DNA of 64,000 bases. Source: Phycisphaerales bacterium UBA2421 (lineage in GTDB: Bacteria; Planctomycetota; Phycisphaerae; Tepidisphaerales; Tepidisphaeraceae). The notes under the pieces were generated by a model. That model was given only the letters and a program-made list of their open reading frames with translations. It had not been told where the DNA came from and did no database searches. Position numbers and translations under genes: made by a program. Position 1 is the stretch's first letter; every line of letters begins with the position of its first letter. The DNA lies in contig DDRH01000051.1 in assembly GCA_002343075.1 (NCBI GenBank), positions 169,111 through 233,110 on the forward strand, given 5' to 3'. Positions 1 to 64,000 of the stretch are shown here, piece after piece.

Positions 1-955
1 CGTCAGCCTCGCTAACAGGCAGTGGCCGCGGGCCGACTATCGACATGTCGCCTTTCAGTACATTAAACAGTTGCGGCAACTCATCGAGACTTGTCTTGCG
101 AAGAAAATGACCAATGCGAGTCACGCGAGGGTCATTGGTTATCTTAAATGCCGGGCCGTCCTGCTCATTGAGCTTGGCAAGCTGGGCCTTCATCGCTTCA
201 GCGTCGGCGCGCATCGTGCGAAACTTATAAATCTGAAATGGCCGGCCACCAATTCCGGCCCGCTTCTGCTTGAAGATGACCGGGCCTTTCGGATCGGTCA
301 TCTTGATTGCCAGCGCAACCACGAGCAGCACAGGCGAGAGCACCACAATACCCATGCCAGCGGCGATAAAATCGACGACTCGCTTCCAGAAAGGCGTTCG
401 CTTCACGAATAGCTGCGAGAGAGACTCGATCGGAAAATCGTCCGAAGGAGGAATCGTGTCCTGCATGGGCGTCTCGTAGTCAGCCATGTGCAGGGGCGCG
501 TTTCGTGGGTTGTGACGGCGCAGTACCTCAGAGCGACTGGAATTGCCCCCTTCTTCTTCGCCGGGGGTCCACGCAGACGGATAGGCGTAAACCATGCAAA
601 TCGGGTCAAGCCCCTTGGCTTTCGCAGCGGCGCAAGTCCGCCGGGCGAAGTACCATGCTCCGGCGGCGTCGGTATCGGGCAGAATGCACGCAATCGCATC
701 ATCGTCGTAACGCCCCACTTCGTCGGTGGTGCGGGCTGCGTCCAGACAGAGTCGTGCGAGACGCAGAACGGTCCACTCGCCATCGCCGGTGCGCAGTCGA
801 ATGACGACTAGCGAAAACTCGCGAGCGTGACGGTCAGCCCGAGCCCGCTCGCGCTGGAGCAGGCCAGCTACTTGGCGGGGCGTGTAGAGGTCACGCAGGG
901 ACCGAAAATCTTCGATCGCCGCGGGCGATGATACTGTTGTCAACCCCAGTCTCAT
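1..955 (-). CDS. Polyprenyl-phosphate sugar-1-phosphate transferase with N-terminal degenerate GGDEF-like domain (3' end cut by window)
   Basis: Initiates surface-polysaccharide assembly by moving a sugar-1-phosphate onto undecaprenyl phosphate at the inner membrane. Translating the minus strand from the ATG at 955 (purine-rich GAAGAAAGG just upstream) gives 318 residues that run off the window edge without a stop. Residues about 186-318 are a bacterial sugar transferase domain: one hydrophobic segment (about 190-216), then KFRTMRADAE (244-253), the TRIGHFLRKTSLDELPQL-type core (279-296) and SIVGPRPL (305-312). The family's extreme C-terminus is missing. Residues about 25-125 resemble a GGDEF domain in layout (ERARADRH, then RTTDEVGRYDDDAIACILPDT), but the active-site loop reads RYDDD instead of GGDEF, so no cyclase activity is expected. 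It follows the tyrosine autokinase gene on the same strand with its own leader. The transferase call is firm; the GGDEF relationship is inferred from pattern only. Confidence 0.88.
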   Translation of the reverse strand, partial: MRLGLTTVSSPAAIEDFRSLRDLYTPRQVAGLLQRERARADRHAREFSLVVIRLRTGDGEWTVLRLARLCLDAARTTDEVGRYDDDAIACILPDTDAAGAWYFARRTCAAAKAKGLDPICMVYAYPSAWTPGEEEGGNSSRSEVLRRHNPRNAPLHMADYETPMQDTIPPSDDFPIESLSQLFVKRTPFWKRVVDFIAAGMGIVVLSPVLLVVALAIKMTDPKGPVIFKQKRAGIGGRPFQIYKFRTMRADAEAMKAQLAKLNEQDGPAFKITNDPRVTRIGHFLRKTSLDELPQLFNVLKGDMSIVGPRPLPVSEAD

Positions 956-1390
956 GATCAGCCTTTCTTCCCTCGCACATGCCCGAGAAAAACGCGCCTC
1001 AAACCCAGCGCGCAGTCCCTACCGTGCCAATGTGACATTGCCCATATTCACCGGGCCATGTTGCTTCACATCTGGCAGACGGCATTCGTCTCAGACTCTT
1101 ACTTGAGTGCGCCGCTAAAACGAGCCAGCGCGCGTGACGTGCTGCATTTTCTCCAGCGTTTTAACCCATGGCCCCTCAGCCTTGGGTCAACCGTCACTCC
1201 TCGCGGGATTCTTCGCGTGCTGACAATCAACACGCGCCGAGCAGAATCCCGGCTTCTCCGTCAAACACAATCTCACATTGGATAACGAACGCTCCCAGGA
1301 ACGCTCGCTCAATTGGTCGGTCCTATGTGTTATCGGGTTTACTCTCTGCCGTCAACCTAAATCTTTGATCGACTGATTGAAGCAGTGAGT
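956..1390. other. Intergenic leader between tyrosine autokinase and sugar transferase genes
   Basis: This 435-bp spacer separates two minus-strand genes. Short open frames exist on the plus strand, but none has a recognisable product, a ribosome-binding site or a start that fits the context. It probably holds the 3' end of the autokinase transcript and the promoter and leader of the sugar transferase gene. I could not pick out a convincing promoter or terminator. Confidence 0.5.
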
Positions 1391-3505
1391 TCATCTGTCG
1401 GAGGACGAGATAGATGACTCGCTATCTAACATCTTGTCATTACTGTATTTATCGGACGTGGACGGCCGGCTCGGAAGCGAATACTGGCCCCCGGAAGCGT
1501 GGTGACCATTTACAATAATTCCCAAGACTCGGCATCCAACACTAAGCAAACCATCCCGAGCGGCGGCGGCGGAACGGCGGTTGCTTGCGCCGCTGCGGAT
1601 CACCAGGATCGCTCCTTCGCATGCAGCAGCGATGATGCGTGCGTCGTCGGCGGCATCAATGGCGGGAGAATCGATCAGCAGCACGTCGTACCGACTTGAA
1701 AGGCTCTCCAAGACATCGGTAAACATTGATGTGTTCAGCAACTCCGAAGCATTCGCGGGCACTTCGCCTGCTGGCATCACGTGCAGATGCTCAATTGTCG
1801 TCCTGCGGATGGCACGATCGTTCGCCTCACTGCTCGAAAGCAAATCGACAAGCCCTACTGCATCGCTCACGCCAAAAATACGATGCTGGACCGGATCGCG
1901 CAAATTGGCGTCGATCAACAACACATTCTTGCCGCTCTTAGCGAGCGCAATGGCCAGATTGCTGGCAACAGTTGATTTCCCCGCCATCTGCTCGGGCGAA
2001 GCAACCAGGACCCGCTTCGTCGCGGTCTCACTCACCGAGAACTGCAGCGAGGTTCGGGCGGCACGAAAGGCCTCCGCCGCGGGGGTACCGCCGTCGGCAT
2101 GAACGATCCATCCAAAGGACTCCAAAGATCGCCCTCCCGCCGCTGTCGGAATCGCCCCGATCACCGGTAGCCCCAAGGCGGCCCGCGCGCCGCCTGGTGA
2201 GACGAGTCGTGGGTCGAGATTTTCTTTTAGCAGGGCAAAAACCCCGCCAACCAACAACCCCAGTATCCCCGTAATGGGCAAGACACTGCTGGCTTTGGGA
2301 GAAAAATTGCCTTCATCCACCGCCGCCGCATCAAGAACCTGGGTTGTTATGAGGCCGGCGTCAACAGTCAGGCTGATGTCCTTCACCTTCCTGTCGAGTT
2401 CGCCTAGTGTGGCGGTGATCCGCTCTTTCTTCCGCTCAAGCTCGCGAAGCTGATTCACCTGCAGCCGCTGCGAAGATGCAGCCGCGGTCTCGATCGTCAG
2501 CGACTTACGAATCTCTTCTTCTTGTTTGCTGGCATTGGCCCATCGCTGCTTCATGGCACCAACAAACTGCAGATTGAGCTCATTGAGACGGTCCTGCGTT
2601 TGTCGAATCGCCGGATGGCTCGGCAAGTAAGTGCGCTTCAGGCTCGTGAGTTTGCGCTGGGCTTCCGTTGCTTCAGCTTTGAGCACTGCAATGTCACTCT
2701 CGCTAATGACACCCGCAGGAATGTGCGGATCAACCGTCGCCGGGTCGGTAATCCCTATCGCCGAGGCCGCTGCGGTAAAATCGGTCTTTCGGTTGATTGA
2801 CTCCAATTCGGCTTTGGTCAGCGCATCGCTCAAGCTATCCAGCCTTCGATTGGCGGCTGCACTGGCGGCGTCCTCAGTGGCGGCAGTGGGGTTCTGAGCC
2901 CTAAACTCGGCCATCTGCGCTTCAATGCCCGTCATCTCAATGCGAAGTCGGGATTGTTCATCTGCGAAGGCCTCGCGAAGTGCCTGAAAATCGTCTTTGC
3001 GCTCCTTGTTCTGCCGCGCTTCATAGGCTTCAGTGACGCTCGTGAGCAGCTTCACGCCCTCCTCTGGGTATGGCGTCCGCAGGCTGAGCGTGATCGTCTC
3101 ATCCTGCTTGCCAGCAGTCACCTCGAGATGGTCTTTAAGATACGACGATTTGTTCTTGACGCCACGAAATGTCTGCCAGTCATTTGAACCCGGAACGCTC
3201 GCCGCCAGCGCGAGCACCGGCGTGGATCGCATGATTTGCGCCTGAGTGGCATGAAACAGTTCGTTCGTCCTGCCAACGGCCGAGTTGCTCGCTGGCTGCG
3301 ACGCATCGCCCGGTTGCGCGCCGGATTGCTTAACAATGAGCTTGCTACTCACCTGATACTCTCGCTGCGTCAAAAGCAGATATACCCCGCCGACGATCAG
3401 CCCAAGGATGGCGAAGGCAAAAACGGTGCCGCGCCTGCGCAGCAGAATGCGGGTAATCGATGAATCATTTGCGGTGGCCAGGTTTGCTGCAGTCACGCGG
3501 ATCAT
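1391..3505 (-). CDS. Polysaccharide co-polymerase / BY-type tyrosine autokinase (Wzc-like)
   Basis: Predicted to control chain length and export of an exopolysaccharide through cycles of tyrosine autophosphorylation. The 704-residue protein joins a Wzz-type transporter half and a cytoplasmic P-loop kinase half in one chain, as in proteobacterial Wzc. Two membrane segments are visible, at about 27-46 and just before the kinase (the VLPITGILGLLVGGVFALL stretch near 410-430), with a long periplasmic coiled-coil-rich part between them. Kinase motifs are Walker A SPEQMAGKST (GKST starts at 509), Walker A' LLIDANLRD (about 529-537) and Walker B LLIDSPAID (about 609-617). The C-terminal tail is Ser/Thr-rich with only two tyrosines (about 675 and 687), a small cluster for this family. 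It lies upstream of the sugar transferase and is transcribed away from the ubiquitin-like operon, sharing a 261-bp control region with it. Confidence 0.93.
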   Translation of the reverse strand: MIRVTAANLATANDSSITRILLRRRGTVFAFAILGLIVGGVYLLLTQREYQVSSKLIVKQSGAQPGDASQPASNSAVGRTNELFHATQAQIMRSTPVLALAASVPGSNDWQTFRGVKNKSSYLKDHLEVTAGKQDETITLSLRTPYPEEGVKLLTSVTEAYEARQNKERKDDFQALREAFADEQSRLRIEMTGIEAQMAEFRAQNPTAATEDAASAAANRRLDSLSDALTKAELESINRKTDFTAAASAIGITDPATVDPHIPAGVISESDIAVLKAEATEAQRKLTSLKRTYLPSHPAIRQTQDRLNELNLQFVGAMKQRWANASKQEEEIRKSLTIETAAASSQRLQVNQLRELERKKERITATLGELDRKVKDISLTVDAGLITTQVLDAAAVDEGNFSPKASSVLPITGILGLLVGGVFALLKENLDPRLVSPGGARAALGLPVIGAIPTAAGGRSLESFGWIVHADGGTPAAEAFRAARTSLQFSVSETATKRVLVASPEQMAGKSTVASNLAIALAKSGKNVLLIDANLRDPVQHRIFGVSDAVGLVDLLSSSEANDRAIRRTTIEHLHVMPAGEVPANASELLNTSMFTDVLESLSSRYDVLLIDSPAIDAADDARIIAAACEGAILVIRSGASNRRSAAAARDGLLSVGCRVLGIIVNGHHASGGQYSLPSRPSTSDKYSNDKMLDSESSISSSDR

Positions 3506-3578
3506 CTCCTGCTAAGCCGTGTTGGCTGTGAGTCGGGAGGCACGCTAGTAGTGGACAAGCTCCCGGACAAGTTTATAC

Positions 3579-3593
3579 CCGATGAATCATCGG
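3579..3593. promoter_or_regulatory. Palindrome in the divergent control region (candidate operator)
   Basis: CCGATGA, one central A, then TCATCGG: a perfect 7-bp inverted repeat in the 261-bp region between the divergently transcribed autokinase gene and ubiquitin-like operon. A TATAAA-like hexamer for the minus strand (3572-3577) lies beside it. Size and position suit a dimeric regulator, but no regulator gene is adjacent and a chance palindrome cannot be excluded. Confidence 0.3.
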
Positions 3594-3633
3594 AAATACG
3601 AACCAGATCGTCACTTTAATCAGGGCAACACGC

Positions 3634-3663
3634 TTGCCACTCTGGACGAATTGTGGATTATCT
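3634..3663 (+). promoter_or_regulatory. Possible sigma-70-type promoter of the ubiquitin-like operon
   Basis: TTGCCA (3634-3639) and TTATCT (3658-3663) are separated by 18 bp, about 100 bp upstream of the first gene of the operon. The match to a housekeeping promoter is only moderate. An AGGAG at 3750-3754 precedes the ATG at 3767 by 12 nt, a long spacing for a ribosome-binding site. Confidence 0.3.
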
Positions 3664-3766
3664 GACGAAGGAACCCGCCCGTATGCCCGTTTGCGATCGG
3701 CACGCGTTACGATGGACCGTTTTCAGCGTCTGAACCGCGCTCCGCGGATAGGAGAAAATCGTCGAA

Positions 3767-4099
3767 ATGGGAATGCTCAACGTACAGATCTGGGACGCCA
3801 CCGGTAGCAAGCGTCAGGAAGTGCAAATGCCCGACGATGCGCCAATCAACCGCATCCTTGCCGTGCTGCTGGAAAAAATGAACTTTCCCCAAAACGGGCC
3901 TGACGGACAACTGCTTAGCTACAAGTTTCACCACCGCAACAGCGGTAAACAGTTGCTCGACGATCAAACCCTCTCACAAGGGGGCGTGAAAGATGGCGAT
4001 GTCATCCGACTGCAGCCCGAAATCACCGCGGGTACTCAGGTTCCAGATTCGGGCGTTGCTCCTGGAGATCACCGCCGGAAGAGTCTTTGCGGCGATTGA
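3767..4099 (+). CDS. Ubiquitin-like beta-grasp modifier (YukD/EsaB-like)
   Basis: Likely the protein modifier of a bacterial ubiquitin-like conjugation system. The 110-residue product has a beta-grasp layout: an N-terminal strand pair (residues 3-21, VQIWDATGSKRQEVQMP), a central helix (27-38, INRILAVLLEKM), then the KFHHRNSGKQLLDDQTLSQGG region (53-73) and the final strand GDVIRLQPE (77-85), where ubiquitin-fold proteins have L-x-D-x-x-T-L followed by G-(V/I)-x-x-G-D. The fold ends near G89, followed by a 21-residue polar tail containing C108, so the protein does not end in Gly-Gly; a JAMM protease two genes downstream could trim it. It is the first gene of the operon and its stop overlaps the preferred E1 start by 13 nt. 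The fold assignment is by pattern; conjugation is inferred from the neighbours. Confidence 0.8.
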   Translation: MGMLNVQIWDATGSKRQEVQMPDDAPINRILAVLLEKMNFPQNGPDGQLLSYKFHHRNSGKQLLDDQTLSQGGVKDGDVIRLQPEITAGTQVPDSGVAPGDHRRKSLCGD

Positions 4100-5409
4100 A
4101 CTGGCAGGCGACCGAGCCTGAACGGCCCGCGCCGCATGCCCCGCAGTTGGGCGCATCATCCCAGTACCAATTCGTCACCCATGCCGTGCAATCAGCCACT
4201 GCCATGCCCGACCCGATCACAATCAATCTCGATGAGGATGCCGACCGATTCGCACGGTTCAAGCTGATTGGTTGGTGGGATCAGCAAAAACTCCGCAATG
4301 CCCGGGTCATCGTCGTCGGTGCGGGAGCGCTCGGCAATGAGATTATCAAGAACCTTGCGCTACTCGGCGTAGGCAACATCCTCATCTGCGACAAAGATCG
4401 CATCGAGCACTCCAATCTGTCACGTTCAATCCTCTATCGTGCGTGCGATGCAGGGAAGCAGAAGGCCCTCGTCGCTGCCGAGGCCGCGCGGGCGATTTAT
4501 CCTGAGTGCAATGTGCACGCCTTCGACGGCGACATCGTGCACGACCTCGGCTTGGGCGTGTTTCGCTGGGCGGATGTCGTACTTGGCGGGCTGGACAACC
4601 GGCTGGCCCGGCTGACGATTAACCGAAACTGCTATCGTGTGGGTAAACCCTGGATCGACGGCGCGATTGAACAGATTCAGGGCATCGCGCGCGTCTTTAC
4701 TCCGCCGGAAGGGGCCTGTTACGAATGCACCATGAGCCAGCGAGATTGGCAGGTGCTGCAAAACCGCCGGTCGTGCAATCTGCTTTCCCGGACCGAAATG
4801 GAGGGCGGCAAGACTCCAACGACGCCAACGATCAGTTCAATCATCGCAGGTCTCCAATGCCAGGAGGCGCTAAAGTTGATTCACGGCCTGCCAACCCTCG
4901 CGGGCAAGGGGTGGATGTTTGATGGGTTGTCCAGCGAGGCATTTCAAACGGAGTATCAGCGCAAACACGACTGTCTGAGTCATGACACAATCGATCGCGT
5001 GATCGAGATTGAGGGGTCATCACACGAGATTTTGGTCGGAGACGTGTTGGCAATTGCTCAGCGAGAAACCGGGCAGGCCGACGTTTGCCTGGAACTTACC
5101 CGGGACGTCCTCGAAAAACTGGTGTGTCCGAAGTGTAGCCGAGAAGAGGCGATGCTGACATCGCTCGGGAAGGTGAAGTCTGATCGCGCAGCGTGTCAAC
5201 ACTGCGAAGGTGTCGAACGCCATGTCGTCACGTTCAACCGCATCGATGCTCGATCGCCCTATCTCGGTCGCACCCTGGCGCAGCTTGGCCTGCCGGCGAT
5301 GGATATCCTCGTGGCGCGCGGTCCGGGCGAGACGATCGGCATTGCGTGTATCGCGGACGCACCAGCGATATTGGGCGGGCTTTGGGAAGGTGGCCTCGAA
5401 TTCGAATGA
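4087..5409 (+). CDS. E1-like ubiquitin-activating enzyme (ThiF/MoeB/E1 superfamily)
   Basis: Predicted to adenylate the ubiquitin-like protein's C-terminus and carry it as a thioester. The adenylation domain (about 52-270) has the nucleotide loop VGAGALGN (G78, G80, G83), the arginine finger N110-L-S-R113, K124 and K126, and D170 in GGLDN. C211/C214 (CYEC) match one half of the MoeB-type zinc site, and C230 is the candidate thiol cysteine (aligned with the Cys before the crossover loop). The usual second CxxC after the domain is absent; instead a separate zinc ribbon C347-x2-C350/C370-x2-C373 sits in a C-terminal extension of unknown fold. I chose the TTG at 4087 because GGAAG lies 5 nt upstream; the ATG at 4204 would start just before the conserved domain and is a real alternative. 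The gene overlaps the next one by 4 nt. Confidence 0.93.
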   Translation: MRRLNWQATEPERPAPHAPQLGASSQYQFVTHAVQSATAMPDPITINLDEDADRFARFKLIGWWDQQKLRNARVIVVGAGALGNEIIKNLALLGVGNILICDKDRIEHSNLSRSILYRACDAGKQKALVAAEAARAIYPECNVHAFDGDIVHDLGLGVFRWADVVLGGLDNRLARLTINRNCYRVGKPWIDGAIEQIQGIARVFTPPEGACYECTMSQRDWQVLQNRRSCNLLSRTEMEGGKTPTTPTISSIIAGLQCQEALKLIHGLPTLAGKGWMFDGLSSEAFQTEYQRKHDCLSHDTIDRVIEIEGSSHEILVGDVLAIAQRETGQADVCLELTRDVLEKLVCPKCSREEAMLTSLGKVKSDRAACQHCEGVERHVVTFNRIDARSPYLGRTLAQLGLPAMDILVARGPGETIGIACIADAPAILGGLWEGGLEFE

Positions 5410-6212
5410 GCGACACGACTTCTGAACCGCCATCAACAGAGACGAATTCGCCGACGCCAGGTGCTTCGGCAGGGTCGTTGCCGGATGTATCTGGCATTTC
5501 CGTGGACGAGTGGCCCGCCCGCGAGCTAACTTTGCACAGCGGTACCCGTTCGGATGGGTTTCAAGTTGTCTATCGCCGGGACGTACTCGACTCCATTCAC
5601 TCGCACGGGCAGTCCAATACGAAGGTCGAAGTCTGCGGGGTGCTGGTCGGACGCGTCTATCGCGATTCTGCGGGCACCTATCTCCTCGTCGATGCGTGCA
5701 TCGCAGGCGAAGCGGCGTCGCATGCGGCCAATGTCACTTTCACGGGGGCAACCTGGAGCAAGATCCACGATGAAATGGACCGGCTGTATCCCGAAGAGCG
5801 TATCGTTGGCTGGTATCACACACACCCGGCATTTGGCATTTTTCTGTCCGAAATGGATGTTTTCATTCAAGCGAATTTCTTCAACCTGCCGTGGCAGGTT
5901 GCAATGGTGTACGATCCGATCGGCGGTGATGAGGGCACATTTGTCTGGCGAAATGGGATGCCAACGCGCGAGCCGGTACTTTGCGAGCCTGCGCCGCCGG
6001 CCACCGAGGAACCAACATCCCTGAAGGCAGATGAGTTTGCAGCATTGGAAGACAGGCTGAGCGTGTTTGATCGTGTTTTTGTGGTCATGCTGATGCTGTT
6101 CGTTGCAATTTTGCTGGTGTTGCTCATTATCTACGAACTTCGCTCGACCGCCCCCCCACCACCGGGGCCTGTCGGCTGGCTGCAATGGAGTGCAACTGCC
6201 CATGGAACGTGA
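5406..6212 (+). CDS. Membrane-anchored JAMM/MPN isopeptidase (deubiquitinase-like)
   Basis: Likely a zinc metalloprotease that matures the ubiquitin-like protein or removes it from targets. The 268-residue protein starts at ATG 5406, overlapping the E1 stop by 4 nt. After a Pro/Ser/Thr-rich N-terminus, the MPN domain (about 50-185) carries the full JAMM signature: E75 (VEVCG), H138-T-H140 in WYHTHPAFG, S148 and D151 with exact HxH-x7-S-x2-D spacing. A single hydrophobic helix (about 224-243, VFVVMLMLFVAILLVLLIIY) near the C-terminus anchors it, with the catalytic domain presumably in the cytoplasm. It is therefore catalytically intact and tethered, unlike most bacterial JAB proteins in ubiquitin-like loci, which are soluble. 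The next gene starts 11 nt before its stop. Confidence 0.93.
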   Translation: MSDTTSEPPSTETNSPTPGASAGSLPDVSGISVDEWPARELTLHSGTRSDGFQVVYRRDVLDSIHSHGQSNTKVEVCGVLVGRVYRDSAGTYLLVDACIAGEAASHAANVTFTGATWSKIHDEMDRLYPEERIVGWYHTHPAFGIFLSEMDVFIQANFFNLPWQVAMVYDPIGGDEGTFVWRNGMPTREPVLCEPAPPATEEPTSLKADEFAALEDRLSVFDRVFVVMLMLFVAILLVLLIIYELRSTAPPPPGPVGWLQWSATAHGT

Positions 6213-7443
6213 ACCGCTGACCATCGAGTGGAAGGACCTCACCGCCCCCAACGTCGACGCCAAGCTGCAGCAGATGGCGGCTGTGAAGTCGACATTGAAT
6301 CATTATGACGCTGCGCAAGAAATCGTGGGCACAAAGCCCCCTCGAGCCTTCTGGTACAACACCCCCTTCGTCCTCGGGCTTTTCGGCCTGATTGGTGGCA
6401 TTCTCGGTTGGGGATTCGGCGAAGTACTGCACTTCCGACCCGACGCTCGGTCTGAGGCGAGGCAGGTCATCGCCGACTACGAGACCGTACGAGAAGAAAT
6501 GCGTTTGGGCGACGTGCGCGCCGAATTCGCCCGTGACACGCTGGCAGCAATCAAGCGCGATTATTCCTCCAATCCGTACTTCGCTCTCTACGTTGACGAT
6601 ACGCTTTCGGCAGCGCAGCGAGACGATCGCATGCAAGAGCTTGACGCGCGTGATAATTGGAACAATTTCCTAGCCAACGTGCTGTTCTTTGGGTTTAGTG
6701 GGATGATGATTGCCGTGTGTCTGGCAATGGCCGAGCCGCTTGTCGAACGAAACATGAACCGCGCGGCAATTAATGGCGTAATCGGCGCGGTGCTCGGAAT
6801 GACGGGTGGGGTCGCGGTCGCGCTGATGATTCCCAAGCTGCACGCCGCTGTGCTGGGCGACCTCGCAGAGCAGTCGACTCGTCAGCAGGAGATGATTGCA
6901 AAGGCAGTTGAATGGGGCGTGCTTGGACTGTTTCTTTCGGCTGCGCCGGGTGTGTTGATGGGAAGTTTCAAGCGACTGGGAATCGGCGTTGTCGGCGGCC
7001 TGATCGGCGGTGTGATCGGGGGGATTTTGTTTGTGCCGCTGGCTGAGAAATACAGCGAGCATCTCAGCCGGTTCATTGGCATTGTAACAATCGGCGTCGT
7101 GTCGGGGGTGGCCAGCGGGATCCTTGAAGCGGCCGTAAAATCCGGCTGGCTTAAGGTCACCGCGGGACTGATTGCAGGCAAACAGTTTGTGCTCTATCGA
7201 AATCCGACCTACATCGGTGCACACCCGTCGTGCCACATTTTCCTGTGGAAGGACGCGCAAGTGGGCAAGAGGCACGCCGCACTACATCTGGTCGGCGGCG
7301 GGATAGAATTGGAAAACCTGCCGCTTGGCGCCGGCACGATGGTAAACGGCAAGCCCATCCAGCGCATGCGGCTCCGCAATGGAGACCGCATTCAGGTGGG
7401 TCGGACGACGTTTGAGTTTCACGAGAAACAGCGAACTCGTTAG
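6202..7443 (+). CDS. Polytopic membrane protein with C-terminal FHA domain
   Basis: Function unknown; a membrane scaffold or sensor of the ubiquitin-like operon. I start it at ATG 6202 (MEREPLTIEW), which overlaps the JAMM stop; the upstream frame belongs to the neighbour. Of 413 residues, about 50-320 hold six likely membrane segments (near 52-75, 153-178, 188-210, 236-254, 260-280, 291-310), several Gly-rich (GVVGGLIGGVIGGI) as in channel or scaffold helices, with a soluble loop at about 80-150. The FHA domain (about 325-408) has KRHA (356-359) in place of S-R-x-H and NG (382-383), but the phosphothreonine-binding GR motif reads GA (339-340), so peptide binding may be weakened. A 76-bp gap separates it from the next gene. 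Confidence 0.85.
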   Translation: MEREPLTIEWKDLTAPNVDAKLQQMAAVKSTLNHYDAAQEIVGTKPPRAFWYNTPFVLGLFGLIGGILGWGFGEVLHFRPDARSEARQVIADYETVREEMRLGDVRAEFARDTLAAIKRDYSSNPYFALYVDDTLSAAQRDDRMQELDARDNWNNFLANVLFFGFSGMMIAVCLAMAEPLVERNMNRAAINGVIGAVLGMTGGVAVALMIPKLHAAVLGDLAEQSTRQQEMIAKAVEWGVLGLFLSAAPGVLMGSFKRLGIGVVGGLIGGVIGGILFVPLAEKYSEHLSRFIGIVTIGVVSGVASGILEAAVKSGWLKVTAGLIAGKQFVLYRNPTYIGAHPSCHIFLWKDAQVGKRHAALHLVGGGIELENLPLGAGTMVNGKPIQRMRLRNGDRIQVGRTTFEFHEKQRTR

Positions 7444-7519
7444 ACTCACGGGAGGTCGTGATGATGTGGCAGGTTTCGCTCTGTTGGATGAATCGTGGCC
7501 AACTTGAATCGCGGGCGAC

Positions 7520-8467
7520 ATGTCAATGCTGATAGTCGAACATGCTGGCAAACGTTGGTCTACCCCTGTGAATGGCCGGGTGTGGATCGGTCGTGATAAC
7601 GAGTGCCAGATTATCATCAGCCATCCGATTGTTTCGCGACAACACGCCTGGGTCGAGCCGGCGGGAGACGCTGCGGTAACGGTCGGCGATAATGATAGTC
7701 GGAATGGTGTGCTCATCGCCGGGGACAAGCTTGCCGAACCGCGCCTGCTGCGAGACGGCGATATCTTCCAAGTCGGCCCGGCGACAATTGCATTTCACGC
7801 GCGCGATCCTGAACTGGAAATCGAAGCGCCGAGCGTCGACGCCGCCGAGGTGGCTGGCGTCATTTTCGCCTGTGAGTGCGGCGCGCGACTCTGGGCGCCC
7901 CGCGGCGCGGCAGGTTCGAGCACGATCTGCCCAAAATGCAGGCGAAGCGTGAAATGCCCCGGCGAACTCCCCCCGCCGCCCACACGGCATCAGATTTGCG
8001 GCGTTTGTCAGTGGAAGATCCAATTCAGCGAAGCCTCCACAACTTGCCCGGCCTGCGGCGTCGCCTATCACGCTGACTGCTGGCGAGAAAACAAAGGCTG
8101 TGCGGCCTACGGGTGTTCTCAGGTAAACGTGCTGGCAGAGAAACTAGCTGACGGCACCGACGTGGAAATTGATCAAGTCGATCAGACAGGCCTCGAGTTG
8201 CTGGCAACCCCGCCCGAACCACGAGCGGTTGAGATTCCGCTCCTGGCTGCGGCGGTGGTGGCGTCGCTTGTTGGGCTGCTCGGCTTCGGCGCGCCTGCTT
8301 TTATTGTCGGCGTGATAGCGTTTGGCTACCTACTCGTACGCGGCGGGCAGAAGCGCATGCTGCTTCTGGCCGCGGTCGTGGTGTCGCTCCTCGGCACCGC
8401 CGCGGGAGTATTGGCAAGCCTTTACTGGTGGATGCAGATTTTTCCGGGACAGTTGATCGGCAAATGA
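7520..8467 (+). CDS. FHA / zinc-ribbon / prokaryotic RING-like membrane protein (candidate E3)
   Basis: Best candidate for the E3 ligase of the operon. Domains in the 315 residues: an FHA domain (1-95) with all reader motifs intact (G24-R25, S39-R40-Q-H42, N62-G63); a zinc ribbon (C118, C120, C137, C140); a RING-like treble-clef module with eight ligands, C160-x2-C163, C176-x2-C179, H184-x2-C187, C194-x4-C199; then three hydrophobic segments (about 238-256, 258-273, 279-303). The ligand spacing and the ENKGCAAYGC ending match the prokaryotic RING family (Prok-RING type) found in planctomycete signalling proteins. A phosphothreonine reader fused to a RING-like module on a membrane anchor, next to E1 and E2, suggests recruitment of phosphorylated substrates. 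That role is inference; a purely structural zinc module is the alternative. It overlaps the E2 gene by 4 nt. Confidence 0.9.
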   Translation: MSMLIVEHAGKRWSTPVNGRVWIGRDNECQIIISHPIVSRQHAWVEPAGDAAVTVGDNDSRNGVLIAGDKLAEPRLLRDGDIFQVGPATIAFHARDPELEIEAPSVDAAEVAGVIFACECGARLWAPRGAAGSSTICPKCRRSVKCPGELPPPPTRHQICGVCQWKIQFSEASTTCPACGVAYHADCWRENKGCAAYGCSQVNVLAEKLADGTDVEIDQVDQTGLELLATPPEPRAVEIPLLAAAVVASLVGLLGFGAPAFIVGVIAFGYLLVRGGQKRMLLLAAVVVSLLGTAAGVLASLYWWMQIFPGQLIGK

Positions 8468-9093
8468 TCTCTTTTAAGTGTAAACACTGCGAGAAGCGGT
8501 TCGACGTGCCCGATGCCTATGCTGGCCGACAAGCCAAATGCAAGGGATGTGGCAACACGCTTACAGTTCCTGTTCCCTCGCAGACGACCGGACAAAGGCC
8601 CCAAAGCTCAGTTGATTTGAAAATGTCCCCGCGCGCCCGGCGTCTGCTTGCCGATGCTGAGTCGATCACGCAGATTTTCGGCAATTGCCCACATATACGT
8701 ATCGTCAAGCAATCGGGGAGCCCCCCGGATGGGTATGAGATTGAGTATAGCGTGAAGAGCCTGGCGCGCGATTCAAAGGGCAAACCCATCGAGCGAATGG
8801 ACCACCGCGTGCTCATTCAACTCACGAGCGATTATCCGAGACTCAGCCCGAAATGCTCTATGCTCACGCCTGCGTTTCATCCTAACATTGATGAAAGCAC
8901 GATCTGCGTGGGCGACCACTGGACAGCCGGAGAGAGACTCACCGACCTGATTGTGCGAATCGCGGAGATGCTAGGCTATCAAGCGTATAATATCCGCAGC
9001 CCGCTGGACGGCGAAGCGGCTATGTGGGCCGACCTAAACCAGAAAAAACTCCCCCTGGACCCGCGCAACATGCGACCGAGCACGATGGAATGA
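8464..9093 (+). CDS. E2-like ubiquitin-conjugating enzyme (UBC fold) with N-terminal zinc ribbon
   Basis: Predicted to receive the ubiquitin-like protein from E1 as a thioester and pass it to substrates. The 209-residue protein has an N-terminal zinc ribbon (C6-x2-C9 and C26-x2-C29, of the FxCxxC...AGRxxKCxGC type common in planctomycetes), a linker, then a UBC domain (about 53-195). It shows the strand region DHRVLIQLTSDYPRLSPK, the E2 hallmark F138-H-P-N141, catalytic C148 in TICVGDHW, and the helix LTDLIVRIAEMLGYQAYN. N141 is the expected oxyanion Asn; the HPN-to-Cys spacing is one residue shorter than in eukaryotic Ubc proteins. The ATG at 8464 overlaps the previous stop (ATGA), and its own stop overlaps the methyltransferase start the same way, implying one transcript. 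Confidence 0.92.
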   Translation: MISFKCKHCEKRFDVPDAYAGRQAKCKGCGNTLTVPVPSQTTGQRPQSSVDLKMSPRARRLLADAESITQIFGNCPHIRIVKQSGSPPDGYEIEYSVKSLARDSKGKPIERMDHRVLIQLTSDYPRLSPKCSMLTPAFHPNIDESTICVGDHWTAGERLTDLIVRIAEMLGYQAYNIRSPLDGEAAMWADLNQKKLPLDPRNMRPSTME

Positions 9094-10289
9094 TGCCGAT
9101 GCCGAGTTTTGACCGCCACCATGACGCCGCTGCCCCATGTCCGGCTTGCGCGGCGAGGGGATTGGAGCACTTTTATCAAGTTGACAATGTGCCCACGTCG
9201 AGCAACCTGCTCATGCCCACTCGACCGGACGCCATAGGCTGGCCATGTGGTGCTCTCCGGCTGGCTCATTGTGCTGCGTGTGGTTTCATCACGAATACAG
9301 CGTTTGATCCTGCATCGCAGCAACTGTCGGCCCGCTATGAGGCGACACAAGCTTGTTCACCAACATTTGGTAAGTTTGCGCAGCAACTTGCGCAGGACTG
9401 GATTGATCGGTACGAACTCCGAGGCAAAAGAGTCCTCGAAATCGGCTGCGGACAGGGCGAGTTCATCACGATGCTCTGTGATGCCGCGGGTGCCACGGGC
9501 TGGGGGCTTGACCCCATCGTTGAACCATCACGATTCAAGTCAGAACGCGTGGATCTGATCGCCGAAAAGTTTGGGCCGAAGTGGTACCACCTTCAGCCCG
9601 ATTTCATCATCTGCCGCCACACCCTTGAACACATTCCAGATGTGTCAGTGTTCTTGAAGAGCATCAGGGCTAGCCTTGCCCAGGACACACAGACGGTTGT
9701 GGCGATTGAAGTGCCTGATAACCAGCGTGTGATGAGCGAGGCTGCTTTCTGGGATATCTACTACGAGCATTGCTCATATTTTGATGCGACGAGCCTGCCC
9801 AGTGCGCTCCGCCTAGCAGGCTTCGCAGTGATTGATCATCGACTGGAGTTCGGCGGGCAATATCTAGTCACCGAAGCTCGGCCCTCAGCGATGGCCCCGA
9901 CGCCCGCTAACGCAAAGCCGAAATCAACACCGCTGGCGGCTGCTGATTCGCTGGCAGCGTTCGTCGATAAGTGCTCGCAGCGGCTGAGTTGGTGGAGCGA
10001 GCAGCTCCAGAACAGTTCCGGTCAGTCGGTGATTTGGGGTTCAGGCAGCAAAGCGGTTGGGTTTCTTTCCACGCTTGGTGCCGGAAGTTCGGTGCAAGCC
10101 GTTGTCGATATCAACCCCGCAAAGCAGGGAACGTATCTTCCCGGAAGCGGACATGAGATAGTCGCCCCGGCCGAGCTGTTAGAGATCAGGCCCAGCCGCG
10201 TGATCGTGATGAACCCCATTTATCTCGACGAAATCCGGCAGTCGCTCACCGCCCTGGGGCTTACCCCGGATTTGGTCCCTCTTGTGTAA
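9090..10289 (+). CDS. Sugar C-methyltransferase-like SAM-dependent methyltransferase
   Basis: Probably methylates a nucleotide-sugar or a glycan precursor. Starting at ATG 9090 (4-nt overlap with the E2 stop) gives 399 residues. Order: an N-terminal zinc-binding module (CPAC and CAAC pairs) as in the NovU/TylCIII group, a class I SAM domain with VLEIGCGQGEF, the CRHTLEHIP post-motif and a YYEHCSYF segment also seen in the relative at 14360, then a C-terminal domain with VIWGSGSKAVGFLSTLG and PGSGHEIVAPAEL. It is a diverged paralogue of the 14360-15649 gene. By position it is the last gene of the ubiquitin-like operon, and by function it belongs to the polysaccharide locus. The exact substrate cannot be read from sequence. 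Confidence 0.87.
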   Translation: MMPMPSFDRHHDAAAPCPACAARGLEHFYQVDNVPTSSNLLMPTRPDAIGWPCGALRLAHCAACGFITNTAFDPASQQLSARYEATQACSPTFGKFAQQLAQDWIDRYELRGKRVLEIGCGQGEFITMLCDAAGATGWGLDPIVEPSRFKSERVDLIAEKFGPKWYHLQPDFIICRHTLEHIPDVSVFLKSIRASLAQDTQTVVAIEVPDNQRVMSEAAFWDIYYEHCSYFDATSLPSALRLAGFAVIDHRLEFGGQYLVTEARPSAMAPTPANAKPKSTPLAAADSLAAFVDKCSQRLSWWSEQLQNSSGQSVIWGSGSKAVGFLSTLGAGSSVQAVVDINPAKQGTYLPGSGHEIVAPAELLEIRPSRVIVMNPIYLDEIRQSLTALGLTPDLVPLV

Positions 10290-10332
10290 CAGAATCCGAC
10301 TCCTGCCCTCCGCGGCTGTTCGATGCGCTGGG

Positions 10333-10971
10333 TCACAGGAGAATCTTACGCGCAAAAAATGCCTCGGCGAAACGCGACGGCGAGTTACTCTCTACGCCCC
10401 TTAGCCGCATAAGACTTGTAAACACGTCCGGAGTAAACCACTGTTTCGAAGCCTGCGACTGAAACGCTGCATGCAGGTGCTCAATCTTCCGATTCACATG
10501 CTCCTGCGACACAGGCGAGAACAGGTTGGGCCGACCAAGGTCGCCGTCGTACTTGAAGATCTCGTACTCCAAGATCGCGTGATTCCGCCATGTGTTCCAT
10601 GTGAACTGGTTGATGAGTCGGTGATCCTGATGGCGGTCGTCGTCATGGTGGGTGAAAATAAGGTCGGGCGAAAAGCCCCTCTTCAGCTCCTCAAAGGATT
10701 CCTTCAGCCGCGCACCATCGTACTGCATGAAGGCATCTCGAAAATCGAGTAGTTCAACGGACGCGTTGGGTGCAAACAACTTTGCAGCACGCGCCGCCTC
10801 CTCCCTGCGAACCGGGTCTTGCGCACCAAAGACTACCCATCGAATCTGCAAATCGGGCTTGAGGTCTAGAAGGCGCAAAATGGTCGCGCCCGCTCCGATC
10901 TCGATATCGTCGCAATGCGCGCCGAGGCAGAGTAGGCGGTGGATACAAGATGGGTCAAAGAAAGAAGTCAT
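10333..10971 (-). CDS. PIG-L (LmbE-like) family N-deacetylase
   Basis: Zinc-dependent deacetylase family acting on N-acetylated sugars or glycolipids; here probably on a polysaccharide precursor. The metal motif A-H-C-D-D-I-E (family A-H-P-D-D-E) lies near the N-terminus and a second motif HHDDDRHQDH sits mid-protein; the Pro-to-Cys change in the first motif is unusual but keeps the His and Asp ligands. I start it at ATG 10971 (MTSFFDPS), 1 nt after the stop of the upstream nucleotidyltransferase gene, giving 212 residues; an in-frame ATG at 11013 lies inside the neighbour. It is last in a minus-strand run with rfbF and the UDP-glucose dehydrogenase, and converges on the methyltransferase gene. 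Confidence 0.87.
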   Translation of the reverse strand: MTSFFDPSCIHRLLCLGAHCDDIEIGAGATILRLLDLKPDLQIRWVVFGAQDPVRREEAARAAKLFAPNASVELLDFRDAFMQYDGARLKESFEELKRGFSPDLIFTHHDDDRHQDHRLINQFTWNTWRNHAILEYEIFKYDGDLGRPNLFSPVSQEHVNRKIEHLHAAFQSQASKQWFTPDVFTSLMRLRGVESNSPSRFAEAFFARKILL

Positions 10972-10972
10972 C

Positions 10973-11785
10973 TTAGGCAGACCTGGCATGCGTGCCCTTG
11001 CCGCCGTTGCCATTCCAGACCATCCATGGTGCCTTACCCTTCTGGTGCAAATCTTCTAGCGTCATCTTCTCCTTAAAGGTATCCATGCAGGCCCAGAATC
11101 CATTCCACTTAAACGTGCTCAGTCGCTTGGCCGCAATGAGTCTGGCAAACGGTTCGTTCACAATCTCTTCGCCGGGATTGATGTAGTTCCAGAACTCCTT
11201 GCGGAACACGAAGAATCCGCCGTTCATGAACACATCGGCGTCGGTGATCGGCCGAACGCTTCGAACCTCACCCCGCTCATCGCTTTCCCAGACGTGAAAG
11301 GTGTGGCAAGGTCGAACGCTAATGCAACTCGCGAGTTTGTCCGGCTGCGAGCGCAAATGCTCGATCATGTCCGGCAGCGGAGCATCGGTGACATTGTCCG
11401 AATAGTTAGCGAGGAACATCTCCTCCCCCTCAAGATACGGTTTTATCTTCGTCAGCCGCTCGCCGATATTGCTGTTTTGGCCTGTGTCGACGAACGTGAT
11501 TGTCCAGTCGCTAATGTCATTGCTCAAAAGTTGGATGTCGTGCCCGCCCTTGCGCAGCACAAAATCATTACTTGCGGCCTCGTTGTAGTTGAGGAAATAC
11601 TCTTTGATGACATCTGCCTTGTGGCCGAGGCAAAGGATAAAGTCCTTATGCCCATAGTGTGCGTAGTATTTCATTAGATGCCACAGAATCGGGCGATAGC
11701 CGATCGGCACCATTGGTTTGGGGATACTGTCAGAAAAATCACGGAGCCGAAGCCCCATCCCGCCGCAAAAGAGGACTACTTTCAT
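10973..11785 (-). CDS. rfbF: Glucose-1-phosphate cytidylyltransferase
   Basis: Makes CDP-glucose from CTP and glucose-1-phosphate, the entry to CDP-linked deoxysugars. The 270 residues match RfbF along the length: nucleotide loop GGMGLRLRDF, IPKPMVPIG, PILWHLMKYYAHYG, WTITFVDTGQNS, MNGGFFVF and GFWACMDTFKEKM near the C-terminus, ending with the KGKAPWMVW block typical of the family. No CDP-glucose 4,6-dehydratase (RfbG) is in the window, so the downstream sugar is unknown. Its start overlaps the stop of the UDP-glucose dehydrogenase gene by 4 nt and its stop nearly abuts the PIG-L gene: a tight three-gene unit. Confidence 0.9.
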   Translation of the reverse strand: MKVVLFCGGMGLRLRDFSDSIPKPMVPIGYRPILWHLMKYYAHYGHKDFILCLGHKADVIKEYFLNYNEAASNDFVLRKGGHDIQLLSNDISDWTITFVDTGQNSNIGERLTKIKPYLEGEEMFLANYSDNVTDAPLPDMIEHLRSQPDKLASCISVRPCHTFHVWESDERGEVRSVRPITDADVFMNGGFFVFRKEFWNYINPGEEIVNEPFARLIAAKRLSTFKWNGFWACMDTFKEKMTLEDLHQKGKAPWMVWNGNGGKGTHARSA

Positions 11786-13131
11786 GACCGTTCTCCCTTC
11801 AAACCGACCCCGATGTATCGATGCACCGATTGTGGATCTATCAATCGGCGGCCGTCGATGACGACAGCTTGACTGCCCTGCTTTAGCAGTCTCTCCCCCA
11901 GCGAGGCAAACTCGGCCCAGCGCGTCACGAGGACCACGGCCTCCACACCTTCAATTGCCCCCTCAAGACTCGCGGCAAACTCAGGCGGGCTGTCGTCAAG
12001 CGCGCGCTTCGCCGCCTCGTTGGCGATCGGATCAAACGCGACAACACTTGCACCTCGCCGCTGCAACTCCCTTACGATCGACAGTGCCGGAGACTCTCGC
12101 AAATCATCTGTTTCTGGCTTAAATGCCAGTCCGAGCACTGCGACCCGTCTGCCCTTCAAGCCGCCCAGCGCGGCCTCGGCCTGGTCAACCAGCCGCTTGG
12201 GCCGCTCGGCGTTGATCGCAAGGACCGCGGCGAGCAGGGGCGTGTCAACATTCAGGGCCGCGGCATGTGCGTTGAGGGCCTTCACGTCCTTCGGAAAGCA
12301 ACTGCCTCCAAAGCCACACCCCGGCGACAGAAAACTGGTGATTGGCGAGCGAACCCGCCGGCCATCGGCATGGACCGTAAGCTCCTTCATCGCATGCACA
12401 CCGCGCATCACATCGAGTGCATCGACGGCGCCAATGCCCTCACAGATGTTGGCAATCTCGTTGGCGAAACTGATCATTGATGCCTGTAACGCGTTGCTGG
12501 CGTACTTGATCATCTCCGCGGTGGCGTTGTTGCAGGGAATGAGGGGGACGCTCTCAAAACTCGCGTATAACTCGGCGATCGCGTCCTGTGTGCGCGCGTC
12601 AATTCCGCCGAGAACGATCCGGTCGGGGTTCATGAAGTCATGAACTGCCACGCCTTCGCTTAAAAATTCCGGGTTCATTCCCAGCCCAAACTGCTCGCCG
12701 CGCAGCTTGCCACTGGCCTCCTCGATCAGCGCGCCTACGACGTCATCAGTTGTACCGGGAACGACCGTGCTCTTTACCACGACGACGTGATAACCCGCTT
12801 TGGCCTTCAGCGCGTTGCCAATCTGCGTTGCGATCTGCTTGATGAATGTTAGATCAATCACCTTTCCGTCGAAGGGCGTCGGGGCTGCGATGAGAGTTAG
12901 CTCCGACCCCCGCACCGCCGCCGAGAGGTCGGCTGTCGCTGTCAAACCGCTCCCGGCGTGCCGAGCTATGATCTCCGGCAATCCCTTTTCGTGAATCGGG
13001 CAGACGCCGGCGTTGATCGCATCCACTTTGCGCTGGTCAATGTCAACGCAAACAACGCGATGACCGCGATCCGCGAGGCACGCGCCCGTGACCAGCCCGA
13101 CATAACCCGAACCTATGATTGATACCTTCAT
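11782..13131 (-). CDS. ugd: UDP-glucose 6-dehydrogenase (UDP-glucose/GDP-mannose dehydrogenase family)
   Basis: Oxidises UDP-glucose to UDP-glucuronate with two NAD+. The 449-residue protein starts with a Rossmann motif (VSIIGSGYVGLVTGACLA) and carries KSTVVPGTT, NPEFLSEG, the central-domain K-Y-A-S-N-A and the catalytic Cys in GCGFGGSCFPKD. The C-terminal UDP-binding domain has AVLGLAFKPETDDLRESPAL. GDP-mannose dehydrogenase is the main alternative, but the next upstream gene resembles UDP-glucuronate decarboxylase, which favours UDP-glucose as substrate. It is upstream of rfbF with a 4-nt overlap. Confidence 0.92.
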   Translation of the reverse strand: MKVSIIGSGYVGLVTGACLADRGHRVVCVDIDQRKVDAINAGVCPIHEKGLPEIIARHAGSGLTATADLSAAVRGSELTLIAAPTPFDGKVIDLTFIKQIATQIGNALKAKAGYHVVVVKSTVVPGTTDDVVGALIEEASGKLRGEQFGLGMNPEFLSEGVAVHDFMNPDRIVLGGIDARTQDAIAELYASFESVPLIPCNNATAEMIKYASNALQASMISFANEIANICEGIGAVDALDVMRGVHAMKELTVHADGRRVRSPITSFLSPGCGFGGSCFPKDVKALNAHAAALNVDTPLLAAVLAINAERPKRLVDQAEAALGGLKGRRVAVLGLAFKPETDDLRESPALSIVRELQRRGASVVAFDPIANEAAKRALDDSPPEFAASLEGAIEGVEAVVLVTRWAEFASLGERLLKQGSQAVVIDGRRLIDPQSVHRYIGVGLKGERS

Positions 13132-13198
13132 TTATAACACCGATATTCAATCGGATGCTTGCTTTGAATCGAGAAGACGCGCGAATCGAAGACCCATG

Positions 13199-14332
13199 CT
13201 ACTTCTCCTCGGCATCACGATTTCCGCTGTACCAGATCAACGACCTGCGTAGACCCTCATCGAGCGAAATCAGCGGCTCATATCCGAGGTGCGAGCGCGC
13301 TTTCTCAATGACCGGGCAGCGGCGATTTGGATTGTCAATCAGGTACTCCTTGTCGCGGCTCTGCTTACGTTCCAGCTTTCCCCTGTATCCAAACAGTTCA
13401 CGGCTCAAGGCGATCATTTTCTCGGCCAACTCGGCCACGCTGATTTCAGGCGTTTCGGTTCCGATGTTGTATGCCTCGCCGGGAGCGCCCTTGACCAGAA
13501 TCTTCATGTAACCCTGAATCGCGTCGGCCGAATAGCAGAACGTGCGCGTTGGTGTGCCGTCGGATAGCATGACAATGTCGCGACCACTCAGGATATCTCG
13601 CGCGAAATCGGGGATAAGCCGGCCGTCTGTGATTTTCAACCCCGGACCGTAGTTGTTGAACGGCCTGGCCGTCTTCACTGCCACCCCGTGCTGCTTGGCA
13701 AAATTCACGCACAGTGTCTCCCCGAACCGCTTCGCTTCGTCATAACACGCCCGCGGCCCGGTGCAGCTAACCAGACCACGGTAGTCTTCACGAGTGGGAA
13801 TGTTGGCAGCGTCGGGATCACCGTAAATCTCACTGGACGAAAAGAAGAGTATACCTTCAACTGGTGCTCCGCTTTCCTTTCGCTGCAGGGCGTAGTCGAG
13901 CAGATTGCGCAGGCCGTTGATGTTGGCGTCCATGGTGCCGATCGGATCGATGCGGTAATAGGTAGGCGATGCAATCGACGCTGCGTGGATGATCCAGTGA
14001 AAATGCCCCAGCGGCTTTGGCAAAGGCAGCTTCATATCGTGGCGAACGAGTGTGAGCGCGCGGTTCTCGGTTAAACATGTGAGCCAACCGGGCACCCCAC
14101 GCGATAGATTGTCGAACACCGTCAGGCGAATTCGATCGTTCGCGGCCGCGAGGGTGTTGTAGTGCGTAATGGTCTGCACAAGGTAATAGCCAAGAAACCC
14201 CGCTCCGCCGGTGACGAGTACCGACTTGCCCGCCAGCTTCTTCAATTCGCTCGAGAGCGTCTTGCTACAAAGCGTATTGAGGTCGTCCAGGAGAATGTCG
14301 TCTGCGGTTTGTATGGTCATCGTCGTCTTCAT
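13199..14332 (-). CDS. NAD-dependent SDR, UDP-glucuronate decarboxylase-like
   Basis: Likely converts UDP-glucuronate to UDP-xylose, or acts as a related epimerase. The 377-residue extended SDR has the NAD motif VTGGAGFLGYYL (near residues 38-49), a Ser-rich catalytic strand FFSSSEIYGDP and the catalytic Y-D-E-A-K. The GPRACYDEAKRFGETLC and ARPFNNYGPG blocks resemble UXS enzymes (RxCYDEGKRxAETL, RIFNTYGP). About 35 extra N-terminal residues precede the Rossmann motif, and a later Met could be the true start. Its position directly upstream of ugd fits a glucose-glucuronate-xylose path; the specific product is inferred. Confidence 0.87.
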   Translation of the reverse strand: MKTTMTIQTADDILLDDLNTLCSKTLSSELKKLAGKSVLVTGGAGFLGYYLVQTITHYNTLAAANDRIRLTVFDNLSRGVPGWLTCLTENRALTLVRHDMKLPLPKPLGHFHWIIHAASIASPTYYRIDPIGTMDANINGLRNLLDYALQRKESGAPVEGILFFSSSEIYGDPDAANIPTREDYRGLVSCTGPRACYDEAKRFGETLCVNFAKQHGVAVKTARPFNNYGPGLKITDGRLIPDFARDILSGRDIVMLSDGTPTRTFCYSADAIQGYMKILVKGAPGEAYNIGTETPEISVAELAEKMIALSRELFGYRGKLERKQSRDKEYLIDNPNRRCPVIEKARSHLGYEPLISLDEGLRRSLIWYSGNRDAEEK

Positions 14333-14359
14333 CGCGTGGTTAGATTGCTCGCCGAGCCT

Positions 14360-15649
14360 TTAGCATTCCTGCAACTGGGGCATAAACACGACAAACTTCC
14401 CGCCCCACTCCCGCACCGCTGCCATCTGCTGCATCACTTCGGTTTTGAGGTTCCACACCAAGATCAGCACAAAATCGGGCTTGGCATCCATGATCTCATC
14501 GGGCGAGCGGATCGGAATGCGCGTTCCAGGCAGGAAGTTACCCTGCTTATGCGGGCTACGATCGACGGTGAATTCGACGAAGTCGCTACGAATACCGCAA
14601 TAGTTCAGGAGCGTATTACCCTTCCCCGGAGCACCGTATGCAACGACTTTCTTTCCCGCGCGTTTCTGCTCAATGAGCCAGGACAGTATCTGCCGTTTGT
14701 GCTCTTCCACTTGTTTACCGTACGCGGCATAACTCTTGAGATCACCCTGCCCAGCGGCACGTTCGCGCGCCTTCATTGCGTGCACGCGCTCGCTGACAGT
14801 ATGTGTCCCGTCGTCCGTGTGATGGGCATACACGCGGATCGACCCGCCGTGGATGTCGATCTCATCGACATCGAACAGTTCCATCCCGTGCGCCGCAAAG
14901 ATCTTCTCGACGGTGGTGAATGAGAGGTACGAGTAGTGTTCGTGATACACCGTATCCCAGTAGTTTTTGTCGATCAGGTGCAGCAACTGCGGAAACTCCA
15001 TCGTCACCACGCCCGCAGGCGAGAGCAGGATCTTCATTCCGCCGACGAAATCGTTGATGTCGGGAACGTGCGCCAGAACGTTGTTACCCAGGATCAGATC
15101 GGCGGGACCGTTTGAATCGAGCACCTCGCGCGCGGTCTGGCGGCCGAAGAACCGCACGATCGTCGGCACCCCCTTCTCCTGCGCCGCAGCGGCGGTGTTG
15201 GCGGTCGGCTCGATGCCCAGACACGGGATCTTCTTTTCCAGGAAATACTGCAGTAGGTAACCGTCGTTGCTGGCAAGCTCAACCACCCGGCTCCTGCCGC
15301 CCAGACCAAAGCGGGCTGTCATCTGCTCAACATACGCCCGGGCATGGGCGAGCATCGTCTCGCTGTACGAGCTGAAATAGGCGTACTCACCGTCGAAAAT
15401 TGCTTCACGCGACACGTATGCAGGCAACTGCACGAGATAACACTTCTCGCACACATACACATGCAGCGGATAAAACGGCTCGCCATGATCAAACTGCGCC
15501 GGCGTGACGTGCTTTTGGCATAGCGGGCTCGTGCCCAGGTCAACAAACGTGTGCCGCAACGGCTCAGCGCAGAACCGGCAACACGGCCCGGCGCTGAGGG
15601 GATTGGGGAGAGTCGAAGTTGAAGTGTTCGTTTCCACAGCCGTCATCAT
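14360..15649 (-). CDS. Sugar C-methyltransferase (TylCIII/NovU-like)
   Basis: SAM-dependent C-methyltransferase family acting on nucleotide-linked keto sugars. An N-terminal zinc-binding domain (CRFC, then CEKC) is followed by a SAM domain with VVELASNDGYLLQYF, ILGNNVLAHVPDIN and YHEHYSYLSF, and a C-terminal domain with VVAYGAPGKGNTLLNY and KQGNFLPGTRIPI. This three-part layout is diagnostic of the family. I start at ATG 15649 (MMTAVETN) since the preceding in-frame residues look like untranslated leader; 15646 is equally possible. 429 residues. It is a paralogue of the plus-strand gene at 9090 and the first gene of this minus-strand sugar run. Confidence 0.88.
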   Translation of the reverse strand: MMTAVETNTSTSTLPNPLSAGPCCRFCAEPLRHTFVDLGTSPLCQKHVTPAQFDHGEPFYPLHVYVCEKCYLVQLPAYVSREAIFDGEYAYFSSYSETMLAHARAYVEQMTARFGLGGRSRVVELASNDGYLLQYFLEKKIPCLGIEPTANTAAAAQEKGVPTIVRFFGRQTAREVLDSNGPADLILGNNVLAHVPDINDFVGGMKILLSPAGVVTMEFPQLLHLIDKNYWDTVYHEHYSYLSFTTVEKIFAAHGMELFDVDEIDIHGGSIRVYAHHTDDGTHTVSERVHAMKARERAAGQGDLKSYAAYGKQVEEHKRQILSWLIEQKRAGKKVVAYGAPGKGNTLLNYCGIRSDFVEFTVDRSPHKQGNFLPGTRIPIRSPDEIMDAKPDFVLILVWNLKTEVMQQMAAVREWGGKFVVFMPQLQEC

Positions 15650-15891
15650 GCACCAACCCGGGCACCCGCGAAATGGCGGCGGCACCGCTATTGGAGTTTA
15701 TCGGGACTCGGAAGAGTCGACTTAATCTACAAGCGTACCGTAAAAATCTGGGATTTTCGGCCAACAGTCTGGCGATTGAGCACGGCCGGCGGGGGTGCCC
15801 GGTGGTTGAGTCAAGCTCTGCCCCCCTCCGCGAGTGCGACGATCAAGCCGCTGAAAGTGCGTGAAACCGACGGGACAAGGCAAAACCAAGA

Positions 15892-15921
15892 ACCGGCGGT
15901 CACAGTTAAGTGACCGCCGGT
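15892..15921 (-). terminator. Hairpin terminator of the PEP-CTERM gene
   Basis: A perfect 12-bp stem (ACCGGCGGTCAC at 15892-15903 with GTGACCGCCGGT at 15910-15921) around a 6-nt loop, about 40 bp past the stop of the minus-strand PEP-CTERM gene. On the minus strand it is followed by a moderately T-rich stretch (TTGGTTTTG), so it should act as a rho-independent terminator and insulate the sugar genes downstream. Confidence 0.8.
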
Positions 15922-15959
15922 CGAATTGGCAAGGGTAATCCTTGGCGTCAGCTCAAGAT

Positions 15960-16697
15960 TTACTTGCGACGACGCAGGCCGAGGAGGCCGAGACCCGCAA
16001 GGGCAAAGCCCATGGTGGGTTCCGGGATCGGCGGAATCGCGGGAATTGGGGTCGGCGAGCCGACGCCACCAGTGCCCAAAATCCGGTTAACTACCGAGCC
16101 CTGCCCAATGGCAGGAACGTCGTTACCGAGGAAGGTCAGGCGAGCGAGAGCGAAGGTGCCATCGCCGGGCTGAACTGCGGGAGCGGCGTTGCCCCAGACG
16201 AGCGAGACGAGGTTGTCCGCTGCACTGGTGCCGTCAACGCCGTTCGGCGAAACAGCTTCACTCGACGGTCCTTGGGTTCCGTCGGCGCGAAGTGCACCGA
16301 GAATCGAGGTCCCTGTCGGGTTGCCAGGGTAGGCCACGCCAGTCGACAGGCCGCGAGCCGGGTTGCTGGCGACGCCTGGCAACAGACGGGTGAGATCAAA
16401 GTTGATCGCAGGTGCAATTTCGTCGGGGTCGACGATCGTGTGCCGATAGAAACCGCCAGTTACAGCGGACGCACGCAGGGCACCACCGCCAAAACGGTCG
16501 CCTTCGGTGATTGTTGCACGGAGCTCATAGCTGTTCCACGAGCCGGCCGGGAGCCTGCCGTTGATCGTCGAGTTACCGACGGTCTGTGCATCTGCCGGGA
16601 CCGGAATCGCAACCCAGTTGAGCGTAATCGCCGCATTGGCAGCAGACGTTGCCGCCGCCAGAACTGCTACTGCAGAAAGAGACTTGAAGAATGACAT
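15960..16697 (-). CDS. PEP-CTERM secreted protein
   Basis: A 245-residue exported protein with an N-terminal signal peptide (MSFFKSLSAVAVLAAATSA, cleavage near ANA-A) and a C-terminal PEP-CTERM sorting signal: I-P-E-P at the start of the tail, a hydrophobic stretch GFALAGLGLLGL and the basic end RRRK. Exosortase systems recognise this tail. The body has no domain I can name, only a beta-rich, Gly/Ala/Asn-rich extracellular composition. GGAGG lies 7 nt upstream of the ATG, a good promoter is visible further up, and a hairpin terminator follows, so it is a single-gene unit. No exosortase gene is in the window, though a CPBP protease of the exosortase-associated type is at 55031-55798. Confidence 0.88.
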   Translation of the reverse strand: MSFFKSLSAVAVLAAATSAANAAITLNWVAIPVPADAQTVGNSTINGRLPAGSWNSYELRATITEGDRFGGGALRASAVTGGFYRHTIVDPDEIAPAINFDLTRLLPGVASNPARGLSTGVAYPGNPTGTSILGALRADGTQGPSSEAVSPNGVDGTSAADNLVSLVWGNAAPAVQPGDGTFALARLTFLGNDVPAIGQGSVVNRILGTGGVGSPTPIPAIPPIPEPTMGFALAGLGLLGLRRRK

Positions 16698-17020
16698 CTT
16701 CTGACCTCCAAAGGACTAAGGACATTACGTCCGTCCACCAAACCCCCTTGCCACATTCCCACACGTACCACTCGACGCTTGAGCTTCGCCAAGTGGACTC
16801 GCTGAATATACCCCGAAGTTTCCTCTGAGGTCAACACTTAAATTGGAAATTTTCACGCAGATTTCGCCGAATCTTCCCGACAGAGCACCCCATCACCCCA
16901 GAATCACCCAAAACACCCATTTTGGGGCACTGAAAAACAATGCGCAAACTATTTCTTAACAATAACTTATGCAAAGTTGCGCCCGATCGGCCACGGTGCC
17001 TCTTGCAAGCCAAACTTACT
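16698..17020. other. Intergenic control region upstream of the PEP-CTERM gene
   Basis: This 323-bp, locally AT-rich spacer holds the promoter and a roughly 100-nt leader of the PEP-CTERM gene and the 3' flank of putA. No gene on either strand is convincing. Confidence 0.6.
16805..16834 (-). promoter_or_regulatory. Sigma-70-type promoter of the PEP-CTERM gene
   Basis: On the minus strand TTGACC (16834-16829) and TATATT (16810-16805) are 18 bp apart, close to the housekeeping consensus. Transcription would begin near 16798, leaving about a 100-nt leader before the ATG at 16697. Confidence 0.55.
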
Positions 17021-20017
17021 TCACTTGCGCACCGACTCCACAGGCGTAAACCCTCGGCGGAGGGTGTTTTCCGTCACGGCGCGAGAGATCATGAATTGCA
17101 CCAGGTAATCGGGTCCCCCTGCCTTGCTTCCTGTGCCCGATAATGCAAAGCCACCGAACGGCTGGCGATCGACAATCGCGCCGGTGATTCGTCGATTGAT
17201 ATATAAGTTGCCAACGCGCATTTCCTGCCGAGTCTGGTCAATGCTCGCGGGGCTGCGGCTGTAGATTCCTCCTGTCAGCGCGTACGGCGTGTCGTTGGCG
17301 ATCTCAATTGCGTGCGACAGATCGCGCGCTCGAATGACCGCAAGCACAGGTCCGAAAATCTCCTGCTGCGCAATTTCTGCGCGCGGGTCGATATCGACGA
17401 AAATCGTCGGGCCGATGAAGCTCCCTCTTTGCGCTAGAGTGCTGACATCGGTTGCATGGGCTGGTGCAACGCCCGCTGAGATTGAGCGATCAATCAGCTT
17501 CCGAATGCGCGTGGCTGATGTTTCGTCAATCACCGGCGGCACTGTGTGACTCGGCTGCTCCGGCGGGCCGACGCTCAATGACTTCGTCGCCTCGATCAGC
17601 CGAGGTACGAACTGATCGTAAATGCTGTCGTGCACAATCGCCCTGCTGCACGCGCTGCACTTCTGCCCTGCAAAGCCAAATGCGCTGGCCACCGTGCCGA
17701 TGACGGCTTCATCCAGGTCTGCATCGTCATCAATGATGATGGCATTCTTCCCGCCCATTTCTGTAATGACCCGCTTCACCAGATTCTGCCCTGGCGGCGT
17801 CTCGGCGGCGGTACGGTTGATTTCGAGGCCGACTGCTTTGCTTCCCGTGAACACGATAAGCGGCACAAGCGGATGCTTCACAAGCACCGGCCCGATTTCT
17901 TCGCCAACGCCGGGAAGATAGTTAACCACACCCCGCGGCGCGCCGGCTTCTTCGAAGATCTCCATCAGCTTCCAGGCAATCACCGGCGATTGCTCGGCAG
18001 GCTTCATAATGGCGGTGTTGCCCGTCACGACGGCGGCGGCGGTCATGCCAGCGAGGATCGCGAGCGGGAAATTCCAGGGCGCAATCACTGCGCAGACGCC
18101 GCGAGGCTCAAAAAACGTGTAATTGTCCTCACCGGGCACGTCGCGCCGTCGGGGCGGGGCGAGTCGGAGCATTTCCCCGGCATAAAAGTCGCAGAAGTCG
18201 ATTGCCTCTGCCACGTCGGCATCGGCTTCCCGCCACGGCTTGGCGCACTCAAGCACCATCCACGCCGCCAACTCGAACTTTCGCCGCCGCATGATGCCCG
18301 CGACTCTCGTAAGCAGATTGCATCGCTCGTTCACCGGCGCATGACGCCAAGACCGAAACGCCCGATGTGCTGCTTCGACCGCGAGACCCGCGTGGCTCGG
18401 CGTGGCCGCTGCCGAGGCACCAATGATCTCGGCGCGGTTGGATGGATTAACCGATTCAATCGAAGCGCCCGGTGTCTCGACCCGGTTGCCGTCGATCACG
18501 AGCGGGTATCTTCCGCCAAGCTGCGATCGCGCGAACTCGAGCGCCTCGCGCATCGCCGTGCGCACAGCCTCGGTCGAAAAATCGGACGGCGGTTCGGGGA
18601 TGAAACGATTGGTCCGAGATCGATCGAGAGCCGGCGCATAGGGCTTCTGGCGATTGACTGGTGCTGCGTTGCCGTTCGATGCGGGATTCATGAGCAGGCG
18701 CTCCTCTGGAACATTCTCGACGAAACCAGCGCGTAAAAAGCTTTCATTACTTGTGTTTTCAAGAAGGCGGCGGACGAGATAAGCCATGCCGGGAAGAAGC
18801 TGGCCGTAAGGCGTGTAGATTCGCACTCGGTGGCCCAGATCGAGCAGCGTTTGGCGGATCGGGTCGGCCATCCCGTACAGCATTTGAAACTCGTATCGCC
18901 CCCTCGGCACGCGATGCCGCTCCGCCTGCTCCAATGCTGCCGCGATCGAGCGGACATTGTGGCTCGCGATCGCCGGTCGAAGCAGATCGCTATGCTGCAT
19001 TAGAAAATTGCTGCATCGCTCGAAATTGGCGTCGGTGTCGGCCTTATTGGTCCAGACGGGCACCGGCCAATCATTTTGCGCGGCAATTACGGTCTCATAG
19101 TCCCAGTACGCACCTTTAACCAACCGGACATGAACCGGCGTGCCCCGTAGACGGGACCAATCGGCTAACTTCTGCAAATCATCCAGGCAGCACCGCAGAT
19201 ACGCTTGGATCGCGATTCCCGCATCGGGCCAGTCGACAAACTCTTCTTCACCGAGGATGTCTTTGAAAGCCTGAATGGTCGCATCCTTAAAGGAATGCTG
19301 CTCCATATCGAGGTTAATCAGCGCGCCATGAGCTTTGGCAAGACGCATGATGGGTCGAAGCCGCTCGCGAACACTTCGGCTGGTGCTGTCGGGGTCAATT
19401 GGGTCAAACTGGCTGAAGAGGCTGGATAGCTTCACGCTCACGTTCACCCGCGGCACTTTCCCGTCGGGCGAAAGCTCCACGGCGGCAAGATCCGGCTCGC
19501 CCGCGAGCCTTTCTGTAAGTCCCTTAATCAAATGAAGATACGTCTGCTGATGAGCCTCGGCTTCCGATTCGCTCACGACGGCTTCGCCGAGCAAATCGAT
19601 GGTGAAAGCCAGACGATTGCGCCGTTGCGCTAAAATCGTAGCAATCGCTTCATCCAGATTCGTGGCGGCAATGAACTTGCGCGCCATGCGGCGGGTGTTG
19701 AACTGGGCTGCTTTTGCGATGGTTGCACCGATCGGCCCCTTTTCCGGCAGAAACCGAAGGAGCTCGCGGGCCACTTCAGGCAGGCCATCGCCGGCGAGGT
19801 GCATGTATTCTTTAAGATGTCGGTTGATTGAATCGGGCTGCCGCAGAACGGGAAGGACGTCGACGAACCGAAAAAGCTGCGCCTTGAGGCCCTCGTCGCG
19901 CATCGACAGGTTCATCAGTTGTTGGTCGAGCCAGGTCGAGACCCCCCCGGTGGCACGCTGGTTGCGGATGCGTGCGAAGAGATCCGACCCGATTTGCACA
20001 ACCCGCGAATCCGACAT
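17021..20017 (-). CDS. putA: Bifunctional proline dehydrogenase / L-glutamate gamma-semialdehyde dehydrogenase
   Basis: Oxidises proline to glutamate in two steps, FAD-dependent then NAD-dependent. The 998-residue protein has an N-terminal helical and PRODH barrel half (VNVSVKLSSLFSQFDP, VRLVKGAYWDYE, then RxxE-type residues toward RRLLENTSNE) and a C-terminal aldehyde dehydrogenase half with APWNFPLAI, the Glu motif ITEMGGKNA and the catalytic Cys in FAGQKCSACS. It lacks the N-terminal ribbon-helix-helix DNA-binding domain of trifunctional PutA, so it is a compact enzyme-only form. It is monocistronic by spacing; a hairpin lies beyond its start side and belongs to the upstream gene. Confidence 0.95.
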   Translation of the reverse strand: MSDSRVVQIGSDLFARIRNQRATGGVSTWLDQQLMNLSMRDEGLKAQLFRFVDVLPVLRQPDSINRHLKEYMHLAGDGLPEVARELLRFLPEKGPIGATIAKAAQFNTRRMARKFIAATNLDEAIATILAQRRNRLAFTIDLLGEAVVSESEAEAHQQTYLHLIKGLTERLAGEPDLAAVELSPDGKVPRVNVSVKLSSLFSQFDPIDPDSTSRSVRERLRPIMRLAKAHGALINLDMEQHSFKDATIQAFKDILGEEEFVDWPDAGIAIQAYLRCCLDDLQKLADWSRLRGTPVHVRLVKGAYWDYETVIAAQNDWPVPVWTNKADTDANFERCSNFLMQHSDLLRPAIASHNVRSIAAALEQAERHRVPRGRYEFQMLYGMADPIRQTLLDLGHRVRIYTPYGQLLPGMAYLVRRLLENTSNESFLRAGFVENVPEERLLMNPASNGNAAPVNRQKPYAPALDRSRTNRFIPEPPSDFSTEAVRTAMREALEFARSQLGGRYPLVIDGNRVETPGASIESVNPSNRAEIIGASAAATPSHAGLAVEAAHRAFRSWRHAPVNERCNLLTRVAGIMRRRKFELAAWMVLECAKPWREADADVAEAIDFCDFYAGEMLRLAPPRRRDVPGEDNYTFFEPRGVCAVIAPWNFPLAILAGMTAAAVVTGNTAIMKPAEQSPVIAWKLMEIFEEAGAPRGVVNYLPGVGEEIGPVLVKHPLVPLIVFTGSKAVGLEINRTAAETPPGQNLVKRVITEMGGKNAIIIDDDADLDEAVIGTVASAFGFAGQKCSACSRAIVHDSIYDQFVPRLIEATKSLSVGPPEQPSHTVPPVIDETSATRIRKLIDRSISAGVAPAHATDVSTLAQRGSFIGPTIFVDIDPRAEIAQQEIFGPVLAVIRARDLSHAIEIANDTPYALTGGIYSRSPASIDQTRQEMRVGNLYINRRITGAIVDRQPFGGFALSGTGSKAGGPDYLVQFMISRAVTENTLRRGFTPVESVRK

Positions 20018-20100
20018 GTCGGAATTTTCGCCGGTTTAGTGGAATGAATCAAGAGAGACTATCGAGACGCGCCGGTGGTAAGTCCCGAAGAAACACAAGA

Positions 20101-20126
20101 ACCCGCGGGCGCAATCGCCCGCGGGT
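20101..20126 (-). terminator. Hairpin terminator after the tad locus
   Basis: An 11-bp perfect stem (ACCCGCGGGCG at 20101-20111 with CGCCCGCGGGT at 20116-20126) and a 4-nt loop, 41 bp past the stop of the lipoprotein gene. On the minus strand a T-rich stretch (TTCTTGTGTTTCTT) follows. It closes the tad transcript before putA. Confidence 0.8.
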
Positions 20127-20167
20127 CTGGTTGTGGCATTCTCCACTCCGGAAGACCCGGTCTACTG

Positions 20168-20671
20168 CTACATTCCCCCGCCGGCGCTTGCACCGACTGA
20201 GTCGGTCTTGCTCAAGTTCTTGAGCAATGGCGCTGCTGGGGTGCCAATTCCGTTGGGATTATTACCGTTTTCGAGCTTAAACTGATCCGTGGCAAGTCCG
20301 TTGGCAACCAGAAACGCCTCGACACTGCCCCGCCGGCCCGATGAAAGCGAATCCTCGGCTACATTGATGTAAACCGAAATCGGCCGGGTGGTGTCGTCAT
20401 CCTCCAGCATGAGGCTAATTTTCTGCTCACCGAGCGAGTTGAGCTTGTCGCCATGGAAATGGGACTCGTGCAGCGTGGCATCAGCCCGAGCGGCCGATGC
20501 GGCCTGCTGGCGGCCGACCTTCTCGATCGTGCGGGAATACTCGGTCTTGAAAAACGGATCATTGTATGTGTGCTTGTCGCAGCAACCTTGCTTGTTGCAG
20601 TTGCAACCGGCAACCGAACCAAGGATCGAAGCAGCCACAGCCGAGAGAATGCTCATTTGAATACGGTTCAT
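20168..20671 (-). CDS. Outer-membrane-type lipoprotein, last gene of the tad locus
   Basis: A lipoprotein of unknown function. Starting at the ATG at 20671 (MNRIQMSIL), a signal peptide ends in G-S-V-A-G-C, a plausible lipobox, followed by a Cys-rich start of the mature chain (CNCNKQGCC). A middle part is charged and His-rich. The segment from LMLEDDDTTRPISVYINVAEDS to RRGSVEAFLVANGLA resembles the strand-helix of an OmpA-like peptidoglycan-binding domain (a short strand, then R-x-x-S-V-x-x-F/Y-L-x-x-x-G) but lacks the usual H-T-D motif. It lies 57 bp after tadC in the same direction and before a terminator, so it is probably part of the pilus operon, perhaps a periplasmic or secretin-side partner. 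Confidence 0.7.
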   Translation of the reverse strand: MNRIQMSILSAVAASILGSVAGCNCNKQGCCDKHTYNDPFFKTEYSRTIEKVGRQQAASAARADATLHESHFHGDKLNSLGEQKISLMLEDDDTTRPISVYINVAEDSLSSGRRGSVEAFLVANGLATDQFKLENGNNPNGIGTPAAPLLKNLSKTDSVGASAGGGM

Positions 20672-20740
20672 TTTTGGTCTCACTTTCCTATGCTCTTTGT
20701 TTCGACGGATTCACCCTCCGGCTTAACCGGTATTGTCACG

Positions 20741-21670
20741 CTATTCGGTCATCAACGACGACTTCATGAGGTTGATAATTGTGGGGCCCATTACCACGAG
20801 GAAGGTTGAAGGGAAGATGAATAGCACAAGCGGAAAACTCATCTTCACCGACGCCTTCGATGCCATCTCCTCGGCGGCCAACTGGCGTTGAGTTCGCAGG
20901 GTGTCGGCATGCACACGAAGGGCCTGCGCGATGCTGGTTCCAAACCGGTCGGCCTGCGTCAGCATCGCCGAAAGTGACTGAAGCGCTGCATTGCCAGTGC
21001 GGATGCCCAGGTTCTTTAGAGCTTCCACACGAGCCAGGCCGACGCGCGTCTCCATGTGGGCGATACCCAGTTCGCGGCTGATGGCGGGATGGGCGATAAC
21101 CAACTCCTGTCCGACGCGCTGCATCGCGGCATCGACGGTCAGCCCTGCTTCCACGCACACGACCATAAGGTCGAGCGCATCTGGCAGGCCGAGCGTTAGC
21201 TGCTTCTGATTCTTCTTCATCCGCAACCGCAGCCAGAGGGTCGGTGCCATGTAGCCGCTGAGCGCGATCAAGGGAAAATACATCAGCATGTTGTCGGTCG
21301 CGTTACCAATCAGGTAGCCAGCGATGATTCCGACGAGCAGCCCGATGAACTTCGAACCTTTCACAAGAGGGACAGCGCCGGGCGAGTAAATGCCGGCATA
21401 GCCGAGTTGCTTCTTAAGGCCCGACACCTGTTCGCGCGTCTTCGGCATGAACGGCGCGGCAGCGGCAGAGCCGATGCGTGCCAGCACGCTACCCATCGCC
21501 TGCTTGGTGTTGCGCGACTGGACAGCCGCCTTGGGGTCGTGCCCGCGCTCGACAAGGCGTTCACGAAGCCTGGAGTTGTCCCCGCGATCCATGAAGATTC
21601 CGAGAACGGTGTAGGCCACGAGCATCACTGCCGCGGCCACCAGGATGATTACAATAGTCTGATCGAACAT
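20741..21670 (-). CDS. tadC: Flp pilus assembly inner-membrane platform protein TadC
   Basis: A GspF-domain protein that forms, with TadB, the inner-membrane base of the tight-adherence pilus machine. The 309 residues begin with a membrane helix (TIVIILVAAAVMLVAYTVLG), two further segments follow near 100-145, and the GspF core (about 160-285) contains LPDALDLMVVCVEAGLTVDAAMQRVGQE and RFGTSIAQALRVHADTLR, ending in a C-terminal helix (FPLVLFIFPSTFLVVMGP). GGAG lies upstream of the ATG. It is 36 bp downstream of tadB. Confidence 0.92.
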   Translation of the reverse strand: MFDQTIVIILVAAAVMLVAYTVLGIFMDRGDNSRLRERLVERGHDPKAAVQSRNTKQAMGSVLARIGSAAAAPFMPKTREQVSGLKKQLGYAGIYSPGAVPLVKGSKFIGLLVGIIAGYLIGNATDNMLMYFPLIALSGYMAPTLWLRLRMKKNQKQLTLGLPDALDLMVVCVEAGLTVDAAMQRVGQELVIAHPAISRELGIAHMETRVGLARVEALKNLGIRTGNAALQSLSAMLTQADRFGTSIAQALRVHADTLRTQRQLAAEEMASKASVKMSFPLVLFIFPSTFLVVMGPTIINLMKSSLMTE

Positions 21671-21706
21671 GAGTCACGCTCCGGCGTCAAAGTAGGCTTG
21701 CACAAT

Positions 21707-22672
21707 TCACACTTCGACGGTCGTAATCTTTCGAATGGTAAACAGCCCCAGAATCTGCAGCCCAAACGAGACCGCCAGCAGGATCATGCCGTCAGTGCTC
21801 GTCAGCAACACGCTGGCGTATTCGGGGTTCATGGAATAGAGGATGATGAAAAGCACCGCAGGGAAGGCGGAGAGGATATAGCCGGTAAACCGGCCCTCGG
21901 CCGTCTTGGCCTTCACCTGCTGCTGAAGCCGCGACCGCTGGCGGATCATCCCGCTGATGTTTCCGAGCACCTCACTCAGGTCGCCACCGGTCTGACGCTG
22001 AATCAGCGTCGCAGTGACGAAAAATGCAAAGTCGCTTGAGTCAATTCGAGTCGCCATTTCCTTCAGCGCATCTTCAATTGAGACACCAAGGCTGTGCTGC
22101 GCGTACGCGCGACGAAATTCGAAGGCAAGAGGCACGGGCAACTCACTGCCCATCATCTGCAAGCCGGTGGAAAAGCTGTGGCCAGACTTGAGAATGCGGC
22201 CCAGAAAATCCAGCGCTTCAGGAAGCTGAAGCGCCAACTGCCGCTGCCGGCGATTGCGCTTATTGGTGATAACCGCGATCGGCAAATAGAGCCCGATTAC
22301 GAACGATACCACGGCCACCAGCAGCGACGCACTCAGTGCGAAAAACACGAGCGAACAGCCGACCGCCGAGATTACCAGCAGCTGAACAAAACGGTTAAGC
22401 GAGAGATCGGGATACGACTGAAGCAGCGTTTTCTGCAGCGAGGCAAAGATCGGAAACTCCAGGAGTCGGGCCTCGATTCCGGTTGCCTGACTCTGAACGA
22501 CAGACTTCGCCTGCTTCGCTGGCTGCGCCTCGCCGGAGTGGCTCTTGCCACTCAGTCGCTCGGCCAGCTTCTTCTTTGAAGGGTCGAAGACTGGCGCGAC
22601 GATCTGCCAGATTGCGAACGCGAACAGCGACACAGCGCCGGCGATCAAGATTGTGAGTATTGTTGAATCCAT
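21707..22672 (-). CDS. tadB: Flp pilus assembly inner-membrane platform protein TadB
   Basis: Partner of TadC in the pilus assembly platform. I start at ATG 22672 (MDSTILTIL) because GGGAG sits 8 nt upstream. The 321 residues carry an N-terminal helix, a Lys/Ala-rich cytoplasmic linker, two central helices (LLVISAVGCSLVFFALSASLLVAVVSFVIG region) and a GspF domain with LPEALDFLGRILKSGHSFSTGLQMMGSELP and QTGGDLSEVLGNISGMIRQR, then two C-terminal helices. It starts 18 bp after the cpaF stop in a continuous operon. Confidence 0.92.
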   Translation of the reverse strand: MDSTILTILIAGAVSLFAFAIWQIVAPVFDPSKKKLAERLSGKSHSGEAQPAKQAKSVVQSQATGIEARLLEFPIFASLQKTLLQSYPDLSLNRFVQLLVISAVGCSLVFFALSASLLVAVVSFVIGLYLPIAVITNKRNRRQRQLALQLPEALDFLGRILKSGHSFSTGLQMMGSELPVPLAFEFRRAYAQHSLGVSIEDALKEMATRIDSSDFAFFVTATLIQRQTGGDLSEVLGNISGMIRQRSRLQQQVKAKTAEGRFTGYILSAFPAVLFIILYSMNPEYASVLLTSTDGMILLAVSFGLQILGLFTIRKITTVEV

Positions 22673-22690
22673 GAGACTATCTCCCAACCG

Positions 22691-24202
22691 TTAGGCCGCT
22701 TCCATCTCCCGCCGCTGGAAAAGTTCCGGGGGCAGATGAATGCCCCGGTGTTCGATTCGATCGGCACACCTCGGCCGAATCCCGTGACAAAGGAAGTAGC
22801 CGGTAGCCACCCCGTCGGAATTCACGCCGGTCTGCTCATAGCTGAACAGGTCGTGCATCTGAATCTGGTCGCCCTCCATGCCTGTGATCTCACTGACTCG
22901 CGTCACGCGGCGCTTACCACCGACCAGCCGATTGGCCTGAATGACGATGTTGACCGCACTACTTACCATCTGGCGCATGGCCCTGGTAGGAATCTCAAAT
23001 CCGGCCATCATGATCATGACTTCGATTCGCTGCATCGCGTCACGCGTGTTGTTTGCGTGGATCGTGGTCATCGACCCGTCGTGACCGGTGTTCATCGCCT
23101 GGAGCATGTCCAGCGTTTCGGCAGCACGACACTCACCAATGATGATTCGATCGGGACGCATGCGCAGGCAGTTCTTCACCAGTTCCCGCTGGCTCACTTC
23201 ACCCTTGCCTTCGATGTTGTTCGGCCGGGTTTCGAGACGGACGACGTGCGGCTGCTGCAACTGCAACTCAGCGGCGTCTTCGATTGTGATAACGCGTTCG
23301 TCGGTTGGGATATAGCGGCTCAGGCAATTCAACAGGGTCGTCTTACCCGACCCGGTACCCCCGGAGATAATCACGTTACACCGCGACTGAACTGCAGCAG
23401 CCATGAAATCAACCACTGCCGCCGGAAATGCACCGACGCGGATGAGGTCGTCCACCTGCAGGGGCTTTGAGCCGAACCTGCGGATGCTCATCGCCGGGCC
23501 ATCCAGCGCCAGCGGAGGAATGATCGCGTTCACACGGCTGCCATCAGTCAGGCGCGCGTCGCAGTAGGGCTGGGTCTCGTCTATGCGGCGCCCCACCAGC
23601 CCGACGATGCGGTCGATAATCTGCCGCAGATGGGCGTTATCGCGGAATCGCACTTCAGAAAGTTCGATGCGCCCCCTCTTTTCGACGTACACGCGATCCC
23701 AGCGATTGACCATGATATCGCTGACAGTAGGGTCTTTGAGAATGGCTTCGAGCGGTCCGAGGCCAAAAGTCTCATCCATAACCTCATCCATGAGGCGTTC
23801 CTGCTCGGTGCTGTTCATCAGGCCTTTTTCGCTCTGACACAGTTCGCGGACGAGCACGCGCACTTCGCTGCGAACCGTCTCCGGGGGCAGCGTGCGCAGA
23901 TTCTGTACGTCAAGGCGTTCGACCAATTGCTGGTGAATGCGCACTTTTAACTGCTGAAAGTAGAGCTGCCGTTCTGAAAGTGCCGCAGGTGCAACATGCT
24001 GTGCCGGCGCAATGGAGGCAGCGAGAGAGATTTTCGGGGCCCCGGGCGAACCAGGCTTGCCGTCTTTAGTCGCCCCGCCAGCCCCGAGCGCGTCGCCGTT
24101 GGCGAACTGCTGCAGTGCGAGCTTCTTTGCCTCTTCACTCAGGCCTTCATAGCCCGGGGGAAGCGTTGCGGTATTCGTGTTGCTTTTGCTGAACAGACCC
24201 AT
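22691..24202 (-). CDS. cpaF: Flp pilus assembly ATPase CpaF/TadA
   Basis: Secretion-type ATPase that powers pilus extension. The 503-residue protein has an N-terminal domain with [19 protein letters not shown], then the RecA-like core with Walker [10 protein letters not shown], an Asp-box [11 protein letters not shown], Walker [27 protein letters not shown] and a His-box MTTIHAN. All motifs needed for activity are present. The C-terminus is a little longer than in typical CpaF, ending in a His/Arg-rich, probably unstructured tail. It sits between the TadZ-like gene and tadB, the usual tad order. Confidence 0.95.
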
Positions 24203-24243
24203 TTCAGACCCCGATCTCTTTGTATGTTTGTAATGTCAATTGT

Positions 24244-25383
24244 TTACGCAGCCTTGCGTACTGCATCGGCCGGCAGGAGAGAATTCGCCAGTTGTTGGAG
24301 GCTCACCGACATTTCGCTTCTTGGCGAACGGAGCACAACAGGCTCGCCGAAGTTGATGGCGGCGATGGCATTCTTAAAGTCATTGGGAATGAGCCAGGAA
24401 ATCTTCATTCCCAGCGCCTTCTCCACTTCATCAGGTTCGATATCGCCACCTTTTTTTACAAATCGGTTGACGACAATCTTGATCTTGCTCGCGTCAATGC
24501 CCATCCGGCGCATCGCCCCGACAAATCTTTCGGCATTGCGGCAGCTTGGCACATTGAGCTGCATGACGATCAAGTTGAGGTCGGCAGCTTGAAGTGCAGC
24601 AGAATAGACCGGGTCAATGCTCATAACTGAATCAAGCACCACCCAGTCGTACATTCTGCCCACGACGTTGAGGAGTCGTTGCAGTCCAGCTTGTGTAACC
24701 CGCTGCGTATCTTCGGGGAGTTCCGGGCGCGCCAGGATCGAAAGCTGACTCGTCCGGTGGACGCACAGAGCATTATCAAGAAGTTGCTTGTCCACCTTTT
24801 CCGCCGAGGCCATGACATCGGCAATCGTGTAGCGAGGGCGGACATCAAAGTAGCTGGCCGCCCCGCCTCGCACGAGATCAAGATCTGCTAAGACAGTTTT
24901 CGAACCCGCCTGCGCCAATGACGCCGCGACATTGCACGAAACGGTTGTGGAGCCACAGCCGCCGATCGTCGGTATGACGTGGACGATCCGTGCCTTCTTC
25001 CCCATTCCGTGCTGAGATGCGATTCGCTCGATTGACGCAGAGAACTTCTGTTCCTGAATCGGCACCGGGATGAACTCACGCACGCCCATGTGCATCGCTT
25101 CCATCAACACATTCGGGTCGAGTGTCTGACTCAGAACGAAGAAACTCGTACCTGGGTGCTGTCGCGGAAGCTGACCAAGACGCTTCAGCGTCTCGGCTGG
25201 GGCCGGGTCTAAATTAATGATCACCAATTGTGGTGAATCGACTCGACCCAACGCCCCTGCAACTTGCTCGGTCTGTGCGTATTGAGCAACAACGTTGATC
25301 CCAAACCCCGACAGGAATGTAGCCAGTTCCTGCCGGTTGGCGGCATCAGGATCGACGATGGCGGCGTTCAACTGTACGTACAT
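24244..25383 (-). CDS. cpaE: CpaE/TadZ-like MinD-family protein with degenerate Walker A
   Basis: Localises the Tad machine at the pole or assembly site in characterised systems. Residues about 1-120 form a receiver-like domain; about 135-360 form a MinD/ParA-like domain. The nucleotide loop is degenerate: where ParA proteins have K-G-G-x-G-K-T, this one reads T-I-G-G-C-G-S-T-T (143-151), so both the deviant signature lysine and the P-loop lysine are gone, while the switch Asp region (VLADLDLVRG) and WVVLDS are kept. Atypical Walker A loops are known in TadZ proteins, so it may bind nucleotide weakly or act as a scaffold. I start at ATG 25383 (GAGAG 6 nt upstream); a GTG at 25395 is also possible. 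Confidence 0.88.
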   Translation of the reverse strand: MYVQLNAAIVDPDAANRQELATFLSGFGINVVAQYAQTEQVAGALGRVDSPQLVIINLDPAPAETLKRLGQLPRQHPGTSFFVLSQTLDPNVLMEAMHMGVREFIPVPIQEQKFSASIERIASQHGMGKKARIVHVIPTIGGCGSTTVSCNVAASLAQAGSKTVLADLDLVRGGAASYFDVRPRYTIADVMASAEKVDKQLLDNALCVHRTSQLSILARPELPEDTQRVTQAGLQRLLNVVGRMYDWVVLDSVMSIDPVYSAALQAADLNLIVMQLNVPSCRNAERFVGAMRRMGIDASKIKIVVNRFVKKGGDIEPDEVEKALGMKISWLIPNDFKNAIAAINFGEPVVLRSPRSEMSVSLQQLANSLLPADAVRKAA

Positions 25384-25444
25384 GGCAACTCTCACTTACG
25401 ACAGGTTTCTAACATCGGCCCCTTCACAAACGATATCGGACCGA

Positions 25445-27196
25445 TCACTTCTCGACTGAAGCAGTCTCAGTCGCCGGTGCAAACCCATACGCACCGCGGA
25501 AGCGGGCGGGGACCTTGTCATTCGGCATCTCGCCAAGTGAACTCTTGGCCGGGCCGCCAAACTCACCGTTGAGATAGAACTCAACCGGGTTGGGGTGCCG
25601 CCAGTATTCGCCGGAAAGCTCCGGGACTTCTGCCGGGTTCATCGGTTCGACCAGCATCGGAGTCACGAGCACGACAAGCTCGGTCTCTTCACGCTGATAT
25701 CGGACGCTGCGGAATAGAGCGCCGACGACCGGCAGTTCACCCAGCAGCGGTGTGGCATTACGGCTGGCAGTCACGGTGCTTCGCATGAGGCCTGCAATAG
25801 CAAAGGTCTGTCCGTCGTTCATTTCAACGGTGGACTCGATGCGCCGCTTGTTAATGATTGGAATGTTGTTGTTCTCAATGACCACCGGCGAGCTAAAATC
25901 CAGGTCGCTCACTTCCGGGGCACATTTCAAGCGAATCCGCCCCCCGCCAAGGACGACCGGGACGACATTCAGGCGCACGCCGAACTCGCGGTATTCAATT
26001 GTGATGGTTGAACCGCCGCCTGAGCCGGTCTGTGGCACGGGCACGGGAAACTCGCCGCCGGCCAGAAGGCTTGCTTCCTGACCGCTGATGACGGTCACAT
26101 TTGGTTCAGCCAGCACGCGTGCCAGGCTATTTTGCTTGAGCGCGCTCAGGGCGTAATCGAGCGTAAATGAGTCCCAGGTCGCCGACCCGCCGATGGTGGT
26201 CAAGGCGCCATTCGATAGCTTGCTTCCGGCGTTAGGGCCGTTAAAGGCGATATTGAAGTTGCCATCGTTGACCAGGCTCGCCCCAAGATTGATGCCCAGT
26301 TCCTCTGAAGCCTTACGGCTCATTTCGAGGAACTTCACCTGCAGCATCACCTGCTGCCCGCCGGAGACTTCGAGGAAATTCAGCACCTTGTCGCTGAACG
26401 GTGCGGCCATCGCTGCGATCTGATCAGCAACCTGAATCGACGGCACTGTGCCGCGGAGCGCGATGGCGCCATTCATGGCATCCACCTCAACCGCAGCGGC
26501 TGGGAAAGTCTTTTTGATCTGCTCACGTAGTGCTTCCAGGTCGATTGCCACGTCAACTGCCACGGTCTGGCTTTGGTCCTGGTCGTCCCAGATGATCAGT
26601 TCAGTAGCGCCAAACTTCTTGGCGGTCACCAGCAGACTGGTCGGACCAATTGGATTGACATCAGCAACGTCCGGTTGCCCGACGCTGATTCGGTGATACG
26701 GCACCTTCGTGTTGACCACGACCGTACGGTTCACACCCATCGAGAGCCGACCGCCAGACCCAGCACCGTCGGCGACAACCGTAAACTCATCCACAGGCGT
26801 GGAGTAGTCCCTGATCGTCTGCTTGCTTTGAATCGTGTTCGCAGCAACCGCTGCGCCGTACGGGTTCTCGCTCACCTCAAAGGTGGGCAGTTCCTTGGGC
26901 TTGCCAAGGAACAGACTCTTGAGAGTCTTGCCAACTGACCCGCCTTTCTCACCGCCTTCGAGGGTCTTACGAAAATTCTCATCGCCGGGACTGGCTGCGA
27001 TGAATCCATGGCTGGATGTCGTGCTACGAAGGGCGATATCGTTGGCAAACACGTCGGACTGGCCGCCGATAGAGCGATTGTCGGCGAGAAGTGCCGCCAA
27101 AATCACGGTCAACCCTCCGCCGAGCACAACGGCCGCGGCGGTCTTCTTGAGTCGTTCACGGCGGATGATCTGGTCTTGTGTGAGGTAGGCTCGCAT
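25445..27196 (-). CDS. cpaC: Flp pilus secretin CpaC/RcpA
   Basis: Forms the outer-membrane channel for the pilus. I start at ATG 27196 (MRAYLTQ), which has GAAGG 7 nt upstream; the longer frame to 27286 lacks such a site. The 583 residues contain an N-terminal membrane/signal segment (AAAVVLGGGLTVILAALL), a periplasmic N0-like domain (KVPYHRISVGQPDVADVNPIG, then TELIIWD), a BON-like stretch (LREQIKKTFPAAAVEVDAMNG) and the secretin core with VMLQVKFLEMSR, ARVLAEPNVTVISGQEASLLAGGEFPVP and the end block RYQREETELVVLVTPMLVEP. About 75 N-terminal linker residues are extra compared with compact CpaC proteins. Confidence 0.93.
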   Translation of the reverse strand: MRAYLTQDQIIRRERLKKTAAAVVLGGGLTVILAALLADNRSIGGQSDVFANDIALRSTTSSHGFIAASPGDENFRKTLEGGEKGGSVGKTLKSLFLGKPKELPTFEVSENPYGAAVAANTIQSKQTIRDYSTPVDEFTVVADGAGSGGRLSMGVNRTVVVNTKVPYHRISVGQPDVADVNPIGPTSLLVTAKKFGATELIIWDDQDQSQTVAVDVAIDLEALREQIKKTFPAAAVEVDAMNGAIALRGTVPSIQVADQIAAMAAPFSDKVLNFLEVSGGQQVMLQVKFLEMSRKASEELGINLGASLVNDGNFNIAFNGPNAGSKLSNGALTTIGGSATWDSFTLDYALSALKQNSLARVLAEPNVTVISGQEASLLAGGEFPVPVPQTGSGGGSTITIEYREFGVRLNVVPVVLGGGRIRLKCAPEVSDLDFSSPVVIENNNIPIINKRRIESTVEMNDGQTFAIAGLMRSTVTASRNATPLLGELPVVGALFRSVRYQREETELVVLVTPMLVEPMNPAEVPELSGEYWRHPNPVEFYLNGEFGGPAKSSLGEMPNDKVPARFRGAYGFAPATETASVEK

Positions 27197-27275
27197 ATTT
27201 GTGCCTTCTTTCTTCTGGCTTGTTTGCGTTTCTGACGCTTTGTTGTTTGTCAAAACCCAGGTTGAATGTGACGTA

Positions 27276-28256
27276 TTAGTTACCAACCGGCTTGGTATCC
27301 GTGTGCGTCATTGGCTCGTGCTGATCTGATTGTTTCAAAGTGGATGGCTTGTCTTTCCCGGTAGCGGTTGGGAACTGCACCTGGGTTTCGTTGCCGCCGC
27401 GAATGATCTTGACGTTATAGAATTCGATCGAGGCCGCATCGGTCGGCTGGGTCGCCGGATTGGATGACACGGGCATTGTCAGCGGAGTTTCGATGCCGGT
27501 GTGGTGAGCCGGGCCGAACGGGTCTTCGCTGAGTGCATTGCGTGCCGAGCCGCGCAGATCCGAGAGGGTTACGCCCTCGCCACCGTCTTTCGAGTCGTCA
27601 CGCACGTTACGCAGAACCAACCGCGGGCGACCTGTGGTTGCCGCCAGCTCGATGGCCTGGCTTTCTTCGGGCGTTGCAATGAGTGTCACACTTCGGGCAG
27701 GGCCTTCCTGGCCGTCTTCACGCTTCACGGTCATCCGCTGTCCGACAGCGGTGACAAGGATGTTCTGCACGACACTCTTGGCGATCATTTCACCGTTGCC
27801 TTCACCGGTCATGGTCGAGATGACATCCACTCGGCAGCCGGGCGAAAGGAACCCGCCGACGCCGCTGAACTCATCGATCTGGATGGTGATGGCACGCATT
27901 CCGGTCGGGATCAACCCGCCAAGCCCGCTGGGCGAGCCCTTTGCCGCAAGCAGGGCGTCGACGACCGGCTGCCCTTTGTAGATCGGCCCGTTCACAACCC
28001 GCGCAGTGACCTCGCCAACATCGCTGAAGGTCCCCTCCGGTGCCATTTCCTTCGATACCTTGGCGGTTGTGATCATGCTGGCGTCGATTTCGAAGCCGGG
28101 CAGGATATTAGTGGTGGCGACAACGACGTCTCGCAGCGCGCTCTCTCCCTGAGCAACGGTCGCCGGGCGATCTGCCAGCATACTGCGAGCGACAAAAGCC
28201 GCGACCAGGCCGAGCACGGCCGCGAGTCCAAGAGGTGCAAGTGTTTTTGCGTTCAT
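27276..28256 (-). CDS. cpaB: Flp pilus assembly protein CpaB/RcpC
   Basis: Periplasmic, inner-membrane-anchored component that stabilises the secretin in Tad systems. The 326-residue protein has an N-terminal helix (LAPLGLAAVLGLVAAFVA), a SAF domain (about 43-105, DVVVATTNILPGFEIDASMI and YKGQPVVDALLA) and an RcpC-like domain (about 110-210, MRAITIQIDEFSGVGGFLSPGCRVDVISTM). The C-terminal about 110 residues are polar and low in complexity. GGAG lies 9 nt upstream of the start. It is 80 bp upstream of cpaC. Confidence 0.92.
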   Translation of the reverse strand: MNAKTLAPLGLAAVLGLVAAFVARSMLADRPATVAQGESALRDVVVATTNILPGFEIDASMITTAKVSKEMAPEGTFSDVGEVTARVVNGPIYKGQPVVDALLAAKGSPSGLGGLIPTGMRAITIQIDEFSGVGGFLSPGCRVDVISTMTGEGNGEMIAKSVVQNILVTAVGQRMTVKREDGQEGPARSVTLIATPEESQAIELAATTGRPRLVLRNVRDDSKDGGEGVTLSDLRGSARNALSEDPFGPAHHTGIETPLTMPVSSNPATQPTDAASIEFYNVKIIRGGNETQVQFPTATGKDKPSTLKQSDQHEPMTHTDTKPVGN

Positions 28257-28490
28257 AGTCTGTTTCTCCGACGGTTAGGCGTCTGATGAAGATTTCGGCG
28301 CTTCCGATGGGGGGGTTTAGGAAGGTTCGGATCAAAATGGGAAAATTCCTACATTGCTCCTGATCTGAAAAGTACGGTCTTCTCCGGAAGTTCTGGCACT
28401 CTCTCGCACAGCAACTCTGGAAAAAAGAATCCGCCGCGGACGAGGCGTCCACGGCGAATTTCCTCGCTTCGACTTGGTTATCGGGTTGAC

Positions 28491-28961
28491 TTACCCTTCT
28501 TTGCGCATCACCGTACTGCCCGTGATCGACTTAGTATTGCTCATGAAAAAGAGCGGCTTGGGACCAATCTTTCCCATAGTGGAAACGACATCCACCTGAA
28601 TAGCAGTCCCTGCGGCCGCCGCCGGATTGGCCGGGTTGAGCGTCACCGTGAACTTCGCCGAATCGATTGAGGTTGTGCCGCTATTCATTCCAGAAGCGAA
28701 TAGGCTCCGGGCGACCGCGTTGGTGACATCGGTGGTGGTCGCGCCGGGCACTACAGCGGCTCGCGCGCCTTCGCGTGCTGCACCCTGGATGGTGTGTTTG
28801 GCATAGAGGTAATAGCCAAACTCGACTGTGCAGAATGAGAGCAACAGCAGAATGTTGAATACGAATGCCGCCTCGATCAGTGTATTGCCCCGACGGCTTT
28901 CAGTGCGACGGCAAAACGACAGGATGGAACGTACTTTCGGTTTCATACCCAACTCCATCAT
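28491..28961 (-). CDS. tadE: TadE-family pilus assembly protein (minor pseudopilin)
   Basis: Membrane-anchored minor pilin-like protein of the Tad system. The chain has a basic N-terminus, a TadE motif (RRGNTLIEAAFVFNILLLLSFCTVEFGYYLYAKHTIQGAAREGAR) in which the Gly before the helix and the E of the IEAA element are typical, and a beta-rich C-terminal part. 156 residues from ATG 28961, which overlaps the prepilin peptidase stop by 4 nt with GGTGGG upstream; an internal ATG at 28946 is a possible alternative. A 234-bp gap without a recognisable gene follows before cpaB. Confidence 0.87.
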   Translation of the reverse strand: MMELGMKPKVRSILSFCRRTESRRGNTLIEAAFVFNILLLLSFCTVEFGYYLYAKHTIQGAAREGARAAVVPGATTTDVTNAVARSLFASGMNSGTTSIDSAKFTVTLNPANPAAAAGTAIQVDVVSTMGKIGPKPLFFMSNTKSITGSTVMRKEG

Positions 28962-29491
28962 CTCAAACCCACCAAGGCAATCACCGCTACCAGGATCGGC
29001 ACCGCGTACGGCACATGCCGAGCGGCGTAGCTGGCCTGATCGGTTGAATCGACGCGCGATTCAGGGTGAATCAAGCCGACAGCCATCGACGCGGTGTTGC
29101 GTGCCACCTGGCTCACGCGCCGGGTGACGATGGCCTGAAGAATCGCTACGAGCATGGCAACTACCGTCGCCACGATGAACACCGCGACCACATTCACCGG
29201 CCCGAGCCACGCTCCGACCCCGGCAAACAATTTCACATCACCGCCGCCTCGCAGGCCCAGGGCGAAGAGCGGCAGATTGATCGCGAGTCCGACAGCTAAA
29301 CCTACAATTGACATCCACCCGCCGGCCACGCTGTGACTCCACGAGGCGGCCTGCAATAGTCCGGTAACCGCGATAACGATGGTCAACCAGTTTGGAATGC
29401 GCCGGCTGCGGAAATCGATCACCGCGGCAACGGCGAGCATTGCCAGCAGCGGGAACATGAGCAGAACGAGGTGCATCCGGCGACATCGCAA
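28958..29491 (-). CDS. cpaA: A24-family prepilin peptidase CpaA
   Basis: Inner-membrane aspartic protease that cleaves Flp prepilins and TadE-type proteins. The 177 residues hold five or six membrane helices; the catalytic aspartates are in AAVIDFRSRRIPN (near residue 26) and GGGDVKLFAGVGAWLG (the G-x-G-D motif, near residue 85). This short form lacks the methyltransferase domain of PilD, as expected for CpaA. The start is either ATG 29491 or ATG 29476 (MHLVLL); neither has a clear ribosome-binding site. It begins 9 bp after the second pilin gene, so coupled expression is likely. Confidence 0.88.
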   Translation of the reverse strand: MRCRRMHLVLLMFPLLAMLAVAAVIDFRSRRIPNWLTIVIAVTGLLQAASWSHSVAGGWMSIVGLAVGLAINLPLFALGLRGGGDVKLFAGVGAWLGPVNVVAVFIVATVVAMLVAILQAIVTRRVSQVARNTASMAVGLIHPESRVDSTDQASYAARHVPYAVPILVAVIALVGLR

Positions 29492-29500
29492 AAAGATTCA

Positions 29501-29662
29501 TCAGACCGAACTGTTCACGCTCGTCCATCGTGCAAGCACTTTTGTGCCGACGCTCCCGACGATAACGATACAGGCAACGATAATGAGTCCCGCGATCAGC
29601 GCGTACTCGATCACTTCACCGCCTCGCTCATCACGCCATAGCTGCTTGGTTAGTTTTCGCAT
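29501..29662 (-). CDS. Flp-type IVb pilin 2
   Basis: A 53-residue prepilin, too short for most gene callers. The sequence starts with a basic leader (MRKLTKQLWRDERG), then G-E-V-I-E-Y, which fits the Flp processing rule (cleavage after a Gly with E-Y at +5/+6), followed by a hydrophobic helix (ALIAGLIIVACIVIVGSVG) and a short polar end (KVLARWTSVNSSV). AAAGGT lies upstream of the ATG. It differs from pilin 1 at about a third of positions and has a Cys inside the helix. It is followed at once by cpaA. Confidence 0.9.
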   Translation of the reverse strand: MRKLTKQLWRDERGGEVIEYALIAGLIIVACIVIVGSVGTKVLARWTSVNSSV

Positions 29663-29728
29663 TCTGGTCTACCTTTAATCGATAATCAGTAACTGGGTCG
29701 GTCTCAAACTGTGGTTTATCGAACGCGG

Positions 29729-29776
29729 AACGGGCCCGGCCCTGCCACGATCTTATCGGCCGGCGCCGGGCCCGTT
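29729..29776 (-). terminator. Long-loop hairpin between the two pilin genes
   Basis: A 12-bp perfect stem (AACGGGCCCGGC at 29729-29740 with GCCGGGCCCGTT at 29765-29776) around a 24-nt loop, 29 bp past the stop of pilin 1. There is no strong T-run, so it may be an attenuator or mRNA-stability element that raises the amount of pilin 1 transcript over the machinery genes downstream. Confidence 0.6.
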
Positions 29777-29804
29777 CGTTTCGTTGCAACGAACTTGAGT
29801 TCGT

Positions 29805-29975
29805 TTACATCGAGCTGTTCAGTGAGGTCCAGCGGGCAACCACCTTGGTGCCGACTGCCGAAATCACCGCGATAGCGGCAACCACGATAAGACCAGCGAT
29901 CAGGGCGTATTCGAGGACTTCGCCGCCCTGCTCATCTTTCACCAAACGTCCGAGCAGATTCTTCATCGCCTTCAT
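29805..29975 (-). CDS. flp: Flp-type IVb pilin 1
   Basis: A 56-residue prepilin, first gene of the tad locus and probably the major pilin. Leader MKAMKNLLGRLVKDEQG, then G-E-V-L-E-Y giving the Flp cleavage pattern between the two glycines, hydrophobic helix ALIAGLIVVAAIAVISAVG and the end KVVARWTSLNSSM. GGGAG lies 9 nt upstream of the ATG. The closely related second pilin lies 143 bp downstream, past a hairpin. Confidence 0.92.
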   Translation of the reverse strand: MKAMKNLLGRLVKDEQGGEVLEYALIAGLIVVAAIAVISAVGTKVVARWTSLNSSM

Positions 29976-30297
29976 TTTACACTCCCGTGTAAGGCGACCA
30001 TGATTCGCTCGCGCAGGAACCCGGCAGGGCGACTGCCTTCAAACCAAACGCGAGTGCAAGCGCGCCACACGCCGATCGCAAGCAACATTGCCCGCGGTGC
30101 CCGAATCGATTTGCCCTTGCATGCTTCGCACACTCGGCCAACCAACGATCGGGTTGCACTCCTCACATCGGATGGTGCTAGTCCCGGCTCAACTTCCGCG
30201 TACAAAAATTTGCGGCCATCGAGGGCCGATAAACTCGCGTCCTGCCATCAATCTTGCCGATGATCGGAGTTGGATCGATGAAACGGATCAACGAATC
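29976..30297. other. Intergenic region between divergent tad locus and a small membrane-protein gene
   Basis: This 322-bp region must hold the promoter of the minus-strand tad locus and that of the plus-strand small gene. I found no promoter hexamers I would defend, and no RNA gene. Open frames on both strands here have no recognisable features. Confidence 0.5.
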
Positions 30298-30522
30298 ATG
30301 AGCGACAGACTTCTTACATTTGCGTGGAATTGTGTGGTACTGGGGCTGATTATCGTGCTGGGTGCGGCAGCGCTGGCGCTGGTTTATATGGCCCTGCTGC
30401 AGTTGGTGAGCAAGCGGCTCGATCAGGGAATCGCGCCGTTGGCCGCGGGGCTTTCCCTGGCAGCGGCGGTGTATCTGCTCGCACGGCACCGGGATGAACT
30501 GGTCGGCCGAGACCTGGCATGA
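30298..30522 (+). CDS. Small two-helix membrane protein, function unknown
   Basis: From ATG 30298 (MSDRLLTFAW) 74 residues are encoded: a first helix (NCVVLGLIIVLGAAALALVYMALL), a short basic loop (SKRLDQG), a second helix (APLAAGLSLAAAVYLLA) and a charged end (RHRDELVGRDLA). The topology follows the positive-inside rule with both ends in the cytoplasm. A longer in-frame start at 30088 gives an unlikely Cys/Arg-rich extension. No family is recognised and the ribosome-binding site is weak, so the call rests on the clean membrane-protein pattern. Confidence 0.55.
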   Translation: MSDRLLTFAWNCVVLGLIIVLGAAALALVYMALLQLVSKRLDQGIAPLAAGLSLAAAVYLLARHRDELVGRDLA

Positions 30523-30625
30523 GCGGTTTACTCACCGCCGGTGCACCAATAAGAACCATAAGCAATTGACCGTCGCACGGTGCATCCGCGCCTTCGAGAC
30601 TGCACCGAGGCGAAGTGAGATCCAG

Positions 30626-31033
30626 CTAACTCTTAAAATCAGCAACGGCACCAGCAAATGCAACCACGTTCACCATCGAACCGATGGCAATCGCCCCTGT
30701 ATTAAGGTCGATTCCACTCTCGTCCTCCGGCAGCGCGACGACGACGCTCGCCCCCGCGGCGTGCATTGTGAAATGTTGCCCTTCGATGCTGACGACACGC
30801 CCCTGAATGATCTTCGGCGGACCGAATAATGGCTGGATGAATCCGCCGCCTGTCGAAACACTGTAGATCTTCCGCGCCTGCGCTCTGATCGTACACTCGA
30901 CGGGTACCCCAACGGGTCCGGCAAAGCTGTCGGCCTTCAGGTGTAACTCATAGTTGGTATTGCTCGGTTGAAACACGACATGGTCGGCTTCGGCACGAAG
31001 CACTTTACCCTTGGCGGCGGCAGTTGCGGTCAT
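30626..31033 (-). CDS. Conserved-looking protein of unknown function
   Basis: A 135-residue, beta-rich, probably cytoplasmic protein without signal peptide or membrane helix. The chain alternates short hydrophobic strands (GKVLRAEADHVVFQP, IIQGRVVSIEGQHFTMHA, ASVVVALP) with Gly/Pro turns, which suggests an OB- or SH3-like barrel, but this is only a pattern impression. AAGGAG lies about 11 nt upstream of the ATG, supporting a real gene. It is the last gene of a minus-strand run after the DUF429 gene (57-bp gap). Confidence 0.6.
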   Translation of the reverse strand: MTATAAAKGKVLRAEADHVVFQPSNTNYELHLKADSFAGPVGVPVECTIRAQARKIYSVSTGGGFIQPLFGPPKIIQGRVVSIEGQHFTMHAAGASVVVALPEDESGIDLNTGAIAIGSMVNVVAFAGAVADFKS

Positions 31034-31090
31034 TGGTCGATGCGCTCCTTCAAACTTAGGCCGCGACTTTAGCCGACGGAAAGCAGCCTG

Positions 31091-31939
31091 TCACGCGTAC
31101 ACCCGTCCCTCTTTCGGGTATCTTTCATGAGCTACGATCGCGGCGTGGTCGCTCATTGCAAGCGCCTGCCATGTTCCCACCGCTGCGATAACCGCATCCA
31201 GCGCATCACCGCCGGGGTTGCGCATCATCACCCTGCGGTCGCTCTCGCTCAATTCGATGAATTCTTTCAGCGCACTAATGATTAAGTGTCGTGTCTGCCG
31301 CCGTTTCGCCGTCAGTGGCCCTCCGGCGGGCTGTTTGTAGTTCTGATGTGGCAGGCCGAGCCGCTTGAGGGTCGAGGACGGACACGCTTCCACAACGATT
31401 GTGGTCGCCCGCGCAAGTCGATCGTACTGAAACGGCAGCACCGCGACATCGTCACGAGCCACTGGAGCAAGGACATCGCGCATACCGTGGAAGGTCTGAT
31501 AAACAATTCGATAGTGATAACAATCGAACGGCGTTTTGGTCTCCGTATCGGTCGTGCGCCGGATATGCAGCTTTGTACCGATCTTCCGGGCCTGCGCAAC
31601 GCACCATCGGCCAAATGCCTTCGCATCGCCCTCAAACCTCCCGATAAATGCAAGCTGCTCATCCCAGGTAGTCCCCATCGCCGCAAGTTCCACCGGCAAG
31701 CCAAATGGAAAATCAATCCCCCAGACCGACCGACCGGATGCATTGATCATGAAGACGAGGTAAGAAAGCGCCTTGGTACGTTCAGCGGCCCCGGCCAGGT
31801 CTTCCAGCCTGCTTAGCTGTTGCAGTTGGAGCCGCTTGCACGATGCGGTTGTGCGTGCGATCCAGATATTCGCCCCTGCCTTCGCTGCGCCCGAGAAGTC
31901 AACGCCATAGATCCTTGTTGGTGCGGCGATTGGGGACAT
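31091..31939 (-). CDS. DUF429-family protein (predicted RNase H-like nuclease)
   Basis: Function unverified. The N-terminal strand with an acidic residue, RIYGVDFSGAAKAGANIWIA, is the hallmark of DUF429 proteins, which comparative work places in the RNase H-like fold; a second acidic site is in SVWGIDFPFGLP and a third near the C-terminus in PGGDALDAVIAA. 282 residues, soluble. It starts 24 bp after the ABC transporter stop on the same strand, so it may be co-transcribed, but no functional link is obvious. Confidence 0.8.
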   Translation of the reverse strand: MSPIAAPTRIYGVDFSGAAKAGANIWIARTTASCKRLQLQQLSRLEDLAGAAERTKALSYLVFMINASGRSVWGIDFPFGLPVELAAMGTTWDEQLAFIGRFEGDAKAFGRWCVAQARKIGTKLHIRRTTDTETKTPFDCYHYRIVYQTFHGMRDVLAPVARDDVAVLPFQYDRLARATTIVVEACPSSTLKRLGLPHQNYKQPAGGPLTAKRRQTRHLIISALKEFIELSESDRRVMMRNPGGDALDAVIAAVGTWQALAMSDHAAIVAHERYPKEGRVYA

Positions 31940-31963
31940 GGTGGCACATCGTACCCAAGCGGG

Positions 31964-33823
31964 CTACTCGGCAATATTGGCTTCCAGAGGCTGCTCTGCC
32001 GACTTCATAAATCGGCCAAACCACGCGTTGCGCTGCCGAAGTTCAGCAGGTGAGCCGCTATCAGAGATGCGCCCATCATCAATGACATAAGCCACTGTAG
32101 CCTGGTTGATCAGGCTGGGCCGATGGCTCGTCAGTACAGTGGTGCGGCCAGTCATCAAACGATCGAGCGCGGCAATGATGGTGGCTTCGCTATCAGGCTC
32201 AACGCTGCTGGTCGGCTCGTCGAGCAGTAAGATGCGCGGGTTGGTAAGGAACGCCCGCGCGATGCTGATTCGCTGCTTTTGCCCACCGGACAGCCGCACA
32301 CCGCGCTCTCCGACAATGGTTGAGTATCCCTGCGGCAATCGACTGATGAACTCATGCGCATTCGCCGCACGCGCCGCGGCGATAACCTGGTCCATCGTGG
32401 CTGTTGGGTGGCCATACCGAATATTGTCAAGGATTGGCTCGTTAAATAGGAAGCTTTCCTGTTGCACGAGCGCAAAATGAGACCGCAGGCTGTCACGTTG
32501 AATCTGGCGAATGTCCACACCATCGAGCGATACGCCACCCTGAGCCGGATCATAGAACCGCAGCAGCAGATTGAGCACAGTGGATTTCCCGGCCCCACTT
32601 GGCCCGCAAAGCGCAACCGTTTGGCCAGGCTGGATGGTGATTGATACACCCCTGAGCACTGGAGGGCCATCAGAATAGCTGAATGTTACCCGGTCGAGTT
32701 CCAGCCGGCCCTCAACGTGCTCGAGCCGGCGGGCATTTGGGGCATCGGGCAACTCATCGGGCGCATCGAGCACCTCAAAAACACGCCGCGCGGACGCCAC
32801 CGCACGCTGAACCATGTCGTTCACGCGAGCCAACGTCTGAATTGGCCCGAAAAGCCGCCACCAATACGCACGAAACATCAGAAGCTTGCCGACCGTAAAC
32901 CCGCTGTTAGTCAAAATCAGATACCCACCGACGCCAAGCATGCTGACATTAGTCAGAAATCCCGCCGCCCTGCTAAACGGGAAATAGATGCTCCTGGCAT
33001 TAATGGCCTTCACCTGTTGCTCATAAAAGGCGTGCGTTGCAGAGTGAAACCGCTCGGCTTCCTGCTTTTCACGGCCAAAGATCTTGATGACGTTCACACC
33101 CGCAAGATTCTCCTGCAAACGAGCGCTTACTTCGCCGGCACGATCGCGCGCAGATCGGTAAACAGGGGCAATCCGCCTGTTGAACAGCTTCAGCAGAAAG
33201 TAGACGACGATCAAAGGAGCAAGCGATGCCGTCGCGACGCGCCAGTCCACCGCCATTACGACCGCGACGGTCACGATCCACATCACGCCTTCACCGACAA
33301 TGACATCGATACCATTCACGGTGAACGACTGCAGTTCATCCACATCGCCCATGGCGCGGCTCATCAAATCACCCGTTTTCTGCCGCTGGAGGTATCCGAG
33401 CGATTGGCTCTGCAGTTTGTGATAGACCCGGTTGCGCAGGTCGAGGATGAACCGCTGTGCAACACGCTCCATTACGTTGCGACTGATGGTGCTGAGTGCT
33501 TCGTAAGTGAGATAGATTACCAGCATGAACGCCAGGGCAGATGTGAGTAGCGCCGGCCACCCTACCAAACGCCCGCCGAAGCTGAAGATCTGGCCGAGAA
33601 ACAAGCTGGGGGCTGTCGGGTTCGCGATGATGAGTGCGTCTGTCACATACATCCACACAAACGCGGGAAAAAGCTCTGCCGGCATCGAAATCAGCAAAAG
33701 CACCAATCCGAGGGCAATACTCCGGGCCTGTGGGCGGAGATGGTGAAGCAGTCGCATGAATATGCTGAGCGCGGAAACCTTCTGCGGCATCGCTTCGATG
33801 TTAAGTGCTGCGCCGTCTGCCAT
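31964..33823 (-). CDS. ABC exporter, fused permease and ATPase (lipid/peptide/drug type)
   Basis: A half-transporter that works as a homodimer or with a partner. The N-terminal about 330 residues form a six-helix type 1 exporter domain with coupling-helix sequence (QRQKTGDLMSRAMGDVDELQ). The nucleotide-binding domain has Walker A CGPSGAGKST, Q-loop LVQQESFLF, signature RLSGGQKQR, Walker B ILLLDEPTSSVEPDSE and the switch region TSHRPS. The switch has TSHRP where TAHRL is common, and the D-loop carries V-E-P-D. Length (619) is usual. MsbA-like lipid flipping and peptide or drug export are all possible. Confidence 0.92.
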   Translation of the reverse strand: MADGAALNIEAMPQKVSALSIFMRLLHHLRPQARSIALGLVLLLISMPAELFPAFVWMYVTDALIIANPTAPSLFLGQIFSFGGRLVGWPALLTSALAFMLVIYLTYEALSTISRNVMERVAQRFILDLRNRVYHKLQSQSLGYLQRQKTGDLMSRAMGDVDELQSFTVNGIDVIVGEGVMWIVTVAVVMAVDWRVATASLAPLIVVYFLLKLFNRRIAPVYRSARDRAGEVSARLQENLAGVNVIKIFGREKQEAERFHSATHAFYEQQVKAINARSIYFPFSRAAGFLTNVSMLGVGGYLILTNSGFTVGKLLMFRAYWWRLFGPIQTLARVNDMVQRAVASARRVFEVLDAPDELPDAPNARRLEHVEGRLELDRVTFSYSDGPPVLRGVSITIQPGQTVALCGPSGAGKSTVLNLLLRFYDPAQGGVSLDGVDIRQIQRDSLRSHFALVQQESFLFNEPILDNIRYGHPTATMDQVIAAARAANAHEFISRLPQGYSTIVGERGVRLSGGQKQRISIARAFLTNPRILLLDEPTSSVEPDSEATIIAALDRLMTGRTTVLTSHRPSLINQATVAYVIDDGRISDSGSPAELRQRNAWFGRFMKSAEQPLEANIAE

Positions 33824-33913
33824 AAAGCTACGAATTGCAGCACCAGCCGCTGGGAAAGTTGCAGGAAGGAGTATGTGGGGCCCCGTCAGGCACAGCCCGT
33901 AGCAGGCTGCCAG

Positions 33914-34048
33914 TCAGGAGGATAAGCCTGGCCGCGTAGTCGGCGAGTCATCATCGCCGCTGCTGGCGTTGCAGGTGAATGACCCGCCAAATGTCAGGAC
34001 GGCGCATAGCGCCAACAACAATGCGGTCCGCCAATGCAATGGTCTCAT
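33914..34048 (-). CDS. Tiny secreted protein or lipoprotein
   Basis: A 44-residue product starting at ATG 34048, whose A is the last base of the moeA stop (TGATG), so translation could be coupled. A basic N-terminus (MRPLHWR) is followed by a hydrophobic core (TALLLALCAVLTFGGS) and F-T-C-N, which may be an imperfect lipobox, then a short Asp/Ser/Thr/Pro-rich tail. No family is recognised. It could be a remnant or a real small lipoprotein. Confidence 0.42.
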   Translation of the reverse strand: MRPLHWRTALLLALCAVLTFGGSFTCNASSGDDDSPTTRPGLSS

Positions 34049-35256
34049 CACGGAAGCTCCAGAATTCGAACAAATTCGCCCAGGCTTTGCTGAGGCGCAT
34101 TCTCCGGTCGGATGATCAACGCGTCGGCATTTGCAAGCGAGAATACATCGCCCGATCCACGCCACGGCAACGGGTCAACGGCGCCGTCAACTGTTCGCCG
34201 CGCCGGCTGATACAATTCCCGCGGTCCATTGGCAGCCACGCCGGCAGAAAGGCGCGCCGTTGACCAACGAGGCTCAGCGCTCAATCCGGTTAACCTGCGC
34301 ACGAGCCGACTGGCAAAGAGCAACGTACAGACGTACGCGCTCAGCGGGTTGCCGGGCAATCCAAATGCAAAGGTACCACTCGGATGCACCCCGAACACGA
34401 ATGGCTTGCCGGGGCGGATGCGTACCTTTGTAATGCGAAGTTCAAATCCGAGCGACTTCAACACCTGCGGGGCATAATCGTAGTTACCCATACTCATCCC
34501 GCCGCTGATGAAAGTCAGGTCGTGCTTCATTCCTGCGCGGATGGCGGATTCCAGCCGACGGCGATCATCGGGGGCGTGCGATTCCCCAGCTACGTCCGCG
34601 CCAAGACGCATCAACAGGGTTGTCAGCAGGATGTTGTTAGCATTTCGGATCTTCTGCACCGCCGGGCGCGATCGGACTGACACTACTTCATCGCCGGTGG
34701 TGAGAATGAATGCGCTCGGTCGTCGATAGACACTCAGTCGCGCCGCCCCCACTGTCGCTGCAACCGCGAGCTGCGCGGGCCCGAGCAGAGTGCCTCGGTT
34801 GAGCACCCGCGCGCCAGATGCCACTTCTGCCCCGCGGAGCTGCACGGCTTTGCCTGGGGCGACGGGGTGAGTGAACGACACCACGTCCCCCCGCCGGTGC
34901 GCCAGCTCGACCGGCACAACCGCATCGGCTCCGCCGGGCAACATTGCCCCAGTCATGATTGCGGCACACTCGTCGCTGGATAGATCGCGCCCGGCCCGCT
35001 GCCCTGCGGCAATCTCGGCGACTACTTTCAGCAGGATACCTTCTCCCACTTCGGCGGCGCGAACTGCAAAGCCGTCCATCAGGCTCTTATCAAACGGCGG
35101 ATAGTCCCTGTCAGCGAGAATATCCTCCGCAAGCACCCGCCCGGCCGCGTCGCCGAGTGTGGCCCGGGCGAGGCGAGGCTCAACCGCCACGGCATCAAGA
35201 ATCGCACACGCCTGCGCGACGGAGATCAATTCAGACACGTCCGGCTCGACGGGCAT
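34048..35256 (-). CDS. moeA: Molybdopterin molybdotransferase MoeA
   Basis: Inserts molybdate into adenylated molybdopterin to finish molybdenum cofactor. The 402 residues have the MoeA order: an N-terminal domain (DYPPFDKSLMDGFAVRA), a beta domain (GAMLPGGADAVVPVE), the MogA-like domain with LTTGDEVV and FISGGMSMGNYDY and the FGLPGNPLSAYV loop, and a C-terminal beta barrel. All expected motifs are intact. No molybdoenzyme is in the window. It is 24 bp after the transketolase stop. Confidence 0.94.
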   Translation of the reverse strand: MPVEPDVSELISVAQACAILDAVAVEPRLARATLGDAAGRVLAEDILADRDYPPFDKSLMDGFAVRAAEVGEGILLKVVAEIAAGQRAGRDLSSDECAAIMTGAMLPGGADAVVPVELAHRRGDVVSFTHPVAPGKAVQLRGAEVASGARVLNRGTLLGPAQLAVAATVGAARLSVYRRPSAFILTTGDEVVSVRSRPAVQKIRNANNILLTTLLMRLGADVAGESHAPDDRRRLESAIRAGMKHDLTFISGGMSMGNYDYAPQVLKSLGFELRITKVRIRPGKPFVFGVHPSGTFAFGLPGNPLSAYVCTLLFASRLVRRLTGLSAEPRWSTARLSAGVAANGPRELYQPARRTVDGAVDPLPWRGSGDVFSLANADALIIRPENAPQQSLGEFVRILELP

Positions 35257-35280
35257 CGGTCAGACCTCCGTCCAGAGCGA

Positions 35281-37449
35281 TCATGCATTCACCGCGGCCT
35301 CGGCGGACATGCTCATTTTTGTCTGCCCGGCCTTATTGCGCGCGATCTGATCTTTCGCTGCCGCCACAACTGCATCGGTAGTGAAGCCAAACTTCTTTGA
35401 TAACGCGCTGAGCGGCGCCGAAGCTCCAAAACTCTTCATGCCGATTGCCGCCCCGCCAGCACCGACGTACCGGTGCCAGCCAAAGACACCCGCGGCTTCG
35501 ACGCTCACGCGCGCCGTTGTCGTCGGCGGCAGAACGCTATCTTTGTACGCTTGGTCTTGCTCCTCGAATAGCTCCCAACTCGGCATCGAAACCGCGCGGG
35601 CCTTAATTCCCTCGCTGGTCAGTTTCTCGTAAGCATCGACGATCAAACCCAATTCACTCCCGCTTGCCATCAGGAGCACATCGGGCTTGCCGTCCGGCGC
35701 AGCGCAAGCGAGGACGTATGCCCCCTTTCCAACCCCCGTCGCCGGTTTGTACTTGCTTCGGTCGAGGGTGGGCAGATTCTGACGACTCAAAATCAGGCAC
35801 GCCGGGTGGTGGCGGAACCCCATGACGGTTCTCCACGCCTCGGCCACCTCATTTGCATCGCCGGGACGAAGAACGATCAGCCCGGGAATAGCCCGCAGCG
35901 CTGCGAGATGTTCGATGGGCTGGTGCGTCGGCCCGTCTTCACCCACGCCGATGCTATCGTGAGTAAAGACGTAGATGACCGGAATCTCCATGATCGCGGC
36001 GAGCCGAATTGTGGGCCGTGAGAAATCGCTGAACACAAAAAACCCGCTTCCGTACGGCCGCACTTTGGTAAGGGCCATGCCGTTGAGGCAGGCGCCCATT
36101 GCCAGTTCGCGCACGCCGAAGTGGAAGTTACGGCCTTTCCATGACAGCGGCTTCAAGCCGTGTTCATCAACGCTGACCCCATCGGGGCCGAAGTCTCCAA
36201 ACGGGTTGCCGGGCTTCTCACTCGGATCGCCGAGCCGCGTGAGTGTGGATGGCGCGAGGTCTGCCGAACCGCCGATGAGCCATGGCACGGCCTTCGCAAT
36301 CTCGTTGAGCACTTTCTGGCTCGACTGCCTTCCAGCGAGCCCCTTGGGATCGGCCGGGAAGACCGGAATCGATTTCTCCCAACCCGTTGGAAGCTGACGC
36401 TTCTGAATCTGAATCAGTTGCTCGGCCAACTGCGGGTGTTCGGCCTTGTACTTGTTGTAAAGCGCCATCCATTCCTCGCGCGCCTTGCCCGACCGCGCGC
36501 CCATTCCGCCTTTGAAATGATCGTAAACCCCAGCGGGAACGTGGAATTTTTCCTTCTCCGGCATGCCGTAGAACTTTTTGCAGCCTTCAATCTCCTGCTC
36601 GCCAAGCGGCGCGCCGTGGGCCTTGTGGCTGCCTTGCAAGGTTGGTGCGCCGTAGGCGATCAGCGAATCTACAATGATGAGCGTGGGCCGGCCCTTGGTG
36701 TGCTTAAAGTTATCAAACGCTCTCTTGAGCATGGCCAGGTCGTTGGCATCGCCGACACGTGTCACATTCCAGCCGTAGGATATGAACCGCGTGGCGACAT
36801 CTTCGCTAAATGCCCACTCGGTGTTCCCTTCGATACTGATCTTGTTGTTGTCGTAGATCCAGCAGAGATTGTCGAGCTGAAGATGACCCGCAAGGCTCGC
36901 AGCTTCACTGGCGGCACCTTCCATCATGCAGCCGTCGCCGCCGAGCGCGTAAACATTGAAGTTAAACATCTCGAAGCCGGGCTTGTTATAGGTTCCGCCC
37001 AGCCACTTCGCGGCGATCGCCATTCCTACGCTGGTTGCATAACCTTGTCCCAGAGGGCCTGTAGTGGTTTCGATGCCGCTGGTCCATCGGTACTCAGGGT
37101 GTCCGGCGCAGCGACTGTCGAGCTGACGAAACTTCTTTATGTCATCGAGCGTAACCGAAGGGTTGCCCGGTGTTTCATACTTGTCGTTGACCGCCTTCAC
37201 GCCTGTCAGGTGCAGCATGGCGTAGATGAGCATCGATGCGTGGCCCATCGAGAGCACAAACCGATCGCGGTTGGGCCAGATGGGGTCGTTCGGGTCGAAC
37301 CGCAGGTGGTTCTGCCACAGTTCATACGCCACCGGCGCCATCGCCATCGGCGTACCCGGATGTCCGGAGTTGGCCGCCTGCACGGCATCCATGGCCAGCC
37401 CGCGGATCGTGTTGATAGAACGCATTTCAGGGGATTCATTGGTCAACAT
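35281..37449 (-). CDS. tkt: Transketolase
   Basis: Thiamin-diphosphate enzyme that moves two-carbon units between sugar phosphates in the pentose phosphate pathway. I start at ATG 37449 (MLTNESPEMRS), which has AGGAG 8 nt upstream. The 722 residues match family length and motifs: SGHPGTPMAMAP near the start, TPP motif GGDGCMMEG with the DNNKISIEG end, the Glu that activates the cofactor in VRELAMGACLNGMAL and the substrate loop FVFTHDSIGVGEDGPTHQPIEHL. A second transketolase-family gene is at 44242-46152 but is only distantly related. Confidence 0.95.
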   Translation of the reverse strand: MLTNESPEMRSINTIRGLAMDAVQAANSGHPGTPMAMAPVAYELWQNHLRFDPNDPIWPNRDRFVLSMGHASMLIYAMLHLTGVKAVNDKYETPGNPSVTLDDIKKFRQLDSRCAGHPEYRWTSGIETTTGPLGQGYATSVGMAIAAKWLGGTYNKPGFEMFNFNVYALGGDGCMMEGAASEAASLAGHLQLDNLCWIYDNNKISIEGNTEWAFSEDVATRFISYGWNVTRVGDANDLAMLKRAFDNFKHTKGRPTLIIVDSLIAYGAPTLQGSHKAHGAPLGEQEIEGCKKFYGMPEKEKFHVPAGVYDHFKGGMGARSGKAREEWMALYNKYKAEHPQLAEQLIQIQKRQLPTGWEKSIPVFPADPKGLAGRQSSQKVLNEIAKAVPWLIGGSADLAPSTLTRLGDPSEKPGNPFGDFGPDGVSVDEHGLKPLSWKGRNFHFGVRELAMGACLNGMALTKVRPYGSGFFVFSDFSRPTIRLAAIMEIPVIYVFTHDSIGVGEDGPTHQPIEHLAALRAIPGLIVLRPGDANEVAEAWRTVMGFRHHPACLILSRQNLPTLDRSKYKPATGVGKGAYVLACAAPDGKPDVLLMASGSELGLIVDAYEKLTSEGIKARAVSMPSWELFEEQDQAYKDSVLPPTTTARVSVEAAGVFGWHRYVGAGGAAIGMKSFGASAPLSALSKKFGFTTDAVVAAAKDQIARNKAGQTKMSMSAEAAVNA

Positions 37450-37472
37450 TTTTGGCTCCTGATTCTGGTATG

Positions 37473-37498
37473 ACCACAGAGGCACAGAGGACACAGAG
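37473..37498. repeat. Dispersed-type intergenic repeat (CACAGAGG element)
   Basis: The stretch starting ACCACAGAGGCACAGAGG and ending GACACAGAG lies in the transketolase leader. About 45-60 bp downstream a degraded inverted partner (TTTCTGTACCTCGGTGGTGAAA, near 37530-37551) is seen, so the pair could fold back. I recall near-identical intergenic sequences in many unrelated environmental bacterial genomes; that is memory, not a search. Confidence 0.5.
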
Positions 37499-37563
37499 AA
37501 CTAACCCGGCCGAGACCATCTGAAAGATTTCTGTACCTCGGTGGTGAAACTTTTCCCGATTCG

Positions 37564-38466
37564 TCATAGGTACCGCAACGCCACGACAATATGGATGACT
37601 GAAAGAATCATTAACGCAAACGACAGCGGCACATGAAAAAGCAGCCAGCCGTGCAGCAAATGGTGCATCTTCTTCTGGTGGGCAATCTGCCGGCGCTCAT
37701 CGACGATGCTCTGCAGGTCGTTTAGATGCTCGTGAAACTCCCTTGGTAACGAGGTGCGCACCGAGTCGAACGCCGCTGCTGCGGTGGTAAGGCTCACGAG
37801 GCGGCTCTGGCCCATGCGCGGTTGTAGAAACGGCTGGATCTCGGAACGGTAAAAGTCCTGCAGCACCTGCTGGCCCTTGCTTACCGCCGTCGCGTGGGTG
37901 AGGGTTGAAGTGCCCCCGCCGGCGGGGATGGCGTCGCGGTCGAATCCTTCCTCCGGCTGATCTGCAGCGACGCGAGCGACGATCTCCGATGCTTCGGCCT
38001 GCAAGCCGCTGATAATGTGTTCGGCCTGCTCGTAGATGGTCTCAAGCGGCAATTCACGCAGCATCTTCGTCGGCACGATGTTCTGCAAAATCACTCCCAC
38101 TACCCCGCTAACGATGATGACTGTGAAAAGCCACATCAGCCACCAGGTCATTCCGAACGCCGGGCCAAACCGAAGCCCAGCGTGGTAGAGAATGACCGGA
38201 TATGCGAGCAATCCAAGCCACACATGCCCCTGCGTCCACCAATATGCCCGGCCGATGCGCATCGTTCGCACGCGCTTCTTGAATGAAAGAAGCATGGCGA
38301 ACGTCATGAACGCGGTGCCTACGATTCCGAAGGTTATCCCCTGCCAACTGCTTCCTGTCGGCCCGTGCAACTGCGAGCGCGCGTACGGCACATAGAGCGC
38401 CGTCGCGACAGCAAACAGCACGACGGTGATGACGATCCACGGACGAGATTGACGGTCGATTAGCAT
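37564..38466 (-). CDS. Membrane cytochrome-b-like protein
   Basis: Probable heme-binding electron-transfer membrane protein. The 300 residues show four or five hydrophobic helices: near 11-28, 45-63, 83-102 (WLGLLAYPVILYHAG), 107-128 and a C-terminal one (LLFHVPLSFALMILSVIHIVVALRYL). Histidines sit at helix ends in the spacing expected for b-type heme ligands (GHVWLG, LYHAG, MHHLLHGW, LFHVP, VIHIV). A soluble, helical loop of about 130 residues separates the last two helices. It lies downstream of the iron-sulfur and NuoEF-like genes and probably links them to the membrane quinone pool, which is inference. Confidence 0.72.
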   Translation of the reverse strand: MLIDRQSRPWIVITVVLFAVATALYVPYARSQLHGPTGSSWQGITFGIVGTAFMTFAMLLSFKKRVRTMRIGRAYWWTQGHVWLGLLAYPVILYHAGLRFGPAFGMTWWLMWLFTVIIVSGVVGVILQNIVPTKMLRELPLETIYEQAEHIISGLQAEASEIVARVAADQPEEGFDRDAIPAGGGTSTLTHATAVSKGQQVLQDFYRSEIQPFLQPRMGQSRLVSLTTAAAAFDSVRTSLPREFHEHLNDLQSIVDERRQIAHQKKMHHLLHGWLLFHVPLSFALMILSVIHIVVALRYL

Positions 38467-38648
38467 TTTTCTTTATGGCCGCGGGTGACCGCAGGTAGAA
38501 AATGGGTGCCGAAAACAAACATTTAGTTTATTCACGCTCTGATGAACCGTTGGTTGATTCGTAGTCTCCTGTCTGGGTGAATCACAGCAGACACTTTGTC
38601 ATTGATCTGGATTAACCGCTGCTTCCAACTCAGCCTGACCTCGCTCTC

Positions 38649-38682
38649 CATCTGCGTTGATTCACGTTCATCTGCGGCTAAC
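38649..38682. repeat. Dispersed-type repeat (TCTGCG...TCATCTGCGG element) reaching into a stop codon
   Basis: CATCTGCGTTGATTCACG followed by TTCATCTGCGGCTAA resembles a widespread intergenic repeat of the TTCATCTGCGGTTAA type. Its right end supplies the stop codon (38678-38680) of the 770-residue iron-sulfur protein, so the element may have been inserted at, and trimmed, that gene's end. The relation to known repeats is from memory. Confidence 0.4.
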
Positions 38683-40990
38683 TGATCTTCTCCTGAACGG
38701 CCCGCGAGCCGATGAGCAATTCGTCGAAGAACTTCTGGCCGTCCACGCGGTGCGCGGCATCATGCGGGCAAGCGTAGACGCACGCAGGATCTTCATTCTC
38801 CGTCAGGCACATGTCGGTACACAGGTCGCACACCGCCGCCTTGCGCTGCTGACGCATTTCGCCGGTCGCCTCATCGCGATACTCTTTGCCGATCGGATGC
38901 ATATTGATGTTGCCATACGGGCACTGCTCTGCGCAGCGGCCACAGCCGATGCAATGGTCTTCGATGATGATCTCCAGATCGCCCTTCCGCCGGATCGAGC
39001 CGACCGGGCAGCCCACCATGCAGAGCGGATCGCGGCAGCTTCGACAGCTTGTGGTGACGAGGTACTTGTCGAAGCGGAGCCCGTCGCGAACCAACCGCGT
39101 GATGCCGTCATGAGCTTGTGCGCAAGCCCGCACACACTCGTCGCAACGCGTGCACTTCTCCAGATCGAGAATCAGCAGCGACTGCGCAATGTACAGTCCC
39201 TGCTCAATGTACTGCGGCAGCGATAGCGTGCGCGTCTGCGTGGCGCGGGCGTGATTCTCCGCCAACCGCGCATCGGCAATCGCCTGCAGTTTTGATTTGA
39301 TATCGGGAAACAGCCGAATCATGTCCTCAAAATCAGTCTTGTCGATGCGCACCACTTCAACATGGTCAAGGGCAGTGCAGTTGGCCGTCCGCACCCCCCC
39401 GGCCGTCATCAGGCCGATCTCGCCGAAATACTGCCCGCGGCTGAGGTACGACAAGACCATCGCCTGCCCATCGGCGTAGCTTTCGTAAACCTTCACGTGC
39501 CCCATGCGAATGAGGTAGAAAGCGTCCGCTGGATCGCCTTGCTTCACAATCGGCTCATTCGGCTCTACCGGCACGAGTTTGACGCGATCGCGCAGCCGGT
39601 TGATGAAGGCATCGGGCAGTTCTTTGAAAATTGGCACGCTGCGAAGGTGATTTGCCAACGCCCTTTCGCGATACTTTCGCTCCATATCGGCACGAAACTC
39701 GCGCGTTTTTCGAAGCATATCCAGGACATTGCGCAGCATCTCGACGACAATGACGTCGTCGCTCGCCGCTCGAACGGTGGCACTGCGCGGCTGAAAATTC
39801 AGGCAGGCTGCCTCGCCAATAAGCTCGCCTTCGCCAACCTTTGCGAGGAGCTTGCCGTACTCCAAATCGACACCCGAAGAGTCAATCGGGATGCTCTTGC
39901 TGTCACGCTCTTCGCTGCGGTTGTCCTGGTCTTTGCTGAAAAGCGCAGAAGTCATTCGCTTGAAGAATCCGCCGCCGTTGTTCTTGGTTCGGATGTGGCC
40001 CAGATCAACATCAATGTAGATATCGACTTCGCCAGAATCGATGTAAAACGCGGTTGATCCAAAGTCACCCTGCCGACAGATCACTTCGCCCTTCTTAAAC
40101 ATCCGCACCCACACCGCGCCTTCGCTGCGCTTCAGGAAGTTGGGGCTGATCGCTTTGAAAAAGCGGCCAAGCGTTGGCATCTTGCGAAGTTCATCGGTGA
40201 CCAGCGGTGTGACATTCGGCGGCGGGGTTGGTGCCACACCTCCGGCGTAGGTGATCGCGCCTGTGGGACACGCAACCATGCACTCGCCGCAGTTGACGCA
40301 ACTACTCTGGCCCATCGGTTTGTTGTTATCGAAGCTGATGGCGGTGCCGTACCCCTTGCCCATCCGCCCGATGACATTGTTCTCAACCGCGGCGCAAGCT
40401 CGCACGCAGCGCTCGCAAACAATGCATGCGCTATGATCGATGGCAATCGAGGGGTTGGAAAAGTCGGTACCCTTGCTCACCGCCCGGGGCGTGAAATTCG
40501 GCTTCAAAAGCCCCATTTTTTCGGCGTACAGCTCGAGTTCGCAATCGCGATGCTCGCGATGGCGCGTACACGGCTGCGGGTGCTCGGCCAGCAGCATCTC
40601 GACAATCGTCTTACGCGTTTCGCCGATATCGACACCGTTGAGCGCTTTTCCCTGCGTCTTTATCTCCATCCCATCGGCAACTTCCCGGCAACAGGCGGCA
40701 ACGAACACTCGATCGGCGCGGCCATTCATCGCCGCTTCCACTGCACACACCCGGCAGACCCCCGCCTGTGGAATCGGCGTTCCATCCACGTTGAGTTGGT
40801 CGCGGTGACAGAGGACGGGAATTTCCACACCAACCGACTTAGCCGCGTCATAAATGGTTTGCGGAACCTGCACTTCAATGCTTCGCTCGCTGTTTCCTTC
40901 AACGATGGTCCGCGTGACCGGCTTGGTCGCGGGGATGGTGTGATCTTTGCCGTCGATCCGAATATTCAGCATCTTTGCCGGGGCGTTCAT
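38678..40990 (-). CDS. NuoG-like / cyclic-nucleotide-binding / polyferredoxin fusion protein
   Basis: A multi-cluster electron-transfer protein. Residues about 8-250 resemble the N-terminal part of NuoG and bifurcating hydrogenase subunits: a 2Fe-2S site (C61, C79, C82, C100 or C101), an H137-C141-x-C150 region where the third ligand of the usual H-x3-C-x2-C-x5-C is His144, and two 4Fe-4S motifs (C189-x2-C192-x2-C195-x3-C199; C231-x2-C234-x2-C237-x3-C241). Two cNMP-binding domains follow (about 290-425, split by an insert, and 455-575, with YFGEIGLM). A C-terminal polyferredoxin (about 600-745) has C613/616/619/623, C649/652/657/661, C680/683/686/690 and C721/724/728 with C737/C741. 770 residues. 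It overlaps the NuoEF gene by 4 nt. The joined cNMP domains suggest redox flow gated by a second messenger. Confidence 0.88.
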   Translation of the reverse strand: MNAPAKMLNIRIDGKDHTIPATKPVTRTIVEGNSERSIEVQVPQTIYDAAKSVGVEIPVLCHRDQLNVDGTPIPQAGVCRVCAVEAAMNGRADRVFVAACCREVADGMEIKTQGKALNGVDIGETRKTIVEMLLAEHPQPCTRHREHRDCELELYAEKMGLLKPNFTPRAVSKGTDFSNPSIAIDHSACIVCERCVRACAAVENNVIGRMGKGYGTAISFDNNKPMGQSSCVNCGECMVACPTGAITYAGGVAPTPPPNVTPLVTDELRKMPTLGRFFKAISPNFLKRSEGAVWVRMFKKGEVICRQGDFGSTAFYIDSGEVDIYIDVDLGHIRTKNNGGGFFKRMTSALFSKDQDNRSEERDSKSIPIDSSGVDLEYGKLLAKVGEGELIGEAACLNFQPRSATVRAASDDVIVVEMLRNVLDMLRKTREFRADMERKYRERALANHLRSVPIFKELPDAFINRLRDRVKLVPVEPNEPIVKQGDPADAFYLIRMGHVKVYESYADGQAMVLSYLSRGQYFGEIGLMTAGGVRTANCTALDHVEVVRIDKTDFEDMIRLFPDIKSKLQAIADARLAENHARATQTRTLSLPQYIEQGLYIAQSLLILDLEKCTRCDECVRACAQAHDGITRLVRDGLRFDKYLVTTSCRSCRDPLCMVGCPVGSIRRKGDLEIIIEDHCIGCGRCAEQCPYGNINMHPIGKEYRDEATGEMRQQRKAAVCDLCTDMCLTENEDPACVYACPHDAAHRVDGQKFFDELLIGSRAVQEKIS

Positions 40991-42792
40991 CTGTTACCCC
41001 CCATCCCCGCGGCGGCGGCGGCCGAGCCGGTCATCTGGCCGCCTTCGTTCCATTGAACGGGCGTCTCCGAGACCCGCGGTTGCACAGCGCGCCTCAGGTA
41101 GGCTTCAACCTCCGGGCGCCATTTCTTCAGCACCGAAGAGATCGGGTTTGCAACCACCTGCCCGAGACCACAGATGCTGGTCATATTCATCGTATCAGTG
41201 AGCCGGGCGATCTCATTTAAGTCGGTATCGCGGGCCGACCCTTCGGTGATTCCGGTGATGATATCCACCATTTTCTGGCTGCCCACCCGACAGGGCACAC
41301 ACTTGCCACAGCTTTCATTGCGATAAAACTTCGTCATGTTGAGCGCCAGATCGACCATGTCGCGCCCCTCGGCTAAAACGATAATGGCCGCCGAGCCGAC
41401 GCTGGTGCCAAGCTTGGCAATCTCGTTGGCAGGCTTACCTTCCCGATCGAACGCGGGGAAATCCATTGGGACATCGACTTCAGTTGGTAGCAGGAATCCG
41501 AGACTGGGACCACTGGGACAGACCGCCTTCAGTTTTGCGCCGTTTGCCACTCCTCCGGCAATCTCAATTGCCTCGCGATAGGTCGTTCCCATTGAGACTT
41601 CAAAGACGCCCGGCCGGGCAACATCACCGCCGATGCCGATCCACTTGAGACCTTGCGCGCCATTCTTGCCTTGAGAAAGAAACCACTCTGGCCCTTTAGC
41701 CAGGATAACCGGTACATGCATGTAGGTTTCTACGTTGTTGATGATGGTCGGCTTGCCCCAAAGCCCCATAAATGCGGGCACACCGGGCATCAATCCTACA
41801 TCCCAAGACTTGTTTCGCGGCTGGCCTCGCTTGCCCTCAATCGCCTCCAGGAGTGCAGTCTCCTCGCCCTGCACATAACCCCCGGGCGAGACAAACACCT
41901 CGAGATTGAATGACCGCCCGCTACCAAAAATGTCGTCGCCCATTGCCCCCATCGACCGGGCGCGGTCGATCTCACGCTGAATAATCTCGGCCTGCTCGTG
42001 ATATTCATGGCGGATGTAAACATAACCCTGTCCGGCCCCTACGGTCACGCCGGCAATCGTCATCGCCTCGACCAGCAAATGCGGAAGGTTCTTAAGAAGT
42101 TCGCGATCCTTGATCGTGCCCACTTCGCTTTCGTCTGCATTGCAAACGATATACTTCTGCTCGGAATTCTGATCCTTCACTGTCTGCCATTTACGGAATG
42201 CGACGGTACCCGCGCCGCCCATGCCCCGGAGATTGGCCGCCTTGATCTTATCGACTACTGCCTGCTCAAACCCGGCACTACCGAGTAGGTCTTTCAGAAC
42301 CGAATAATGCTCGTCTGGTGTGGTATAGGGGTCTGTCCGAAAGGGGCCTTTGGCGGCCGAAGTGAAGTGCTGATGCCCCACATCCTCCCCCGCAATCGCC
42401 CGCCGGGCGAGTTCGGCCATGTCGGCGGCATCGCGAGGCGCATGCGAATCACCGGGATCGCACGAATGCGGATGATCGTTGAGCAGAATTGCCGGCGCTC
42501 GGTCGCACTGACCGAGGCACGAGCAGTGTTTCACTTCGACGGTCTTGTCGGCTCCCGTCAACTCGCGCATCTTCTTCAGCAGTGCCGGAGCACCTTTCAA
42601 ATGACACGGCGCATCACCGCAAACCGCAACACTCACGCGCGGCGGGGGCGAAAGTCGGTATAGCGGGTAAAAACTCGCCACCCCGTGCAATTCGTGGACA
42701 GGCTTGTTAATCCGCTCGGCTAACTCGTACAACTCCTTCTCAGGGATGTAGCCGTAGCGCTTCTGAATGGCATTGAGTTCGGCGATGATCAT
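40987..42792 (-). CDS. NuoE-NuoF fusion, NADH-oxidising flavoprotein subunit
   Basis: Takes electrons from NAD(P)H through FMN into iron-sulfur clusters. Residues about 1-110 are NuoE-like with a 2Fe-2S site (CGDAPC, then CSCLGQC). About 170-590 are NuoF-like: FMN/NADH loop LRGMGGAGTVAFRKW (the usual second Arg is Met), NADESEVGTIKDR, GSGRSFNLEVFVSPGGYVQGEE, and the 4Fe-4S motif ESCGKCVPCRVG with the distal Cys in SICGLGQ. The two subunits are separate in respiratory complex I but fused in some hydrogenase and formate dehydrogenase modules. AGGAG precedes the ATG. No hydrogenase or complex I membrane gene is next to it; the partners are the iron-sulfur fusion and probably the cytochrome-b-like protein downstream. 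Confidence 0.9.
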   Translation of the reverse strand: MIIAELNAIQKRYGYIPEKELYELAERINKPVHELHGVASFYPLYRLSPPPRVSVAVCGDAPCHLKGAPALLKKMRELTGADKTVEVKHCSCLGQCDRAPAILLNDHPHSCDPGDSHAPRDAADMAELARRAIAGEDVGHQHFTSAAKGPFRTDPYTTPDEHYSVLKDLLGSAGFEQAVVDKIKAANLRGMGGAGTVAFRKWQTVKDQNSEQKYIVCNADESEVGTIKDRELLKNLPHLLVEAMTIAGVTVGAGQGYVYIRHEYHEQAEIIQREIDRARSMGAMGDDIFGSGRSFNLEVFVSPGGYVQGEETALLEAIEGKRGQPRNKSWDVGLMPGVPAFMGLWGKPTIINNVETYMHVPVILAKGPEWFLSQGKNGAQGLKWIGIGGDVARPGVFEVSMGTTYREAIEIAGGVANGAKLKAVCPSGPSLGFLLPTEVDVPMDFPAFDREGKPANEIAKLGTSVGSAAIIVLAEGRDMVDLALNMTKFYRNESCGKCVPCRVGSQKMVDIITGITEGSARDTDLNEIARLTDTMNMTSICGLGQVVANPISSVLKKWRPEVEAYLRRAVQPRVSETPVQWNEGGQMTGSAAAAAGMGGNR

Positions 42793-43003
42793 GCCGCGAA
42801 TGCTCCTGGCGCGAGGCGAGTGCTGCCTTTAACAACCCGATGCCCGACCCGCGACGTGCCGACACACTGTCGTGCCAACACACTTCTGCCCAGTTTCGCG
42901 TGCCCGACGCGCGATAGGCTATCCTCGCGCAGGATAATTTCAAACTGGCTCACTCACTTTGCCCAAGACACCCAGAATGAGCCGCCGTCGCCCACCGCCG
43001 ACA

Positions 43004-44245
43004 TCACCGCACCAGTGAGATGCCGACGCGAAAATTGGTATCGCTATCGTTGTAGCCCAGAAGGCTCTCGCCAAAACCCGTGAATAGCTGGCCGTGCAGG
43101 TAGATATCGATGCTATCAAAGAGTGCCTTGCGGATTGGGTACGACAAGTCGAGCTGCAAACTGCCCTTATCAAAGTCGCTGCCGATGCGGCCCGTAGCTG
43201 AAAGCTGCAGGCCGTCACCCTTTCCGGCCACCACCTTCAGGTCGCCGTAGCCGCGAAACTGCTCGATGTCATCGTTGTCCTCCTGTGATCCCAGATAGGC
43301 CCAGACGCGCGGGCCGATGCTGACAAACCACCCTTCTCGATCGCCGAGCGTTATGACCGGGCGGACATACGCAATGTTGACGCTCCGCGATTCGTCGCCG
43401 TCCCGGCCATTCGACTCATGCTGCAAGCCCAACTGCAGATCGAGGCGCGAGACCGGCCCCCAGTCGCCGGGGCGGATGTTGTCCCAAATCCAAAGCAGTT
43501 CGGGCTTATAGCTATTGTCAAAGAATGGCTTGCTTTCCCCTTCCAGATCCCAAAACGATAGTTGCGTGTAGGCAAGGTGAAAACCCGTCGTCCAAGGTGC
43601 TTTCTCGCCCAGCGGGCTGTCGGTGGGGACAATCTGGTACTTAAAGCTGAACTGAAACTTTCCGTTAGGCTCGTCAGCGCCGATCAGAAAATAGATCGGT
43701 TCGTGCGCCGAGAACTGCAGCGGGCGATACTCGACCAGTCCCGCCTCGGCTACAGTCTGGCCGAAGATCTTCACAGGTGTCGCCGTTCCAGCAGTACTGT
43801 CGGCTGGCGATGCGGTGGCGGAGCCTTCGAGACTCCGCGGATCCGCCTCCGGCCGCCTCACGACGAGAATCGACCTGCCTTGAGCATCGTCGGGCACGAC
43901 CAGGCGACACCGGACCGTTTCAAAAGACTTTGGCGCGATCGTCACGCTCCGCCCAACCGCATCGGGGACGAGTTGCACTGAAACGTCGCGCTCGCCGAGA
44001 ACAAACGCTGCGGGAATGATTGCCGGGATGACAACCGTAACCGGCGTGGTGCCTTCATTCATGAGATAGACATCGACGGCACTCGCAGCGCCGGCCGTGA
44101 ACGTTGGTTGAGACGGCACGAGGACGTACTGCACGCCATTCGACTCATGCGCGCTGCCCGCTGGCTGGTCGGCGCGAGATACCTCCGGGACCACGCAGAT
44201 TGCAGCCCACAACACCACGGCAGCGAATGCGCGGGGTAAGCTCAT
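43004..44245 (-). CDS. pldA: Outer membrane phospholipase A (OMPLA-like)
   Basis: An outer-membrane beta-barrel lipase. From ATG 44245 (MSLPRAFAA; overlaps the upstream stop by 4 nt) 413 residues are made: a signal peptide ending near SRAD, an N-terminal immunoglobulin-like region (about 30-140) not found in Escherichia coli PldA, then the barrel with the catalytic motif LQHESNGRDGDESRSVN (family H-x-S-N-G, His and Ser present) and the metal/Asn region RSVNIAYVRP. The last residues (YNDSDTNFRVGISLVR) end in a strand with a terminal aromatic-poor barrel signal. The extra domain may bind calcium or a partner. Confidence is high for the fold. Confidence 0.85.
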   Translation of the reverse strand: MSLPRAFAAVVLWAAICVVPEVSRADQPAGSAHESNGVQYVLVPSQPTFTAGAASAVDVYLMNEGTTPVTVVIPAIIPAAFVLGERDVSVQLVPDAVGRSVTIAPKSFETVRCRLVVPDDAQGRSILVVRRPEADPRSLEGSATASPADSTAGTATPVKIFGQTVAEAGLVEYRPLQFSAHEPIYFLIGADEPNGKFQFSFKYQIVPTDSPLGEKAPWTTGFHLAYTQLSFWDLEGESKPFFDNSYKPELLWIWDNIRPGDWGPVSRLDLQLGLQHESNGRDGDESRSVNIAYVRPVITLGDREGWFVSIGPRVWAYLGSQEDNDDIEQFRGYGDLKVVAGKGDGLQLSATGRIGSDFDKGSLQLDLSYPIRKALFDSIDIYLHGQLFTGFGESLLGYNDSDTNFRVGISLVR

Positions 44246-46152
44246 TGTGCAAGTGCCTTGATCGCGTGCGCGATTCCGTCGGAATCCAAGCCCTGATGTC
44301 CCATCTGCTGCCAAAGTCCGCCGGAGCCTTCGCGGTGGGTGCCGATATGGTTGTATCTCCCCTTAAACCCTCGCTTGAGTAGCTCGGTCCCGAATCTGCT
44401 TCCCAAGCCCGTCTTGATGTTAAAGCCCTCAGCCACTAGGACAAACGGCGCTTCCGCCAGCCTCTTCATCATCGTTTCGTCATAGGCATTCAGGGTTGAT
44501 TTGTTGATCAGGCCCACCTTCACACCCGACTCAGTCAGCTTGATAACCGCGTCCAGCGCGCGATAGAGCGCTTCGCCATACGCCACAACATACCCCCCGC
44601 CGCCGGAGTCGCGGATGATATCGTCGCGGCCTGCGGAAAAGGTGTATCCGTCACCGAAGAAAGGGGTGCCATCTTCTTTCAAAATGTCCGGCACCGGTGC
44701 ACGGGTGGAAAACACAAACCGTAAACCGCCATCGCTGAATATCTTCTTCACACATTTCGCAAACTGATGCTGATCTGCCGGGAAGTAGAGCCGGGTCGTG
44801 TCCTTTCCCTCGTCGGGCAGCCCACCATCTGCGAACATACTGTTGATTCCGAAATGGCAGGTGTTGTCCGCCATATCATCACAGCCGCTGTGGCTGAAGT
44901 GAGAGAGCACATTCGCCTGATTCAGCCGCGCCATGGTGATTTCGCTGATGCACATTTCGAGAAATGCGCTGAAGGTCGCAAAGATTCCCTGCCTGCCCTT
45001 TTCCGCTCCGAAGCCGGCGGCGGCGCTGAAATTGCCCCGCTCCATGATGCCCGCTCGCACAAAGACATCGGGATGCTTCTTGCGGATATGATGCAGCCCG
45101 CATGAACCTTCGAGGTCGTTATCAAACACGCGCACATTCGTCAGGCGGTCGGCGGGTGGCATATAGTCCAGAATTTCGTTGACAATTTTGCCAAAATCAT
45201 CGCGATTCTTCCCAACGCCTGTGCTTCCCTTGAACACGAGCGGGCTTTTGTCGGGCTTGGCGCTGCCGAGCAACTTTGCCGCGGCCTGATGCCCCCGTTT
45301 TTCGAGATATGCGACCGCAACATCGGTCTTGAGCACTTCGTGCGCATGCGGTGATCCTTCCGCATGTTCGATGCCGGGTGCCATCAGTCGCTTAATCACG
45401 AGGGCGCGCGGGCCGTCGGTCTTGAAAGCCCGGGCGAGATTTGTGTAGAGGGCTTCAAAGTCTTCCCCCAGCACTGTTTCTGTCGCCAATCCATGCCCGC
45501 CAAGTGTCTTGGTCAGATCAAATCCCGGCATGTACTCATTGGGGTGGCCGGCGATGGTGACGTTGTTATCGTCAACCAGCACTTTAATATTCACGTTTTT
45601 GCCGACGGCGAGCCGGGCGGCCTCGGCGTTATCGCCTTCCATCTGTGAGCCGTCACTGCCGAGCAGAATTACCGCCTTGCCGGGGTTGGCCATGGCTACA
45701 CCGTTGGCAAAGGCCCACATATGGCCGAGCCGTCCCGAGGAAAACTGTACGCCGGGCGTTAATCCACGCTCGGGATGGCCGGGCAGGTGCGCATTGTACT
45801 CGCGATAGTGCAGGAGCTTCTCAGCCGGCATGTGCCCGTCGAGCACGCTGAGGAGGTACTGCGTGGCCACGCGATGCCCGGCTTCATCATAAAACACCGG
45901 CACGATCGGCGCGCCTCCCGCGATGAACGCTCGAATGATCATCACCTCCGGCACCGTGTCGTAGGCGCCACCCGTGTGGCCACTCAGTCCCTTTGAACCC
46001 GCCAGCGCCGTGAAGAACACGATCGCATCGCGGCAGAGCTGGATGTTGTGCTGGAGAGTGGAAAGCTCATTCGGCTCGAGTTTGTCGCGCTTCGGATCGA
46101 GCTTCAGCGGCAGGAGGGCGGTCAGGTCGATTGGAAATTTGTCGGCGTTCAT
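44242..46152 (-). CDS. Transketolase-family thiamin-diphosphate enzyme, subtype uncertain
   Basis: A full-length transketolase-like protein distinct from the tkt gene at 35281. I start at ATG 46152 (MNADKFPID). The 636 residues have the N-terminal TPP motif LLGSDGSQMEGDN with the distal DDNNVTIAG, a His-rich GHTGGAYDTVP near the start and a central FSAFLEMCISEI region as in transketolases. Compared with tkt, the N-terminal part is longer (SGHTGG instead of SGHPG) and the C-terminal domain carries HIGTHREGSGGLW. Phosphoketolase and DXP synthase lack this pattern, so I call it a divergent transketolase. Whether it acts on pentose phosphates or another keto acceptor is open. pldA overlaps its 3' end. 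Confidence 0.82.
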   Translation of the reverse strand: MNADKFPIDLTALLPLKLDPKRDKLEPNELSTLQHNIQLCRDAIVFFTALAGSKGLSGHTGGAYDTVPEVMIIRAFIAGGAPIVPVFYDEAGHRVATQYLLSVLDGHMPAEKLLHYREYNAHLPGHPERGLTPGVQFSSGRLGHMWAFANGVAMANPGKAVILLGSDGSQMEGDNAEAARLAVGKNVNIKVLVDDNNVTIAGHPNEYMPGFDLTKTLGGHGLATETVLGEDFEALYTNLARAFKTDGPRALVIKRLMAPGIEHAEGSPHAHEVLKTDVAVAYLEKRGHQAAAKLLGSAKPDKSPLVFKGSTGVGKNRDDFGKIVNEILDYMPPADRLTNVRVFDNDLEGSCGLHHIRKKHPDVFVRAGIMERGNFSAAAGFGAEKGRQGIFATFSAFLEMCISEITMARLNQANVLSHFSHSGCDDMADNTCHFGINSMFADGGLPDEGKDTTRLYFPADQHQFAKCVKKIFSDGGLRFVFSTRAPVPDILKEDGTPFFGDGYTFSAGRDDIIRDSGGGGYVVAYGEALYRALDAVIKLTESGVKVGLINKSTLNAYDETMMKRLAEAPFVLVAEGFNIKTGLGSRFGTELLKRGFKGRYNHIGTHREGSGGLWQQMGHQGLDSDGIAHAIKALAQ

Positions 46153-46302
46153 AACTGGGTTATCGCGAGAAACCGCCCGCGCGGCAAGAATGTTTCCGGC
46201 AAATAGTGTGAACACGCAGCAATGCAAATCCGCGCGCCCCCCAACTCCGATCCCGGCGGTGGTTGACGTCGGGTAAATCTTCGATGACTCTCTCGAAACG
46301 TC

Positions 46303-47166
46303 GTGAGCATTTCTATCTGCATCCTCGCATCAGGTTCTTCCGGCAACTGCAGCGTCATCCGCACGAGCGGCGGCGTGATGCTGGTGGACGTTGGCCTTTC
46401 CCCGCGCGCCACGAGCGCCCAGCTGAGCTCGGTTGGGGTCGAACTGGCTGATGTAAGCTCGATGTGCCTCACGCACCTCGACGGTGACCACTTTCAGACC
46501 GGCTGGCGCAAAGTGATTGTCGAGAGGCAAATCAAAGTCTTCTGTTCGGAGCTCAATCGCCGCCACCTTCTAAACCGGGACAATCACCCGCTCGCGCCGC
46601 TGGTTCGAGCGGTCGATTTTCAGGCCGTCGAACCGCTTGGCGGACTTTGCATGACTCCCATCGAACTGCGCCACGACATGGAAGGCTCGACCGGATTTCG
46701 TTTTGACAGCGCGGGCGAATCCCTCGGCTTCGCAACCGATCTGGGCAGGGTGCCTCCGGTGCTGATTGAGGCCTTTACAGGCGTGAACATGCTCGCGATC
46801 GAGAGCAATTATGATGTCAAAATGCAATTGCAGTCCTCTCGACCCAATGCACTGAAGAGCCGCATCATGGGTGGCAGCGGGCACCTTTCCAATGATGAAT
46901 GCTTCGCCGCAGTTACCCGGATTTTCGACCGTTCACAGTTGCGATGCGGTCATGTGCCCAGCCAAATTGTATTGTTGCATCGAAGCCGGCAGTGCAACTG
47001 CCCGGACCTGCTTCGACGACAGTTCGAGCGGGACCCTCGGTTCGCCGACCGGCTGACACTCGCGCACCAAGACCAGCCGACGCCGTGGCTGCGACCGGTG
47101 ACACGCCCCACCGCACCCGGCGAACAACTGCTCCTCGGCTGGCCAACCGGTGCCGCTTTACGGTGA
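46303..47166 (+). CDS. MBL-fold metallohydrolase, YycJ/VicX-like
   Basis: A probable metallo-beta-lactamase-fold hydrolase or nuclease. GTG start at 46303 (SISICILASGSSGNCSVIR). The opening ILASGSSGNC is the YycJ-type signature; L-V-D-V-G-L follows; the metal motif is T-H-L-D-G-D-H (57-63), so the second His of H-x-H-x-D-H is Asp60. Downstream ligand candidates are in ELRHDMEG, FATDLG and SGHLSNDEC, and the ending VLLHRSRQCN matches the family's L-x-H-L-S-x-x-N. 287 residues. It overlaps the convergent Rieske gene by 9 bp. Function is inferred from the family; the altered ligand might change metal preference. Confidence 0.82.
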   Translation: MSISICILASGSSGNCSVIRTSGGVMLVDVGLSPRATSAQLSSVGVELADVSSMCLTHLDGDHFQTGWRKVIVERQIKVFCSELNRRHLLNRDNHPLAPLVRAVDFQAVEPLGGLCMTPIELRHDMEGSTGFRFDSAGESLGFATDLGRVPPVLIEAFTGVNMLAIESNYDVKMQLQSSRPNALKSRIMGGSGHLSNDECFAAVTRIFDRSQLRCGHVPSQIVLLHRSRQCNCPDLLRRQFERDPRFADRLTLAHQDQPTPWLRPVTRPTAPGEQLLLGWPTGAALR

Positions 47167-47652
47167 AGCAGGTTTTGGCAGATCAATGAAAGCGCCGGGT
47201 TGCTCCCAATCTGCCTCAGCAAACTGTTGCCTCGGATCGACCACCACCCGGCCGTTGCTGATAGAAATTCCGATGCGAAAGAGCGCCACTGTCGCCGGGC
47301 CGTTAACTGGCACGCCGTTGATATCAAACGCGCTGCCGTGACAGGGGCACTTCAGCGCCGTCGCGTCAATCACCATCAGGGTGCAGCGCTTGTGCGAACA
47401 TTGCGCGGTCGACGCGTAAAGACGTTCGCCCTGACGATAAACCAATACCTTGCGCGGCTGTTGGAATCGATCGAAGATGCCCTCGTGAGCAAAGTCGGTC
47501 ACCGTTCCGACATCGATTGTTGGCGACTCGGGTTGGGTTGCCGGCACCTCTGACTCGGTGCCGCGCTCCTGCCCCGCCTCGGCAGACGCACAACACGCAC
47601 AGACACCCGCTGCGGTGACCATTGCGAATTTTCTGCGGCTCATTTCGCTCAT
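47158..47652 (-). CDS. Tat-exported Rieske [2Fe-2S] protein
   Basis: An exported iron-sulfur electron-transfer protein. ATG at 47652 gives 164 residues with a twin-arginine signal (SRRKFAMVTAAGVCACCA). The Rieske motifs C-S-H-K-R-C-T and C-P-C-H-G-S bind one [2Fe-2S] cluster; the first motif reads CSHKRCT, with His in the usual place. The linker region rich in P, T and E after the signal is typical of secreted Rieske proteins. No cytochrome b/c1 gene is near. It lies 13 bp downstream of the PKD/beta-helix gene; convergent with the MBL gene. Confidence 0.88.
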   Translation of the reverse strand: MSEMSRRKFAMVTAAGVCACCASAEAGQERGTESEVPATQPESPTIDVGTVTDFAHEGIFDRFQQPRKVLVYRQGERLYASTAQCSHKRCTLMVIDATALKCPCHGSAFDINGVPVNGPATVALFRIGISISNGRVVVDPRQQFAEADWEQPGAFIDLPKPASP

Positions 47653-47665
47653 GACAACTCTCTCC

Positions 47666-49408
47666 TCAATCGCGCCGCGCCCCCGCCGCGGTGACGGCGG
47701 CCGACTCGGGTAGCAGCCAGTTGGAAACATCGACAGCCAACTCCAATTGCCGATCGGTGCCGTTATTCAACCGATTCCACTTCGCAAGATCAATATAACC
47801 TCGCGCGTCGCTCCAGGTTGGCCAGACATAGAACGCCCCGCCGGCAGCAAACGGCTTGGGCTTGGCAGCGGGCCAGATGTTCTCCGTCATTGATGAAATG
47901 CCATGTGCGTCCTTCTGGCCCACATAAACGATCGCTGTCAAATCCGAGCCGGGTGCGAGTTGCGGTGCCACATAGACGTTTCGCACCACATGTAAGCCCG
48001 ACACACCCCCACCGACGCGCAAAAAGTTACCCTTGCTTCCGCGGTTGACTGCCGTGTTGTTTACGATCATCACGTCGCTCGACCGCCGGTTGTACTCCCG
48101 ATTGAATCCCTCAACGTTGATTGCCCAAGAATCGTCGGAGCGAAATCGATTGTGCCGAATCATCAACTTCTGCATGCCATGATTCACTCGCAAGCCGGCT
48201 TGGCTGACCAGATTCTGCTCAAACACCACCCACTGCAGTTTGGATGCATTCTGTTTGAGCCCGTCGCGCTCGCCGAGCGGGCCAATCATCGTTGGCCCGC
48301 CGCGCAGCGAATTGCCGCGGATGTAAATGTGGCTGCCGAAGTGAACGGTCAGCGCGTTCTTGGCTGTATCGATTCGGTCCACACTCGTTCGGTCCAGGTT
48401 GGTCAGGTCGTTGTGCGCAATCAGCACGCGCGATGCCCCGCCGTTGCTCATGCGCAATACTGCCTCTCTTGTCGAATTGACAGCGACATTTCCAAGGTAT
48501 GCCTGATCGCTCCCCTCCACCCATGCGAGGTAGCTGCGAAGCCCGGTGGCCAACGGAGCGATGCAATCCTGCATCAGCACGCCAGTGGGCGCGGCATTGG
48601 CATTGATCCCGTCGCTCACGTTGAGCAGCACGCAGCGACGCAGCGTTAGATTGACACCCGTCGGTCGCACCGCGGCGGGAACATTCTTCTTTTCCCGGTC
48701 TCCTGTAAAGACCGTGTCGAGTGTAATGTCCTGTATGACGACGTTCTGCGAACGTGTCGAAGTTTCCACGATTGGCGACCCATTCCGCGGGCCCGCCCAC
48801 AGCAATCTCGGGTTGTTCGTCGGCACGCGCAGGTGCGCCAGCCGGATCACGTCTTCGCCTGTGGTGCCATACGCTCCGATGACCAGATTCCGCTGAGTCG
48901 GCCGAAGCGTCGTCGTCACACCAAACGTGTCGCCGCGCCGTAGCAGAATACGATCGCGGTCCCGCGCCACCGAGAGCGCGCGCGCCATCGAGCGCATCGC
49001 TGTCGCGGGCGACGCGCCGTCGTTGGCATCGCTTCCTTTTTGAGAGACATAAATCGCTCGCCCCGGCGACTTGCGAACATGAATCGCCCGAGAGAGCGTC
49101 TGCCCGCGGCCTGATTCATCCGTCACGCGAAGCGTGATCACATAGCTGCCCGGATGATCGAAAGTATGTGCTGCACAGAATCCCCGCAATGTGTTAAATC
49201 GGGCACCGGGATCGCCAAAATCCCAGTCATATCGCGCGGTCATCAGGTCACCGTGCGCCAAAGGCGTGTTCACCGCGTGCACATGAACGGTCGCGGGTGC
49301 GACCAGATCTTCGCCCAGCACCGCGAACTGCGCCGCCGGTGCCTCTGCGCCCGGTGCTAGCTGGACCGTGACGAACAGAAGACCCAATATGCTGATCAGT
49401 CGAGTCAT
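47666..49408 (-). CDS. Secreted PKD / right-handed beta-helix protein
   Basis: Likely extracellular carbohydrate-related protein. ATG at 49408 (MTRLISILG) is chosen because GGAGG lies 8 nt upstream. A signal peptide (about 1-20) is followed by a PKD-like domain (about 25-115, LMTARYDWDFGDPGARF and FDHPGSYVITLRVTDESG) and a parallel beta-helix region (about 120-560; AIYVSQKGSDANDGASPATAM marks the start of pectate-lyase-like coils) with repeated V-I-x-x-N units. 580 residues, no membrane anchor or sorting tail seen. The substrate cannot be deduced. It is 13 bp upstream of the Rieske gene on the same strand. Confidence 0.82.
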   Translation of the reverse strand: MTRLISILGLLFVTVQLAPGAEAPAAQFAVLGEDLVAPATVHVHAVNTPLAHGDLMTARYDWDFGDPGARFNTLRGFCAAHTFDHPGSYVITLRVTDESGRGQTLSRAIHVRKSPGRAIYVSQKGSDANDGASPATAMRSMARALSVARDRDRILLRRGDTFGVTTTLRPTQRNLVIGAYGTTGEDVIRLAHLRVPTNNPRLLWAGPRNGSPIVETSTRSQNVVIQDITLDTVFTGDREKKNVPAAVRPTGVNLTLRRCVLLNVSDGINANAAPTGVLMQDCIAPLATGLRSYLAWVEGSDQAYLGNVAVNSTREAVLRMSNGGASRVLIAHNDLTNLDRTSVDRIDTAKNALTVHFGSHIYIRGNSLRGGPTMIGPLGERDGLKQNASKLQWVVFEQNLVSQAGLRVNHGMQKLMIRHNRFRSDDSWAINVEGFNREYNRRSSDVMIVNNTAVNRGSKGNFLRVGGGVSGLHVVRNVYVAPQLAPGSDLTAIVYVGQKDAHGISSMTENIWPAAKPKPFAAGGAFYVWPTWSDARGYIDLAKWNRLNNGTDRQLELAVDVSNWLLPESAAVTAAGARRD

Positions 49409-49631
49409 GGTGATGACCTCCAACCGATTCTGGCACGTTGCGCCACAATTGCGCACGATGCGCAGCGCGGGCAGCCAAACTCGCCGAAAGGATTGGAAAG
49501 TCGAAGAATACTGCATCTTAAAAAGTCGATTTTTTGCACGCGGGCGCTGCGCAGCGTGCGCTCACGCGGCGCAGCGCGATCTTCACTCTTCCAGTCAGCA
49601 TTCAGACACGCCGACCTGCAACAAGATAGGC

Positions 49632-49760
49632 TCACGGCGCACAAGTGACAATCAGCGTGGCCGCCCCGGCGACGACGACGGTTGCCCATACTCGCCATCG
49701 GGCGGGTAGCAGTTGCGCCGCGAGAAGGCCCAGTGCGGTGAGAATTGCCCAAAGCGTCAT
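49632..49760 (-). CDS. Tiny single-pass membrane protein
   Basis: A 42-residue frame from ATG 49760 lies 6 bp past the debranching enzyme's stop and in the same direction. Two hydrophobic stretches (MTLWAILTALGLLAAQLL and WATVVVAGAATLIVTC) flank P-A-R-W-R. It has no known family and no obvious ribosome-binding site other than possible coupling. Weak call; it may simply be noise. Confidence 0.38.
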   Translation of the reverse strand: MTLWAILTALGLLAAQLLPARWRVWATVVVAGAATLIVTCAP

Positions 49761-49766
49761 CGCGAA

Positions 49767-51701
49767 TCACATTTCCAGGTCGATGGCCAGTCGAAGCACC
49801 TCGGCCACGCTCCAGGCCTGAGCGCAGCACCCCGCCGGGCGAAGTGTTCCGGCCTCGAAGACTTCACTGATGCTGCCAATGCAGCCGTCATGGCACAGAT
49901 GATCCAACAGAGGCTTGAGCCATGCCCGGGCCTGTTGCTTGGCCGGGTCGGAGCGGTTGTTCACCTTTAGATAGGCGTCAAGAAACGCGCCGATCGGCCA
50001 CGGCCAGACCGTGCCATTGTGGTACGCTTCGTCGCGAACAACTTGCGCGCCAGTAAATCGCGACTTATATTTCGCATCACGGGCGCTGAGTGTTTTCAGG
50101 CCCATCGTAGTCAATAGCTCACTGCGAACGACTTCAACCACCGTCCGTTGCTGTCCTTCATCAAGCGGGCTGTTGGCAAGGCTGACGGCGAAGATCTGAT
50201 TGGGCCGGATCGAGAGATCCCGCGACTCGCCGTCAACCACATCAGCGCAACCCCGCTGCGCGCCCACGAAGAACGCCGGCGCGAACGAACCAAGCACACG
50301 ATCGGCAAGTTGCCCCGCCGAGGCGTCGTGGGCCGACATGAGCCGCAGTGCGTGATACCACAGGGCGTTGATCTCCACGGGCTTGCCTTGCCTCGGTGTA
50401 AATGCCACACCGTTGCATTTTGCGTCCATCCACGTCAACTGCGTCGAAGGATCGCCTTGCGTAATCAACCCGTCGGCGGGGTCCATTCGGATGCCGTAGC
50501 GCGTCCCATCGCGATAGCCTGCGAGGATGTCACGGCAGGCAGGTAGAAGGGTCTTTTCAAACGTGGCTGAATCCCGCGTTGCGCGAAGGTACTCAAACGC
50601 CGCATGAACAAACCACAGGCTCGCGTCGACGGTGTTGTATTCTGGCTCATTCGTGTAATCGTTAAAACGGTTGGGAATCATCCCCTTGCTTACATATTGG
50701 GCAAAGACCGACAGCACCGACGCCGCTTGCTCGTGACGACCGGTTGACAGGAGCAAGCCGGGAAGGGAAATCATCGTATCGCGGCCCCAATCGGCGAACC
50801 ACGGATATCCTGCAATGACCGTCACCCCAGGAGAGCCATCGGGCTTCTTTCTTGCGACAACAAAATCGCTGGCACTCATCGCAAGCCGCTCGACGGTTTC
50901 GGATGCGCCGGGCAGAATAGGCACCGCAGCACGGCGGCGCGCCAGTTCCTGATCAAAATTGATCGCCTCGGTCGGCTCGAGTCCGATGGACACTTGCAGC
51001 GTCGTTGCCCCTTCAATCTCAATTGCCCAGCGGCCGGGAACAAAGAGATCTTCCCGATCATCCTGCCCGCGCTCGGTCTCCACCGCCAGCACATGATCGG
51101 TCCACCAGTCACTCATCTGAAAGAACTGCCCGGCGTCGCAGCGGAGGTGCACGCGCTGGCTGCCGTCTGCGACTGTGCATCCCGTGGAATCGACGGCAAC
51201 CTCCAATGCGGTCTTGCCACGACGCAGCGCATGAAAATCCCGCAGCGCGACAAACGGCAGCAATTCCATCTGCACGCGCCGCCCGGCAGGATCGATCTGG
51301 TAACGAATCACAGCGACATTTCGCTGCCAGAGTAGCTGTAGCTCCTTTCGAACCCGAACGCCGTCCACGTCATAAAACCACCGCGCGGTGTGATCCAGTT
51401 CAAACCGTGTGAGGTATTGCTCGCCGCGGGGGTGAAAGTTGTTGGTGCCCGGGAACTGATTGATGCTCAGCTCGAGCATGTCGCGCTTGCCATCCAGCCG
51501 GAGAATCTCGCCGATGCGGTTCACCGTCGCGATTCTCCCCACCGGCGGCACCGTTGCCGCCATCAGCAGGCTGTGATACCGCCGGGTGTTGCAGCCTACG
51601 ATGGTCGAACCGGCAAATGCGCCGGTGCCGTTGGTGAGAAGAAACTCGCGGTCGATGAAGCGGGCGAGTTGGCCGTGGGTTTGAATCACGTAGGGTCGCA
51701 T
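49767..51701 (-). CDS. Glycogen debranching enzyme, amylo-alpha-1,6-glucosidase (GH133-type)
   Basis: Removes alpha-1,6 branch glucose from glycogen. I start at ATG 51701 (MRPYVIQTHGQLARF); the frame further upstream to 51854 looks non-coding. The 644 residues contain FLLTNGTGAFAGSTI near the N-terminus, the DGSPGVTVIAGYPWFADWGRDTMISLPGL block with its conserved W and D residues, and later YNTVDASLWFVHAAFEYL, all characteristic of the archaeal/bacterial type. The N-terminal transferase domain of eukaryotic debranching enzyme is absent. A glycogen branching enzyme is at 57955-60033 on the same strand, not adjacent. Confidence 0.92.
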   Translation of the reverse strand: MRPYVIQTHGQLARFIDREFLLTNGTGAFAGSTIVGCNTRRYHSLLMAATVPPVGRIATVNRIGEILRLDGKRDMLELSINQFPGTNNFHPRGEQYLTRFELDHTARWFYDVDGVRVRKELQLLWQRNVAVIRYQIDPAGRRVQMELLPFVALRDFHALRRGKTALEVAVDSTGCTVADGSQRVHLRCDAGQFFQMSDWWTDHVLAVETERGQDDREDLFVPGRWAIEIEGATTLQVSIGLEPTEAINFDQELARRRAAVPILPGASETVERLAMSASDFVVARKKPDGSPGVTVIAGYPWFADWGRDTMISLPGLLLSTGRHEQAASVLSVFAQYVSKGMIPNRFNDYTNEPEYNTVDASLWFVHAAFEYLRATRDSATFEKTLLPACRDILAGYRDGTRYGIRMDPADGLITQGDPSTQLTWMDAKCNGVAFTPRQGKPVEINALWYHALRLMSAHDASAGQLADRVLGSFAPAFFVGAQRGCADVVDGESRDLSIRPNQIFAVSLANSPLDEGQQRTVVEVVRSELLTTMGLKTLSARDAKYKSRFTGAQVVRDEAYHNGTVWPWPIGAFLDAYLKVNNRSDPAKQQARAWLKPLLDHLCHDGCIGSISEVFEAGTLRPAGCCAQAWSVAEVLRLAIDLEM

Positions 51702-52089
51702 GGATGGCTCTCTCAAAGGGCGTTTCGATGCTCCGATCGCTCGGGCGGGTCCCAACACGCCGCAGATGGCGTGATGTATATCACATGTCGGCAAATCCAA
51801 GGTGTGACCGATAACGATCAAGGGTGAAAGAAACGGCAAGGGTGCGACGATCAACTAGGGGAATGAATCGACAGGCCGAATTCGAGCGCCAAAACCGATC
51901 GTTCTCGGACCTGCAGCACGAGCGACCTGCCAACCGCGGTCGATCGATGCAAAATCTCAAAAAATTCGCCATTTTCGTCGTCTTGCACCGGCTTTTGAAT
52001 CGTACATCGTAAATCGTGCAGCACATTCGGCAACGTTCACGCGACTTGCCAAGGCTTGCCAGACACTCGATGGCCCAGGAGAGACCGCA
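51702..52089. other. Intergenic region between divergent debranching enzyme and RTX protein genes
   Basis: A 388-bp divergent control region. AGGAG lies about 8 nt upstream of the RTX ATG. Possible promoter hexamers (for example TTGCAC near 51982) do not match well enough to call. No RNA gene is seen. Confidence 0.5.
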
Positions 52090-52872
52090 ATGTTGGAACA
52101 CTTGGAAAGCCGCCGCCTGTTGGCCGCGCAACTCGTCGGCACGGTGCTGACCATCACCGGCACCGCTGGCGATGACGTGATCGAGTTTGCGCGTCGAGGT
52201 GGCGGATTTAAGGTCTTTGAACGGATCGGAAACAGCGTCTCGGAATCAAGCTGGGACTACTCGGCCATTTCCCGCGTGATCGTCAATGCCGGCAACGGTA
52301 ACGATCGCGTGATCGTGGGCAGGCTCGCAGTCCATGTGGAACTTAACGGCGGGGCCGGAAACGACACGCTTTCGGCCGGCGGAGGCAATGACACCATCCG
52401 CGGCGGCGACGGCAATGATGACATGTTCGGCGGCGATGGCCGCGACTTGCTCATCGGCGGGGCCGGCGCCGATACCATGCTAGGGGGTGGGTCACGCGAT
52501 GTCGTCGATTACAGCGACCGCACCGCCAACCTCGTCATCACCCTCGGAATCACCGCGGACGATGGGGAAGCGGGCGAAAATGACCTTGTCGCAACCGATA
52601 TTGAGGTGGTGGTCGGCGGCAGCGGGGATGACCACATCTCCACCGCATCAGGCCGGTCCGTATCACTCTACGGCGCCGCTGGAAACGATACCCTCATCGG
52701 CGGGTCCGGCCCCGACCTGCTCGAAGGGGGGCCAGGCCGCGACTTCATGTCCGGTCAAGCCGGAAACGACGTTTTCCAGGCCCAAGACGGCGAAATCGAC
52801 ACCATCGACGGGGGTTCGGGCAGCGACACGGGTGTTTTCGACGATGGCGATCTGTTCACGTCAGTCCCCTGA
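52090..52872 (+). CDS. LEPR-XLL-type secreted RTX calcium-binding protein
   Basis: An extracellular beta-roll protein. It opens with MLEHLESRRLLAAQ, the L-E-x-R-x-L-L motif typical of planctomycete surface proteins, which replaces a classical signal peptide. From about residue 67 to 250 it is built of nonapeptide G-G-x-G-x-D-x-(L/I/V)-x repeats (for example GGAGNDTLSAGGGNDTIRGG, GGAGADTML, GGSGPDLLEG) that bind calcium on folding. 260 residues. No catalytic domain is visible. A strong hairpin follows the stop. Confidence 0.85.
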   Translation: MLEHLESRRLLAAQLVGTVLTITGTAGDDVIEFARRGGGFKVFERIGNSVSESSWDYSAISRVIVNAGNGNDRVIVGRLAVHVELNGGAGNDTLSAGGGNDTIRGGDGNDDMFGGDGRDLLIGGAGADTMLGGGSRDVVDYSDRTANLVITLGITADDGEAGENDLVATDIEVVVGGSGDDHISTASGRSVSLYGAAGNDTLIGGSGPDLLEGGPGRDFMSGQAGNDVFQAQDGEIDTIDGGSGSDTGVFDDGDLFTSVP

Positions 52873-52899
52873 TCTCTACGTTCAAGCGAACAAACAGGC

Positions 52900-52935
52900 A
52901 CGCCGCGCCATTCGATCATTCGGATGGCGCGGCGT
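52900..52935 (+). terminator. Rho-independent terminator after the RTX gene
   Basis: A 15-bp stem with a single G-T wobble (ACGCCGCGCCATTCG at 52900-52914 with CGGATGGCGCGGCGT at 52921-52935) and a 6-nt loop, 27 bp past the RTX stop. The rest of 52873-53223 holds no further gene. Confidence 0.75.
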
Positions 52936-53223
52936 TCTGCATTTGGTACAAGTTCCTCTTCTCGATTCTCGATTGAGGCGCCACACGGGTCCGGTTGCTA
53001 CGCCGCTTCTGTCAGCGAAATCCCACGTCCGATAAACGGCTCAGCCCGCGCCAGTGTTAAGCGCGCACGAGCTACCCCCGCTTAATGCGCCAATTTGTTG
53101 TCGGACTGTCGCTGTATCAGATTTCTATTGGCCGATTTTCTCAGCCGGTGTAGTTTGACACTATCTCGATCGAATCGTACGGGTGCCGTCCGATCGAACG
53201 AGTTCTCTTCTGGTGGCGAACTC

Positions 53224-53424
53224 ATGATGTTGACGAGCTTGCTTAAAGGCCTGGTGATCGCGGTCGCTTCAGTCTCCCACGCCCCGGCTACCGCCCCGGC
53301 AGTGGAACCCGCCGCCAGCCAGCAACAGCTTGCCGGCCTCCCGCCTGAAGTTCGCCTCCGCAAGCTTCATCTCGTCCGGCCTGACCTTATTCCTTTTCCG
53401 ATCGCCTACGACGTCTACTGCTAG
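53224..53424 (+). CDS. Small secreted protein with a RKLHLVRPDL C-terminal block
   Basis: From ATG 53224 (MMLTSLLKG) 66 residues are encoded: a possible signal peptide (to about residue 20, SHAPATAP), a Pro/Ala/Gln linker and a conserved-looking end, PEVRLRKLHLVRPDLIPFPI then AYDVYC. I have an impression of this basic-hydrophobic end from planctomycete small proteins but cannot verify it. GGTGG is upstream of the start. The longer frame beginning at 53095 has no ribosome-binding site. Confidence 0.55.
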   Translation: MMLTSLLKGLVIAVASVSHAPATAPAVEPAASQQQLAGLPPEVRLRKLHLVRPDLIPFPIAYDVYC

Positions 53425-53474
53425 TCAAGTCCTGTCGCACCCAGTTCCGGCAAATCGCGAGCCTCAATTCCGTT

Positions 53475-54665
53475 TCAACCCAGCAAGGCACCCAGCGCAC
53501 GAATCAGCTTGCCAACTTCGTCTGAACGCGTCGATGAACCAAAACTCGCTCGTACTGTCCCCCCCAGGCTCAGCGTGTTGAGCGTTTCATGGGCGACTGC
53601 GGCGCAGTGCAGACCGGAGCGGACGAGGATGCCGAAATGGGTTTCCAATGCCATCGCCACTTCGGCAGGCGCCAGTCCTTCGATGTTAAAGCTCACCACC
53701 GCAGTACGTTGTGCAAGTTCGCGGCTGCCGTAGTGATGAAACCGTCTGTCCCGCGGCATGGTTCGTTCGAACAACTCCACCAGTTCCGCTTCGTGTGCCC
53801 GAACCGATTCAACCCCGCGACTCAACAACCACTCTGCAGCGGCGGCCAGCCCGGCGATTCCCGGCAGATTCAGGCTTCCGGCTTCAAACTGATGCGGCAT
53901 AACCCGCGGGTGGTGCAGCGACTCGCTTTCGGAGCCCGTTCCGCCCGTGCGAAACGCCCGGATTTGCGATTCAACTCCCGGGCAGACGTATAAAACGCCT
54001 GTGCCCAGCGGCCCGAGCAGCCCCTTGTGGCCGGGCGCCGCTAGCAAGTCGATCCCCATCGCCTGCACGTCGATCGGCAGATGTCCTGCGGTTTGAGCCG
54101 CATCAACAAGCAGCAACACCCCCGCCGATTGGGTAACGCGCGAGATCGACTCGATCGGTTGGATGGTGCCAGTCACGTTGCTGGCGTGCGGGACGGCGAC
54201 CAGGCGCGTTTCAGGCCGAATGGCATCGCGAATCGCATCCGCATGAACTCGACCGGTTTGTGCGTCGGCGCGGACCATTGTTACCGTTGCAGCACCCCGA
54301 GCGACGCAATCGTTGATTGGCCGCACAACCGAGTTGTGATCCATCGATGTACAGACAAAATGGCTGGGTTGTCCCGGCTGCACAGCCCCGTGAATGGCGA
54401 TGTTCAATGCGTCGGTGCAGTTCTGTGTGAACGCAATACAATCGGACGATGGCGCATTGAATAACCGCGCGATCTTCCGCCGACAGTTGGCGACGAGATC
54501 GGTCGCTTCGGCGGACTCGAGGTATGATCCACGGCCAGCGTTGGCACCGATTTCGTTTTGATAGCGCACCATCGCCTCAATCACGCCCGGCGGCTTGGGA
54601 AAGCTGGTCGCGGCGTGATCAAGATAAATGCGGGGCTGGGCACGGGGCGCGTTTGGGCTATTCAC
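53475..54665 (-). CDS. Cysteine desulfurase / class V aminotransferase
   Basis: PLP enzyme that takes sulfur from cysteine for cluster or thio-nucleoside assembly. The 396 residues have the family start RIYLDHAATSFPKPPGV, the cofactor region NCTDALNIAI, the PLP Lys in APGHKGLLGPLGTG, and an active-site Cys in SGLHCAAVAHETL. The LGxxxFGILVRSGLHC spacing is that of the SufS/CsdA-like group 2 enzymes, here with a shorter loop. No IscU, SufU or SufBCD gene is near. Confidence 0.9.
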   Translation of the reverse strand: MNSPNAPRAQPRIYLDHAATSFPKPPGVIEAMVRYQNEIGANAGRGSYLESAEATDLVANCRRKIARLFNAPSSDCIAFTQNCTDALNIAIHGAVQPGQPSHFVCTSMDHNSVVRPINDCVARGAATVTMVRADAQTGRVHADAIRDAIRPETRLVAVPHASNVTGTIQPIESISRVTQSAGVLLLVDAAQTAGHLPIDVQAMGIDLLAAPGHKGLLGPLGTGVLYVCPGVESQIRAFRTGGTGSESESLHHPRVMPHQFEAGSLNLPGIAGLAAAAEWLLSRGVESVRAHEAELVELFERTMPRDRRFHHYGSRELAQRTAVVSFNIEGLAPAEVAMALETHFGILVRSGLHCAAVAHETLNTLSLGGTVRASFGSSTRSDEVGKLIRALGALLG

Positions 54666-54710
54666 AACACGGAAATCATAGCCCGAATGCTGGCCCGGCG
54701 CAAGATGTGT

Positions 54711-54944
54711 TCACTTCGGCAGTTGCGCCATGGACGGGGGCTGCAGCGCAACCGAAGACTGATGGATCGGCCGCAACGCACCCGCAGAATTGCGGACGCC
54801 ACTCGACGTAAACTCACCCAGGTGCCTCGCGGGGCTGGTTGGCAGCGGTACCGCTGGCGCGGTGGCGGCCGACATCGGCGCACGGGCGTAGGCTGCAGGC
54901 ATCAGAAGCCCGACAATCACTAGATAATACCGGCGTGGCGTCAT
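54711..54944 (-). CDS. Small secreted protein, unknown
   Basis: From ATG 54944 (GGGAG 5 nt upstream) 77 residues are encoded: a basic-hydrophobic signal peptide (MTPRRYYLVIVGLLMPAAY, cleavage near ARA) and a low-complexity Ala/Pro/Ser tail. No domain is recognised; opposite-strand frames overlap. The signal peptide and ribosome-binding site are the only support. Confidence 0.42.
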   Translation of the reverse strand: MTPRRYYLVIVGLLMPAAYARAPMSAATAPAVPLPTSPARHLGEFTSSGVRNSAGALRPIHQSSVALQPPSMAQLPK

Positions 54945-55030
54945 CATCGCTCCCACCGGCACATCGTCACATCAGGACGGCGTGATTAGGTTGTGGCGAT
55001 GATCCGATAATCGCGGCACTGCTGCGGCTT

Positions 55031-55798
55031 CTACCAATATGACCAGTCGCGCGTATAGAGCACATATGCCCCGAGCAGCAGGTTGGTCGTCCCGTGTGCA
55101 ATTATGCACGCCCCGATCGACCGGGTGTAAGCCAGAAGCCCGCTAATCATGATGGCCCAGACGATGCTTGTCAGCCACCAGTTGCCGTGCACAACCGCAA
55201 AGACAACCGCCACGCCAAAGAACGCCTTCCAATCGAGCTCGCCAATTCGTGCCAGCTTGAAGTCGTTGGGCGCAATGATCGACCGCCAGACAAAATCGCG
55301 CCAGAACAACTCTTCCATGATCGGCACAATAATGCTCGCCCCTATGATCCACCGCACCACAATGAACAGATTCGCTTCCGCGGGCGAGCCGAAATACTTG
55401 TAGGGGTTAAATGCATCAAACTCCGGCAACATCCATCCGGCACCGATGAAGCCGTGCGTATAAAAGTGATTGAAGTGCCACGCCGCGTCGATCGTCATCT
55501 TCGGCGCGAACAACTTGGGCAGCAACCACTGAAGGGTCTGCTGCATGCCAACCCACTGAAAGATGCCGATGATGCCGACGATCAAGCCGAGCCACCAATA
55601 GTTCCATCGAATCGGCGTGTATTGCTTCCAGAACAGCACAAGCATGACGCCGACACAAACGCACCGGGCAATGTAGGTGTGCGGGTAAAAGTCTGGGTAT
55701 CGCCCGCCAAGCCAGACGAACGCAAGAAAGGCAAACATGGGCAGCATGTACGCCCAGTCATCGCCTACCAACGCACCGCGCTTTTCCGTTGCAATCAT
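55031..55798 (-). CDS. CPBP-family (CAAX-like) intramembrane protease, exosortase-associated type
   Basis: Membrane glutamic-type protease family with about eight helices. The catalytic signature EELFWRDFVWR (E-E-x-x-x-R) follows a helix (ASIIVPIM), with His residues in FAVVHGNWW and IIAHGTTNLLLG as expected for the Abi/CPBP family. The layout and tryptophan-rich loops resemble the exosortase-associated CAAX-related proteins (TIGR03008-like, from memory). 255 residues from ATG 55798 (MIATEKRG); a start at 55837 is possible. PEP-CTERM substrates are at 15960 and 60208, but no exosortase lies nearby. Confidence 0.85.
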   Translation of the reverse strand: MIATEKRGALVGDDWAYMLPMFAFLAFVWLGGRYPDFYPHTYIARCVCVGVMLVLFWKQYTPIRWNYWWLGLIVGIIGIFQWVGMQQTLQWLLPKLFAPKMTIDAAWHFNHFYTHGFIGAGWMLPEFDAFNPYKYFGSPAEANLFIVVRWIIGASIIVPIMEELFWRDFVWRSIIAPNDFKLARIGELDWKAFFGVAVVFAVVHGNWWLTSIVWAIMISGLLAYTRSIGACIIAHGTTNLLLGAYVLYTRDWSYW

Positions 55799-55851
55799 AA
55801 GTGGGATGTCTTTACCACCAAGCCGCCGGGAGACCAAGCGGGTGGGGTCGG

Positions 55852-57009
55852 TTACCGTGCTGCCCGGAGGATGGCCATGCTCGCGGTGTGGCCGTGCATG
55901 AAATTCTTTCCCCCGACCGGTCCTAGCTCGCCGGCGGCAAAAAATCCGGCCACCGGTATGTTTCCCAGTATCTCGTGCGTCATGGCGATATCATGACACG
56001 ATTGAGGAAACATGCGCGTTCCCCTTCCATTGCACCCAAAAAGCAAAGCGCAAGCCACAGCAGGTCTCGCCGCGGCGGCCTGCAGCATTTCCCTCAGGTC
56101 TTCATCAGCCGTTTGCGCGTCGCGAACCTGAAACTGGACCGTCTGCCCGACGCGCACATAGTCCGCCAGGGCAATCGCGCCCGTCTCCTGATCGAGTTGC
56201 ATCACATTTCTGATCAGAAAGTCGCCTCTACCGAACTGATCACGATATTCGCTGATGGCCCTGCCGATGTATAACCCATATCGGAGCAGTTGTTTGTCGT
56301 CCTCGCTCATCGAGTCGAGCACATCGCGCAGCTGGTTGAGCGCCGGTTTCCCGCCGAGCTGTTCAATGATGTTTTTGCTGGCCTTGGTGACGACAAACCG
56401 CTCGCCAACGGGCCGGCAACCCTGGCTCACGAGCGATTCAACCTCTAGTTCGCCGTGCAACGCTACGCCTACAAAGCCACTATCGACAACGCGGTTGTTC
56501 ACAAACAGCCGGTTCTCCCCCGGCCGCCGCGCCGCCGAGGCCATGCCGCCGATCAATGGTAGCGGCAAATCGTCCAGTTGCTGCATCAATGCGTCCGCCG
56601 GGCAGGTAAACGGATCGCCAACGCCGATCAAGGCGCGCGATTCTTCGCCATGCCCAAGGCGCTCGATCAGGTTTACCTGATCGCCGAGCAGATCATGCCA
56701 TTCGTTATCGGAAATGTGGATGGCGCTCAGGCGCACTTCGGGCATCGTGCCAGCGAGCAGCGAAATGCCGGGCGAGCGTTCGATCTCCCGATCACCGCCG
56801 ATCACCCCTTCGCCGGCGCACCCCACGAGCGTTTGCGGATCTAGCTCGGTATTGACCCGATCTACAATCCACTCGGCCTCACTGGCATGTGCCGCCGTGA
56901 TGAAGAGCATCGCGAGATCAATCGATTCGCGCGATTTCACCTGGTCAATCACCCGCGTAACGGCCTCAGCGGTGTTGGGTGCGTCGGAAACTGCGGACAG
57001 GAAGTGCAT
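55852..57009 (-). CDS. FIST domain sensor protein
   Basis: A ligand-sensing protein of the FIST family, which in other bacteria is linked to amino-acid sensing and signalling. The 385 residues cover the FIST_N domain (about 25-205, LVGCAGEGVIGGDREIE) and FIST_C (about 225-370, FGCNGRGTRMFPQSCHD, with IPVAGFFAAGELGPVGGKNFMHG). The Cys/His pair at FGCNGRGxxMF...C-H-D is characteristic. No kinase or GGDEF domain is attached. It begins 19 bp past the lipB stop. Confidence 0.9.
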   Translation of the reverse strand: MHFLSAVSDAPNTAEAVTRVIDQVKSRESIDLAMLFITAAHASEAEWIVDRVNTELDPQTLVGCAGEGVIGGDREIERSPGISLLAGTMPEVRLSAIHISDNEWHDLLGDQVNLIERLGHGEESRALIGVGDPFTCPADALMQQLDDLPLPLIGGMASAARRPGENRLFVNNRVVDSGFVGVALHGELEVESLVSQGCRPVGERFVVTKASKNIIEQLGGKPALNQLRDVLDSMSEDDKQLLRYGLYIGRAISEYRDQFGRGDFLIRNVMQLDQETGAIALADYVRVGQTVQFQVRDAQTADEDLREMLQAAAARPAVACALLFGCNGRGTRMFPQSCHDIAMTHEILGNIPVAGFFAAGELGPVGGKNFMHGHTASMAILRAAR

Positions 57010-57028
57010 ACCCGCATGATAGCGGCTA

Positions 57029-57727
57029 TCACGCCGACTTTCGCCGCGCTTCCAAAGCTAGGGAAAGGTTGGCAGCGAGCCGAGCCTTGACATGCGCCAT
57101 CGGGGGGCAACTTTCGCCAAGAATCTGCTGCATTGATGTCACCGACTTGTCAGCGATGCCGCAGGGAACAATGAGATCGTAGTACGACAGGTCGGTGGTC
57201 ACGTTCAGTGCCAGTCCGTGGAGCGTCACACCCTGCTTCACACGCACACCAAATGCGCAGACCTTGCTCAATGTTCGGGGCAAGTCTGCACCGGACCCCA
57301 GGGCGTGATGTGGAGGCAGATTCACCCAGACGCCGATTCCGGCGTCGTCGGTTTGTCCCGTGATATGAAAATCACTGAGGGTCTGAATGACGACATCCTG
57401 CAACAGCCGAACATATGCGCCGACGGAGAGTTTGAAATCGATGATCTTGATGATCGGATAGGCCACCAACTGCCCCGGCCCATGAAAAGTGATATCCCCC
57501 CCGCGGTCGGTCTGGACAAACTCGATCCCCCGTTGCTCAAGAACCTCGGCTGACGCTCGCAGATTTGTCACCCCAAGCGTCTCTCCGCGACGGCCCATGG
57601 TGATGACCGGAGAATGTTCGACCAGAACAAACGCAGCTTCGCCACCTTCGACTATCTCTGAGTGCAGACGTTCCTGTTCTGACCAGGCTTGGCGGTAAGA
57701 AAGATGGTGGAGTTCGATGACTCTCAA
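57029..57727 (-). CDS. lipB: Lipoyl(octanoyl) transferase
   Basis: Transfers octanoyl groups from acyl carrier protein to lipoate-dependent enzymes. The start is TTG (57727) with GAGAG 6 nt upstream. The 232 residues hold RGGDITFHGPGQLVAYPI, the His and the Lys/Cys catalytic region (LNVTTDLSYYDLIVPCGIADKSVTSM) with the Cys as acyl acceptor. Length and motifs are complete. lipA is not in the window. It lies 18 bp after the small membrane gene at 57746. Confidence 0.95.
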   Translation of the reverse strand: MRVIELHHLSYRQAWSEQERLHSEIVEGGEAAFVLVEHSPVITMGRRGETLGVTNLRASAEVLEQRGIEFVQTDRGGDITFHGPGQLVAYPIIKIIDFKLSVGAYVRLLQDVVIQTLSDFHITGQTDDAGIGVWVNLPPHHALGSGADLPRTLSKVCAFGVRVKQGVTLHGLALNVTTDLSYYDLIVPCGIADKSVTSMQQILGESCPPMAHVKARLAANLSLALEARRKSA

Positions 57728-57745
57728 GTGAAACTCTCGTCGTTG

Positions 57746-57952
57746 TCACGGTGTTATCCATCGACTCTGATGGACCAGCCAAAGTAAGCTACCACCAACC
57801 GCAAGGGCTACTCCCGCAAGGATCAAGAAAAGGGTCGCTTCGAATCGATATTGACCGACATTCCTGGAGACAATCGCCACGAGCACAATTGCGATAACAA
57901 CGGATGCCCCTGCCAGGAGGGTGCAGCCGATGTAGAAGAACAGAATCTCCAT
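57746..57952 (-). CDS. Small two-helix membrane protein, translationally coupled to glgB
   Basis: ATG 57952 is 2 nt past the glgB stop. The 68 residues include a helix (MEILFFYIGCTLLAGASVVIAIVLVAIV), a short R-N-V-G-Q-Y-R-F loop, a second helix (ATLFLILAGVALAVGGSLLWLV) and a short polar end. No family is recognised. Its tight spacing between glgB and lipB supports a real gene. Confidence 0.6.
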   Translation of the reverse strand: MEILFFYIGCTLLAGASVVIAIVLVAIVSRNVGQYRFEATLFLILAGVALAVGGSLLWLVHQSRWITP

Positions 57953-57954
57953 TG

Positions 57955-60033
57955 CTACTTCGACGCCGGTACCAGCACCACCGCACACCTCGCTGGGAGG
58001 TAGATTTGTACCGACTGCTGCCGACCGTACATCGGCTCTTTCTGCCAGACATACTTCGTCGCCGGATCAATCCTTCCCTGCCCGCCGAAGGAGTTAGCAT
58101 CTGTGTCGAGCACCAGCTCATAGTCCGACTGATCCGGCACCGGAATCCGCAGGCCGGTGTATGACTCGCTCGCGTGCAGGTTGAACGCAAACACGAGCGG
58201 CCCGCGGCGGTAGACCAGTTGTTTCGTATCCTGATGACACGCCAACTGTTCGATCAGCGGGTCATTTAGCAGATTCCACTGCTCATCCAGCGTCTGCATC
58301 GCCCTATCAAAATCGTTTAACCCCTTGTAGCGCAACAGGTTATCATCGGCCAGGCTCCATTGCCGACGGGCGTAGTGGTAACTGTAGTTGTTACCCTCGC
58401 GCGGAAAATCGACCCACTCGGGGTGGCCAAACTCGTTGCCCATGAAGTTGAGATAACCCTCGCCGCTCAGGCTGAAGGTGAGAAGCCGGATGATTTTGTG
58501 CAGTGCCACCCCGCGATCGATGATCACGCTTGGCCGGTCGGCGGACATGTGCGTGTACATCTCCTTGTCCATCAACCAGAACGCGATCGACTTATCGCCC
58601 ACCAAGCTCTGATCGTGGCTTTCTACATAACCGACATGTTTCTCCCCTCGCCGACGATTGAGAAGCGTGTGCCAGATGTTGCTTAGATCCCAGTCTTCAT
58701 CCTTCTTTTCCTTCAGCGTCTTGATCCAGTAGTCTGGAACACCCATCGCCAGCCGATAATCAAACCCAAGCCCCCCTTCGCTGACAGGCCGGGCCATTCC
58801 TGCCATGCCGCTGACATCTTCCGAAATCGTGATCGCGTCCGACTTGACGGTGTGGGCCACTTCGTTGGCGAGCATCAGATAAGTAACCGCATCGGGATCG
58901 ACGTTGTCTGAAAAGTAATCGTCGTAGCCATTGAAATCGGTGCCCAGGCCATGATTTCGATAGATCATGCTTGTCACGCCGTCGAATCGGAAGCCGTCGA
59001 ATCGGTATTCCTCCAGCCAGTATCGCACGTTGCTCAACAGAAACCGCTGCACTTCATACTTGCTGTAGTCGAAGCAAAGCGAGTCCCAAGCCACATGTTG
59101 CCCGCGCGGCCCGGCGTGGAAATACTGGTAGTCGGTGCCGTCGAACTGGTTCAATCCCTCATGCGTGTTCTTCACTGCGTGGCTGTGGATGATGTCCATG
59201 ATGACGGCGAGGCCCAGCCCATGCGCCGCGTCAATGAGTTGTTTTAACTCGTCCGGTGTGCCAAAACGCGAGCTGACTGCGTAGAAATTGCTCACATGAT
59301 ACCCAAAGCTCCCGTAATACGGGTGCTCCATCACCGCCATGAGTTGAATCGCGTTGTAGCCGAGCGATTTCACGCGCGGCAACACATCCTTTGTAAACTC
59401 GGCGTACGACCCCACCCTTCCCTGCTCCACCGCCATGCCGACATGCGATTCATAAATCCGCAGGCCCCGCGATAGCTTTGGCGCACTGTGCTTCCAAGCG
59501 AATGGCTGATCAGGATTCCAGTAGACGCCCACAAACTCATTGGTTCCGTGCTGTTGCTCAACCCTGCGAATGTACGCTGGAATGCGATCCATCTGCGTGG
59601 ACTCGGCGACCACATGCACCTTGACCTTGCTGCCGTGCGTAAACTTGTCCTTGTACTTTTCATCGTCGAGAAAGATTGACCAGACGCCAAAGGTATCGCG
59701 CACCATCGGCGTAGCCATGCGATCCCAGTTATTGAAATCGCCGATCAAGCGAAGCTGCACCGCACTCGGCGCCCACTCGCGGTACCAGACACCGGGCTTG
59801 TTCCAAAGCTCACCGCGGGTGAAGCCGAAGTAGTGATGCCCCTGGCTGATCTGCCCCATCAACCCGCCGTGTGGGTCGAAGGTCTTTCTTGCCTTTTGGT
59901 AGCAGGCAAACCGCTTTCGCAGTTGCTCGGCGTAGGGTTCCAGCCACGCATCGCCGGCGATTAGCGCGGTGCCATCGGTCTGCTTACTCCAATCGATGAC
60001 TTTCGGTGCCGTCTTCGCTGCAGTTTTCATCAC
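57955..60033 (-). CDS. glgB: Glycogen branching enzyme, eukaryotic-type (GH13 subfamily 8-like)
   Basis: Makes alpha-1,6 branches in glycogen. The 692-residue protein starts MMKTAAKTAPKVIDW with a short N-terminal lead, an early CBM48-like region (QISQGHHYFGF, VWYREWAPSAVQLRLIGDFNNWD), and the catalytic barrel with YEFDGFRFDGVTSMIYRNHG-type nucleophile Asp, the acid ITISEDVSGMAGM and the third Asp in VESHDQSLVGDK. The R-F-D-G-V-T-S-M-x-Y block is that of plant, fungal and animal branching enzymes, not Escherichia coli GlgB. It has the C-terminal all-beta domain (LACHQDTKQLVYRRGPLVFAFN). First in a minus-strand run through lipB to the CPBP protease. Confidence 0.93.
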   Translation of the reverse strand: MMKTAAKTAPKVIDWSKQTDGTALIAGDAWLEPYAEQLRKRFACYQKARKTFDPHGGLMGQISQGHHYFGFTRGELWNKPGVWYREWAPSAVQLRLIGDFNNWDRMATPMVRDTFGVWSIFLDDEKYKDKFTHGSKVKVHVVAESTQMDRIPAYIRRVEQQHGTNEFVGVYWNPDQPFAWKHSAPKLSRGLRIYESHVGMAVEQGRVGSYAEFTKDVLPRVKSLGYNAIQLMAVMEHPYYGSFGYHVSNFYAVSSRFGTPDELKQLIDAAHGLGLAVIMDIIHSHAVKNTHEGLNQFDGTDYQYFHAGPRGQHVAWDSLCFDYSKYEVQRFLLSNVRYWLEEYRFDGFRFDGVTSMIYRNHGLGTDFNGYDDYFSDNVDPDAVTYLMLANEVAHTVKSDAITISEDVSGMAGMARPVSEGGLGFDYRLAMGVPDYWIKTLKEKKDEDWDLSNIWHTLLNRRRGEKHVGYVESHDQSLVGDKSIAFWLMDKEMYTHMSADRPSVIIDRGVALHKIIRLLTFSLSGEGYLNFMGNEFGHPEWVDFPREGNNYSYHYARRQWSLADDNLLRYKGLNDFDRAMQTLDEQWNLLNDPLIEQLACHQDTKQLVYRRGPLVFAFNLHASESYTGLRIPVPDQSDYELVLDTDANSFGGQGRIDPATKYVWQKEPMYGRQQSVQIYLPARCAVVLVPASK

Positions 60034-60207
60034 AGGTCATGCTACCCGAAATCTCCACCTCACCTGCACTGCGAGAGGTTGAGCCCTCAGTTTCACTGCC
60101 AACACGAGGCAGACGCATCACTTTAGTCGGTCCAGGGCGATTTTTTCCTTGACGGGGGCGACGGGATCTGCCACCTTGATATTGCTAAACCGGTTTTCTG
60201 AGGGACA

Positions 60208-62775
60208 ATGATGAAAAAAGAAGCTGTTGCGCTCGCCGGGCTGGCGGCGACATTGACTGCGCCGTTCTGCCTCGCGCTGGAACGACTCGTGACCAATCAA
60301 ACCGAGCTGCTCGCCGCGATGCAGCTGAGCGCGCCCGGCGATGCTGTGGTCCTGAAGAACGGCATCTGGTCCAACCTTTCGATCAATTTTCAGAACCTCA
60401 CCGGCTCGCCGGCCGCGCCCGTGCAGATTCGGGCGCAAACACCCGGGCAGGTGGTCATCGCCGGGCCAAACTGGTCATTTGACGTCGGCGGGAACGATTA
60501 CCAGGTCAGCGGGCTTACATTCAAGGACGAAAACCTCAACCAGAAGTCGATCCGCATCCGAGGCACCGGCGCCAACTTCTTCGACAACGCCATGCTGCTC
60601 GGCGGGCAGTATCACCAGGTGCTGTTTGACGCCCGACCCAACACCCTCGGCCAGCCGTCTCAGTTTCACCACAACTTCGCCGCCGGCAAACAGGACCGCG
60701 GGTTGATCGTTCAACTCGATCTGAGTTTTCAGGCCGACGTTCACCACAATTACTTCGGCCATCGCCCGCAAGGCGGCCCCAGCGGAAACACCAATGGCTG
60801 GGAGACCATTCGCATCGGCACTAGCTCGATCATGGACTCGTCTCTCCAGGCCGATATTCGCGACAATTACTTTGAAGCAACCAACGGCGAAGCGGAAACC
60901 ATTTCCGACAAGACGCACGACAACAAGATCCGCAACAACACGTTTCGCAACATCACCAACGGCTGGGTCACCGCGCGCCACGGTGGCAACGGCGTGTATG
61001 AAGGCAATGCGTTCTTTAGCGCGCTGGGCATTCGCGTCGGCAACAGCGATGACACCATTGCCGACCACCCAAACCTGACCGTGCGCAACAACTATATCGA
61101 AGGCCCCAACGCCAAGATCCTGCTGCCGGGTGCCCAGACCCAGACGACGATCGATCGCAACACCATCGTCGTAACGGCCGGTGCATACAACAACGCCGGT
61201 TACACCACGGGCAAGCATGGCATCGAATACAACAACACCACTTCCGGTACGATCACCGGCAACCTGAGCTGGATCAGCGACAGCACCTACGCCGCCATGC
61301 AGGCGCGCACGCTCAACAGCGTCGCGCCTTCAGCCACCGGCGGGGGCAACATCGCCCACAATGCCGGCTCCGGGCCGACGTTTCAATCAAGCACGCCGAC
61401 TGCGATTCGCAACCTCTTTACGACCGCCAACCCGCAATTGGCGCGCGACGAGTACGGTTTTCAACGCCCCACCGCCGCTGCGGCGGCCGGGGTCGGAATC
61501 GGGGCGATGAAGACACCGGCGGCGCGGAACACGGATGTGGGCGCGAGCTGGCTCGATCCGGTGATGCGCCTGAACAAGTTCGCCCCGCTCGAGTTGAAGT
61601 TCAATGGCGACTATGCCGACGCGGTGACATCGCCCGTGGCCCACAACACCGGGTACCTCGTCACGCCCGCCACCCTGCGCAACGCCGCCGGCGACGCCGC
61701 AAACCTGCACTCGGCCGACGCAACGGGTGTCTCCGGCCAGCCCGGCGACCGCGCGTTTGACAACCGTGCGACAACCTCGATGGGCAATTCCAGCAGTGGA
61801 ACAGCAGCGGTGATTGACAGGCAATGGTTCCGCGGGCTGGAGGCGTTTACGATCACCGGCTGGTTTAAGACCGATGGCACGCAGACGATCGGAAATGGCG
61901 CGAGTCTCATCGAACAGTTTGGCCCCACTGGTGGATGGTCGCTGAAGGCCCCCACTACCGGCGCGCTCACCCTCAGCATGAACGCCGGGACCACCTCCAC
62001 AACGCGCACCGCCGTCAGCGACGGTTCGTTCACCGCGGCCAATGAGTGGACTTTTTTCGCAGTGACCTTTGACGCACGACCGAGCAGCAATGAGGTGACA
62101 TTTTACACCGGCAGCGAAACAACCACCGTCACCCCCGCCGGCACTCGGTCGATCAATCTTTCAAGCTCTTCCGACACGGTCACGAGCGACCTGCTGATCG
62201 GCAAGGGTTTTGACGGCTTGCTCGATAACATTCGCCTGTTCAGTGCGCGTCGCACGCACACATATGTCGATGACACGCTTAACAGCTTCACCAAGAACGG
62301 CAATGGCCAGGACTATGCGCTGCTGTCGCTCGCGGAGTTGCGCACGGTCCGCCGCACCGACATGGGAATCGCCATTGGCGACTTAAATGAGTCGCGGTCG
62401 ATCGACGCAGCCGACATCGATCTGCTTTTTGCCAACCTCGGCAACCCCAGCTTTGATGTCGATGGAGACTTCGACGCCGACTATGGCGACCTCGATCTGC
62501 TCGTTTTCAACATCCTCGGCACCGTGCCCGGCGATGCCAATCTCGACCGGCGCGTCAACCTCGATGATTTTACCGCGCTGGCAGCCAGCTTCGGTGGGGG
62601 CGGTGGGTGGAGCAACGGCGACTTCAACGGCTCCACGACTGTCAATCTCGATGACTTTACCGCACTCGCTGCCAACTTCGGCTTCGATAACAGCGCCTCA
62701 GGAAGGGGCACCGTGCCCGAGCCTGCCGCGACGCTGGCGGCGCCGTTAATGCTCTTACTGCGTCGCCGGCGATAA
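60208..62775 (+). CDS. Secreted PL6-type polysaccharide lyase with LamG-like, dockerin-like and PEP-CTERM regions
   Basis: Probable alginate or chondroitin-like lyase. Signal peptide about 1-23; beta-helix with PL6 motifs about 25-430: GWETIRIGTSSI (198-208), GEAETISDK (227-235) and TARHG (255-259), where K235 and R257 fit the catalytic Lys and Arg of chondroitinase B; calcium-site residues are present. A LamG-like beta domain follows (about 545-690), then dockerin-like EF repeats (GDLNESRSIDAADIDLL, GDANLDRRVNLDDFTAL, GDFNGSTTVNLDDFTAL). The end V-P-E-P plus AATLAAPLMLLLRRRR is a PEP-CTERM-type sorting tail. 855 residues; GAGGG lies just upstream of the ATG. Confidence 0.9.
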   Translation: MMKKEAVALAGLAATLTAPFCLALERLVTNQTELLAAMQLSAPGDAVVLKNGIWSNLSINFQNLTGSPAAPVQIRAQTPGQVVIAGPNWSFDVGGNDYQVSGLTFKDENLNQKSIRIRGTGANFFDNAMLLGGQYHQVLFDARPNTLGQPSQFHHNFAAGKQDRGLIVQLDLSFQADVHHNYFGHRPQGGPSGNTNGWETIRIGTSSIMDSSLQADIRDNYFEATNGEAETISDKTHDNKIRNNTFRNITNGWVTARHGGNGVYEGNAFFSALGIRVGNSDDTIADHPNLTVRNNYIEGPNAKILLPGAQTQTTIDRNTIVVTAGAYNNAGYTTGKHGIEYNNTTSGTITGNLSWISDSTYAAMQARTLNSVAPSATGGGNIAHNAGSGPTFQSSTPTAIRNLFTTANPQLARDEYGFQRPTAAAAAGVGIGAMKTPAARNTDVGASWLDPVMRLNKFAPLELKFNGDYADAVTSPVAHNTGYLVTPATLRNAAGDAANLHSADATGVSGQPGDRAFDNRATTSMGNSSSGTAAVIDRQWFRGLEAFTITGWFKTDGTQTIGNGASLIEQFGPTGGWSLKAPTTGALTLSMNAGTTSTTRTAVSDGSFTAANEWTFFAVTFDARPSSNEVTFYTGSETTTVTPAGTRSINLSSSSDTVTSDLLIGKGFDGLLDNIRLFSARRTHTYVDDTLNSFTKNGNGQDYALLSLAELRTVRRTDMGIAIGDLNESRSIDAADIDLLFANLGNPSFDVDGDFDADYGDLDLLVFNILGTVPGDANLDRRVNLDDFTALAASFGGGGGWSNGDFNGSTTVNLDDFTALAANFGFDNSASGRGTVPEPAATLAAPLMLLLRRRR

Positions 62776-62790
62776 CCCAGCGAAAAGCAA

Positions 62791-62835
62791 CAGGCCGCCG
62801 CTGAACCAGCTTTCACTGGAAGCAACGACGGCCTG
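62791..62835. terminator. Weak hairpin between convergent PL6 and basic-protein genes
   Basis: CAGGCCG (62791-62797) pairs with CGGCCTG (62829-62835) across a 31-nt loop between two convergent genes. No T-run follows; a terminator role is only possible. Confidence 0.3.
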
Positions 62836-62881
62836 CGTGCAGTCAATCTTGATCAACCTACACAAAGAGTCGTATTGATGA

Positions 62882-63088
62882 TTACTTCTCGCCCTTTGCC
62901 TTCCGCTTGATGTCCTGCCCATGAGCACGCTTGTATGTCTGGATGTCCTTGAACTTACCTTCCGAATCTCGCACCGCGTAGAGCTTCTTGCCCTTGCTGC
63001 TATAGAGCACCGTTCGCTTGCTCTTCTTCGCTTTTTTCACGGTTTTTTTCGCGACTTTTTTCGCCGCTTTCTTTGCTTTCTTTGCCAT
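62882..63088 (-). CDS. Lysine-rich, histone-H1-like small basic protein
   Basis: Probable nucleic-acid-binding protein. The 68 residues are about a third Lys: an AK-repeat tail (MAKKAKKAAKKVAKKTVKKA, residues 1-20), then a compact block KKLYAVRDSEGKFKDIQTY ending KRAHGQDIKR that resembles a conserved C-terminal unit found in bacterial proteins with variable Ala/Lys tails. No signal or membrane segment. It is convergent with the PL6 gene. The call of a chromatin-type role is inference. Confidence 0.8.
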   Translation of the reverse strand: MAKKAKKAAKKVAKKTVKKAKKSKRTVLYSSKGKKLYAVRDSEGKFKDIQTYKRAHGQDIKRKAKGEK

Positions 63089-63358
63089 GGCGCTAACTCA
63101 CCTGATTAAACCCTTGGCGACGCACCACTTGCGCGATCGCCATCTCCAAACTTAGATCATGTGCCTCGTGCGAGCAAACAGCCTGGCGGACGGCAACAGC
63201 CGATAACTAAAACACATGCGGCACCCGGAAATCGTCTGACACAGGCTGCGGCATCGCATCGTCTAACTCAATCGTGATGCAGAAAACAGTACAACGCTGA
63301 CTGATAGCCGCGGCCGGCGACTCCGCGCAAGTGAACGACACGATCAATCATCTTACGG

Positions 63359-64000
63359 CTACCTGTCCTTCGATACCTTCGCCTCCCGCGTTACGGGGTG
63401 ATCGGCCCTTGTTACCACCCCAGCCTGCGGTACTGGAAAGGTCACGCCCGCAAAAATCTCGCGCAGGCTGAGCGTCAGGTCGATTGACTGCAGCCGCACT
63501 TCAGCATCCAGCCCGTTGATGAACGACACAACCCAGGTCCCATCATCCTGTCGACGATATGATTCGACGGCAGGCTCTCTTTGCGAGACCAGGACATACT
63601 CCTCGAACGAGGGGATCTCACGATAATCCGTGAATTTTTCTCCGCGATCGATCCCCTCGGAAGTCGGCGACATCACCTCAATGATCAGCTTCGGATTGGT
63701 CACCGCCCGCGCCTGTGACTTGTCATCAGGATCAAACTCGGTCGTGCCACACACCACCACCACATCACCAAAGCGGTACTTGGACTTGCGATGAATGCGC
63801 AGAATGAGATCGCTTAAATAAACCCGGCACGGCTTGCCTTTCAAGGCCTCGCGCGCCTCGCCGATAATGTTTGCGGTGATCAGCGCATGAGGTTCTGCGG
63901 CACCTGCCATCGCACGCCAATCGACCAGCTTGCCATCGACGTACTCATACTTTCCTTCCAACGTTTCGACGATATCCAGGTATTCCTGCATGGTGTATCG
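63359..64000 (-). CDS. Uma2-family (DUF820) endonuclease-like protein, 5' end cut by window
   Basis: A PD-(D/E)xK-type fold protein. The frame runs past the window edge: residues before the in-frame Met at 63991 read R-Y-T, and RYTMQEYLDIV aligns with the family opening (L-T-x-E-E-Y-L), so that Met is probably internal. Core motifs: KYEYVDGKLVD, LSDLILRI, RFGDVVVVCGTTEFD and LIIEVMSPTSEGIDRGEK, with the conserved D and E-V residues of the active site, and FEEYVLVSQ. Uma2 proteins are often in expanded families in planctomycetes and cyanobacteria. At least 214 residues are visible. Confidence 0.85.
   Translation of the reverse strand, partial: RYTMQEYLDIVETLEGKYEYVDGKLVDWRAMAGAAEPHALITANIIGEAREALKGKPCRVYLSDLILRIHRKSKYRFGDVVVVCGTTEFDPDDKSQARAVTNPKLIIEVMSPTSEGIDRGEKFTDYREIPSFEEYVLVSQREPAVESYRRQDDGTWVVSFINGLDAEVRLQSIDLTLSLREIFAGVTFPVPQAGVVTRADHPVTREAKVSKDR

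Follow-up and report, generated by a model that had tools for sequence, protein, structure and literature searches.

Why would a planctomycete encode, side by side, every class of protein of a ubiquitin-like conjugation pathway, and to which proteins would the modifier be attached? We analyzed a 64,000-nucleotide stretch of the Tepidisphaeraceae genome Phycisphaerales bacterium UBA2421 (here called the window), in which six open reading frames on the forward strand between positions 3767 and 9093 encode, in order, a ubiquitin-like modifier (Ubl), an E1, a JAMM peptidase, an FHA membrane protein, an FHA-RING protein, and an E2. Our preferred reading, to which sequence comparison and structure modeling lead us to assign a probability of roughly 0.74, is that the six products form one cascade that would attach the Ubl through its C-terminal glycine to proteins at the cytoplasmic membrane and also remove it.

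Six genes for a predicted ubiquitin-like conjugation pathway

The initial annotation had described a unidirectional six-gene operon with all classes of the pathway and intact motifs. All six frames are indeed present, with overlaps of 4 nt (E1/JAMM), 11 nt (JAMM/six-TM FHA protein), and 4 nt (FHA-RING/E2), and a 76-bp gap separating the six-TM FHA gene from the FHA-RING gene. A further overlap of 13 nt between Ubl and E1 exists only if the E1 starts at TTG 4087; ATG 4204, which leaves a 104-nt gap, is the more likely start because conserved E1 sequence begins only downstream of it, and the TTG start is rejected on this ground (start codons of relatives were chosen for the alignments by a script that preferred ATG). 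Products of the window match Pfam YukD, ThiF, JAB, FHA (twice), and UQ_con above the curated cut-offs, a set of matches that by these scores is not chance, and the key residues of the JAMM, RING, E1, and E2 proteins are invariant in the aligned relatives; judged by these matches and active-site residues, the operon is a complete ubiquitin-like conjugation set, as had been claimed. The membrane anchoring proposed for the JAMM enzyme and both FHA proteins is likewise predicted by hydropathy.

A modifier with a probable single-glycine end

The Ubl (3767..4099, forward strand; 110 residues, with a second ATG at 3773) is of the YukD/EsaB type, matching Pfam YukD at 3.7e-11 (44.1 bits, cut-off 27) as the only YukD match in the genome; a PDB search with the Ubl alignment listed ubiquitin and polyubiquitin chains alone, and no single stretch passed. 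There are 976 relatives in total, and among the best 120 of these i) the EITAG end is fixed in 119; ii) 28 of the 119 terminate exactly at EITAG; iii) the others carry tails of 1 to 57 residues, variable in both length and sequence; and iv) Ala is the first tail residue in 36 of the 91 tailed proteins. Some of the tails in this set of 120 resemble one another. A fixed EITAG end with disposable tails points to a conjugable single-glycine end that would be exposed by trimming. From the EITAG conservation, the mature C-terminus in the window (...RLQPEITAG) is predicted to be Gly89 (codon 4031..4033, forward strand), and from the variable tails of the relatives, the JAMM enzyme is predicted to cut off the 21-residue extension that follows (4034..4096, forward strand). 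The 110-residue modifier of the initial annotation stands as a YukD-type Ubl, but that product is probably a precursor. The conserved end of the Ubl is AG, not GG, which counts against a conjugation cascade.

Membership in the YukD family raises another reading, that the Ubl helps to assemble a membrane complex without covalent attachment, like the YukD of type VII secretion (T7SS), and that the E1- and E2-like proteins are regulators. T7SS YukD is described as unconjugated (available text of PMC1779556), the only NCBIfam match of our Ubl is to the T7SS protein EccD (far under its cut-off), and a single WXG100 match occurs in the genome, next to a frame of 1307 aa that by eye resembles an FtsK ATPase. 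This sole WXG100 locus lies on another contig, however, whereas the genome's only YukD is in the operon, and we reject a T7SS-type role on these two counts. No linkage of the Ubl to WXG100/FtsK-type genes was found in the genome, and unlike the loci of T7SS YukD/EsaB, the operon has no secretion genes among its six. In addition, the Ubl travels with the E2 across genomes (below), its conserved end and disposable tails fit processing, and the E1, E2, and JAMM active sites are intact, all of which makes assembly without conjugation very improbable.

The E1 extends beyond its adenylation domain

The E1 (4204..5409, forward strand) has one ThiF domain (Pfam, 2.3e-56), a candidate catalytic cysteine, C191, and a C-terminal domain in an AlphaFold2 model of 401 residues (pLDDT 83). 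C191 is invariant in 17 of 17 aligned proteins, window included; the R113 and C230 of the initial annotation are retained as residues but become R74 and C191 with the start at 4204. The model matches one adenylation domain (residues 14-261), and Pfam finds one ThiF stretch. With the whole model as query, chains of SAE2, UBA1, UBA6, and UBA7 align up to residues 382-385 (286-307 residues aligned, rmsd 3.8-6.4), and the alignment of several other E1 structures ends at 260-301 or 345; rmsd across the long alignments is 3.8-7.7. As modeled, the E1 aligns with SUMO and ubiquitin E1s past the adenylation domain, into the E2-recruiting region where the ubiquitin-fold domain of E1s lies.

These alignments bear on whether the locus could instead be a sulfur-carrier system of the ThiS/ThiF or MoaD/MoeB type, its E1 making only a thiocarboxylate. 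The adenylation domain does match ThiF/MoeB models and structures, but every NCBIfam score is under its cut-off, in the E1 model the alignment with some Ubl E1s goes on for about 80 further residues, and such a system has no role for an E2, a RING protein, or a JAMM enzyme; we find this reading scarcely credible.

Peptidase and E2 active sites

The JAMM/MPN+ peptidase (5406..6212, forward strand; Pfam JAB 2e-13) is Rpn11-like, with Rpn11 as its best PDB relative (5.9e-19); E75, H138, H140, S148, and D151 are kept in all 18 proteins of the alignment (window included), and a TM-like C-terminal segment (about 6075-6131 in the window) in 16 of the 18. The E2 (8464..9093, forward strand) joins a zinc ribbon to a UBC fold with an HPN motif and catalytic Cys148 (8905-8907). 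It is the sole UQ_con match in the genome (1.9e-9, above the Pfam cut-off), its best PDB relative is itself an E2 (2e2c, 3.6e-9), and both HPN and C148 are invariant in 30 of 30 sequences (the window plus 29 of 120 listed relatives).

One FHA domain of two keeps the phosphothreonine site

The fourth product (6202..7443, forward strand), a six-TM protein, has a helical loop of some 60-70 residues behind TM1 and ends in an FHA fold. Pfam finds nothing in the six-TM region, and FHA domains filled the structure search results. At locus L057, the six-TM protein is divided over two frames. The fifth product (7520..8467, forward strand), the predicted E3, is an FHA - zinc ribbon - RING - TM protein (FHA about 7583-7777, RING about 7997-8116). 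The Pfam FHA E-values are 3.4e-11 and 4.2e-14, the latter for the FHA-RING protein.

Known FHA domains bind phosphothreonine through an Arg after Gly and a Ser before His. The FHA of the RING protein has R25 in 12 of 13 rows and S39 in all 13 rows having the domain, and that of the six-TM protein has the Arg in 0 of 17 rows and the Ser in 3 of 17; by these residues, only the RING protein's FHA keeps the phosphothreonine site. The proposal that both FHA domains link the locus to phosphothreonine signaling therefore holds for the RING protein but is rejected for the six-TM protein, whose FHA has lost the Arg and mostly the Ser. Phospho-recruitment would not be universal among the relatives, because 5 of the 18 RING proteins in the alignment lack an FHA match and Asn62 of this FHA is present in only 7 of 14 rows.

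Against Prok-RING_1, the window's RING protein scores 27.5 bits (3e-6), 1.6 bits below the cut-off of 29.1; 17 of 18 aligned RING proteins (window included) match at E<=0.01, and proteins of four loci (L099, L105, L109, and L118) exceed the cut-off. The ligands C160, C163, C176, C179, H184, C187, C194, and C199 are kept in 18 of 18 (window included; the alignment holds 18 listed frames minus L057, a near copy, and L060, a fragment, plus a second L068 frame). The classical E3 linchpin is a basic residue following the last ligand pair, and it is missing here because no conserved basic residue follows that pair (C-x4-C). The detection profiles were built from Tepidisphaeraceae proteins and may therefore overlook more distant FHA or RING proteins.

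The eukaryotic ligases RNF8 and CHFR also combine an FHA domain and a RING in one protein, and the RNF8 FHA is a weak sequence match to that of the RING protein (5.1e-4). Unlike them, the bacterial FHA-RING protein is predicted to be membrane-anchored and has a zinc ribbon between FHA and RING; the likeness is probably convergent.

Distribution and gene order

The Ubl occurs in at least 29 of 392 phylum genomes, 28 of which also have the E2, and an E2 match reaching the catalytic part in at least 36 of the 392, with at most 13 (co-occurrence) or 7 (E2) candidates scored per genome, so that some may be missed; wider E2 tallies of 47/61 and 46/392 take in matches to the zinc ribbon alone. Within the family, 18 of 25 genomes have a strong E2 match (E<=2.4e-54) and 7 have neither Ubl nor strong E2 match; G003, with a weak E2 match only (2.8e-6, residues 114-204), was counted as without E2, and G015 has E2, RING, FHA protein, and JAMM and no Ubl match. 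The same six-gene order is found again in the family and, in altered form, across the phylum, so synteny is conserved: among 20 regions compared, all six genes stand in order in 10, the E2 alone is seen close to a contig end in 5, and 5 (L031, L032, L036, L042, and L045) are incomplete or split.

Outside the family, a trypsin-like protease is found in many relatives, frequently as a fusion with the RING (Pfam, on examples). RING and trypsin matches share a single frame beside the E2 in 10 of 47 loci searched, and 5 more of the 47 have a trypsin-like gene in or beside the operon. Both arrangements would suit a version of the cascade devoted to membrane-protein quality control, in which the tag hands clients to a membrane protease. 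That version is possible though on the doubtful side, given that no trypsin match was found in the window operon or the searched main operons of the family, and that the genome's only proteasome-family match (PF00227) is a 187-aa frame which we read as HslV-like and which leads us to reject coupling to a 20S proteasome. The single family locus with a trypsin match is L045, a second E2 locus.

An exopolysaccharide gene as neighbor

Divergent from the Ubl, across an intergenic region (3506..3766) that may contain a shared promoter region, lies a gene for an exopolysaccharide tyrosine autokinase (1391..3505, reverse strand; Wzz/GNVR plus kinase; NCBIfam TIGR01007, 172 bits, cut-off 108). Promoter and terminator scans gave nothing beyond shuffles, with a single weak sigma-70-like match in 3506..3766. 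Of the 18 family genomes that have the Ubl, 15 show this divergent arrangement with the autokinase gene; these 15 span 12 genera and are not independent, and in L041, L122, and L130, the neighbor or the operon is cut by a contig end. It is next to none of 27 loci outside the family, which are not all distinct genomes and include short stretches, and conservation does not extend to the 3′ flank (5 of 120 locus pairs). From this pattern, the autokinase gene is a conserved partner of the locus within the family and not part of the cascade. The linkage was absent from the earlier sequence-only reading of the locus.

The neighborhood also bears on antiphage defense, in which the operon would act like Bil or Bub with phage proteins as targets. 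Bil is a Ubl-conjugating antiphage system, and Bub a putative one for which phage protection has not yet been shown (accessible portion of PMC13373217); the patchy presence in the family, with 7 of 25 genomes lacking Ubl and strong E2 match, would fit defense. However, no PADLOC (2023) model is hit at E<=0.01 by the Ubl, the RING protein, or the E2; the hits of the E1 are to generic E1-E2 models and, only at 4.2e-7, to BilD; those of the JAMM enzyme are to generic JAB models only; and within the family the locus is coupled to an exopolysaccharide gene instead of having a changing 5′ neighborhood. A defense role is thus quite unlikely.

Known systems compared

The operon class of Burroughs, Iyer and Aravind (2011) reportedly places a YukD-type Ubl, E1, E2, JAB peptidase, and Prok-RING_1 protein in one operon, and is said to feature an E1 with a C-terminal UFD-like domain, a JAMM peptidase, and a UBC-fold E2. 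The YukD Ubl, E2 with catalytic Cys, and intact JAMM are all found in the window operon. The modifier of the Caldiarchaeum subterraneum CsUb cascade ends in di-glycine, and Bub systems use oxyester intermediates and a serine peptidase. Like CsUb, the window operon clusters five classes, with an Rpn11-like JAMM, a tailed pro-modifier, and a RING protein (srfp in the archaeal cascade; part of PMC5654768), the tail being present in the window and most of the best 120 of 976 relatives; unlike CsUb, its modifier ends in AG (ITAG), three of its proteins are predicted to be membrane-anchored, and FHA domains are present. Bub operons, compared by description only, share a bacterial Ubl/E1/E2/peptidase set (excerpted text of PMC12687455). 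Bil also has Ubl, E1, E2, and JAB in one bacterial operon, but BilD has one inactive and one active adenylation domain (available sections of PMC11354881) whereas our E1 has one; this and the lack of a PADLOC match for the Ubl and E2 lead us to reject Bil membership, in agreement with the initial annotation.

Predicted E1-E2-RING-JAB-Ubl operons were reported from Actinobacteria, Planctomycetes, and Acidobacteria (Burroughs, Iyer and Aravind 2011, as cited in the accessible part of PMC4197634), and because planctomycete operons of similar kind had been predicted, this one is less novel than first rated. New here are the EITAG end, the E1 C-terminal alignment, the split between the FHA domains, the autokinase linkage, and the trypsin-like protease in relatives. 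Searches of open-licence papers listed no title that describes this operon experimentally.

A proposed cascade at the membrane

In the cascade we favor, the JAMM enzyme, anchored in the membrane by a helix at its C-terminus, would cut the Ubl back to ...ITAG. Gly89 would be adenylated by the E1, which would load the modifier onto its own Cys191 and, using its ubiquitin-fold-like C-terminal domain, offer it to Cys148 of the E2. The FHA-RING protein, held at the membrane, would be the E3: the RING would bind the E2, and the FHA would bring in clients whose threonines carry phosphates set by one of the genome's Ser/Thr kinases. The six-TM protein would be a membrane scaffold or sensor, its FHA fold a phosphate-independent docking platform, and the same JAMM enzyme would also deconjugate the Ubl. 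In this family, the clients would most likely be envelope or exopolysaccharide machinery, a lead taken from gene order only. Beside the AG end, several observations above speak against this picture: the RING score below the cut-off and the missing linchpin, the RING proteins lacking an FHA match, the E1 structures whose alignment stops early, the weak EccD match of the Ubl, genome G015 with no Ubl match, and, for the clients, the absence of the autokinase neighbor from the loci outside the family. We also put forward, as a speculation more likely wrong than right, phospho-directed membrane ubiquitylation in which a kinase marks envelope proteins on threonine, the mark is read by a membrane-held FHA-RING ligase resembling RNF8 or CHFR in its build, and an ITAG-ended YukD-type tag switches exopolysaccharide assembly on or off in Tepidisphaeraceae, the tagged protein being destroyed by a RING-protease fusion in other planctomycetes.

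The bacterial FHA-RING architecture can now be compared with RNF8/CHFR, and RING-protease fusions may couple tagging to proteolysis without a 20S proteasome. If the cascade is as proposed, the 2011 prediction for planctomycetes would become directly testable, with the likely modifier end, trimming enzyme, active cysteines, and a first candidate client machinery (exopolysaccharide assembly) named. True modifiers would then form a branch of YukD, a family whose members in secretion systems are reported as non-conjugated, and bacteria would operate the whole round of E1, E2, E3, and deubiquitinase at their own membrane, with a link to phosphorylation.

Operon content and catalytic motifs

The genome carrying the window comprises 4.47 Mb in 67 contigs, and the unidirectional six-gene set proposed in the initial annotation is borne out by frames at 3767-9093, all on the + strand. 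A Pfam search of the window proteins identifies a YukD ubiquitin-like modifier (Ubl), a ThiF-type E1, a JAB peptidase (the JAMM enzyme), an FHA membrane protein, a protein combining FHA and Prok-RING_1 domains, and an E2 with a zinc ribbon and a UQ_con domain. The window Prok-RING_1 score lies 1.6 bits below the Pfam cut-off; the domain matches at E ≤ 0.01 in 17 of 18 aligned RING proteins, and relatives from loci L099, L105, L109, and L118 pass the cut-off.

The motifs initially described as intact are conserved among the relatives. Specifically, i) the JAMM ligands and ii) the eight ligands of the RING-like module are each kept in 18/18 aligned proteins; iii) the E2 HPN motif and Cys148 are kept in 30/30; and iv) the E1 nucleotide and cysteine positions, including a Cys/His set (C172, C175, C257, H260) and a Cys4 set (C308, C311, C331, C334), are kept in 16-17 of 17, the single gap reflecting an incomplete row. 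By profile, the PDB relatives of the E1 are UBA7 (3.5e-34) and UBA1 (5.4e-33), with ThiF (2.2e-26) and MoeB (1.1e-22) behind; those of the E2 are E2 enzymes (3.6e-9), that of the JAMM enzyme is Rpn11 (5.9e-19), and those of the RING protein are bacterial FHA proteins (2.5e-15), including GarA (4.3e-15).

A 2011 study reportedly proposed that YukD-like Ubls are conjugated and that the E1 carries a UFD; since such operons have been predicted in print before, the operon class is already known, by prediction. The findings of the present analysis, parts of which may already be published, are a processing signature at ITAG, one FHA domain that has lost its phosphate-binding residues, a linkage to exopolysaccharide genes, and RING-trypsin fusions. 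The bacterial Ubl systems Bil and Bub are described in PMC13373217, and Bil also in PMC11354881.

Distribution

The zinc ribbon of the window E2 (residues 1-40) matches many other proteins, and simple E2 match counts are therefore inflated. Strong E2 matches occur in 18 of 25 same-family genomes and Ubl matches in 17, all of which also have the E2; across 392 genomes of the phylum, 36 have an E2 match spanning the catalytic part, 29 have the Ubl, and 28 have both. The synteny check suggested at the outset recovered the operon in Planctomycetes bacterium syqfu (L057), whose genome is complete, and in a Blastopirellula MAG (L069); in a Victivallales MAG (L067) the genes stand in a different order and a contig end cuts the operon. 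No FHA or RING gene was detected near the E1, Ubl, and E2 of three distant members (L114, L116, L117), nor any further cascade gene in the stretches fetched around the E2 relatives at L113 and L115.

In one family genome (G015) the JAMM, FHA, RING, and E2 genes lie together (L031), the E1 and Ubl genes are not beside them, and no Ubl match is found in the genome, reflecting either an assembly gap or loss. In three other genomes (G001, G009, G012), open reading frames spanning 848-984 codons contain E2-like matches of 24-27% identity; these may be E2 fusion proteins of a different type. Elsewhere in the window genome (L120, G000:C54) a WXG100 match lies near a 1307-aa frame that, by eye, reads like an FtsK-type ATPase; this is possibly a type VII-like locus without YukD.

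Predicted modifier processing

In ubiquitin-type precursors, a constant end is followed by residues that can be dispensed with, and the Ubl relatives show this pattern. Among the best 120 of 976 Ubl relatives, 119 contain EITAG and the remaining one ESTAG; 28 end directly after EITAG, and in the rest a tail of 1-57 residues and varied sequence follows, beginning with Ala in 36 of the 91 tailed relatives. At this position the 25 Ubl matches from fetched loci have PEITAG in 21 cases and VVAG or FVAG in 4 distant ones. With the Rpn11-like JAMM gene two genes downstream of the Ubl gene, we infer that the JAMM enzyme trims the Ubl at Gly89, its predicted mature C-terminus. Cleavage of an archaeal pro-ubiquitin by Rpn11 is treated in PMC5654768.

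Protease genes and other neighbors

One frame matching both RING and trypsin adjoins the E2 gene in 10 of 47 loci searched (L101-L105, L107-L110, and L045; L105 and L109 were also examined with Pfam). L045, the second E2 locus of G009, is the sole family locus with this arrangement among those searched. Five further loci (L063, L068, L069, L112, and L106, which a contig end cuts) have a trypsin-like gene within or beside the operon. A neighbor cluster recurs in 8 loci (L102-L104, L106-L110), directly past the E2 gene in 7; the two cluster members searched (L104, L110) belong to the DUF2752 family.

Exopolysaccharide linkage

An exopolysaccharide tyrosine autokinase gene (1391-3505, - strand; TIGR01007, 172 vs 108 bits), one of three autokinases of this type above cut-off in the window genome, is divergent from the Ubl gene and is followed by a sugar transferase and a glycosyltransferase gene. 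Of the 18 family genomes that bear the Ubl, 15, spanning 12 genera, have this divergent arrangement (for example L122, L123, L125, and L128-L130). As for the exceptions, the autokinase gene lies about 5 kb upstream in G017 and about 4 kb past the E2 gene in G009, and none was found in the stretches fetched from G005; in G015, where no Ubl was matched, the autokinase gene is a same-strand neighbor of the JAMM gene. As a control, 16 loci were compared pairwise over the 5 kb past the E2 gene: a homologous stretch is shared in only 5 of the 120 pairs, three of these being within one genus. Outside the family the autokinase was found at 0 of 27 loci. We read this arrangement as co-regulation of the operon with exopolysaccharide assembly in Tepidisphaeraceae, and would guess that the exopolysaccharide machinery might even be a direct client of the cascade.
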